Under the pieces are notes generated by a model, which had not been told where the DNA came from, ran no database searches, and saw only the letters and a list, made by a program, of their open reading frames with translations. The position numbers and the translations under genes were made by a program. From Geminicoccaceae bacterium (GTDB lineage: Bacteria > Pseudomonadota > Alphaproteobacteria > Geminicoccales > Geminicoccaceae), in assembly GCA_020445645.1 (NCBI GenBank), contig JAGRGG010000078.1:1-35056 (forward strand): a DNA stretch of 35,056 nt. The letters run 5' to 3'. Position 1 is the first letter of the stretch. The number at the start of each line of letters is the position of its first letter. Below are positions 1-35,056 of this stretch, piece by piece.

Positions 1-71
1 CCGTGGACAATGCCCATATGCGCTACTTCATCGTCCATCTGCACCGGCTGCTCGATCCGGAGGGCTCGTAG
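1..71 (+). CDS. C-terminal end of an unidentified protein (cut by window edge)
   Basis: The frame read from base 3 is open from the window edge to a TAG at 69-71, and its last residues are YFIVHLHRLLDPEGS. Only about 23 residues are visible, too few to recognise a family. The TAG sits in the left arm of the palindromic repeat at 68-103, which also holds the stop codon of the convergent moeA. That arrangement is what makes a real gene end here plausible. An alternative is that this is non-coding sequence upstream of the repeat; the rest of the gene would settle it. Confidence 0.35.
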   Translation, partial: VDNAHMRYFIVHLHRLLDPEGS

Positions 72-103
72 ACGCTTCGCGTCCGCTGACGCGAAGCGTC
101 TAC
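68..103. repeat. Palindromic repeat, copy A (perfect 16-bp stem)
   Basis: The two 16-base arms are exact reverse complements (GTAGACGCTTCGCGTC on the left) around a CGCT loop. The left arm contains the plus-strand TAG at 69-71, and the right arm contains the minus-strand TAG of moeA at 100-102. The hairpin lies between two convergent genes, so it could act as a bidirectional transcription terminator, although neither side has a clear T-run. It belongs to the nine-copy family described in the findings. Confidence 0.9.
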
Positions 104-1368
104 AGCGCCCCCAGTTCCGCGAAGCTGAAATACGGGACCGGATCGCCCTCCTTCACCTCCTCCACCCCGGCGCCGATCTCGATCAGCCCGTCGGCGTCGG
201 TGAGCGAGGTGAGGATGCCGGAGCCTTCCCGGCGGATGCGCAGGACGGCGTAGCCGTTCGTGCCGGGCACGAGGCGGCCGCGCAGAAGCTCGGTGCGGCC
301 CGGCCTCTTCTTCATCGTGAACGCCGCCGGAACGGGAAGGGCCTTGGGCTCCGTCCAGGCGGATCCGGCAAGCCGCAGGAGGACGGGGCGGGCGAGGCGG
401 AGGAAGCACACCGTCGTCGCCACCGGGTTGCCGGGCAGGCCGACGAAGACGGCGCCCCCCAGTTCGCCGAACGCGAGCGGGCGGCCGGGTTTCATGGCGA
501 TGCGCCAGAAGTGCAGCCGTCCCAGCTTCTCCACCGCGCGGACGACGTGGTCCTCGTCGCCCCGGGACGCGCCGCCCGAGGCGAGGACCAGATCGTGCGC
601 CGCCGCCGCATCCTTAAGCACCGCCTCCACCTTGCCCCGCTCGTCGGGCAGGATGCCGAGATCCGTGACCGTGACCGGCAGGTGGCGGAGCAACCCCTTC
701 AGGATGTGGCGGTTGGCGTCGTACACGCCCCCCGGCGGCAGGTTCGCCCCCGGCTCCCTGAGTTCGTCGCCGCTGGAGCAGAGCGCCACCCGGAGCGGCG
801 CCCGGAGCCGGACCCGGTCGCCGCCGAGCCCCGCCAGCACGCCGAGGTGGTGCGGGGCGAGGCGGAGCCCCGCCGCGAACAGGGCCTGCCCCGCCCTGAT
901 GTCCTCCCCCCGCATCCTCCGGTTCGACCCGGCCCGAAACCCCGCCGGCACCGTGACGGCGTCCCCTTCGAGGCCGGCCTCCTCCTGCATGACGACGGTG
1001 TCGGTGCCGTTGGGCATCGGGGCGCCCGTGAGCGTCCGCACGCAGGATCCTTCCGGCACCTCGTCCGCGAAGGGGTGGCCCGCCGCCGCCCGACCCGGCC
1101 GGAGGCGAAGCCGCGTCTCCCCACCGGCGGCGAGCGCCGCTCCCGCGAAGGCGTAGCCGTCGACGGCCGCGTTGTCGAAGCGGGGCAGGTCGTCCGGGCT
1201 CACCACGTCCTCGGCCAGGATCCCCCCCGCCGCCGCGTCGAGCCGCGCGTCCACGACCCCGGCGACGGGGACGATCCGGGCGCGGAGAAGGGCGAGCGCG
1301 TCGTCCAGCGCGATCTGCCCCTTGGCGTCGAGCGCGAAGCAGTCGTCGAGCGCGCGCTTCACGGCCAC
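100..1368 (-). CDS. moeA: Molybdopterin molybdenumtransferase MoeA
   Basis: The 422-residue product matches MoeA, which inserts molybdate into adenylylated molybdopterin in the last step of molybdenum cofactor synthesis in the cytoplasm. Visible family features are the N-terminal DNAAVDGYAF segment (about residues 64-73), TLTGAPMPNGTDTVVMQEE in the middle domain, GGASRGDEDHV in the MogA-like domain, and MKPGRPLAFG followed by GLPGNPVA. The length is close to the usual 400-420. The start ATG at 1366-1368 overlaps the end of mobB by 10 bases, so the two are probably translated as one operon. The stop codon lies inside palindromic repeat copy A. Confidence 0.96.
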   Translation of the reverse strand: MAVKRALDDCFALDAKGQIALDDALALLRARIVPVAGVVDARLDAAAGGILAEDVVSPDDLPRFDNAAVDGYAFAGAALAAGGETRLRLRPGRAAAGHPFADEVPEGSCVRTLTGAPMPNGTDTVVMQEEAGLEGDAVTVPAGFRAGSNRRMRGEDIRAGQALFAAGLRLAPHHLGVLAGLGGDRVRLRAPLRVALCSSGDELREPGANLPPGGVYDANRHILKGLLRHLPVTVTDLGILPDERGKVEAVLKDAAAAHDLVLASGGASRGDEDHVVRAVEKLGRLHFWRIAMKPGRPLAFGELGGAVFVGLPGNPVATTVCFLRLARPVLLRLAGSAWTEPKALPVPAAFTMKKRPGRTELLRGRLVPGTNGYAVLRIRREGSGILTSLTDADGLIEIGAGVEEVKEGDPVPYFSFAELGAL

Positions 1369-1859
1369 GCCCGCGCCGCCTTCAGCGCCGTGTCGGCGAT
1401 CCCCGCCACGTCGTTCAGGTCGAGGACGGGAACGGCGAGCCCCTCCAAGGGCACGTCGCTCGCCACGGCGGCGACGGCGGGGTCCTCGGCCGCGAGCAAA
1501 GGCGTGCCGCGCTCGCCCCTGTGGACCTCGATCTTCGGGTGGCCGCCCCGCTTGAACCCCTCGACGACGACGAGGTCGACCGGCCGCATCCGGCCCAGGA
1601 TCTCGGCGAGCGAGGGCTCCGGCGCGCCCCGCAGCTCCTCAATGAAGGCGAGGCGCCGCGCCGTCGCCAGCACGACCTCGTGCGCCCCCGCCTCGCGGTG
1701 GCGGTACGTATCCTTGCCCGGCTGGTCCAGGTCGACCTCGTGGTGGGCGTGCTTCACCGTCGAGACCTTGAGGCCCCTTTCGATCAGGTGGGCGACGAGG
1801 CGGACCACGAGGGTCGTCTTGCCGTTGTCCTTGTAGCCCACGACGCCGATCACCCGCAT
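1359..1859 (-). CDS. mobB: Molybdopterin-guanine dinucleotide biosynthesis adaptor MobB
   Basis: This is a 166-residue P-loop GTPase. It starts MRVIGVVGYKDNGKTTL, with the Walker A GYKDNGKTT at residues 8-16, followed by STVKHAHHEVDLDQPGKDTYRHREAGA and VVVEGFKRGGHPKIEVHR, all typical of MobB. MobB assists MobA in forming the guanine dinucleotide form of molybdenum cofactor. I chose the ATG at 1857-1859; the frame stays open upstream, but that extension is low-complexity and overlaps the divergent tusA-like gene. It overlaps moeA and is transcribed before it. mobA lies separately at 10213, next to fdhD. Confidence 0.93.
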   Translation of the reverse strand: MRVIGVVGYKDNGKTTLVVRLVAHLIERGLKVSTVKHAHHEVDLDQPGKDTYRHREAGAHEVVLATARRLAFIEELRGAPEPSLAEILGRMRPVDLVVVEGFKRGGHPKIEVHRGERGTPLLAAEDPAVAAVASDVPLEGLAVPVLDLNDVAGIADTALKAARAWP

Positions 1860-1965
1860 CCGCCGGTCCCCTGCAAGCGCGGCGCCCTTCGCCCGTTGAC
1901 GGCGGCGCCGCGATCTGGTTTGCCACCCCCTTCGCTCAAGGTTGGCCCGTCCGTAGGAGAACGCA

Positions 1966-2193
1966 ATGGCCGAGGCCGAACTCGACGCGCGGGGCCTGAG
2001 CTGCCCGCTTCCGGTCCTGAAGGCGCAAAAGCGGCTGCGCGACCTGCCGGGGGGCGGGCGCCTCCTCGTCCGCACCACCGACCCGAAGGCGCCGGACGAC
2101 TTCCGCCACTTCTGCGCCGAGCGGGGCCACCGCCTCGTCGACCTCGCCGCCGAGGGGGAGGGGCACCGCATCGTGATCGAGAAGCATGGCTGA
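1966..2193 (+). CDS. TusA/SirA-family sulfur carrier protein
   Basis: The 75-residue product has the TusA-family motif LSCPLPVLKAQKRL with Cys13 in the CPxP loop. It also has the family's LLVRTTDPKAPDDF segment and the C-terminal EGHRIVIEK strand. TusA-like proteins carry persulfide sulfur in the cytoplasm for tRNA thiolation, molybdenum cofactor sulfuration or sulfur oxidation; which of these applies is not decided here. A strong ribosome binding site (TAGGAG) precedes the ATG. The gene is divergent from mobB, which makes a link to molybdenum cofactor sulfur supply possible but only an inference. It overlaps the downstream phosphatase by 8 bases. Confidence 0.9.
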   Translation: MAEAELDARGLSCPLPVLKAQKRLRDLPGGGRLLVRTTDPKAPDDFRHFCAERGHRLVDLAAEGEGHRIVIEKHG

Positions 2194-3007
2194 CAGGATC
2201 GACCTCCCTCTGCCCGAACGCTTCGCGGGCGTCCTCGTCGTCGGCGACGTGCACGGCCACCCGGCCCGGCTCGACCCCTTCCTCGCCTTCGCCCGCGAGC
2301 ACCGCCTCTTCGCCCTCAGCGTCGGCGACCTCGTCGACCGCGGCCCCGACAGCGTCGGCTGCCTCGCCCGCTTTCGCGCCCTCGAAGCGGCGGGCGACGG
2401 CCTCTGGCTGCGCGGCAACCACGAGGACAAGGTCTTTCGCGCCCTCATCGGCCGCCCCGTCAAGCGCACCGAGGCGATCGAGCGCACGCTGGGGGAGTTC
2501 GCCACGGACGAGGGGGGCGAAGGTCTCCGGCACTGGTTCCTCGACGCCTACCCGAAGGCCCCCTACGTCGTCCGGTTCCGCAACGTCGTCGTCGCCCACG
2601 GCGGCTTCGCCCGGCGGATGCTGGAAGGGAAGGGCACGTTCGCGCCGTCCCTGAAGGCCCGCGCCCTCTACGGCCAGCCGGGGCGGCAGTTGAAGGCCGA
2701 CGGCAAGCCCGTCCGCCTCTACAACTGGGTCGAGGAGATCCCGGGGGGCGTCACCGTCGTCATCGGCCACGACCCGATCAGCCGCGAGACGCTGCTCACC
2801 CGGGCGAACCGGGGGGGCGGGCGGATGATCCACCTCGACAGCAACGCCGCCAAGGGGGGATCCCTCTCCGCCCTCCATCTGGACCGGGAAGGCGGCATCG
2901 AGGCCGCGCTTCAGGTGGAATCCGACGGCGCCGACCCCCGCCCCGTCGCCTTCGCCCCCGTCACCCCCGAAGCCTTTCCCCATGCCATCGCAGATGCGCC
3001 GGCATGA
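2186..3007 (+). CDS. PPP-family metallophosphatase
   Basis: The 273-residue protein carries the serine/threonine phosphatase (PPP) signature in order: GDVHG at residues 20-24, GDLVDRGPDS at about 47-56 and RGNHED near 76. Later it has VVAHGGF and VVIGHDPIS, which supply further metal-binding histidines. It is likely cytoplasmic and two-metal dependent. Relatives include protein phosphatases and ApaH-type dinucleoside tetraphosphatases, so the substrate is unknown. Its ATG lies inside the tusA-like gene, implying coupled translation. Its last 47 bases overlap the end of the convergent S-formylglutathione hydrolase gene; both reading frames look intact. Confidence 0.88.
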   Translation: MADRIDLPLPERFAGVLVVGDVHGHPARLDPFLAFAREHRLFALSVGDLVDRGPDSVGCLARFRALEAAGDGLWLRGNHEDKVFRALIGRPVKRTEAIERTLGEFATDEGGEGLRHWFLDAYPKAPYVVRFRNVVVAHGGFARRMLEGKGTFAPSLKARALYGQPGRQLKADGKPVRLYNWVEEIPGGVTVVIGHDPISRETLLTRANRGGGRMIHLDSNAAKGGSLSALHLDREGGIEAALQVESDGADPRPVAFAPVTPEAFPHAIADAPA

Positions 3008-3803
3008 AGGACGCGATGAAGTAGTACGAGTGGTCGTACCCCGCCTGCCGTCGCAGCGTGAGCGGGATGCCCGCCCTCGCGCACGCCGCCTCCAAAAGCT
3101 CCGGCTTCAGCTCCTTTTCCAGGAAGTTGTCGGCACCGCCCTGGTCGACCAGGATGTCCTTCGTCCGGCACCCGTCCTCGATCAGGGCCGTCGCGTCGTA
3201 GGCCCGCCAAGCGTCGCGGTCGCCCCCCAGGTAGTTCGACAGCGCCTTCTCGCCCCAGGGACAGCGCATCGGCGAGCAGATCGGCGCGAAGGCCGAGACG
3301 GATCTGAAAAGCCCAGGCTTGCGCAGCGCCGTCACGAGCGCGCCGTGCCCGCCCATCGAGTGCCCGAACACGCCGACGCGCTCCATGTCCACCGGAAAGG
3401 ACGACCGAACGATCCCCGGCAACTCCTCCGTCACATACGAATACATCCGGTAGTTCGCCGTCCACGGCGCCTCGGTCGCGTCGACGTAGAACCCCGCCCC
3501 CGACCCGAAATCGTAGGCGTCGTGCTCCCCCGGCAGATCCAGCCCGCGCGGGCTCGTGTCCGGGCACACGACCACCAGCCCAAGATCCGCCGCGTCCCGC
3601 TGAAATCCCGCCTTCGTCGTCACGTTCTCCCAGGTGCAGGTGAGCCCCGAGAGGTAGAACACGGCGGGGCAGGGGCCTTTCTCGGCTTGCGGCGGCAGGT
3701 AGACCGAGAACGCCATCTCGGTCCCCGTCGCCTCGGATCGATGCTTCAGCACAAGCTGCCGCCCGCCGAAGCTGCGGTTCTCGGCGCTGGTTTCGAGCGT
3801 CAT
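2961..3803 (-). CDS. fghA: S-formylglutathione hydrolase
   Basis: The 280-residue alpha/beta hydrolase matches FrmB/FghA, which hydrolyses S-formylglutathione to formate and glutathione, the second step of glutathione-dependent formaldehyde detoxification. Family landmarks are YLSGLTCTWENV, CPDTSPRGLD and the nucleophile elbow GHSMGGHGA with Ser149. The acid and base are probably in LVDQGGADNFL and GYDHSYYFI. I chose the ATG at 3801-3803 (MTLETSAEN), which has AAGGA six bases upstream; an ATG 21 bases further up also exists. It lies downstream of the alcohol dehydrogenase that makes its substrate, separated only by repeat copy B and a short leader. Confidence 0.95.
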   Translation of the reverse strand: MTLETSAENRSFGGRQLVLKHRSEATGTEMAFSVYLPPQAEKGPCPAVFYLSGLTCTWENVTTKAGFQRDAADLGLVVVCPDTSPRGLDLPGEHDAYDFGSGAGFYVDATEAPWTANYRMYSYVTEELPGIVRSSFPVDMERVGVFGHSMGGHGALVTALRKPGLFRSVSAFAPICSPMRCPWGEKALSNYLGGDRDAWRAYDATALIEDGCRTKDILVDQGGADNFLEKELKPELLEAACARAGIPLTLRRQAGYDHSYYFIASFMPAHLRWHGERLRG

Positions 3804-3824
3804 GACATTTCCTTTACGATTCAA

Positions 3825-3860
3825 GATTACGCCCCGCGCCAGCGGACGCGAAGCGTAATC
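3825..3860. repeat. Palindromic repeat, copy B
   Basis: This 36-base copy has matching ends (GATTACGC and GCGTAATC) and a CGCG/CGCG inner pairing, with two C-A mismatches because the left arm reads CCCC where copies A, C and D read CTTC. It fills the gap between the dehydrogenase and fghA and abuts the dehydrogenase stop codon (3861-3863) with no spacer. It could shape the intercistronic mRNA between the two formaldehyde genes. Confidence 0.85.
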
Positions 3861-4973
<1,113 letters not shown>

Positions 4974-5023
4974 GGTCCCTCCTCGATGAGCTTGTGGGCG
5001 TTCTTCCCCCGTCGCGGCGCACA

Positions 5024-5938
5024 CTAGCCCCCGTCCGCGAGGCTCCGCAAGGCCGGGCGCAGCCGCCGGACCATCGCGCCGAGCGTGGCGTCCAGCCGCC
5101 TTGCCCCGCCCGGTCGCCAGCCGAGGGCTTCGAGCCCGTCGCAGTGCATGACCCCCTTCGGCGCCATTCCGGCCAGAGGCAGGCGGCCTTCGACCCCGGC
5201 GGCGGCCCCGAGCCGGCGGGCGACCTCCCCGGCGGCGAGCGCGAGGTCGCCGCAGTTGTAGGCCCGTCCCGGCGCGCCGCCCGCGAGCAGGAGCCGGACG
5301 GCGCTCGCGACCTCGGCCCCGTGAACCTCCGTGCCGGCGCGGGCTTCGGACGAAGCCCGTCCCTCAAGGACTGCCCGCGCGAGGTCCAGCCACTTCGTTC
5401 GATCGAACGGCTCGACGATCCCGTAAACCCCCGTCGGCCTGAGCGCCGTCACCCGCCAGCCCTCGGCGCCCCAGGCGGACACGAACCCCTCCAGCGCGAG
5501 CTTGAGCGCGCCGTAATGGGTATCGGGCCGAAGCGGTGCGTTTTCCGCCAGCACGTCCCCCTCCCTTGCCAGCCGCCCGTAGACGGCGCGCGAGGAGAGG
5601 ACGACGGCGCTTTTCACCCCCGCCTCCCGCGCCGCGCGAAGGAGATCGAGCGAGCCCATGAGGTTCACCGCCAAGAACCCGCCCAGGTCGTCGCCCTCGC
5701 CTCCCCGGTAGCGTCCGGGCTCGTGGGAGAACGCCGCGTGGACCAAGCCGTCCGCGCCCTCGACCAGCGCCCGCGCCGCGCCCGCGTCGCCGAGCCCGCC
5801 CGCGACCGCCTCGACCGGGCCGAGCCAGGGCGGCACCGCCCCCCGCGCCAGCACCCGGACCCGGTGCCCCGCTTCGAGCAGGTCCCGAACGACGAACTGC
5901 CCGACGTAGCCCGTCGCCCCGGTGACGGCGACGATCAA
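5024..5938 (-). CDS. sqdC: NAD-dependent epimerase/reductase, probable SqdC of sulfolipid synthesis
   Basis: This is a 304-residue extended short-chain dehydrogenase. It has an N-terminal Rossmann motif [10 protein letters not shown] (about residues 4-13), VLSSRAVYG, an active-site tyrosine-lysine pair in HYGALK and RPTGVYG. The start is a TTG at 5936-5938 whose last bases form the TGA stop of the preceding glycosyltransferase (TTGA overlap). In Rhodobacter sphaeroides the sulfolipid operon is sqdB-sqdD-sqdC, and sqdC is a reductase/epimerase-like gene in the third position. The same order here is the main reason for the name. The exact reaction of SqdC is not settled, so assignment rests on context plus fold. 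Confidence 0.8.
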
Positions 5939-6732
5939 GGCGCCCAGGGCGGCACGTCGTCCGCGACCTCCCGCCCCTCCAGGATCGCCCACCACAGGTC
6001 GATCAGCGGCCCCAGCCGGTCTCGCTTCGGGTGGTCGCGCTGCCAGGGCTTCTCGTACTGGTAGTGCACGACCCGGATCGACGGCCAGTGCCATAGCTCC
6101 GGCAGGTTGAAGCGCAGGTATTGCAGCGCGTTGAACGTGTAGGGCAGCCCGTGCCAGTCGGGAAAGTATGCCTCCAGGAACGTCTGGTCCGTCCGCCGCC
6201 AGAAGGTTTCTCCCGTGTCGAGCCGTTCGATCATATCCTCGAACGTCGCCGGGTCCGGCCTTGCCGCGAACACGCCCGAGTTCAGCCGCCGGAAGTCGTG
6301 CAGCGTCTCGTAGAGGTTCGGCGCGGCGCTGAACTCGGGGTAGGCCATGAGGCCGTCGATCGGCTTGACGACGAGCGTGTCCGCATCCAGGAACGCCGCC
6401 CGCTCCAGCCCCGCCAACCGCCACAGCCGCAGCTTCTGGAAGTTGTCGATGGGATCGTGGAAAGCCGGCTTTCCACCCTTCGTGAACGGCGCCGCCGCGT
6501 GCAGGGCGCCCCGCCCGTGCCGCACCCGAAAGCCGTCCGAGAAGGGGAGGGGTGCCGCCCCGACGATCCGGCAGCCCTCCGCCTCCAGGGCCTCCAGCCC
6601 CCCGGCCCCGCCCGTCGCCAGCACGACGAGCGGGTAGGCGCTCCCCACCCGCTTCAAGGAGCGCGCGAGCGCCAGCGCGCCGAGGCCGTAATCCGCGTTC
6701 GTGACCAGCGTGACCCAGGCGGCGCCCGCCAT
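5935..6732 (-). CDS. sqdD: GT8-type glycosyltransferase, probable SqdD of sulfolipid synthesis
   Basis: The 265-residue protein resembles glycogenin-like family 8 glycosyltransferases. It opens with WVTLVTNADYGLGALALARSL, has KLRLWRLAGLERAAFLDADT with the metal-binding DAD near residue 117, then LNSGVF and DQTFLEAYF, and ends with a HYQYEKPW segment. R. sphaeroides SqdD is a glycogenin-like protein in the same operon position and is thought to transfer sulfoquinovose from UDP-sulfoquinovose to a lipid acceptor or its precursor. It has no membrane segment that I can see. It begins one base after the sqdB stop codon and overlaps sqdC by four bases. Confidence 0.85.
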   Translation of the reverse strand: MAGAAWVTLVTNADYGLGALALARSLKRVGSAYPLVVLATGGAGGLEALEAEGCRIVGAAPLPFSDGFRVRHGRGALHAAAPFTKGGKPAFHDPIDNFQKLRLWRLAGLERAAFLDADTLVVKPIDGLMAYPEFSAAPNLYETLHDFRRLNSGVFAARPDPATFEDMIERLDTGETFWRRTDQTFLEAYFPDWHGLPYTFNALQYLRFNLPELWHWPSIRVVHYQYEKPWQRDHPKRDRLGPLIDLWWAILEGREVADDVPPWAP

Positions 6733-6733
6733 C

Positions 6734-7954
6734 TCAGCCGCCGACGACGCGCAGCGCCGGGCGTCCGCCTTCCTCCATCCGCCGCCGGATCGCGTCGGTC
6801 CAGGCCGAGGTGCAGGGGATGTGCCGGGGATCGACCCGATCCTTGTGCCGCCGCGCCACCTCGATCACCTCGTCCAGCAGCCCCTCGCGCAGCGTCGTCG
6901 GCTCCAGCCCAAGCGCCAGGAACTGGTCGTTCCTGACGACGAGGTCGTTCTCCGCCGCCTCGTTGCGCGGGTTGGTCACGTTCTCGATCGGCGCCCCCGT
7001 CATCGCGTGGACCATGTTCGCCAGATCGCGCACCCGGTGCGTCTCGGTCATCTGGTTGAAGATCCGCACCCTCTCGCCCCGCTTCGGCGGGTTGAGCAGC
7101 GCCAGCTCGATGCAGCGCACGCTGTCCTTGATGTGGATGAACGCCCTGGTCTGCCCCCCCGTCCCGTGGACGGTGAGCGGGTGGCCGACCGCCGCCTGGA
7201 GCAGGAGCCGGTTGAGCACCGTGCCGTAGTCGCCGTCGTAGTCGAAGCGGTTGACGAGGCGGGGGTCCTTCAGCGTCTCCTCGGTGTTCGTCCCCCAGAC
7301 GATCCCCTGGTGCAGGTCGCTGATCCTGAGCCCGTCGTTCTTGGCGTAGTAGGCGAACAGCACCTGATCCAGGCACTTGGTCATGTGGTAGACGCTGCCG
7401 GGGTTGGCCGGGTACAGGATCTCCTGCGCCGCCTCGCCCCCGTCCTCAAGATCGACGCGCACCGGCAGGTACCCCTCCGGGATCGGCGCCCCCACCGTGC
7501 CGTAGCCGTAGACCCCCATCGTGCCGAGATGGACCAAGTGCGCGTCCAGCCCCAGTTCCACGATCGCCGCGAGCAGGTTGTGCGTGGCGCGCACGTTGTT
7601 GTCGACCGTGTAGCGCTTGTGGCGGGCCGACTTCATCGAGTACGGCGCCGCCCGCTGCTCCGCCAGATGCACGACCGCGTCCGGCCGGAACCTGCCGAGC
7701 CAGCCCTTCAACTCGTCGTAGTCCTCGGCCAAGTCGATCCGCTCCAGGGGGATCACCCGCCCCGTCACCTCGCGCCACGCGTCCCGCCGTTCCTTCGGGC
7801 TCGTGATCGGCGTCAAGGACTGCACGTCCAGTTCGCCGTCGATCGCCCGGCGCACGAGGCTGTCGACGATCACCACCTCGTGCCCCCGCGCCGACAGATG
7901 CAGCGCCGCCGGCCACCCGACGAACCCGTCCCCGCCCAACACCGCGATGCGCAT
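6734..7954 (-). CDS. sqdB: UDP-sulfoquinovose synthase SqdB
   Basis: The 406-residue product follows the SQD1/SqdB pattern closely. It has GGDGFVGWPAALHLS at the NAD-binding site, IVDSLVRR, SLTPI, VVHLAEQRAAPYSM, HLVHLGTMGVYG, the catalytic YHMTK, NRFDYDGDYGTVLNR, AAVGHPLTVHGTGGQTRAFI and NPRNEAAEND. The enzyme adds sulfite to UDP-glucose to make UDP-sulfoquinovose, the head-group donor for the sulfolipid SQDG. The ATG at 7952-7954 has AGGA a few bases upstream, and a perfect hairpin lies about 18 bases before it. It is the first gene of sqdB-sqdD-sqdC, all tightly joined. Confidence 0.95.
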   Translation of the reverse strand: MRIAVLGGDGFVGWPAALHLSARGHEVVIVDSLVRRAIDGELDVQSLTPITSPKERRDAWREVTGRVIPLERIDLAEDYDELKGWLGRFRPDAVVHLAEQRAAPYSMKSARHKRYTVDNNVRATHNLLAAIVELGLDAHLVHLGTMGVYGYGTVGAPIPEGYLPVRVDLEDGGEAAQEILYPANPGSVYHMTKCLDQVLFAYYAKNDGLRISDLHQGIVWGTNTEETLKDPRLVNRFDYDGDYGTVLNRLLLQAAVGHPLTVHGTGGQTRAFIHIKDSVRCIELALLNPPKRGERVRIFNQMTETHRVRDLANMVHAMTGAPIENVTNPRNEAAENDLVVRNDQFLALGLEPTTLREGLLDEVIEVARRHKDRVDPRHIPCTSAWTDAIRRRMEEGGRPALRVVGG

Positions 7955-7972
7955 CGTCGTTTCCTCGCTCTT

Positions 7973-7992
7973 CCCGTTTCCGACGAAACGGG
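7973..7992. promoter_or_regulatory. Perfect short inverted repeat upstream of sqdB
   Basis: CCCGTTTC and GAAACGGG face each other around a CGAC loop, an exact 8-base stem. It sits about 18 bases 5' of the sqdB start codon and 120 bases from the divergent aminotransferase. It could be an operator or a leader hairpin controlling the sulfolipid operon. I cannot say which regulator would bind. Confidence 0.4.
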
Positions 7993-8014
7993 GACGGTGG
8001 CGGTTGGTGCCTTG

Positions 8015-8050
8015 GAATGCGCTTCGCGTCCGCGGGCGCGAAGCGCAATC
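8015..8050. repeat. Palindromic repeat, copy C
   Basis: TGCGCTTCGCG and its exact reverse complement pair at 8018-8028 and 8037-8047, with outer GA/TC bases also matching, so the unit is again 36 bases. It lies in the divergent gap between sqdB and the aminotransferase, unlike most copies, which follow stop codons. An ATG inside it creates a spurious 33-residue extension of the aminotransferase frame. Confidence 0.88.
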
Positions 8051-8115
8051 TTGCCTTGCCGCCGGAGACCGGCTCTAACGTCGCCCGTCCGCCCGCCAGA
8101 GGAGCCCCCTTTCCC

Positions 8116-9279
8116 ATGCAGACCATTCGACCGGAGATCGAGGAATTCGAGCTTTCGGGCATCGGCAAGGTGGCGGCAGGGGCGTTGGACGACCCCGACG
8201 TGATCCCCTTGTGGTTCGGCGAGAGCGACCTGCCGACGCCGAAGTTCATCCGCGACGCGGCGGTGCAAGCACTCGACGAGGGCAAGACGTTCTACTCCTA
8301 CGCGCGGGGCACGATGCCCCTGCGGGCGGCGCTGAAAGCCTACCTCGACCGCCTCTACGGCATCGACCTCGACCCCGACCGCGTCACCGTGCCCGGCTCG
8401 TCGATGCTGGGCGTCATGATCGCGGGCGAGTGCCTCGTCGGCCCCGGCGACGAGGTGATCCTGGTCTCGCCCTACTGGCCGAACGTCCGGCAGGTGGTCC
8501 GCATCATGGGCGGCGTCCCCGTCGACGTGCGCCTCGACGAGGGCAACGACCGCTGGCGCCTCGACTTCGACCGCCTCGAAGCTGCGCTCACGCCCCGCAC
8601 CAAGGCCGTCTACGTGAACTCGCCGTCCAACCCCACGGGCTGGATCATGACGGCGGACGAGCAGCGCCGCCTCCTGGGCCTCTGCCGCGAGCGCGGCCTC
8701 GGCCTGATCGCCGACGAGGTCTACCACCGCAACGTCTTCGCGGGCCGCGACCCCGCCCCCTCGTTCCTGGAGATCGCGGGGCCGGACGAGCCCGTCTTCG
8801 TCGTCAACGGCTTCTCCAAGGGCTGGGCGATGACCGGCTGGCGCCTCGGCTGGGTGGTGGCCCCCGCCCGCCTCGTCGAGCCGATGGAGGTGCTCTCCCA
8901 GGTGAACAGCACCGGCGCCAACGTCTTCACCCAGTACGGCGGCGTCGCGGCCCTGGAAGGGGGCGAGGACTTCGTCCGAAGCTTCACCGCCCGCTGCCGC
9001 GCCAACCGCGACCTGGTCATGGAGACCCTCGGCCGACACCCCCGCGTCCGCCTCACCGCCCCCGAAGGCGCCTTCTACGCCTTCCCCCGCATCGAGGGCA
9101 TGACCGACAGCCTCGCCTTCTGCCGCCGCGCCCTGAAGGAAGCGAAGGTCGGCCTCGCCGCCGGCTACACCTTCGGCGACGGCAACGAGAGCCACGTCCG
9201 CCTCTGCTTCGCCATCGCCACCGAACGGCTGAAGGTCGCGCTCGACCGGCTGCTGCCGCTGATCGACGGGGCGGTCTGA
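8116..9279 (+). CDS. Class I/II pyridoxal-phosphate aminotransferase
   Basis: The 387-residue protein is a fold-type I aminotransferase of the aspartate aminotransferase superfamily. It has LWFGESDLPTP near the start, YSYARGTMPLR, the cofactor-contacting NSPSNPTGWI and GLIADEVYH, the Schiff-base lysine Lys235 in NGFSKGWAMTGWRLGW, and a C-terminal VRLCFAIA arginine for the substrate carboxylate. The amino donor cannot be read from this. I chose the ATG at 8116-8118 (MQTIRPEI) behind AGAGGAG; the upstream ATG at 8017 lies in the repeat and would add repeat-encoded residues. It stands alone, divergent from sqdB and convergent with rarD. Confidence 0.92.
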   Translation: MQTIRPEIEEFELSGIGKVAAGALDDPDVIPLWFGESDLPTPKFIRDAAVQALDEGKTFYSYARGTMPLRAALKAYLDRLYGIDLDPDRVTVPGSSMLGVMIAGECLVGPGDEVILVSPYWPNVRQVVRIMGGVPVDVRLDEGNDRWRLDFDRLEAALTPRTKAVYVNSPSNPTGWIMTADEQRRLLGLCRERGLGLIADEVYHRNVFAGRDPAPSFLEIAGPDEPVFVVNGFSKGWAMTGWRLGWVVAPARLVEPMEVLSQVNSTGANVFTQYGGVAALEGGEDFVRSFTARCRANRDLVMETLGRHPRVRLTAPEGAFYAFPRIEGMTDSLAFCRRALKEAKVGLAAGYTFGDGNESHVRLCFAIATERLKVALDRLLPLIDGAV

Positions 9280-9281
9280 AC

Positions 9282-9315
9282 ACGCTTCGCGTCCGCGCCA
9301 GCGGACGCGAAGCGT
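9282..9315. repeat. Palindromic repeat, copy D (perfect 15-bp stem)
   Basis: ACGCTTCGCGTCCGC and its exact reverse complement flank a GCCA loop. It fills the gap between the convergent aminotransferase (stop at 9277-9279) and rarD (stop codon complement at 9320-9322). Partial family matches extend to both stop codons. A terminator role for both genes is plausible. Confidence 0.92.
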
Positions 9316-9319
9316 CGTC

Positions 9320-10216
9320 CTACTTCCGCCGGAACCCGTCCCAGCTGTAGAGCCCGAGCGCCACCCAGATCGCGGCGAAGGTGGCGATCTTCAGGGGCTC
9401 CGCCGGCTCCTTGAAGACGAAGACGCCCTCCAGGAACAGGAGGCTCGGGATCGTGTAGAGGATGAGCCCCACCGTCGCCAGCGGCAGGCGCTTGGCGCCC
9501 AGGTTGAAGAGGATGAGCGGGAGCACGGTGATCGGCCCCGCGAGGACGAGGAGCAGCGAGAGGGGGAGATCCGTCCCGAACGCGAGCCCCTGGCGGGCGC
9601 CGACGTAGACGAGAAAGCCGGTCACGATCGGCAGGGTGATGAGGCACTCGGCCATGAGGCCGACGGCGGGACCGACGGGCAGGCGCTTGCGGACGAGGCC
9701 GTAGCCGGCGAAGCTGAAAGCAAGCGTGAGGGCGACGACGGGCACGAGCCCGAGCGAGACGACCATGTTCAGGACGGCGAGCCCGGCCAGGACCACCGCC
9801 GCCGTCTGCAAGGGCCGCAGCCGCTCCTTCAGGACGACGACGCCGAACAGCACCGAGAGCAGCGGGCTCATGAAGTAGCCGAGGCTCGCGTCGAGCACGT
9901 TGCCGGCGAAGACGGCGACCACGTAGACGGTCCAGTTGAGCGTGATGAGCAGGCTCGTGGCGACGAGGCCGAGGAGCGTGCCCCGGCGGGTCAGCGCCCG
10001 GTGGAGCGGGCGCCACTCGCGGCGCGCCCAGAGCACGACGGCCAGCGCCGGCACCGCCCAGAGCACCCGGTGCGCCATCGCCTCCAGGGGGTGCGCGCCT
10101 CCCAGCAGCTTGAAGTAGAACGGGAAGACGCCCCAGAGCAGGCAGGCGCCGGCGACGGCGAGGAACCCGCTCCTCGCCCCGGAACCGGCGACCGGCGCCC
10201 CGGCCGTCGCCTTCAC
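9320..10216 (-). CDS. rarD: RarD/EamA-family membrane transporter
   Basis: The 298-residue protein is strongly hydrophobic, with about ten membrane segments. It carries the RarD landmarks LLWGVFPFYFKLL, EAMAHRVLWAVP, LNWTVYVVAV, LDASLGYFMSPLLSVLFGVVVLKERL, LAFSFAGYGLVRK and a C-terminal FKEPAEPLKIATFAAIWVALGLYSWD. RarD proteins are drug/metabolite superfamily exporters or importers whose physiological substrates are mostly unknown. The GTG start at 10214-10216 overlaps the mobA stop (GTGA), so rarD is translated as the last gene of fdhD-mobA-rarD. A functional link to molybdenum cofactor is not implied by the family. Confidence 0.92.
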   Translation of the reverse strand: MKATAGAPVAGSGARSGFLAVAGACLLWGVFPFYFKLLGGAHPLEAMAHRVLWAVPALAVVLWARREWRPLHRALTRRGTLLGLVATSLLITLNWTVYVVAVFAGNVLDASLGYFMSPLLSVLFGVVVLKERLRPLQTAAVVLAGLAVLNMVVSLGLVPVVALTLAFSFAGYGLVRKRLPVGPAVGLMAECLITLPIVTGFLVYVGARQGLAFGTDLPLSLLLVLAGPITVLPLILFNLGAKRLPLATVGLILYTIPSLLFLEGVFVFKEPAEPLKIATFAAIWVALGLYSWDGFRRK

Positions 10217-10836
10217 GGCGCCGCCCCCGCGACGGCTTCCGCCCTGGCCAGATCGTCCGCCGTGTTGACGTTGAAGAACGGATCGAACGGCACCGCGTCG
10301 AATGCCACGGAAACGACCCCGTGCCGCCCCGTGAAGCGGTCGATCTTGCGCTCGCCCCCCTCCAGCGCCGCCCGCAGATCGTCCATGAGCGCGACGGGCC
10401 AGAGGCCGAAGACCGGATGCGTCCGCCCATCGGAGGCGGCGCAGGCGAGGGGGGCGCCCCCCGCCGCGATGGGCTCCAGGAGCCGGGCGACCAGATCCCC
10501 CGGAAAGAACGGCGTGTCGGCGGCGAAGGTGGCGAGCCACCGCGCGTCCGGGTGGCGCTCGGTTGCCCAGGCCATCCCGGTAAGCACGCCCGCGAGCGGC
10601 CCGGCGAAGCCTTCGACCACGTCGGCCCGCACGTCGAGCCCGGGCGGGGGCAGCCGCGCCGGGTCGCCGTTCACGTTGAGGAGCAGATCCTTCACCTGCG
10701 GCCGCGCCCGCTCGATCACGCGCTCGAGCAGCGTCACGCCCCCGACCGGACGGAGGAACTTGTCGCCGCCGCCCATCCGCCGCCCGAGACCGCCCGCGAG
10801 CACGACCCCGACGACGTTCTTTTCCGCCTCAGTCAT
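10213..10836 (-). CDS. mobA: Molybdenum cofactor guanylyltransferase MobA
   Basis: The 207-residue nucleotidyltransferase starts MTEAEKNVVGVVLAGGLGRRMGGGDKFL, with the GTP-binding loop LAGGLGRRMGGGDK. It then has GPLAGVLTGMAWA and FAADTPFFPGDLV, with the metal-binding aspartate in the position used by MobA. It attaches GMP to molybdopterin to form the guanine dinucleotide cofactor used by DMSO-reductase-family enzymes such as formate dehydrogenase. The ATG at 10834-10836 overlaps the fdhD end by eight bases. Its partner mobB is 9 kb away at 1359. Confidence 0.94.
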   Translation of the reverse strand: MTEAEKNVVGVVLAGGLGRRMGGGDKFLRPVGGVTLLERVIERARPQVKDLLLNVNGDPARLPPPGLDVRADVVEGFAGPLAGVLTGMAWATERHPDARWLATFAADTPFFPGDLVARLLEPIAAGGAPLACAASDGRTHPVFGLWPVALMDDLRAALEGGERKIDRFTGRHGVVSVAFDAVPFDPFFNVNTADDLARAEAVAGAAP

Positions 10837-11710
10837 CGCCCTGGCTCGCCTTGCGACGGAACCGGGCGTCCTCGTCCTCCCCGCCGTGCAGGGGCGGCGC
10901 GTCGAAGACGATGCGCCCCGCGCCTGACAGCACCGTGAAGCGGCGCCCGCGCGAACGCCCGACGAGGGTGAGCCCGGCCCGACGGGCAAGCTCGACCCCG
11001 CTCGCCGTGAAGCCCGAGCGCGAGACCAGGATCGGTATGCCCATCTGCACCGTCTTGATCACCATCTCCGAGGTGAGCCGCCCCGTCGTGTAGAACGTCT
11101 TGTCGCCCCCCTCCATGCCGTGCCGGAACATCCAGCCCCGGATCTTGTCGACCGCGTTGTGCCGCCCGACGTCCTCCATGTAGAGGAGGAGGTCCGGCCC
11201 CTGGCAGAGCGCGCAGCCGTGGATCGCCCCCGCCTTCAGGTAGAGGGAAGGACAGGTGTTGATCCGCTTGACGAGCGGGTAGAGGTCCGCCGTGTGCAGC
11301 CGGACATCCTTCGGCAAATGCGCCTCGTCGAAGCGCTCCATCATGTCGCCGAAGAGCGTGCCCTGCGCGCAGCCCGAGGTCTGGACGCGCTTTTTCAGCT
11401 TCGCCTCGTAGTCCGTGACCCGGGCCGTCCGCACGACGACGACCTCCAGTTCCTCGTCGTACTCGATCCCGGTCACGTCGTCGTCCGCGAGCAGCATGTT
11501 CTGGTTCAACAGGTAGCCCAGCGCCAGCTCCTCCGGGTGGTCGCCGATCGTGAGCAGGGTGACGATCTCCTGCCCGTTCAGGAACAGCGTGAGCGGCCGC
11601 TCCATGACGACGCTCGCCGTCACGGGGGCACCGTTCTCGTCGACCCCTTCCACGGCGACGGTGAGGCGCGGGTCGTCGGGATCGGGCAGGACGAGGGGCT
11701 GGTCGGACAC
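10829..11710 (-). CDS. fdhD: Formate dehydrogenase sulfur carrier FdhD
   Basis: The 293-residue product matches FdhD, which passes sulfur from a cysteine desulfurase to the molybdenum cofactor of formate dehydrogenases. Landmarks are PLTLFLNGQEIVTLL, GDHPEELALGYLLNQ, SGCAQGTLF, GCALCQGPDLLLYMEDVGRHNAVDKI and FYTTGRLTSEMV followed by LVSRSGFTASGVELA. The GCALCQ stretch has a Cys-x-x-Cys pair near residue 175. The start appears to be GTG at 11708-11710 with AAGG a few bases upstream. It leads the fdhD-mobA-rarD operon and is divergent from the PLP-enzyme operon. No formate dehydrogenase is in the window. Confidence 0.94.
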   Translation of the reverse strand: MSDQPLVLPDPDDPRLTVAVEGVDENGAPVTASVVMERPLTLFLNGQEIVTLLTIGDHPEELALGYLLNQNMLLADDDVTGIEYDEELEVVVVRTARVTDYEAKLKKRVQTSGCAQGTLFGDMMERFDEAHLPKDVRLHTADLYPLVKRINTCPSLYLKAGAIHGCALCQGPDLLLYMEDVGRHNAVDKIRGWMFRHGMEGGDKTFYTTGRLTSEMVIKTVQMGIPILVSRSGFTASGVELARRAGLTLVGRSRGRRFTVLSGAGRIVFDAPPLHGGEDEDARFRRKASQGDD

Positions 11711-11915
11711 GGGAGCCTTGAGGGGAAAAGGGGGCCAAGGGTTCCCCTACCTAGGCAGGCCATCCCGCCTTGCATAGGTCCAGTCGGCATTTGAGGCTTG
11801 TGCTGCCCGCCGGGCTTTGCCAGGAGTCGCAACGACGCGGGTCCGGGCGGCGACAGATCGAAGGCGCGATCCTGTTTCGCCTGCCGCGCCCGATGGCAGG
11901 AGCCCGAAAACGCCG

Positions 11916-14126
11916 ATGCAACGCCCGTCCAAACCAACGCTCCCCGTCCCGCCCCTCGGCCCCGGCGCGGCCATGTCGCGGGACGAGACGCTGCGCCCGC
12001 TCCTCGACCGGCTCTCCGGCGCCCCGGCGGCCGTCGACGAGGACATGCCGGGGCGCGCCGTCGACAAGGTGGTCCCGGACCCGGCGCTTCGGGCACTCCT
12101 CCTCGCCGACCCGGCGCTCGCCGCCCTGCTGCCGAACGTTCGCGGCACCCTCGCGTTCGACGCCGACGCCGCCCCCTTCCGGGTCGGCCCCTCGACGATC
12201 GGCCTCGCCCCGGGCCTGGCCGCAAGCCCCGGCGCGCTCGTCGCGGCGGCGCGGTGGGCGATCGAGGTCGCCGACGCGGCGGACGCGGCCCTGCCGGCGC
12301 GGGCACGGCGCGCCGTCCTGGCCCTCGACCACGGCGCCGCCCTCGCGCACGCTTTGGGCGCCGCCGACCGGCGGGCGTTCCTGGCGGCGCTGCCGGGCGG
12401 CCTGCACGATCGTCTCGCCGCCGTGCCACCCGCCGCCGGGGCCGCCCCGTTGCCGACGGCGCTGCGGGCCTTGCGCGACTTGGTGACGGCGCCCTGGGCG
12501 GACGCGCCCGCGGCCGACGACGCGCTCCCGGCGGACGAAGCCCCGCCCGAACTCGCGCTCCCGCTGGAGCGGCTCCTGGTGGCCGGCGGCGACGGCCGGC
12601 TGCGCGTCGACGCGGCGATCGGCCTCAACCGCTACGGTACCGCGCCCCGGCCCCGGCCGGAGGCGATCCACTTCTCCTCCTCGACCGCGTCGAGCATCAG
12701 CGACTACGGCTTTGGGCTGTGCGACGCCCTGCGCCGCCGGCTGCTGCGGCAGGGCCTCGCCGAGGGCGTTTCCGCCGCCGCCCTCCGGGCCGGCCTCGCC
12801 GACCGCGTGCGCCGGGAGATCGCGGCGGTGCTCGGACTGGCGCCGGGGGAGGCCGACGCGGTGCTGGCGGCGTCCGGTACCGATACCGAACTGCTCGCGG
12901 TTCTCCTCGCCCTCGCGGCCGACGGCGCCCGGCCCCTGACCAACGTGCTGGTGGCGCCCGAGGAGACCGGTCGCGGCGTGGTGCTGGCGGGGGAGGGCCG
13001 GTACTTCGACGACGAGGCGGCGACCGGGCTGCCGGTGCGCAAGGGCGAATCGGCGTGGCCCGGCCGGGACATCGAGACCCGCGCCGTGGCGATCCGCGAC
13101 GCCGCCGGCGGGATCCGCCCGACCGACGCGATCGCCGACGAGGTGCGGCGCGAGGTCGAGGGCGCGCTCGCCGCCGGCCGCCGCGTGCTCCTCCACGTCG
13201 TGCTCGGCTCCAAGACCGGGATCAGCGCGCCGCCCCTGGAGGTCGTCGAGGGGCTGTGCCGCTCGGCCGGGGGGCGCCTCGACGTCGTCGTCGACGCCTG
13301 CCAGCTCCGGGTCAGCCCCTCGCTCCTGGGGTCGCTCGTGCGGCGCGGCTGGATGGTCCAGGTCACGGGCTCCAAGTTCCTGACCGGCCCGCCCTTCTCC
13401 GGCGCCCTCGTCGTGCCGCCTTCGCTGCGCGGGCGGCGGGACGCCGCGGCGGCGCTGCTCGCGGCGGCGCCGGCGGTGAGCCGGCCGGAGGACTGGCCGT
13501 CTGCGTGGCGCGCGGACCCGCGCACGCCGAACCCGCCGGCCAGCTTCGGGGCGCTCTTCCGCTGGGCGGCGGCGCTGGGCGAGGCGTGCCTGCTCCACGC
13601 CTTGCCGCCAACGCTGCACAAGGCCGCGTTCGAGCGGTTCCGGGCCGCCCTCCACGACCGCCTCGACGCGAGCGAGGTGCTGGTGCCCCTGCCGACCCCG
13701 GACGGCCACCTCGCCGACCTGGGCGAGGAGCCGCCGGGGCTGTCGGCCGGCACCATCATCTGCTTCACCCTCGCGGTCGGCGACGCCGGGCAGGGGCGCC
13801 GCGCCTCGCTCGACGAGTGCCAGACCCTGTTCGAGCTCCTGAACCGCGACGCCTCGGGGCTCCTGCCGGACCTCACGCCCGCCGAGCGGCGCCTCGCGGC
13901 GCGGCCGATGCACATCGGCCAGCCGGTGGCGCTGCGGCCCGACAGCGCCGGGGCGCCGACCGTGCTGCGGCTCGTGGTGGGCGCCCGCTTCTTCACGATC
14001 GTCGGCTACCCGGCGGACGGCGACACCGAAGCGACGCTGGCGAGCGAGATCGGCGACGCGGTCGCCGCGCTCGACAAGCTCGAACTTCTGGTCCGCCGCT
14101 TCGCGCGGCTCCGGCCGGCCGCGTGA
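11916..14126 (+). CDS. Uncharacterised PLP fold-type I (class V-like) protein, 736 residues
   Basis: I do not recognise a named family. The C-terminal two thirds look like a class V aminotransferase/cysteine desulfurase fold. They have a NRYGTAPRPRPEAIHFSSST entry, a cofactor-phosphate loop SGTDTELLA, VVVDACQLRVSP with Asp460 placed to contact the pyridine nitrogen, and TGSKFLTGPPFSGALVVP with Lys487 as the likely Schiff-base lysine. The first 230 residues are Ala/Leu-rich helix of unknown role, and a further 200 follow the lysine. I chose the ATG at 11916 with AGGAG upstream; 11973 is an alternative. The decarboxylase gene follows 29 bases later. Transamination, desulfuration or lyase chemistry are all possible. 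Confidence 0.75.
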   Translation: MQRPSKPTLPVPPLGPGAAMSRDETLRPLLDRLSGAPAAVDEDMPGRAVDKVVPDPALRALLLADPALAALLPNVRGTLAFDADAAPFRVGPSTIGLAPGLAASPGALVAAARWAIEVADAADAALPARARRAVLALDHGAALAHALGAADRRAFLAALPGGLHDRLAAVPPAAGAAPLPTALRALRDLVTAPWADAPAADDALPADEAPPELALPLERLLVAGGDGRLRVDAAIGLNRYGTAPRPRPEAIHFSSSTASSISDYGFGLCDALRRRLLRQGLAEGVSAAALRAGLADRVRREIAAVLGLAPGEADAVLAASGTDTELLAVLLALAADGARPLTNVLVAPEETGRGVVLAGEGRYFDDEAATGLPVRKGESAWPGRDIETRAVAIRDAAGGIRPTDAIADEVRREVEGALAAGRRVLLHVVLGSKTGISAPPLEVVEGLCRSAGGRLDVVVDACQLRVSPSLLGSLVRRGWMVQVTGSKFLTGPPFSGALVVPPSLRGRRDAAAALLAAAPAVSRPEDWPSAWRADPRTPNPPASFGALFRWAAALGEACLLHALPPTLHKAAFERFRAALHDRLDASEVLVPLPTPDGHLADLGEEPPGLSAGTIICFTLAVGDAGQGRRASLDECQTLFELLNRDASGLLPDLTPAERRLAARPMHIGQPVALRPDSAGAPTVLRLVVGARFFTIVGYPADGDTEATLASEIGDAVAALDKLELLVRRFARLRPAA

Positions 14127-14155
14127 AGATGGAACGGTCCGAAGGAGAGAAGCCC

Positions 14156-15634
14156 ATGACGACCGACGGACGGGCGCCGACCGGGGGCCGGCTCGACCCC
14201 GAGGACTGGGAGGCGTTCCGCGCCACCTGCCACCGGGCCGTGGACGGGCTCGTCGACTGGTGGGCGGACGTGCGCGGGCGCCCCGTGTGGCGACCGGTCC
14301 CGGACGGGGTCAAGGCGGCGCTCGCCGTGCCGCCGCCGAAGCAGGGCATGGCGCTGGACGAGGTCCACGCCCTCTTCGAGCGGCTGGTCCTGCCCTACCC
14401 GACCGGCAACACCCACCCCCGCTTCATGGGCTGGGTCCACGGCTCGGGCACCCCGGCGGGGGCGCTCGCCGAACTGCTGGCCGGCGCGCTCGACGCCAAT
14501 CTGGGCGGGCGCGAGCACGCGCCGATCCACGTCGAGCGGCAGGTGATCGAGTGGTCGCGGCGGATCTTCGGCTTTCCCGAAGGGACCAGCGGCCTCCTCG
14601 TCAGCGGCACCTCGATGGCGACGCTGATCGCGCTCGCCGCCGCGCGCCAGGCGCACGCGGACGGGGACGTGCGGCGCGAGGGGCTGGGGACGGGCCGCTA
14701 CCGGCTCGTGGGCTACGCCTCCGCCGAGGCGCACAGCTCGGCCGCCAAGGCGTTCGAGCTGCTCGGGCTCGGCCGCGAGGCCCTGCGCCCGGTCCCGGTC
14801 GACGCCGGCTACCGCATGGACGTCGAGGCCCTCCGGCCGATGATCGCGGCCGACCGCGCCTCGGGCCTGCAACCCTTCTGCGTCGTCGGCACGGCAGGAA
14901 CCGTCAACCTCGGGGCGATCGACGACCTGGACGCCATCGCCGGGGTCTGCCGCGAGGAGGCTTTGTGGATGCACGTCGACGGCGCGTTCGGCGCGGTCGC
15001 CGTGCTGGTCCCGGATCTGGCGCCCCGGCTCGCCGGCATCGAGCGGGCCAATTCGCTCGCCTTCGACTTCCACAAGTGGCTGCACGTCCCCTACGACGCC
15101 GGCTGCGTCCTGATCCGCGACGAGCGGGCGCACCGGGCCGCCTTCGCCGCGCGCCCCGACTACCTGGCCGGGGCCGAGCGCGGCCTCGCCGGCGGCGAGC
15201 CCTGGTTCTGCGAGTACGGGCCCGAGCTGTCGCGCGGCTTTCGCGCCCTCAAGGTCTGGTTCACCCTCCTGACGCACGGGCTCGACCGGCTCGGCGCCGC
15301 CGTCGCCGAGAACTGCGCCCAGGCCCGTTACCTCGGCGGGCGGGTCGCTGCCACGCCGGAGCTGGAGCTTCTGGCGCCGGTTTCGCTCAACATCGCCTGC
15401 TTCCGCTTCAACAACGCCCCGGCGGCGGACCTGGACGACCTCAACGCCCGGATCGTCGTCGAGCTCCACGAGCGGGGCATCGCCGCGCCTTCGACCACGC
15501 GGGTCGACGGCCGTCTCGCCATCCGCGCCTGCCTGTGCAACCACCGCACCGAGCGCGCCGACCTCGACGCGCTCGTCGACGGCGTCCTCGCCCTCGGCCG
15601 CACCCTTCGGCACGGGGCCGCGGCCCGGGAATGA
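14156..15634 (+). CDS. Group II PLP-dependent amino acid decarboxylase
   Basis: The 492-residue protein belongs to the aromatic-amino-acid/glutamate decarboxylase family. It has HPRFMGWVHGSGTPAGALAE, IEWSRRIFGFPEGTSGLLVSGTSMATLIAL, VVGTAGTVNLGAIDDL, MHVDGAFGA with the cofactor aspartate, and FDFHKWLHVPYDAGCVLIRD with Schiff-base Lys307. The C-terminal RACLCNHRTERADLD is also typical. The substrate is not decided by what I can see. A clear AAGGAG lies eight bases before the ATG. It sits 29 bases behind the class V-like PLP protein and 4 bases ahead of the penicillin-binding protein, so one transcript is likely. The product may be an amine. Confidence 0.9.
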   Translation: MTTDGRAPTGGRLDPEDWEAFRATCHRAVDGLVDWWADVRGRPVWRPVPDGVKAALAVPPPKQGMALDEVHALFERLVLPYPTGNTHPRFMGWVHGSGTPAGALAELLAGALDANLGGREHAPIHVERQVIEWSRRIFGFPEGTSGLLVSGTSMATLIALAAARQAHADGDVRREGLGTGRYRLVGYASAEAHSSAAKAFELLGLGREALRPVPVDAGYRMDVEALRPMIAADRASGLQPFCVVGTAGTVNLGAIDDLDAIAGVCREEALWMHVDGAFGAVAVLVPDLAPRLAGIERANSLAFDFHKWLHVPYDAGCVLIRDERAHRAAFAARPDYLAGAERGLAGGEPWFCEYGPELSRGFRALKVWFTLLTHGLDRLGAAVAENCAQARYLGGRVAATPELELLAPVSLNIACFRFNNAPAADLDDLNARIVVELHERGIAAPSTTRVDGRLAIRACLCNHRTERADLDALVDGVLALGRTLRHGAAARE

Positions 15635-15638
15635 CCCT

Positions 15639-17582
15639 TTGGCACGAACGCCGAAGCCACCACCCAACCAACCGATAGAAAAAGAGAAAGGAAGGCCCCG
15701 CGCCAGCGGGCGCGAAGCGTCGCCACCCCCTTCCCGCTGGCGCAAGACCCTCGGCCTGATCCCCGCCGCGATCGTGGGCGCCCTCCTCCTCTGGTCGCTG
15801 CTCTTTCTGTTCCTCGCCCCGAAGCTGCCCGACACGGACGAACTCGTCGCGGAAGCGCGGCAGGCCGAGATCACGCTGCTCGCCGCCGACGGCGAGGTGC
15901 TGGCCGTGCGCGGCGTCTCGGGCCGCCCCTACGTCACCCTGGACGGGATCGCCCCCGCCGTCGTCCAGGCCGTGCTGGCGACCGAGGACCGGCGCTTCTA
16001 CGGCCATTTCGGCCTCGACCTCGCGGGGTTGGGCCGCGCCTTCCTCGCCAACCTCCGGGCCGGATCCTACGTCGCCGGCGGCTCGACCCTCACCCAGCAG
16101 CTCGCCAAGAACCTCTACCTCACCCCCGAGCGCTCCATCGTCCGCAAGCTGAACGAGCTGATCCTCGCCCTCTGGCTGGAGGCGCGGCTCACGAAGGACC
16201 AGATCCTCGAAGTCTACCTGAACCGGGTCTACCTGGGCTCCGGCGCCTACGGCGTCGAGGCGGCGGCGCGCCGCTACTTCGGCAAGGACGCGGGCGATCT
16301 GACCCTCCCCGAATCGGCGATGCTGGCGGGGCTCCTCAAGGCGCCCTCCTACTACGCCCCGACGAACGACCTCGAACGGGCGCGGGAGCGGGCCGCGACC
16401 GTGCTCGGCCTCATGGCGGACGCCGGCTACCTCACCGCCGACGAGGCCGCCGCCGCCCGCGCCCATCCCGCCGGACTCGTCCCCGCCGCCGCCCCCTTCG
16501 CCGGCGACTTCGCCGACTGGGTCCTGGACGACCTGGGCGAGCGCCTCGGCAAGCCCGCCACCGACCGCGTCGTCCGCACCACCCTCGACCGCCGCCTCCA
16601 GACGGCGGCGCAGAACGCCGTGGCGGCGGGCCTCGAGGATCGTCCCGGCATCGACGCGGCGATGGTCGTCCTCGACGAAAGCGGCGCCGTCCGGGCGATG
16701 GTGGGCGGGCGGGGAGGGGGCATGAACCGCGCCGTCGCGGCACGGCGCCAGCCCGGCTCCGCCTTCAAGCCCTTCGTCTACGCGACGGCGCTCGCCGAGG
16801 GCCGCGCCCCCGCCGACCGCATCAGCGACGCCCCCCTCACCGTCGGCGGCTGGACGCCCAGGAACGCCGGCAACAAGTCCTACGGGCAGGTGAGCCTGGA
16901 AACCGCCTTCGCCTACTCGCTCAACACCGTCGCCGTCCGCCTGATCGATGCCGTGGGGCCGAAGGCGGTGGCGTCGACCGCAAGACAACTCGGCATCGAG
17001 AGCGGACTCCGTCCCGTGCCGTCGCTCGCGCTCGGCACCTCCGAAGTCACCCCCCTCGAACTCACCGCCGCCTACCTGCCCTTCGCCACCGGGGGCGTCC
17101 GCCGCCCGCCGTTCGGCGTGGAGCGGGTGAGCGACGCGGATGCCGGCCTCCTCTACGCCCGCGTCCCCGTCGAGGCGCCGGTGCTCGACCCCCCCGTCGC
17201 CGCCGGGATGCGGGACCTCCTGTGCGCCGCCGTCGCGCGCGGTACGGGCCAGCGGGCGCAGATCCCCGGCCGCGAGGTCTGCGGCAAGACCGGCACGACC
17301 CAGGACAACCGCGACGCCTGGTTCGTCGGATTCACCGGCGACTTCGTCGCCGGGGTCTGGGTCGGCCGCGACGACGCGGCGCCGATGCAGGGCGTCAACG
17401 GCGCGGGCGTCCCGGCCCGGATCTGGGCGGCGGCACTCGCCGCGAGCCCCCGCGATCCCCGCGTCGCCGACCTCCGCCCCGCCGTCAGGCCCGAGGGCGG
17501 CGATCAACGGACCATCGGCGACGGCACCTACGCCCTCCATTCCCTCGCCCGCTGGTGGCGGCGCACCTTCGGCGGCGGGTGA
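15639..17582 (+). CDS. Bifunctional penicillin-binding protein (GT51 transglycosylase + transpeptidase)
   Basis: The 647-residue protein has one membrane anchor at about residues 38-62. The GT51 domain has catalytic Glu116 in ATEDRRFYGHFGLD, GGSTLTQQLAKNLYL and VYLNRVYLGSGAYGVEAAARRYF. The transpeptidase domain has Ser374 in GSAFKPF, YSLN and the KTG box at Lys550 (GKTGTTQDNRDAWFVGFT). It polymerises and cross-links peptidoglycan on the periplasmic side, like class A PBPs. The only in-frame start before the anchor is TTG at 15639. That puts a copy of the palindromic repeat inside the cytoplasmic tail, encoding about residues 18-29. A weak GGGA lies eight bases upstream. The C-terminus is short and lacks extra domains. 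Confidence 0.92.
   Translation: MARTPKPPPNQPIEKEKGRPRASGREASPPPSRWRKTLGLIPAAIVGALLLWSLLFLFLAPKLPDTDELVAEARQAEITLLAADGEVLAVRGVSGRPYVTLDGIAPAVVQAVLATEDRRFYGHFGLDLAGLGRAFLANLRAGSYVAGGSTLTQQLAKNLYLTPERSIVRKLNELILALWLEARLTKDQILEVYLNRVYLGSGAYGVEAAARRYFGKDAGDLTLPESAMLAGLLKAPSYYAPTNDLERARERAATVLGLMADAGYLTADEAAAARAHPAGLVPAAAPFAGDFADWVLDDLGERLGKPATDRVVRTTLDRRLQTAAQNAVAAGLEDRPGIDAAMVVLDESGAVRAMVGGRGGGMNRAVAARRQPGSAFKPFVYATALAEGRAPADRISDAPLTVGGWTPRNAGNKSYGQVSLETAFAYSLNTVAVRLIDAVGPKAVASTARQLGIESGLRPVPSLALGTSEVTPLELTAAYLPFATGGVRRPPFGVERVSDADAGLLYARVPVEAPVLDPPVAAGMRDLLCAAVARGTGQRAQIPGREVCGKTGTTQDNRDAWFVGFTGDFVAGVWVGRDDAAPMQGVNGAGVPARIWAAALAASPRDPRVADLRPAVRPEGGDQRTIGDGTYALHSLARWWRRTFGGG
15689..15724. repeat. 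Palindromic repeat, copy E (inside the PBP coding sequence)
   Basis: The unit, with core CCCCGCGCCAGCGGGCGCG followed by AAGCG, matches copy I at 33275-33310 almost base for base, including the AGGAAGG-like left flank (AAGAAGG in copy I). Read in the PBP frame it gives RPRASGREAS. In other copies the same sequence is non-coding, so the coding context here is secondary. Confidence 0.85.
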
Positions 17583-17650
17583 CGGCGTTGCCAAGCGGTC
17601 GCCGCCGACCCAAGCGTGGACGACAAACGCACGACGAGGAGGAAAAGCCG

Positions 17651-18094
17651 ATGGGTCTGTGGAGCTTTCTCACCGGGTCCGGCAAGGCGGTCGACAAGGA
17701 CGAGGACGGCAAGCCGAGCCCCGACGCCCTGAAGAAGGAGGTCTCCGACCTCGGCCTCAAGGTCGACGGCCTCGACGTCGCCGTGGACGGCGACAAGGTC
17801 AAGGTCACGGGCAAGGCGCCCGATCAGGCGACGCGCGAGAAGGTGATGCTGGCGCTCGGCAACGTCGAGGGCGTCTCGTCCGTCGAGGACGACATCAAGA
17901 CCGACAAGCAGGAGCCCGAATCCCGCACCCGCACGGTCCAGAAGGGCGACACCCTCTCGAAGATCGCCAAGGAAGCCTACGGCGACGCGGGCAAGTACCC
18001 CGTCATCTTCGAGGCCAACAAGCCGATGCTGAAGGACCCCGACAAGATCTACCCCGGCCAGCTCCTCCGCATCCCGCCCATCGGCGCGGCCTAG
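17651..18094 (+). CDS. kbp: BON-LysM domain protein, Kbp/YgaU-like
   Basis: The 147-residue protein begins MGLWSFLTGSGKAVDKDEDG. It has a BON domain at about residues 27-82 (LGLKVDGLDVAVDGDKVKVTGKA... NVEGVSSVEDDI) and a C-terminal LysM domain at about 94-143 (YTV-like RTVQKGDTLSKIAKEAYGD... ANKPMLKDPDKIYPGQLLRIP). The same order and length occur in E. coli Kbp (YgaU), a cytoplasmic potassium-binding protein, and no signal peptide is visible here. GAGGAGG lies just before the ATG. It is 68 bases behind the PBP and ends at a strong hairpin. Confidence 0.92.
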   Translation: MGLWSFLTGSGKAVDKDEDGKPSPDALKKEVSDLGLKVDGLDVAVDGDKVKVTGKAPDQATREKVMLALGNVEGVSSVEDDIKTDKQEPESRTRTVQKGDTLSKIAKEAYGDAGKYPVIFEANKPMLKDPDKIYPGQLLRIPPIGAA

Positions 18095-18100
18095 GGAAAG

Positions 18101-18144
18101 GCCCCCACCCCAACCCCCTCCCGGGAGGGGGTTGGGGTGGGGGC
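18101..18144. terminator. 44-base perfect palindrome, likely bidirectional terminator
   Basis: A 22-base arm starting GCCCCCACCCCAACCCCC is followed at once by its exact reverse complement. It sits between the convergent kbp-like and DUF6460-like genes, with AA before and TT after. There is no long T-run. Similar CCCCAACCCC palindromes occur as intergenic repeats in some alphaproteobacteria, from memory. Confidence 0.8.
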
Positions 18145-18145
18145 T

Positions 18146-18397
18146 TCACTGCCGCCGACCGAACGCCTTGATCAGGTAGAAGACGAGCCACACCGGCACG
18201 ACGACGGCGGCGCCTAAGAGCACGTAGGTGACGCTCCACTGCGCCCAGCCGAACAGGTCGCCCAAGGCGTCGCGCAGGTTGTCGCGCGCCCAGTAGAACA
18301 CGTCGACGGGGCTCGCCTCGAAGTACGCCATGACCATGCCGACGACGAGCGACGCCAGGAGCAGCTTGACGACCGTGCCGAAGGTGATGCGGGGCAA
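18146..18397 (-). CDS. Small two-segment membrane protein, DUF6460-like
   Basis: The 83-residue protein has two hydrophobic stretches, VVKLLLASLVVGMVMAYF (residues 9-26) and VTYVLLGAAVVVPVWLVFYL (about 56-75). They are joined by a polar segment SPVDVFYWARDNLRDALGDLF. This pattern resembles the DUF6460 family of small alphaproteobacterial membrane proteins; that match is from memory and not tested. The function is unknown. The gene is convergent with kbp across the 44-base palindrome and upstream of nothing on its own strand. Confidence 0.75.
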   Translation of the reverse strand: MPRITFGTVVKLLLASLVVGMVMAYFEASPVDVFYWARDNLRDALGDLFGWAQWSVTYVLLGAAVVVPVWLVFYLIKAFGRRQ

Positions 18398-18413
18398 ATG
18401 ACGGGCCTCTGGT

Positions 18414-18461
18414 GGCGGACGCCGCCCCTATAGGCCGGGCGGCGGACGCCGCCCCTATAGG
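18414..18461. repeat. Two direct copies of a 21-base repeat, 27-base period
   Basis: GGCGGACGCCGCCCCTATAG plus one G occurs at 18414-18434 and again at 18441-18461, separated by CCGGGC. The end contains the palindrome CCTATAGG, and the TAG stop codon of the minus-strand PhnD-like gene (18455-18457) lies inside the second copy. The remaining intergenic sequence upstream of the DUF6460-like gene is covered by it. Confidence 0.9.
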
Positions 18462-19270
18462 GAAGCCCCGGCCGGGGCGCAAGCGCGCCGCCGCCCCCAG
18501 GTCTCGTTCTCCATCGCCAGGATGCGGCCGTAGTCGACGCCGGCGGGCCCGACGAAGCCGCGCAGCCGGAGATGCCGCCGTGCCTCCTCCAGCGCCGGGT
18601 CGGCCGCGGCTTCCGACAGCGCCTCGAACATCGCCCGGCGTTCCGCCGGAAGGCGGGCGCCGCCGGTGACGTAGGGCAGGGCGGGGGCGGCGGCCCCGGC
18701 GGCGGCGACGGCGAGCCCCGCCATCTCCCCCGGCGCCACGTCCAGGATCAGCGCCAGCGTCACGGCGTCGATCGCCGCCACGTCCCCCTCGCCGTCGCGC
18801 ACCGCCTTCAGGGAAGCCCGGTGCGAGCCCGTGAGGCGGACCCGCCAGTAGAGGGGGGCGGCCCCCCCGAGCCCCCGCAGCAAATGGCGCAGCGCCGTCC
18901 AGCCGGAATGCGAGCCCGTGCCGTTGACGGCGAGCCGTCCCCGCCGCAGGGCGGAGAGGTCGCGGGCCTCGCCCGCGCGGGTGACGAGGAACGAGCGGTA
19001 GCGCCCGCCGCCGCAGCCGGGCGCGTCGTAGTCGGGGGTGGCGACGACGGCGACCCGGCCCCGGAGCCGGTGGACGAAGTCGTGCCCGCAGCACTGGCTG
19101 AGGACGAGGTCGTCCCGCATCCAGAAGCGGTGCAGGTCCCCCGGCCGCTCGAGCCCCGGCGGAAGCCCCGCGAAGCCGTGCCGCCGCAGCGCCGCGCGCA
19201 CCCCCTGCCACCAGCGGTCGGTCCACGGCCGCAGCTCCGGCAGGTCGTACATCGGCAAGGCCACGGTCAT
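18455..19270 (-). CDS. PhnD-like phosphate/phosphonate-binding domain protein without signal peptide
   Basis: The 271-residue protein resembles PhnD-type periplasmic binding proteins. It has ALPMYDLPELRP near the start, DLVLSQCCGHDF, VVATPDYDAPGCGGGRYRSFLV, LAVNGTGSHSGWTALRHLL and the ligand-binding turn LTGSHRASLKAVRDGEGDVAAIDAVT, which has the family's GS.. xS.. xV.. GxxDxAxID pattern. I see no signal peptide and no ABC transporter genes nearby, so it may act as a cytosolic sensor or be a stand-alone protein. The ATG is at 19268-19270, 12 bases after the desaturase stop. Its stop codon is supplied by a repeat. Confidence 0.8.
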   Translation of the reverse strand: MTVALPMYDLPELRPWTDRWWQGVRAALRRHGFAGLPPGLERPGDLHRFWMRDDLVLSQCCGHDFVHRLRGRVAVVATPDYDAPGCGGGRYRSFLVTRAGEARDLSALRRGRLAVNGTGSHSGWTALRHLLRGLGGAAPLYWRVRLTGSHRASLKAVRDGEGDVAAIDAVTLALILDVAPGEMAGLAVAAAGAAAPALPYVTGGARLPAERRAMFEALSEAAADPALEEARRHLRLRGFVGPAGVDYGRILAMENETWGRRRACAPAGASL

Positions 19271-19282
19271 GAAGGCGCCGGC

Positions 19283-20209
19283 TCAGGCGTAGGGGTGCGC
19301 CGGGTGGTCCCGCCGCCGCCAGAGGTAGCGCCGGAAGATCTCGCCGTAGCCCTTGCGCAGGAAGCCCTCGTTCCAGGCGAGGATGGCTTCCCGCTGGCGG
19401 CGGTAGAGGTCCGGAAGGTTGTACCAAGCGACGCCGGGGTGGAGGTGGTGCAAGGCGTGGTAGTTGTTGTTGAAGAAGAGCAGGCGGAAGAACGCCCCCG
19501 CCTCCACGATCGTGCAGCGCCCGCCGATGCTTTCCGCCGGGCGGTGCTCGTCGAAGCTGCGGATCATGCTGACCGAGGTGCCGGCGAAGGCGAAGCAAAG
19601 AACGTATTCCCAAAGCGGCATCCCGGCCACGCCGACGACGTAGGCCAGCAGCAGCGCCACGAGGACCGCGTGCTCGACCCAAAGGCCGAGGTTGCGCCGG
19701 TCGCCCCGGACGACGAGCCGCCGGACCTCCGCCCGCCACAGCCCGACCACGGCGAGCGCGACGCCCACCGTGAGCCGGCCGAGCAAGGTCTGGTTGACGA
19801 AGAGGACCGTCCGCGTCGGCCGCGACAGGGCGGACCAGCCGCCGCGCGGCACGTAGTACGATTCGGGGTCGTCGAGGGGATCGGTCAGCCGGTCGTTGTT
19901 GTGGTGGCGCAGGTGGCACTTCTTGTAGAGCCGGTAGGGCAGCCAGAGGTGGAACGGCGCCATGCCGATCAGGTCGTTCAGGCGCCGCGACCCGGTCGGG
20001 TGGCCGTGGATGACCTCGTGCTGGAGGCTGCCGTAGAGGGTGACGAGGACGGCGCCGACCGGCAGCATCAGCCAGACGGGGATCAGGGCGTGGTACCACG
20101 TCACGAGGAAGAAGGCCGCGTAAATCAAGAAGGCCAGACCCAGCGTCGGCCACTCCAGGCGTCTTTCGCGCCGCCGTCGTCGACCGACGGCGGGCATTCC
20201 CTGCATCAT
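19283..20209 (-). CDS. Membrane fatty acid desaturase
   Basis: The 308-residue integral membrane protein has the three histidine clusters of di-iron desaturases: HEVIHGH, HLRHHNN and YHALHHLHP. These lie between hydrophobic segments such as LAFLIYAAFFLVTWY and VLVALLLAYVVGVAGM. It belongs to the fatty acid desaturase superfamily, but could act on acyl lipids, carotenoids or other alkyl chains. The start at 20209 has AAGGA eight bases upstream; ATGs three and twelve bases in are alternatives. It leads a probable two-gene unit with the PhnD-like gene and is divergent from the proline-racemase homologue. Confidence 0.9.
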   Translation of the reverse strand: MMQGMPAVGRRRRRERRLEWPTLGLAFLIYAAFFLVTWYHALIPVWLMLPVGAVLVTLYGSLQHEVIHGHPTGSRRLNDLIGMAPFHLWLPYRLYKKCHLRHHNNDRLTDPLDDPESYYVPRGGWSALSRPTRTVLFVNQTLLGRLTVGVALAVVGLWRAEVRRLVVRGDRRNLGLWVEHAVLVALLLAYVVGVAGMPLWEYVLCFAFAGTSVSMIRSFDEHRPAESIGGRCTIVEAGAFFRLLFFNNNYHALHHLHPGVAWYNLPDLYRRQREAILAWNEGFLRKGYGEIFRRYLWRRRDHPAHPYA

Positions 20210-20309
20210 GCATGTTTTCCTTCTTGGACGGATTCGTGCTCAATGTTCATAGTCCTAACATGCCCGTCGAACCGCACAAGCGAAACGGATCGGGAACATC
20301 GCCCGCAGG

Positions 20310-20338
20310 TTGACGGCCCCGGGCCGCTGGACGATCAT
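20310..20338 (+). promoter_or_regulatory. Candidate promoter of the proline-racemase homologue
   Basis: TTGACG at 20310-20315 and GATCAT at 20333-20338 are 17 bases apart and lie 35 bases before the GTG start. The -35 match is good and the -10 weak. The GGCCCCGGGCC palindrome between them may be chance in GC-rich DNA. Confidence 0.25.
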
Positions 20339-20373
20339 CGCCCCGCCCGAAACCTCCAGGGGAACCGACGCCC

Positions 20374-21414
20374 GTGCGCCTCTCTTTGCTGAACGTCCAC
20401 GCGGCGGGCGAGATCGGCCGGGTGATCCTGGACGGCGCCCCCGCCGTCCCCGGTGCCAGCGTGGCGGACAAGCTGCGTTACCTGAACGAGGTCGACGACG
20501 GCCTGAGGCGATTCTGCACGAACGAACCCAACGGCTTCTGCCAGATGTCGACGAACCTCCTTCTGCCGCCGATCGAGAGCGGCACCGACGCCGGGTTCAT
20601 CGTCCTCCAGCCGGACGCCGCGCACGCCATGTCGGGCTCGAACGCGATCTGCGTGACGACGGCGCTTTTGGAAACCGGGCGGGTGGCGATGCGGGAGCCC
20701 GAAACGGTGGTGCGGCTCGACACGGCGGCGGGGATCGTCGAGGCCAGGGCCAGATGCGAGGGCGGCCGTGCCCGCTCCGTTCGCCTCGCTATGCCCTGGA
20801 GCTTCGCCGAGGCCCTGGACGCCGAAATCGAGGCGGCGGGGCTCGGCCGGGTACGGGTCGACCTCGCGTTCGGCGGCGTCTTCTACGCCCTGGTCGACCC
20901 GGCCCCGCTCGGCCTTGAGATCCGGCCCGAAGCGGCGGGGCGGCTGGCGCGGGTCGGGATGCGCATCCTCGACGCCGTCCGCGCCCGCCACCGCCCGGTC
21001 CACCCGGAGCGCCCCGGCATCCGGGGCGTCGCCTACCTCATGTTCCGCGGCCAAGACGGCCACAACGCCACGGTGATGCCGCCGGGGCGGATCGACCGCT
21101 CCCCCTGCGGCACCGGCTCGTCGGCCCGCCTCGCCGCCGCCCATGCCAGGGGCGAGGTCGGCGCGGGGTACGAGGCCGCCTTCCGCTCGATCCTGGGCAC
21201 CCGGTTCGGCGCCCGGATCCTGGCCGAGGGCCGCGTCGCCGGGCGCCCCGCCGTCCGCCCCGAGATCGAGGGCGAGGGCACCGTCTACGGCCGCGAAGAC
21301 TTATGGCTCGACCCGCCCGAAAACGCCCGCCCTTCCGACTGCTGGGGCGACTGCTGGGGCGACTGCCGGGGCGACTGCCGGGGCGTTGCGGCGGACGATC
21401 CCGCCGCTACCTAA
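20374..21414 (+). CDS. Proline racemase-superfamily enzyme (Ser/Cys type)
   Basis: The 346-residue protein fits the family of proline racemase, 4-hydroxyproline epimerase and trans-3-hydroxy-L-proline dehydratase. The first catalytic position, Cys in racemases, is Ser87 in MSGSNAIC; the second is Cys245 in DRSPCGTGSSA. Ser/Cys members have been reported as 4-hydroxyproline epimerases with side dehydratase activity, so a hydroxyproline substrate is likelier than proline, by inference. The start is GTG at 20374 with AGGGGA upstream. The C-terminus extends beyond the conserved EGxGxVYGREDLWLDP end into a tail with four DC(W/R)G repeats. The GH15 gene follows 32 bases later. Confidence 0.88.
   Translation: MRLSLLNVHAAGEIGRVILDGAPAVPGASVADKLRYLNEVDDGLRRFCTNEPNGFCQMSTNLLLPPIESGTDAGFIVLQPDAAHAMSGSNAICVTTALLETGRVAMREPETVVRLDTAAGIVEARARCEGGRARSVRLAMPWSFAEALDAEIEAAGLGRVRVDLAFGGVFYALVDPAPLGLEIRPEAAGRLARVGMRILDAVRARHRPVHPERPGIRGVAYLMFRGQDGHNATVMPPGRIDRSPCGTGSSARLAAAHARGEVGAGYEAAFRSILGTRFGARILAEGRVAGRPAVRPEIEGEGTVYGREDLWLDPPENARPSDCWGDCWGDCRGDCRGVAADDPAAT
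21337..21384 (+). repeat. Four tandem 12-base units encoding DC(W/R)G
   Basis: GACTGCTGGGGC occurs twice, then GACTGCCGGGGC twice, in frame with the proline-racemase homologue. One T-to-C change separates the two types and turns Trp into Arg. The array adds four cysteines near the C-terminus. Confidence 0.95.
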
Positions 21415-21446
21415 GGGCCGGACTTCGGGCACGCTTTGGAGGGACG

Positions 21447-23228
21447 ATGAGCCGGCCGATCGAAGACTACGCCCTACTTGGCGACACCCGCACCGTGGCG
21501 CTCGTGAGCAAGGAAGGCTCGATCGACTGGTTCTGCCCCGGCCGGATCGACCGCCCGGCCTGCTTCGCGGCCCTGCTCGGCACCCCCGACCACGGCCGCT
21601 GGAAGCTGGCCCCCAAGGCGGAGCCGAAGCGGGTCACGCGGCGCTACCTCGACGATTCGCTCGTCCTCGAAACCCTTGTGGAGACCGATGAGGGCACCGT
21701 CGCCGTCGTCGACTACATGCCGATCCCCAAAGGCCCCCGCTCGACGACGATCGTCCGCCACGTCGAGGGCCGGACGGGCCGGGTGGCGATGGAGATGGAG
21801 CTCGTCCTCCGCTTCGCCTACGGGCAGGTGATCCCCTGGGTGCGAAGGGTCGAGGGCGGCCTCGTCGCCACCGCCGGCGCCGACGAGGTCGGGCTGTCGA
21901 CGCTGGTCCCCCTTGGCGGGCAGGACTACCGTACCTTCAGCGCCTTCGAGGTGGGTGCCGGCGAGTGCGTCCCCTTCCGCCTCACGTGGCGCCCCACCTT
22001 CGACGCCCCGCCGAAGGCGCTCCCTCCCAGGGACGAACTGCGCGACACCCTCGCCTTCTGGGGCGGCTGGGCGCACCACAAGCTGCCCGACCACGAGCGC
22101 TGGGACGAGGCCGTGCTGCGCTCGCTCCTCACGCTGAAGGCCCTCGTCTACGCGCCCTCCGGCGGCATCGCCGCCGCCGCGACGACCTCGCTCCCCGAAA
22201 CCATCGGCGGCGAGCGCAACTGGGACTACCGCTTCTGCTGGCTGCGCGACAGCGCGCTCATCCTCGACGCCTTCCTCCACGCGGGCTTCACGGAAGAGGC
22301 CGTCGCCTTCCGCAACTGGCTGGTCCGCGTCGCCGCCGGCAAGCCGTCCCAGCTCCAGGTCTTGTTCGGCGTCGGCGGCGAGCGCTTCGTCCGCGAGACG
22401 ACGATCCCCCTGCCCGGCTACGAGAACAGCGTCCCCGTCCGCGTCGGCAACGCCGCCGAGGGCCAGTTCCAGCTCGACAATTACGGGCAGGTGCTCGACC
22501 TCCAGCACGCGGCGCGGCGGGCCGGGATCCCGATCGACAAGGAGAGCTGGCGGGTCGAGACGGCCCTCGTCCGCCACGTCGCCGAGGTCTGGCGGGAGCC
22601 CGACTGCGGCATCTGGGAGATCCGGGGCCGCCCCCGCCACTTCACCCACTCGAAGGTCATGGCCTGGGTGGCGCTCGACCGCGCGGTGCGGGCGATCGAG
22701 GACCACGGCGTGCCGGGACCCTTGCAGCGCTGGCGCGAATTGCGCTCGCGTATCCACAAAGAAGTGCTCGACGAGGGGTTCAACGCGAAGCGCAACAGCT
22801 TCGTGCAGTACTACGGCGGGAACGGACTCGACGCCTCGCTCCTCCTCATCCCCGCGCTGGGCTTCCTCCCTCCCGACGACCCCCGCGTGCTCGGCACGAT
22901 CGACGCCGTGCGCCGCGACCTCTGCGACGACGGCTTCGTCCTGCGCTACGAGGCCCTGAGCGGGGTCGACGGCCTCAAGGGCGACGAGGGCAGCTTCCTC
23001 GTCTGCAGCTTCTGGCTCGTCGATGCCCTCTGTCTCGCCGGAAGGCGCGACGAGGCGGAGGAACTGTTCGAGAAGCTGCTCGCCGTCCGCAACGACGTGG
23101 GCCTCCTCGCCGAGGAGTACGACCCGCGCCTGAAGCGCCAGCTCGGCAACTTCCCCCAGGCGTTCAGCCACGTCGGCCTGATCACCTCGGCGCACCGCCT
23201 GGAGCGGGCGCGGGCGGGCGGGCGATGA
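21447..23228 (+). CDS. Glycoside hydrolase family 15 protein
   Basis: The 593-residue protein has the GH15 layout. An N-terminal domain reads IEDYALLGDTRTVALVSKEGSIDWFCPGRID, and an (alpha/alpha)6 domain has TTSLPETIGGERNWDYRFCWLRDS. The probable general acid is Glu in GIWEIRG and the general base Glu in LAEEYDP. Relatives hydrolyse trehalose, maltose or glucans; no signal peptide is visible, so a cytoplasmic sugar hydrolase such as trehalase is possible. ATG at 21447 follows GGAGGG. An upstream TTA/ATG-containing frame extension passes through the racemase tail repeat and is rejected. It overlaps hemW by ATGA. Confidence 0.9.
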   Translation: MSRPIEDYALLGDTRTVALVSKEGSIDWFCPGRIDRPACFAALLGTPDHGRWKLAPKAEPKRVTRRYLDDSLVLETLVETDEGTVAVVDYMPIPKGPRSTTIVRHVEGRTGRVAMEMELVLRFAYGQVIPWVRRVEGGLVATAGADEVGLSTLVPLGGQDYRTFSAFEVGAGECVPFRLTWRPTFDAPPKALPPRDELRDTLAFWGGWAHHKLPDHERWDEAVLRSLLTLKALVYAPSGGIAAAATTSLPETIGGERNWDYRFCWLRDSALILDAFLHAGFTEEAVAFRNWLVRVAAGKPSQLQVLFGVGGERFVRETTIPLPGYENSVPVRVGNAAEGQFQLDNYGQVLDLQHAARRAGIPIDKESWRVETALVRHVAEVWREPDCGIWEIRGRPRHFTHSKVMAWVALDRAVRAIEDHGVPGPLQRWRELRSRIHKEVLDEGFNAKRNSFVQYYGGNGLDASLLLIPALGFLPPDDPRVLGTIDAVRRDLCDDGFVLRYEALSGVDGLKGDEGSFLVCSFWLVDALCLAGRRDEAEELFEKLLAVRNDVGLLAEEYDPRLKRQLGNFPQAFSHVGLITSAHRLERARAGGR

Positions 23229-24391
23229 GGCCCGCCGACGATCCAGGCGCCGCCCTCTACGTCCACTGGCCCTTCTGCCGGGCGAAGTGCCCCTACTGCG
23301 ACTTCAACAGCCACGTCCGCCCCGAGATCGACGAGGACCGCTGGGCGGGCGCGCTCGAGGCCGAACTCCGCCACGCCGCCCCCTTCCTCCGGGGCCGCCC
23401 CCTCGCCTCGATCTTCTTCGGCGGCGGCACCCCGTCCCTCATGGCGCCCAGGACCGTCGCCCGCGTCATCGACGGGGCCGCCCGCCTGCTCGATTTCGAC
23501 CCCGCCATCGAGATCACCCTGGAGGCCAACCCCACCTCGGTCGAGGCCGGCCGCTTCGCCGGCTACGCCCTTGCCGGCGTGGGCCGGGTCTCGCTCGGCG
23601 TCCAGTCGCTCGACGACGCGGCCCTGCGCTTCCTCGGCCGCGAGCACGACGCCGCCCAGGCGCTCGAAGCCGTGGCCCTCGCCCGGCGCCACTTCCCCCG
23701 CGTTTCGTTCGACCTCATCTACGCCCGCCCCGGCCAGTCCCCGGCGTCCTGGGAGGCCGAGCTCCGCCGCGCCCTCGACGAATCCGCCGGCCACCTCTCG
23801 CTCTACCAGCTCACCATCGAGCCCGGCACCCGCTTCCACGCCCTCCAGCGCGACGGCCGGCTCGTCATGCCGGGAGAGGAGGCCGAGGCCGACCTCTACG
23901 CGCTCACCGACGCCCTCCTCGCATCGTCCGGCTACGACGCCTACGAGGTTTCGAACTACGCGAGGCCCGGCGAGGAATGCCGCCACAACCTCGTCTACTG
24001 GCGCTACGGCGACTACGCCGGCATCGGCCCCGGCGCCCACGGCCGGCTCACGCTGGAGGGCGGCAGCCGCGTCGCCACCCAGACCCGAAGGGCGCCCGAG
24101 GCGTGGCTCAAGGCCGTCGAGGCCCACGGCCACGGCGAACTGCCGCGCGAAACGCTCTCCCAGGACGACCAACTGGCCGAACGCCTCCTCATGGGCCTGC
24201 GCCTCAAGGAGGGCGTTCCGCTATCCCGGATCGAATCCGCGACCGGCGCGCCCTGGCGTTCCGCCCTCGACGCGGACGCGCTCCGACGCTTCGGGGGCGA
24301 GGGGTTCGTCGCCGTCGACGCCGGCCGTCTCCGCGCGACCCAGGAGGGCCGCCTCCGCCTCGACCGCCTCGTCCCCGCCCTCCTGCCGTAA
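23225..24391 (+). CDS. hemW: HemW-like radical SAM protein
   Basis: The 388-residue protein has the radical SAM cluster motif PFCRAKCPYCDFNSH near residue 18. It also has IFFGGGTPSLM, ITLEANPTSVE, RVSLGVQSLDD, FDLIYARPGQ, LYQLTIEPGT and YEVSNYARPGEECRHNLVYW. This is the pattern of HemW, formerly called oxygen-independent coproporphyrinogen oxidase-like and now seen as a haem chaperone; true HemN has a different fourth cysteine context and extra N-terminal residues. The ATG overlaps the GH15 stop by four bases. It ends nine bases before a CtrA-type box. Confidence 0.93.
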   Translation: MRPADDPGAALYVHWPFCRAKCPYCDFNSHVRPEIDEDRWAGALEAELRHAAPFLRGRPLASIFFGGGTPSLMAPRTVARVIDGAARLLDFDPAIEITLEANPTSVEAGRFAGYALAGVGRVSLGVQSLDDAALRFLGREHDAAQALEAVALARRHFPRVSFDLIYARPGQSPASWEAELRRALDESAGHLSLYQLTIEPGTRFHALQRDGRLVMPGEEAEADLYALTDALLASSGYDAYEVSNYARPGEECRHNLVYWRYGDYAGIGPGAHGRLTLEGGSRVATQTRRAPEAWLKAVEAHGHGELPRETLSQDDQLAERLLMGLRLKEGVPLSRIESATGAPWRSALDADALRRFGGEGFVAVDAGRLRATQEGRLRLDRLVPALLP

Positions 24392-24400
24392 CAACCGCCG

Positions 24401-24416
24401 TTAACGTCCCGTTAAC
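24401..24416 (+). promoter_or_regulatory. CtrA-type binding box, TTAA-N7-TTAAC
   Basis: TTAACGTCCCGTTAAC gives two TTAA half-sites exactly seven bases apart with the extra C of the alphaproteobacterial CtrA consensus. It lies 44 bases before the small gene at 24460, in a GC-rich setting where chance matches are rare. A CtrA role requires the regulator to be present, which is inferred from the taxon. Confidence 0.6.
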
Positions 24417-24459
24417 CACGATTGTGCACGCTGCCCCGGACTGAAGGGAACCCTTGCCC

Positions 24460-24672
24460 ATGAAGATCCACGCCGCCGCCAGCAACGCCTACGCCGCCCG
24501 CGCCGCCGTCGGCGACGGGGCGGGGGGCTTCAACCTCGCGGGGCAGGACGCCCACCGCGAGCGCGCCGCCGCCGAACGCGCCGCCCGCGCCCGCGTCGTC
24601 GTGGCCGAGGCGGATCCAAGCCCGCCGCCGGTCCCGCGCGAGCGCGGGATTCGGCTCGATCTGAAAGTATGA
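24460..24672 (+). CDS. Small protein of unknown function behind a CtrA-type box
   Basis: The 70-residue product starts MKIHAAASNAYAARAAVGDG and has a Gly-rich GAGGFNLAG stretch. An Ala/Arg-rich helix with AHRERAAAERAARARVVV follows, and a proline-rich end leads to RGIRLDLKV. The ATG at 24460 has GAAGGGA about a dozen bases upstream. No family was recognised. The N-terminal MKI...AARA...GGF pattern is loosely like the start of the flagellar regulator FliX, which would fit the CtrA box, but the length is only half and this is speculation. Its TGA is fused to half of palindromic repeat F. Confidence 0.55.
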   Translation: MKIHAAASNAYAARAAVGDGAGGFNLAGQDAHRERAAAERAARARVVVAEADPSPPPVPRERGIRLDLKV

Positions 24673-24686
24673 CGCTTCGCGCCCGC
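24672..24686. repeat. Palindromic repeat, copy F (half element)
   Basis: Only one arm, ACGCTTCGCGCCCGC, is present; the matching right arm is missing. The first base is the last base of the preceding TGA stop codon, and the convergent barstar stop begins at 24691. It looks like a truncated copy. Confidence 0.7.
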
Positions 24687-24690
24687 CGGC

Positions 24691-24975
24691 CTACCCCCTG
24701 ATCGCCACCTCCAGGTCCGGCCGTTCCGCCGCCGCTTCCTCCATGGTCCGCCGCAACGGCGCCAGATCGTCGCCGAGCCCGGCGGCGGCGCCCTTCGTCA
24801 CGTGCCAGCTTACGCGGACGGGACCGCCCACGTCGGTCGTCAGGCTGTCGAACAGGGCGTCCAGGTTGCCGCCGAAGTGCCTTGGCAGCCGGAGGTCGCG
24901 GCGGAGCTTTCGCATGACCGCGGCCTTCGTGCGCTGCCGCCCGTCGAGCCGGGCCACGCGGGGCCATCCGCTCAT
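24691..24975 (-). CDS. Barstar-family ribonuclease inhibitor
   Basis: The 94-residue protein has the barstar fold pattern: an N-terminal strand, then KAAVMRKLRRDLRLPRHFGGNLDALFDSLTTD, in which the PxxFGxNLDAL(F/W)D motif forms the RNase-binding helix, and a C-terminal beta segment ending PDLEVAIRG. Barstars block the active site of barnase-type RNases in the cytoplasm. The ATG at 24973-24975 overlaps the stop codon of the upstream RNase gene (ATGA), so the pair is translated together. This linkage strongly supports the function. Confidence 0.93.
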   Translation of the reverse strand: MSGWPRVARLDGRQRTKAAVMRKLRRDLRLPRHFGGNLDALFDSLTTDVGGPVRVSWHVTKGAAAGLGDDLAPLRRTMEEAAAERPDLEVAIRG

Positions 24976-25403
24976 TCCGGCGCCTCCTGGAAGCTCTCGT
25001 AGTGGTCGACGGTGACGAAGACCCGCCCGTCGTTCGAGAAGACGAGGCGCTTGGCGCCCCTGCGCCCGCAGTCGAAGTCGAGGTCGGCCTCCCGCCAGTC
25101 GCCGCGCGGCAGGCGCCCCTCGCGGTTGCCGAAGCGGTCGCCGCCGATCGCGGCGCCCGGCGCCGCGTCGCAAAGGTCGTCGCCCGGCCGCCAGCCCTCG
25201 TCGCGGGCCTCGTCCTTGGTCAGGTAACGGTCGGGCAGGCGCCCCGTCCGGCGGATCGTCTCGACCGTCTCGGCGAAGCCCCGCGCGTCGTCGAGCCCGA
25301 CCCTGGCCGCGAACGCGCGCAGGTCCGCCTCGTCGGCGAAGAGCGGCCCGGCGAGCAGGCACAAGGCGAGCGCCAAGCCCCTCAAGCCCGGCCGCAACGG
25401 CAC
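24972..25403 (-). CDS. Secreted barnase-type ribonuclease
   Basis: The 143-residue product has a signal peptide, MPLRPGLRGLALALCLLAG followed by a PLFA cleavage region. A barnase domain follows: LPDRYLTKDEARDEGW, GDDLCDAAPGAAIGGDRFGNREGRLP, WREADLDFDC, KRLVFSNDGRVFVTVDHYESF. The catalytic residues equivalent to barnase Glu73 (WREAD), Arg87 (KRLVFSND) and His102 (DHYESF) are all present. It should cleave RNA outside the cytoplasm. Two cysteines (DDLC and DFDC), absent from Bacillus barnase, could form a disulfide. I chose GTG at 25403 with GGAG upstream; TTG at 25430 would add nine residues. Confidence 0.92.
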   Translation of the reverse strand: MPLRPGLRGLALALCLLAGPLFADEADLRAFAARVGLDDARGFAETVETIRRTGRLPDRYLTKDEARDEGWRPGDDLCDAAPGAAIGGDRFGNREGRLPRGDWREADLDFDCGRRGAKRLVFSNDGRVFVTVDHYESFQEAPE

Positions 25404-25422
25404 CCCCCTCGCTCCCCCCGGC

Positions 25423-25452
25423 CTTGACAAGACGGGATCCCCCTACCTACCC
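25423..25452 (+). promoter_or_regulatory. Candidate promoter of the Anbu operon
   Basis: CTTGACA at 25423-25429 is an excellent -35 match, and CTACCC at 25447-25452 is a weak -10 at 18 bases. It lies 42 bases before the first gene of the ATP-grasp/Anbu operon. The rest of this 90-base divergent gap shows nothing else clear. Confidence 0.35.
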
Positions 25453-25493
25453 ATCGTCCGGGACGAACAGACCATCGCGGGGACAACGGGTCA

Positions 25494-26936
25494 ATGGCCG
25501 CCTTCGACGAGATGCTGGGCCCGACGGCGGACGGGGGCTGCCGGGCGCCCTACGCCCTCGTGCGGGACTGGCTCGACCGGACCCCTCCCGACCATCTGGC
25601 GCGCAAGGCCCTTGAAGCCGAGCAGCTCTTCCGCCGCATCGGCATCACGTTCGCCGTCTACACCGAGGGCGGCGACCCCGAGCGGCTGATCCCCTTCGAC
25701 CTCGTGCCGCGCGTCCTGGACGCGAAGGAGTGGGCGCACGTCTCGGCGGGGCTGGAGCAGCGCTGCAAGGCGCTCAACCTGTTCATCCACGACGTCTACC
25801 ACGACCAGGAGATCCTCAAGGCCGGCAAGGTCCCCGAAGCCCTGATCCTCCACAACCCCTCCTACCTCGCCGAGATGCAGGGCCTCGACGTGCCGGGCGG
25901 GGTCTACGCCCACATCGCCGGGATCGACATGGTCAGGGTCGGCCCCGACCAGTTCTACGTCCTGGAGGACAACGCCCGCACGCCGTCCGGGGTCTCCTAC
26001 ATGCTGGAGAACCGGGAGGTGATGATGCGCCTGTTCCCGGACCTGTTCCGCGCGCACCCGATCCGCCCGGTCGGCCACTACGCCGAGGAGCTGCTGCAGA
26101 CGCTGCGCTCGGTCGCCCCGGCCCGCGCCACGGGCGAGCCCCGCGTCGTCCTCCTCACCCCCGGCCCCTACAACAGCGCGTACTACGAGCACGCCTTCCT
26201 CGCCGACGAGATGGGGGTCGAGCTGGTCCAGGGAGACGACCTCGTCGTCCACGACGCCGTCGTCTACATGCGGACCACGGAGGGCCTGAAGCGGGTCGAC
26301 GTGGTCTACAAGCGCCTCGACGACGACTTCATCGACCCCCTCGTCTTCCGCCCCGACTCGAGCCTGGGCGTGCCCGGCCTGTTCCACGCCTACCGCGCCG
26401 GCAACGTGACGCTCACGAACGCCGTGGGGGCCGGCATCTGCGACGACAAGGCGGTCTACACCTACGTCCCCGACATGGTCCGCTTCTACCTGGGCGAGGA
26501 GCCGATCCTCAAGAACGTGCCGACGTGGCGCTGCCACGACCCGGACGACCTCGCCTACGTCCTGGGCAACCTGCACGACCTCGTCGTCAAGGCGGTCCAC
26601 GGCTCCGGCGGCTACGGGATGCTCGTCGGCCCGCACGCGACCAGGGCCGAGCGCGACGACTTCGCCGCCCTTCTGCGCGCCAAGCCCCACGACTACGTCG
26701 CGCAGCCGACGCTCGCGCTCTCCACCTGCCCCACCATGACGGGGTCCGGCGTCGCCCCCCGCCACGTCGACCTCCGCCCCTTCGTCCTCTCGGGCGCCGA
26801 CGGGGTCCGGATCGTCCCGGGCGGGCTCACCCGCGTCGCGCTCAAGGAAGGCTCGCTCGTCGTCAACTCGAGCCAGGGCGGCGGCACCAAGGACACCTGG
26901 ATCCTGGAAGACGGCGAAGCGGGGGAGGGCGCCTGA
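25494..26936 (+). CDS. Circularly permuted ATP-grasp protein (DUF404/DUF407 type)
   Basis: The 480-residue protein matches the circularly permuted ATP-grasp family. It has ITFAVYTEGGDPERLIPFDLVPRVL, LNLFIHDVYHDQEILKAG, YVLEDNARTPSGVSYMLENR, VVYKRLDDDFIDPL, NAVGAGICDDKAVYTYVPDMV and LVVKAVHGSGGYGMLVGP. ATP-grasp enzymes join a carboxylate to an amine; this subfamily is predicted to make a peptide or peptide tag, but no substrate is known to me. The ATG at 25494 has only a weak GGGGACAACGGG upstream. The alpha-E gene begins two bases after its stop, and the Anbu peptidase closes the operon. Confidence 0.93.
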   Translation: MAAFDEMLGPTADGGCRAPYALVRDWLDRTPPDHLARKALEAEQLFRRIGITFAVYTEGGDPERLIPFDLVPRVLDAKEWAHVSAGLEQRCKALNLFIHDVYHDQEILKAGKVPEALILHNPSYLAEMQGLDVPGGVYAHIAGIDMVRVGPDQFYVLEDNARTPSGVSYMLENREVMMRLFPDLFRAHPIRPVGHYAEELLQTLRSVAPARATGEPRVVLLTPGPYNSAYYEHAFLADEMGVELVQGDDLVVHDAVVYMRTTEGLKRVDVVYKRLDDDFIDPLVFRPDSSLGVPGLFHAYRAGNVTLTNAVGAGICDDKAVYTYVPDMVRFYLGEEPILKNVPTWRCHDPDDLAYVLGNLHDLVVKAVHGSGGYGMLVGPHATRAERDDFAALLRAKPHDYVAQPTLALSTCPTMTGSGVAPRHVDLRPFVLSGADGVRIVPGGLTRVALKEGSLVVNSSQGGGTKDTWILEDGEAGEGA

Positions 26937-26938
26937 CC

Positions 26939-27877
26939 ATGCTCTCCCGCACCGCCAACGGCCTGTTCTGGCTCGCCCGCCACATGGAGCGCCTCGACTA
27001 CGTCGCCCGCCTCCTCGACGTGGCGCAGCGCATGTCGGTCCTGGGCGGCGCCAAGTCGCCGAGCGAGTGGACCTCGGCGCTCGCCGCGTCCGGCAGCGGG
27101 CACGCCTTCGCCGCGAAGCACGGCGCCGTCACCCCCAAGGCCGTCATCGACTGGCTCGCCCGCGACCCCGACAACCCGTCCAGCATCCTCTCCTGCCTCG
27201 CCACCGCCCGCGAGAACGCCCGCGCCGTGCGGGGCGCGCTCACCTCCGACATGTGGGAGGCGCTCAACACCGCCTTCCTCGACGCCCGCCGCTTCAAGGG
27301 CGGGGACTTCGAGGAGTCGGGCCTCACGACGACCCTCGACTGGTTCAAGATGCAGTCGCTGCTCTTCAACGGCGCCTACTCGAACACCATGCTGCGGCAG
27401 GGCCCCTTCTTCTTCGTCCGCCTCGGCACGTTCGTCGAGCGCGCCGACAACACGGCCCGCCTCCTCGACGTGAAGTACCACGTCCTCCTCCCCAGCGTCG
27501 AAGAGGTCGGCGGCGGCGTCGACTACTACCAGTGGATCGCGATCCTGCGCGCCGTGTCGGCCCGGCGCGCCTACCACTTCGTCTACGCCGAGCGCATCCG
27601 TCCCTGGCACGTGGCCGAGCTCCTCATCCTCCGCCAGGAGATGCCGCGCTCCCTTCGCTCCTGCTACGAGCAGATCGTCGCCCAGCTCGACGCGCTCGCC
27701 GAAGGGCAGGGGGGCCGCGTCGGCGAGTGCCACCGGCAGGCCGGCGAGACCCACGCCCGCCTGCGCTACGGCCGGATCGAGGCCATCTTCCAGGACGGCC
27801 TGCACGAGTTCCTCACCGAGAGCATCGTCCGCACCAGGGCGCTCGGCCTGGAGATCGAGGACTTCTACTTCGCCTGA
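26939..27877 (+). CDS. Alpha-E domain protein (DUF403)
   Basis: The 312-residue, all-helical protein starts MLSRTANGLFWLARHMERLDYVARLLDVA. It has SILSCLATARENARAVRGALTSDMWEALN and FFFVRLGTFVERADNTARLLDVKYH, the Arg/Glu-rich helices that define the alpha-E family. Its biochemical role is unknown; it always travels with the circularly permuted ATP-grasp gene and is thought to work with it. GGGGGAGGG lies before the ATG. The frame is intact and the length normal for the family. Confidence 0.93.
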   Translation: MLSRTANGLFWLARHMERLDYVARLLDVAQRMSVLGGAKSPSEWTSALAASGSGHAFAAKHGAVTPKAVIDWLARDPDNPSSILSCLATARENARAVRGALTSDMWEALNTAFLDARRFKGGDFEESGLTTTLDWFKMQSLLFNGAYSNTMLRQGPFFFVRLGTFVERADNTARLLDVKYHVLLPSVEEVGGGVDYYQWIAILRAVSARRAYHFVYAERIRPWHVAELLILRQEMPRSLRSCYEQIVAQLDALAEGQGGRVGECHRQAGETHARLRYGRIEAIFQDGLHEFLTESIVRTRALGLEIEDFYFA

Positions 27878-27893
27878 ACATCGAGGACCGCCG

Positions 27894-28703
27894 ATGCGCC
27901 TCCACGTCCGCCACCGCACGCGCTACGGCTACGCGCCCGCCATCCCCTACGCGATCCAGGAGGTGCGGCTCACCCCCGGCCCCGTCGACGGGCAGGCCGT
28001 GCGCCGCTGGACCGTGCGCGGCGAGGGCGGGCGCATCCTCCCCGCCGTCCAGGACGGCTACGGCAACCTCATGCACCTGCACAGCCTCCTCAAGACCCAC
28101 GGGGAGTCCGAGATCCTGGCCGAGGGCGAGGTCGTCACGACGGACACGAGCGGCATCGTCCGGGGCGCCCGCGAGACCCTGCCCGCCGCCTATTACCGCC
28201 GCGTCACCCCGTCCACGGCGGCGGACGGGGCGCTGTCCCGCCTCGCGGGCGAGGTGCGGGGACATCTCGCCGAGAACGCCGTCGCCGCGATGCACCGCCT
28301 CATGGGCCTCATCCGCGACCGGATCGATTTCGAGAAGGGCCGGACCGACGCCGGGACCACCGCCGCCGAGGCGCTCGCATCCGGCCGGGGCGTGTGCCAG
28401 GACCACGCCCACGTCCTCATCGCCTGCGCCCGCCACCTCGGCCTTCCCGCCCGCTACGTCAGCGGCTACCTGTGGACCGGCGACGGGACGGTGGGCGAGG
28501 CGAGCCACGCCTGGGCCGAACTCCACCTTTCCGGCCTCGGCTGGGTCGGCTTCGACGCCGCCAACCGCGTCTGCCCGACCGAATCCTACGTCCGCGTCGC
28601 CGCCGGCCTCGACTACGGCGCCACGGCGCCCGTCCGCGGCATAAGGCGCGGCGCCGCCGAGGAGACGCTCACTGTCGAGGTGCGCGTCCGCGCGCTCGGC
28701 TGA
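27894..28703 (+). CDS. Transglutaminase-like cysteine peptidase family protein
   Basis: The 269-residue protein has an N-terminal beta domain (MRLHVRHRTRYGYAPAI... EVRLTPG) and a transglutaminase core. The catalytic triad is Cys168 in GRGVCQDHAHVL, His205 in EASHAWAEL and Asp221 in GFDAANR. In this operon type it is expected to act as a peptidase or amidase on the product of the ATP-grasp enzyme. GAGGA precedes the ATG, 16 bases after the alpha-E stop. No signal peptide is seen, so it should be cytoplasmic. Confidence 0.93.
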   Translation: MRLHVRHRTRYGYAPAIPYAIQEVRLTPGPVDGQAVRRWTVRGEGGRILPAVQDGYGNLMHLHSLLKTHGESEILAEGEVVTTDTSGIVRGARETLPAAYYRRVTPSTAADGALSRLAGEVRGHLAENAVAAMHRLMGLIRDRIDFEKGRTDAGTTAAEALASGRGVCQDHAHVLIACARHLGLPARYVSGYLWTGDGTVGEASHAWAELHLSGLGWVGFDAANRVCPTESYVRVAAGLDYGATAPVRGIRRGAAEETLTVEVRVRALG

Positions 28704-28724
28704 AGCTCAAGCAAAGGCAACTCG

Positions 28725-29498
28725 ATGACCTACTGCGTCGGCCTCGCCCTCGCCCAGGGGCTCGTCATGCTGGCCGACACCCGCACCAGCGCCGGGTCGG
28801 ACAACATCTCCAGCTTCAGCAAGCTGTTCCTGTTCGAGGAACCGGGCGAGCGCGTCGTCACCCTGATGTGCGCCGGCAACCTCGCCATCACCCAGTCGGC
28901 CATGAACCTGCTCGTCGAGGGCATCGACGACGGCACCGGCAACGTCGAGACCATCCTCACCGTGCCGTCGATGTTCAAGGCGGCCCAGCTCACCGGCCGG
29001 GCGGTCCGCGCCGTCTACGAGGCCGACGGGGCCGCGCTCAAGGCGCACGACTTCTCCTTCGACGTCTCCTTCCTGATCGGCGGCCAGATCAAGGACCGGC
29101 GGATGCGCCTGTTCCAGGTCTACGCCGCCGGCAACTTCATCGAGGCCACCGCCGAGACCCCCTACCTCCAGATCGGCGAGCGGAAATACGGCAAGCCGAT
29201 CCTCGACCGCGCGCTTCGCCACGACATGAGCCTGACCGGCGCCGTGAAGCTCGCCCTCGTCTCGCTCGACTCGACCCTGCGCTCCAACCTCACCGTCGGC
29301 CTGCCCGCCGAGCTCGTCGTCTACCAGCGCGACAGCCTGAAGGTCGCCCTCTCCCGCCGCATCACCGCCGACGACGCCTACTTCAACCACATCCGCCAGC
29401 AGTGGTCCGAATCCCTGCGCGAAGCCTACCGCGCCCTTCCCGACCCCGACTGGGGGGACGCGAACGACCTGCCCCGCGTGACGGGGGACAGGATCTAG
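28725..29498 (+). CDS. anbu: Anbu proteasome-like peptidase
   Basis: The 257-residue protein is an N-terminal nucleophile hydrolase of the Anbu (ancestral beta subunit, bacterial proteasome homologue) family. It starts MTYCVGLALAQGLVMLADTRTSAG; Thr2 becomes the nucleophile after Met removal, with Asp18 and Lys33 (SFSKLFLF) completing the proteasome-type triad. MCAGNLAITQ and FSFDVSFLIGGQI are family motifs. Anbu assembles into rings; its natural substrate is unknown. It closes the ATP-grasp/alpha-E/transglutaminase/Anbu operon, 21 bases after the transglutaminase. Repeat copy G begins immediately at its stop codon. Confidence 0.93.
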   Translation: MTYCVGLALAQGLVMLADTRTSAGSDNISSFSKLFLFEEPGERVVTLMCAGNLAITQSAMNLLVEGIDDGTGNVETILTVPSMFKAAQLTGRAVRAVYEADGAALKAHDFSFDVSFLIGGQIKDRRMRLFQVYAAGNFIEATAETPYLQIGERKYGKPILDRALRHDMSLTGAVKLALVSLDSTLRSNLTVGLPAELVVYQRDSLKVALSRRITADDAYFNHIRQQWSESLREAYRALPDPDWGDANDLPRVTGDRI

Positions 29499-29534
29499 GA
29501 TTTCGCTGCGCGCCAGCGGACATGAAGCGTAACC
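29499..29534. repeat. Palindromic repeat, copy G (degenerate)
   Basis: The 36 bases between the Anbu TAG (29496-29498) and the complement of the oxidase TAA (29535-29537) match copy B at 30 of 36 positions. Its pairing is eroded, especially at CATG where others read CGCG. It exactly fills the convergent gap. Confidence 0.8.
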
Positions 29535-30917
29535 TTAACTTGGCAAGACCTTCCCCGGGTTCAGGATCCCCTTCGGGTCCAGCATCGCCTTCAGCCGCCG
29601 CATCAGGTCGATCTCCGCTTCGCTTCGCGTCGCCCCCAGGTGGTCGCGCTTCATCGTCCCGACCCCGTGCTCCGCCGTGACCGTGCCGCCGATGGCCCCG
29701 AGCGGCGCGTAGACCCGGTCGTCGACCGCCTCGTGGGGAAGGGGGCGCCCGTCGCGGTAGCCGACGTTCAGGTGCAGGTTGCCGTCGCCCAGATGCCCGA
29801 ACCAGAGCAGGATCGCGTCGTCGCCGAGCAGCGCCCGCAATCCCTTCGTCACGGCCTCGGTGTAGGCTTCCATGTGCCGGACCGGCAGCCCCACGTCGAA
29901 GGCGTGCAGCGCCCCGTAGAGGCGGGGGAACTCGGCGACCGCGTCGCGCACCCGCCAGAACGCGCGCACGTCGGCGAGGGAGCGGGCGAGGGCGCCGTCC
30001 AGGACGAGCCCCCGCTCCATGAGCCCCCCCAGCGCCGCCTCCAGCCGCTCCGGGTCGCGCTCGGGGTCGATGCCCTGCTGCTCGACCAGGACGTAGAAGG
30101 GGTGCCGCCCCTCGACCGGCAGCGCCACCCCCGCCTCGACGACGGCGTCGCCGTAGGGCCGCCACATCGCCTCGAACGCGGTGAGCGAGGGGCCGAGCGC
30201 CGAGCGCAGCGTCGTCAGGGTCTCGACCACCGCGGCGAACGAGGGCAGGCCCAGGAACGCGGCCGTGTGGGTGAGGGGCTTCGGCTCCAGCCGCAGCACG
30301 GCGCGGGTGACGACGCCGAGCGTGCCCTCCGAGCCGATGAAGAGCTGCTTCAGGTCGTAGCCCGCGTTGTTCTTGAGCAGGCGGTTCAAGGAGGTGATCA
30401 CCGTCCCGTCCGCCAGCACGGCCTCCAACCCCAGCACCATCGCCCGGCTCATCCCGTGGCGGATCACCCGGTTGCCGCCCGCGTTGGTGGCGACGTTGCC
30501 GCCGATGAGGCAGCTTCCCCTGGCCCCCAGATCGAGCGGCAGCAGGAACCCCGCCGCCTCCGCCGCGTTCTGCGCCTCCTCCAAGGGGGTGCCGGCCCAC
30601 ACCTGCATCGTCGCCCCCACGGGGTCGATCTCCTCGATCCCCCGCAGCCGCTCCAGCGACAGCACCACCTCGCCGCCCGGCCGTCCGCCCCCCGAGATCC
30701 CCGTCATCCCGCCTTGCGGCACCACCGGCTGCCCCAGCCGGTGGCAGGCCGCCAGCACCTTCGCCACCTCCTCGGTCGACGCGGGCCGAACCAGGAGCCC
30801 CGCCCGCCCCGGCGGCAGCCCGCTCCAGTCGATCAGGTAACGCGCCGGCAGGCCGTCCCCCGCCGTCACCGCCCCCGCCCCAAGCTCCGCCCGCAACGCC
30901 TCCGCGACCTCGCGCAT
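29535..30917 (-). CDS. FAD-linked oxidase, GlcD / D-2-hydroxyacid dehydrogenase family
   Basis: The 460-residue protein has a FAD-binding type 4 domain (VVPQGGMTGISGGG, LDLGARGSCLIGGNVATNAGGNRVIRHGM, NNAGYDLKQLFIGSEGTLGVVT). An FAD-oxidase C-terminal domain follows (LLWFGHLGDGNLHLNV, TAEHGVGTMKRDHL, LDPKGILNPGKVLP). Relatives oxidise glycolate, D-lactate or D-2-hydroxyglutarate; the substrate cannot be told apart here. I chose the ATG at 30917 because GGGAGG lies nine bases upstream; a second ATG at 30932 overlaps that site. It stands alone, divergent from the MFS transporter. Confidence 0.9.
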   Translation of the reverse strand: MREVAEALRAELGAGAVTAGDGLPARYLIDWSGLPPGRAGLLVRPASTEEVAKVLAACHRLGQPVVPQGGMTGISGGGRPGGEVVLSLERLRGIEEIDPVGATMQVWAGTPLEEAQNAAEAAGFLLPLDLGARGSCLIGGNVATNAGGNRVIRHGMSRAMVLGLEAVLADGTVITSLNRLLKNNAGYDLKQLFIGSEGTLGVVTRAVLRLEPKPLTHTAAFLGLPSFAAVVETLTTLRSALGPSLTAFEAMWRPYGDAVVEAGVALPVEGRHPFYVLVEQQGIDPERDPERLEAALGGLMERGLVLDGALARSLADVRAFWRVRDAVAEFPRLYGALHAFDVGLPVRHMEAYTEAVTKGLRALLGDDAILLWFGHLGDGNLHLNVGYRDGRPLPHEAVDDRVYAPLGAIGGTVTAEHGVGTMKRDHLGATRSEAEIDLMRRLKAMLDPKGILNPGKVLPS

Positions 30918-30948
30918 CGTCCCGCCTCCCATCGACGCCGGTCCACGG

Positions 30949-30965
30949 TCTAGAGCATTTTCGAG
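30949..30965. other. TCTAGAGCATTTTCGAG, possible relic of an alphaproteobacterial repeat
   Basis: This 17-base AT-richer stretch resembles, from memory, the start of the TCTAGAGCATTTTC intergenic repeats found in rhizobial and related genomes. Only the left part is present, just upstream of repeat copy H. The match is not verified. Confidence 0.3.
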
Positions 30966-30992
30966 GGGGCGGGAACGGCCGAGCGCGGCGAG

Positions 30993-31030
30993 GGAACACG
31001 CCCCGCGCCAGCGGGCGCGGGGCGTGTTCC
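30993..31030. repeat. Palindromic repeat, copy H (perfect 17-bp stem)
   Basis: GGAACACGCCCCGCGCC pairs exactly with its reverse complement across an AGCG loop. Both arms differ from copies A, C and D (CCCC and GGGG instead of CTTC and GAAG), so pairing is kept by compensating changes. It lies in the divergent gap between the FAD oxidase and the MFS transporter. Confidence 0.92.
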
Positions 31031-31111
31031 GCCCCGAGGCGGAAGGCCCTGGCCCCCGGCGGCCCGAAGCCCTAGGATCGACGCCCGTTCGCCCGCTCGG
31101 TCCCCTTCGCC

Positions 31112-32347
31112 ATGTTCAGCTACCTCGGCCTCCTCCGCCGGGCCCCCGCCCTCGTCGGCTTCGGCGTGCTCGCCTGCTTTTCGTCCAGCTTCGGCCAGAC
31201 CTTCTTCATCGCCACCTTCGGCGCCGACCTGCGCGCCGCCTTCGGCCTGTCGAACGGCGGCTTCGGCGCCGTCTACAGCACGGCCACCCTGCTTTCCGCC
31301 CTCAGCCTCGTCTGGGCCGGGCGCCTCGTCGACGGGATGGGCCTTCCCCGCCTCGCCCGGTTCAACTTCCTGGCGCTGGCAGCCGCCTGCGCCCTCCTCG
31401 CCCTCGCCCCCGCCGTCCCCTTCCTCCTCGTCGCCCTCTACGCGCTCCGCCTCACGGGGCAGGGGATGGCGACCCACATCGCCGTCACGACGATGGCCAA
31501 ACGCTTCACCCTCGGCCGCGGCAAGGCGATCGGCCTCGCGCAACTGGGCTTTCCCCTCGGCGAGGCCGTCCTGCCCGCCTTCGCCGTCCTCCTCCTCGGC
31601 CTCGCCGGCTGGCGGGCCGCCTGGGGCCTGATCGCCGCCCTCGTCGCCCTCCTCCTGGTCCCGGCACTGCACCGCCTCGCCGCCGCCTCCCCCGGCGGCG
31701 CGCACGAGGCCGCGACCGCGGCGCCCGCACCCTCGGCGACGCTGGGCCAAGTGCTGCACGAGCCCCGCTTCTACCTCCTTCTGCCGGGAGCCTTGTGCTC
31801 GTCCTTCGTCGTCACCGGGATCTTCTTCCACCAGTCGCACATCGTCGCCGAGCGGGGCTGGGACCCCCTCGTCTTCGCCGGCCTGTTCGCCCTCTACGCG
31901 GCGGGCTCGGTGGCGAGCGGCCTCGTCGCCGGCGCCCTCATCGACCGCTTCGGCGCCGCCCGAACCGTGCTCCCCGCCCCCCTCGCGCTCGCCCTCGCCT
32001 GCGCCCTGCTCGCCTTCTGGCCGACCCAGACGGGCGCCGCCGCCGTCATGCTGACCCTCGGATTCGCCAGCGGCGCGCAAAGCACCGCGTTCGCCGCCCT
32101 TTGGGCCGAACGCTACGGCACCGCCCACCTCGGCGCCATCCGCGCGCTCACCCACGCCCTCACCGTCTTCGCCTCCGCCCTCTCCCCGCTTCTCATCGGC
32201 CTCGCCTTCGACGCCGGCGCCGGCGTGCGGGACACGGGCCTGTCCCTGGCCCTCGGCGTCCTCGCGGCGGCAACCCTCCTCGCCGCCGCGCTTCGCGGTG
32301 GGCGTGACGCCGCCGGCTTCGGGGGTTCCAGGGTCAGGGAAGGCTAG
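31112..32347 (+). CDS. Major facilitator superfamily transporter
   Basis: The 411-residue protein has about twelve hydrophobic segments and the MFS layout. FGLSNGGFGAVYSTATLLSAL is followed by LVWAGRLVDGMGLPRLARF (motif A-like loop between segments 2 and 3), then MAKRFTLGRGKAIGLAQLGFPLGEAVLP, a charged central loop, and GALIDRFGAARTVLP in the second half. The substrate is unknown. No clear ribosome binding site precedes the ATG at 31112. It is divergent from the FAD oxidase, so a carboxylic acid such as lactate or glycolate is a guess only. Confidence 0.88.
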   Translation: MFSYLGLLRRAPALVGFGVLACFSSSFGQTFFIATFGADLRAAFGLSNGGFGAVYSTATLLSALSLVWAGRLVDGMGLPRLARFNFLALAAACALLALAPAVPFLLVALYALRLTGQGMATHIAVTTMAKRFTLGRGKAIGLAQLGFPLGEAVLPAFAVLLLGLAGWRAAWGLIAALVALLLVPALHRLAAASPGGAHEAATAAPAPSATLGQVLHEPRFYLLLPGALCSSFVVTGIFFHQSHIVAERGWDPLVFAGLFALYAAGSVASGLVAGALIDRFGAARTVLPAPLALALACALLAFWPTQTGAAAVMLTLGFASGAQSTAFAALWAERYGTAHLGAIRALTHALTVFASALSPLLIGLAFDAGAGVRDTGLSLALGVLAAATLLAAALRGGRDAAGFGGSRVREG

Positions 32348-32378
32348 GAAAGAACCCTTACTCTCGGTGTCACGCGCC

Positions 32379-32410
32379 GTTTTTATGCTTTAATTCTTAT
32401 ATCCATGGTA
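32379..32410 (+). promoter_or_regulatory. AT-rich island, candidate promoter region
   Basis: GTTTTTATGCTTTAATTCTT followed by ATATCCATGGTA stands out as the most AT-rich stretch of the window. It lies 37-68 bases before the HGL-motif gene. A -10-like TATATCC or TTATAT is visible but no confident -35. The T-run may also end transcription of the MFS gene. Confidence 0.4.
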
Positions 32411-32446
32411 TCCTCCCGGCAACCTTTCCTGCTTAGGAGTCTTTCC

Positions 32447-33190
32447 ATGCCCGCCCTCGCCGCCGTCGTTTCCGCCGCCGCGTCCGCGCCTTGCACGAAC
32501 GAACCCAGGCCCCGCACCCCCGCCCAGGCCGAGGCCAGCCGGAGGAACGGCGCCCGCTCGCGCGGCCCCGTCACCGACGCCGGCCGGCGGCGCAGTTCGC
32601 AGAACAGCGTCCGCCACGGGCTCAGGAGCAGGGTGCTCGTGCTGGATGCCGAGGATGCCCGCAAGCTTGCCGCGCTCCGCGCCGACCTCCTCCGCCGCTG
32701 GCCGGTGGCAACGCCGATGGAGCGCCACTGGCTGGAGCGGCTGGCGGCCTGCCACCTCCGTCAGGCGAAGCTGGAGGCGATCGAGTTCCTGGCGATGGAC
32801 GCCTTCCTGTTCGACACGGACGAACCCGACGCCCCCGAGGGAAAGCCGCGCCTGCCCTCGCTCGCCACGCTCTTGCGCTACCGCCGACAGATCGCCCGCG
32901 AGATGGAGGAGGCGGGGCGGAACCTGCACCGCCTGATCGACGGGCGGCTGCACCGCATGGACGGCACGGACGAACCCGACGCCTGGGAGGAAGAGGAAGA
33001 GGAAGACGACGACGCGGATGAGGCGGACGGCTGGGACGGTGACGACGCCGACGCCGGTACGGACGAACCCGCGCCCGAGGCGGCGCCGTCCGGCCCCGTC
33101 TTCCCCGACCCGCGCGCCGACCCCGTCGGCCGGTGCCGGGCGAAGCGCGGGGAGACGGAGGCCCGGTTCGAGGCGGGCGGGCGCGGGTGA
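32447..33190 (+). CDS. Uncharacterised HGL-motif protein with acidic C-terminal region
   Basis: The 247-residue protein has an N-terminal basic block RRNGARSRGPVTDAGRRRSS followed by QNSVRHGLRSRVLVL. This NGxxSxGPxTxxGRxRSSxNxxxHGL signature is shared by many uncharacterised bacterial proteins of unknown role, as I recall. A helical middle (ALRADLLRRWPVATPMERHWLERLAA... LRYRRQIAREMEEAGRNLHRL) is followed by a very acidic stretch at about 180-215 (EEEEEEDDDADEADGWDGDD). TDEP recurs three times, encoded by a spaced DNA repeat. TAGGAG lies seven bases before the ATG at 32447; an ATG at 32405 is the alternative. The basic start and acidic end suggest nucleic acid or protein binding. Confidence 0.8.
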   Translation: MPALAAVVSAAASAPCTNEPRPRTPAQAEASRRNGARSRGPVTDAGRRRSSQNSVRHGLRSRVLVLDAEDARKLAALRADLLRRWPVATPMERHWLERLAACHLRQAKLEAIEFLAMDAFLFDTDEPDAPEGKPRLPSLATLLRYRRQIAREMEEAGRNLHRLIDGRLHRMDGTDEPDAWEEEEEEDDDADEADGWDGDDADAGTDEPAPEAAPSGPVFPDPRADPVGRCRAKRGETEARFEAGGRG

Positions 33191-33216
33191 GGGGACGGCA
33201 CGGACGAACCCGGGGC
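32493..33216 (+). repeat. Five spaced copies of an ACGGACGAACCCG motif
   Basis: The core CGGACGAACCCG with a GGCA/GACA lead and GCC tail recurs at 32813-32833, 32963-32983, 33056-33076 and 33197-33216, with a weaker form at 32493-32511. Four are inside the HGL-motif gene, encoding TDEP or TNEP. The fifth lies past the stop codon, so protein selection alone does not explain it. Confidence 0.7.
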
Positions 33217-33274
33217 GGCAGGAGCACAGTACCGGACGCCAGACTCAACCCCCTTCAACGAACGGAAAGAGGAA

Positions 33275-33310
33275 AAGAAGGCCCCGCGCCAGCGGGCGCG
33301 AAGCGCAACC
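33275..33310. repeat. Palindromic repeat, copy I
   Basis: This copy has the core CCCCGCGCCAGCGGGCGCG followed by AAGCGCAACC, and ends directly at the stop codon complement of the inositol monophosphatase (33311-33313). Its left flank AAGAAGG is shared with copy E in the PBP gene. It lies between convergent genes; the rest of that 120-base gap holds repeat motif five and nothing else clear. Confidence 0.85.
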
Positions 33311-34129
33311 CTACGCCGACGCTTCCCCCGCCGGCGTCGCCCCCTCGACGATCCCCCGCAGCCGGGCGTAGACCCCGCCCGCGCCCGCGATGATCGTGCC
33401 CTCGTCGAGGAGCCGGTCGTCGCCCTCGATCCGGCCGATCCGGCCGCCCGCTTCCCGGACGAGGAGGATGCCCGCCGCGATGTCCCAGGGCTTGGTGCCG
33501 TACTCCCAGTAGCCGTCCTGGCGGCCGCAGGCGACGTAGGCGAGGTCCAGGGAGGCGACGCCGAGGCGGCGGAGGCCGGCGACGTGGTCGGCGACCGCTT
33601 CCATCTGCCGGGTGAAGCCCATGCGGCGCCCCTTCCAGTCGCGGATCGGCAGGCCGCAGCCGACGAGGGCGAGGCCGATGTCGGTGCGCCCCGAGGCCCG
33701 GATGCGGCGGTCGTTGAGGAAGGCGCCGCCCCCGCGCTCGGCGGTGAACAGCTCGTCCTTCAAGGGGTCGTAGACGACGGCCGTGGTGGTCTCGCCCTTC
33801 ACCTGGAGCGCCACCGAGACGGCGAAGTGGGGGACGCCGTGGAGGAAGTTGGTGGTGCCGTCGAGCGGGTCGACGAACCAGTAGGAGGCGCCGTCCTTCG
33901 CCTTGACGACGCCGCCCTCCTCCATGACGAAGCCGTAGTCGGGGCGCGCCCTGGCCAGTTCATCCTGGATGATCCGCTCGGCGCGGCGGTCGGCCATCGA
34001 GACGAAGTCGCCCGGCCCCTTGATCGAGACCTGGAGCTGCTCGACCTCGCCGAAGTCGCGGACGAGGTGGCGCCCGGCCTTGATCGCGGCGCGGACCATC
34101 ATCTCGAGGTTGGCGGAACGTCTGGCCAT
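33311..34129 (-). CDS. suhB: Inositol monophosphatase family protein (SuhB-like)
   Basis: The 272-residue protein has the metal-binding motifs of the family: GFVMEEGG, WFVDPLDGTTNFLHGVPHFAVSVAL and GTKPWDIAAGILLVREAGG. The start MARRSANLEMMVRAAIKAGRHLVRDFGEVE is typical of alphaproteobacterial SuhB-type enzymes. It hydrolyses inositol phosphates or related sugar phosphates with magnesium; in enterobacteria SuhB also takes part in rRNA antitermination. It begins six bases after the EF-P stop codon, in the same operon. The ATG is at 34127-34129. Confidence 0.93.
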   Translation of the reverse strand: MARRSANLEMMVRAAIKAGRHLVRDFGEVEQLQVSIKGPGDFVSMADRRAERIIQDELARARPDYGFVMEEGGVVKAKDGASYWFVDPLDGTTNFLHGVPHFAVSVALQVKGETTTAVVYDPLKDELFTAERGGGAFLNDRRIRASGRTDIGLALVGCGLPIRDWKGRRMGFTRQMEAVADHVAGLRRLGVASLDLAYVACGRQDGYWEYGTKPWDIAAGILLVREAGGRIGRIEGDDRLLDEGTIIAGAGGVYARLRGIVEGATPAGEASA

Positions 34130-34135
34130 GTAAGC

Positions 34136-34702
34136 TCAATCCTTCGCCCGCTCGACGTAGGCGAGGTCGGGCACGTAGACGACGATGCGGGTGCCGGTCC
34201 CGACGTGCGGCGGCACCATCACCCGGACGCCGTTGTCGAGGAGGGCCGGCTTGTACGACGCGGCGGCGGTCTGCCCCTTCACGACGGGGTCGGCCTCGAC
34301 CACGGTGCAGACGGCGGTGTCGGGCAGGATCACGGCGACGGGCCGGCCCTCGAACGACTGGACGGGGACGACCATCCCCTCCTGGAGGAACACGGCCCCC
34401 TCGCCGATCAGATCCTTCGGCAGCGCCACCTGCTCGAAGCTGTCCTGGTTCATGAAGTGAAAGCCGTCGCCGTCCCGGTAGAGGAACTGGTGCGCGGCCC
34501 GGTCCAGCTCGACCCGTTCGATCGTGTCGGCCGTGCGCAGGCGCTCGTTCAGCTTGGTGCCGTCCAGGAGCCCCTTCATCTCCACCTGAAGGTAGGCCGG
34601 CCCCTTGCCCGGCTTGACGTGCTCCGTCTTGACGACGCCCCAGAGCCGGTCCTTGTACGACAGGACGAAGCCCGGCTTCACGTCGTTCACGCTGATCTTC
34701 AT
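34136..34702 (-). CDS. efp: Translation elongation factor P
   Basis: The 188-residue protein has the three-barrel EF-P layout: MKISVNDVKPGFVLSYKDRLW, HVKPGKGPAYLQVEMKGLLDGTKLNERLR and YRDGDGFHFMNQDSFEQV. It also has an SYKPALLDNGVRVMVPPHVGTGTRIVV C-terminal domain. The loop lysine that many bacteria modify is Lys33 in KPGKGPAY. EF-P helps ribosomes through proline stretches. No EpmA/EpmB modification genes are in the window. It lies between the ThiE-like gene (three bases upstream) and suhB. Confidence 0.96.
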   Translation of the reverse strand: MKISVNDVKPGFVLSYKDRLWGVVKTEHVKPGKGPAYLQVEMKGLLDGTKLNERLRTADTIERVELDRAAHQFLYRDGDGFHFMNQDSFEQVALPKDLIGEGAVFLQEGMVVPVQSFEGRPVAVILPDTAVCTVVEADPVVKGQTAAASYKPALLDNGVRVMVPPHVGTGTRIVVYVPDLAYVERAKD

Positions 34703-34705
34703 CGC

Positions 34706-35056
34706 TCAGGAACCCTGGGGCAAAGGCGGCAGGAGCCCGTCGAGGGCCGCGAGGCGCGTCGCGTCGTCGACGAGGAGGAAGTCGGCCCCGGCCAGCGCCA
34801 GCGCGTAGGCGGGTCCGTCCGGGGCGAGGACGGCGACCGAGGGGAGGACGAACAGCCCCGTCCACCACGCGACCATCTCGACCAAGTCGTCGGCGTCGGC
34901 CCCGTCCGCGGCGAACACCACATAGTCGGCGCCGGCCTCGCCCGCAACCATCGCCGCGTGCCGCGACAGGCCGCAGCGGGCGCCGATCAGGGCGTCGGCG
35001 CCGAGCGTTCGCCGGGCGTCGGCGACCCCGTCCGCGCCGTCGAGGAGGACGCCGTC
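34706..35056 (-). CDS. Thiamine-phosphate synthase-like (ThiE/TenI) protein, N-terminus missing
   Basis: The frame is open from the window end to a TGA at 34706-34708, giving 116 C-terminal residues. DGVLLDGADGVADARRTLG, ADALIGARCGLSRHAAMVAGEAGADYVVFAADG and a later ALALAGADFLLVD repeat the TIM-barrel pattern of the ThiE/TenI family. A thiamine phosphate synthase would have a DYVGxGPxxxTxTK-like loop here; DYVVFAADG instead suggests a divergent member. It is the first visible gene of the ThiE-like/efp/suhB unit. The missing start lies beyond the window. Confidence 0.75.
   Translation of the reverse strand, partial: DGVLLDGADGVADARRTLGADALIGARCGLSRHAAMVAGEAGADYVVFAADGADADDLVEMVAWWTGLFVLPSVAVLAPDGPAYALALAGADFLLVDDATRLAALDGLLPPLPQGS

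Follow-up and report, generated by a model that had tools for sequence, protein, structure and literature searches.

Introduction

Taurine synthesis is said to occur sporadically among bacteria and to be little understood (PMC10356861). Enzymes that turn phosphoserine into cysteate, having a fold other than that of the protein considered here, are already known: CapA and the archaeal cysteate synthases, belonging to the capnine and coenzyme M pathways, make L-cysteate from O-phosphoserine and sulfite (PMC10191378, PMC12713407). In Clostridium difficile the flagellar glycan is capped with taurine via a peptidyl-amide (PMC5207245). In the free serine kinase SbnI, residues Glu20 and Asp58 are required for the kinase activity (PMC9641203).

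Here, we analyse a stretch of 35,056 nucleotides (the window; contig JAGRGG010000078.1 of a Geminicoccaceae bacterium), in which two adjacent genes, forming an operon and called A and B, encode PLP enzymes. We propose a model, towards which we lean modestly on the evidence of sequences and gene neighbourhoods, that A and B would convert O-phosphoserine and sulfite into taurine and that ATP-grasp enzymes would attach the product to glycans.

Results

The features of the locus are as follows.

10829-11710, minus strand: fdhD, divergent from gene A
11916..14126, plus strand: gene A, by translation 736 residues, an unnamed fold-type-I PLP family
11916..12560, plus strand: accessory N-terminal domain of A, about residues 1-215
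12873..12890, plus strand: SGTDTE loop of A, residues 320-325, a motif of the PLP phosphate-binding type
13293..13304, plus strand: Asp460-Ala-Cys-Gln463 of A, in the context VVVDACQ, a class-V-like DAxQ
13374..13376, plus strand: Lys487 of A, the expected Schiff-base lysine, in the context TGSKF
14127-14155: intergenic gap of 29 bases between A and B
14142..14149, plus strand: AAGGAGAG, Shine-Dalgarno-like sequence ahead of gene B
14156..15634, plus strand: gene B, 492 residues, a group II (PF00282) PLP decarboxylase

The layout agrees with the original prediction, which had given the length of A, its SGTDTE loop, Asp460 and Lys487, the 29-base gap before a group II decarboxylase and the divergent fdhD. 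In the sequence searches A has no match to any Pfam, NCBIfam or PDB family; in particular, the Pfam profile of Aminotransferase class V (PF00266) gives no match even at E 10, and there is neither a PALP match in Pfam nor a match to NF053679, the NCBIfam model of CapA. The earlier description of an unnamed class V-like partner holds: A is a PLP protein, class-V-like in character, without a named family. Between A and B the profile-profile comparison gave no meaningful similarity. Scanning the genome contigs with A as a single sequence found no relatives; 67 loci came from the scan with the two-row alignment A1, with neighbour genes called by a seeded codon model for high-GC DNA, and about 90 relatives were gathered. 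They occur in Pseudomonadota, Chlorobiota, Verrucomicrobia, Bacteroidota and Patescibacteria, and thus A is not a chance open reading frame. About 6% of the phylum genomes sampled carry A. It is noted that members of the family have so far been annotated as 'hypothetical protein'.

The structure of A is predicted with a pLDDT of 90.2 and a pTM of 0.93, and according to this model the core is of fold type I, to which the N-terminal domain is added. With Foldseek the model has 836 PDB matches at E <= 0.001, the best being PLP fold-type-I enzymes; the top ranks are taken, at similar E-values, by SphA, 8-amino-7-oxononanoate synthases, SHMT and IscS, the alpha-oxoamine synthases ranking level with class V enzymes. 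In the 52-member alignment used to score the motifs, Ser320-Gly321-Thr322, the Asp460-Ala-Cys-Gln463 motif and Lys487 are invariant. The role of the SGTDTE loop we take from fold-type-I PLP enzymes, and Asp460 is presumably the contact of the PLP pyridine nitrogen, as in the family at large.

The N-terminal region had been described as unknown and of about 230 residues; the domain proves to be about 215 residues long. Modelled separately (pLDDT 81), it has no structural match in the PDB (best E 5.5). It is kept in most long relatives of A, with Arg113 and Glu117 invariant among 24 aligned relatives; short family members, e.g., L058, L061 and L063, are without it.

B matches Pyridoxal_deC above the Pfam cut-off (E 5.6e-56), its best PDB match is DOPA decarboxylase (3.8e-66), and the lysine motif His306-Lys307-Trp308 is invariant in the family alignment. 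Its best NCBIfam model is diaminobutyrate decarboxylase, with a score far under the cut-off. Note that its nearest characterised relatives act on aromatic and diamino acids, not on sulfonates.

The linkage of A and B recurs in relatives. With 21 divergent A groups defined by single linkage at 45% and a neighbourhood of 3.5 kb, 12 groups have B next to A or fused with it and one has PanD; B adjoins A in L007-L009, L011-L015, L041, L062 and L063, and the two are fused in L055 and L070. Where B is not adjacent, 16 of 20 A genomes carry a B relative of 48-65% identity at another site, as in Acetobacteraceae, where a whole-genome check located B away from A; among these 20, no B was detected in L058 and L061. 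Of 385 genomes sampled from the class, 17 carry B, and these include five of the six A-positive genomes (p ~5e-7), the sixth (G352) having no detected B. The B proteins of A-bearing genomes are 45-65% identical to each other. A and B thus make up a genuine functional unit, which relatives conserve or carry as a fusion.

ATP-grasp ligases of several types adjoin A in 13 of the 21 groups, and pairwise fusions among A, B and one ATP-grasp ligase occur in different genomes. The cassette B - ATP-grasp - A is found in flagellin loci. The ATP-grasp candidate f35 has in its C-terminal half weak matches to RimK-type (4e-4), Ddl and GSH-S_ATP profiles, with fitting motifs. In the genome of the window neither f35 nor ATPgrasp_ST was detected, and a literature search on taurine-amide capsules tied to ATP-grasp enzymes gave nothing useful.

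A further partner points to phosphoserine. In L004, L006, L010, L012, L013 and L016 the N-terminus of A is a compact domain that matches SerK (1.6e-8) and SbnI (4e-7) in the PDB and the NCBIfam SerK model at 1.6e-11, under its cut-off. In two S. meliloti NRPS plasmids the SerK-type domain is a separate gene directly 3' of A, and in Trinickia it lies about 5 kb from A. These are three unrelated settings, in only three of the 21 groups, and all SerK matches among 218 loci fall in A-bearing loci. The segments PTEE and MDGHHR keep candidate equivalents of SbnI Glu20 and Asp58; judged by profile match and by this putative catalytic Glu and Asp, the domain is a free serine kinase of the SerK/SbnI type. 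The part of the 2025 survey of ParB-fold fusions consulted here makes no mention of a SerK domain fused to a PLP enzyme (PMC12704722). As no SerK domain was detected in the window's own genome, phosphoserine would need another source there, presumably SerC.

Other partners point to sulfite. L010 and L013, two related loci of marine rhodobacteria, are the only ones in which a PAPS reductase, scoring above the NCBIfam cut-off, immediately precedes A. The L010 genome has this gene in addition to a first copy, which lies beside sulfite/nitrite reductase-type and siroheme-synthase-type genes. Other B relatives (L153-L155) adjoin a cysteine-synthase-like beta-substitution enzyme, which indicates that a beta-replacement enzyme can fill the slot of A; one of these loci also holds a TauE/SafE sulfite exporter. 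These B relatives make up a subclade of their own and differ in their pocket residues. Their CysK-like partners were considered as CapA and rejected, scoring as cysK, with 169-178 bits against the CapA cut-off of 600. Two B-only loci (L150, L154) have a nitrilase-like neighbour, which would fit cyanoalanine chemistry. In Trinickia, PanD, an acidic amino acid decarboxylase, lies directly 3' of A; alternatively, it may simply supply beta-alanine for the NRPS.

Discussion

We infer the substrates, sulfite as the nucleophile, the product and its destination as follows. A would bind O-phospho-L-serine and eliminate phosphate to give aminoacrylate, to which it would add sulfite, yielding L-cysteate; B would then decarboxylate L-cysteate to taurine (2-aminoethanesulfonate). 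An ATP-grasp ligase dedicated to this step would, in relatives, link the product by an amide to a carboxylate, the acceptor of which is probably a surface glycan, a capsule or a flagellar modification, while NRPS clusters may use the amino acid directly as a building block. Of the interpretations in the original prediction, that of a modified amine as product fits best.

It had also been suggested that A may supply sulfur to FdhD. The class-V-like DACQ motif, the structural similarity to IscS (TM 0.66 by target) and the fdhD gene adjoining A in the window are consistent with such a cysteine desulfurase-like donor. Cysteine desulfurases (IscS and SufS), however, have a conserved catalytic cysteine on a loop C-terminal to the lysine, whereas the 52-member alignment of A has no invariant cysteine C-terminal to Lys487, the sole invariant one being Cys462, which adjoins the PLP-binding Asp. 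Moreover, two SufS-type desulfurases are encoded elsewhere in the genome, the partner to which A is tied is B, and neither fdhD nor mobA stands beside A in any other collected locus. The supply of sulfur to FdhD by A is therefore rejected as very improbable; sulfur would have its part in the A-B route as sulfite and a sulfonate.

In the main rival to this sulfonate route, the nucleophile differs: A would turn O-phosphoserine into 2,3-diaminopropionate or a different beta-substituted alanine (cyanoalanine, for example), whose decarboxylation by B would yield ethylenediamine or some other 2-substituted ethylamine, to be used in amide ligation or by an NRPS. It is known that diaminopropionate synthesis for staphyloferrin B is supplied by SbnI/SerK-type kinases and that an SbnI-like protein is present in the cluster of edeine, a product containing diaminopropionate (PMC9641203). 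The presence of A plus SerK in NRPS clusters, the diaminobutyrate decarboxylase model heading the NCBIfam matches of B and the nitrilase-like neighbours of B would also agree with it. This rival is nevertheless unlikely, leaving unexplained the extra PAPS reductase adjoining A, the sulfite exporter adjoining B and PanD in place of B. Another proposal is that A catalyses a different type of reaction, as an aminotransferase, an epimerase or an alpha-oxoamine synthase, and shares its amino acid substrate with B, with the amine ligated by the ATP-grasp enzymes. The similar Foldseek E-values of such diverse enzymes permit it, and no sequence-level relative of A fixes the reaction, but three independent links of A to a phosphoserine-making kinase favour beta-replacement and a beta-substitution enzyme replaces A in other B loci, making the proposal rather unlikely.

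If the sulfonate route is true, the A genes would serve as markers of a second type of taurine synthesis in bacteria, a family now annotated as hypothetical would gain a function, and sulfonated surface glycans and flagella would be predicted in rhizobia, rhodobacteria, magnetotactic and acetic acid bacteria. The proposed pathway can be tested with two purified proteins.

Comparison with known systems

The A-linked SerK-type domain has the ParB-like fold and kinase motifs of SerK and SbnI, with about 130 residues versus about 240 in those kinases. The C. difficile glycan cluster has a D-Ala-ligase-like gene of the ATP-grasp type (PMC5207245), recalling the A-linked ligases; that system has no described counterpart of gene A or gene B, and its link to the flagellin loci with A, B and f35 is by analogy only. 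B is a member of the group II PLP decarboxylases and carries all the expected motifs, but differs from the named members of PF00282 in forming its own subfamily, far under every NCBIfam equivalog cut-off.

With the class V PLP enzymes (IscS/SufS, Egt2, SepCysS, SerC), A has in common the fold-type-I core, DAxQ and S-K-(x)-GP, IscS and the carbon-sulfoxide lyase Egt2 being among its better structural matches. By contrast, A has no Aminotran_5 match, no desulfurase Cys loop and an extra N-terminal domain, and its motifs GLNxYG, FSSSTAS and SKTG differ from those of class V. CapA and the archaeal cysteate synthases catalyse the reaction proposed for A but are of fold type II (PALP, related to threonine synthase), while A is of fold type I and has no sequence similarity to them. 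There is about an even chance that A is a new PLP family in which cysteate synthase, here of fold type I, evolved independently for a third time, and that with B and ATP-grasp enzymes it would form an undescribed route from serine and sulfite to taurine or a close sulfonate, destined for capsules, flagella or peptides in several phyla.

The A-B gene pair and the family of A

The window carries two adjacent PLP-enzyme genes, denoted A and B:

11916-14126, + strand: gene A, open reading frame, 736 residues
14156-15634, + strand: gene B, open reading frame, 492 residues, group II PLP decarboxylase

Re-checking of the ORFs gave exactly the positions and residues of the original prediction, and the 29-base spacer contains a good ribosome-binding stretch. 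B is assigned to the group II PLP decarboxylases by Pfam, NCBIfam and PDB searches. A has no match in Pfam even at E 10, nothing meaningful in NCBIfam (top score 7.5 bits) and no sequence match in the PDB, against which a 52-relative profile also gives nothing significant. The AlphaFold2 model of A on the 52-row alignment (pLDDT 90.2, pTM 0.93) has 836 Foldseek matches in the PDB at E <= 0.001. Because the matches listed are all fold-type-I PLP enzymes, with alpha-oxoamine synthases, SHMT, group II decarboxylases, IscS and carbon-sulfoxide lyase scoring similarly (top target-normalised TM 0.66, to IscS), the predicted core of A is of fold type I and outside every known subgroup. The N-terminal domain of about 215 residues, kept in long family members and missing from short ones, has a predicted fold with no match among solved structures.

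The 52-relative alignment has as invariant residues Asp226, Arg228, Asn238, Ser320-Gly-Thr322, Glu350, Arg394, Lys433, Asp460-Ala-Cys-Gln463, Arg465, Ser486-Lys487, Arg549, Gly668-Gln669 and Arg685, the several basic ones of which would suit an anionic substrate.

It was proposed previously that A is class V-like and may supply sulfur to FdhD. The Pfam test places A outside class V, and A belongs neither to the cysteine desulfurases nor to the CapA family (NCBIfam NF053679). Molybdenum-cofactor genes (moeA-like, mobB, mobA, fdhD) are seen by eye at 100-1859 and 10213-11710, a neighbourhood of A found in the window and in no relative.

The locus search with a two-row alignment gave 67 loci related to A in Alpha- and Betaproteobacteria, Magnetococcales, Chlorobiota, Verrucomicrobia, Bacteroidota and Patescibacteria. 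Of 398 genomes sampled from the phylum, 25 give a match to the A profile. Annotated copies of A on rhizobial plasmids bear the label 'hypothetical protein'.

Linkage of B to A

With our own gene caller and profile searches, B touches A in many loci, and the two lie on one polypeptide in Scleromatobacter (L055) and a Patescibacteria genome (L070). Where B is not adjacent, 16 of 20 genomes, including all Acetobacteraceae tested, carry it elsewhere at 48-65% identity. With a cut-off of E <= 1e-90, 17 of 385 genomes sampled from the class have B, among them 5 of the 6 that carry A (hypergeometric p about 5e-7, ignoring phylogeny).

The B-A fusion of L070, a Patescibacteria MAG, lies within a gene cluster (L070:3852-14590) whose proteins resemble, by eye, NeuB, CMP-sugar synthetase and sugar epimerase and so look to be of nonulosonic-acid type. 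In the Acetobacteraceae B loci L114-L118 and L121, B stands before cobS/cobT-like genes and after a membrane transporter gene resembling the bile-acid:Na+ symporter family, possibly a sulfonate or amine transporter.

ATP-grasp partners and surface contexts

A third partner is f35 (roughly 400 residues, with weak ATP-grasp matches in its C-terminal half): in 14 of 20 additional neighbourhoods the three genes stand tightly packed in the order B - f35 - A. A single protein joins f35 to B in L160 and another joins it to A in L023, so that, with the A-B fusions, all three pairs are found fused. Other A loci have ATP-grasp proteins of the type ATPgrasp_ST (L011, L058, L063, L064, L193) or ligases that are TupA-like (L012, L016), Ddl-like (L061, L163, L200, L201) or cyanophycin-synthetase-like (L007, L014), an ATP-grasp ligase being present in 13 of the 21 groups into which the A proteins fall. 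In the window genome, searches without a positive control found neither f35 nor the SerK domain discussed below, and ATPgrasp_ST was likewise not found.

Among the gene contexts are capsule export, glycosyltransferases, sulfotransferases and flagellin/FlbT. At the flagellin/FlbT loci L192, L194, L195, L196 and L159, in large alphaproteobacterial genomes with bradyrhizobial-looking flagellins, the tight cassette B - f35 - A is accompanied by a small conserved protein, which suggests that the flagellar glycan is sulfonated or modified with an amine. The surroundings of the SerK-A gene in L010:346-5926 and L013:154-5101 hold an enolase-superfamily protein, a CapA/PgsA-like protein and ATP-grasp proteins, one of which has an acylphosphatase domain; the set looks like a capsule system of the peptide or polyglutamate type.

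Proposed pathway

A compact SerK/SbnI domain forms the N-terminus of six A proteins; a separate SerK-like gene follows A in Sinorhizobium NRPS plasmids (37% identity, E 1e-28; PDB match SerK), and a SerK-like domain is near A in Trinickia. This clue to the substrate covers 3 of the 21 groups. The product of SerK and SbnI is O-phospho-L-serine (PMC5120207, PMC9641203).

A PAPS reductase gene lies directly ahead of A in L010 and L013 (243 and 265 bits, cut-off 154), in 1 of the 21 groups. In the Sulfitobacter genome that holds L010, a normal assimilatory set already includes a PAPS reductase gene, so the A-adjacent copy is extra and would yield sulfite with no reductase nearby. In the window genome there are two genes of the PAPS-reductase family, of which C243 has the stronger, and two SufS-type desulfurases. 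A cysteine-synthase-like gene, for a beta-substitution enzyme, is beside B in three B-only loci, one with a TauE sulfite exporter, these B relatives being a distinct subclade. In Trinickia PanD follows A and may supply beta-alanine.

Taken together, these clues make the following scheme the simplest: A would convert phosphoserine and sulfite to cysteate, B would decarboxylate cysteate to taurine, and the ATP-grasp ligase would ligate the amine as an amide. The main rival is a diaminopropionate route. Nitrilase-like genes adjoin B at L150:6230-7144 and L154:7283-8164, one of them also beside a cysteine-synthase-like gene, in genomes where no A was detected; they hint that the B family has a branch of cyanoalanine type, and with such a neighbour cyanoalanine chemistry suits the two B-only loci just as well.

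Note also the NRPS clusters. On the Sinorhizobium meliloti plasmids (L213:1-12802, L216:1-12789) the cluster combines A with a SerK-like 'ParB' protein that stands alone, a PPTase and a dehydrogenase of the SagB type, and it probably builds in an unusual beta-substituted alanine. The NRPS-type cluster of Trinickia mobilis (L046:1369-17561) includes, besides A and the SerK-like gene, genes for a PanD-type aspartate decarboxylase and a cupin-8 protein.

Comparison with known systems

Taurine-capped flagellar glycans are known in Clostridium difficile (PMC5207245). Conversion of phosphoserine to cysteate is known in archaea and for Capnocytophaga CapA (PMC10191378, PMC12713407), but the fold of those enzymes differs from that of A. 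The candidate function of A as a cysteate synthase is a claim separate from membership of the CapA family.
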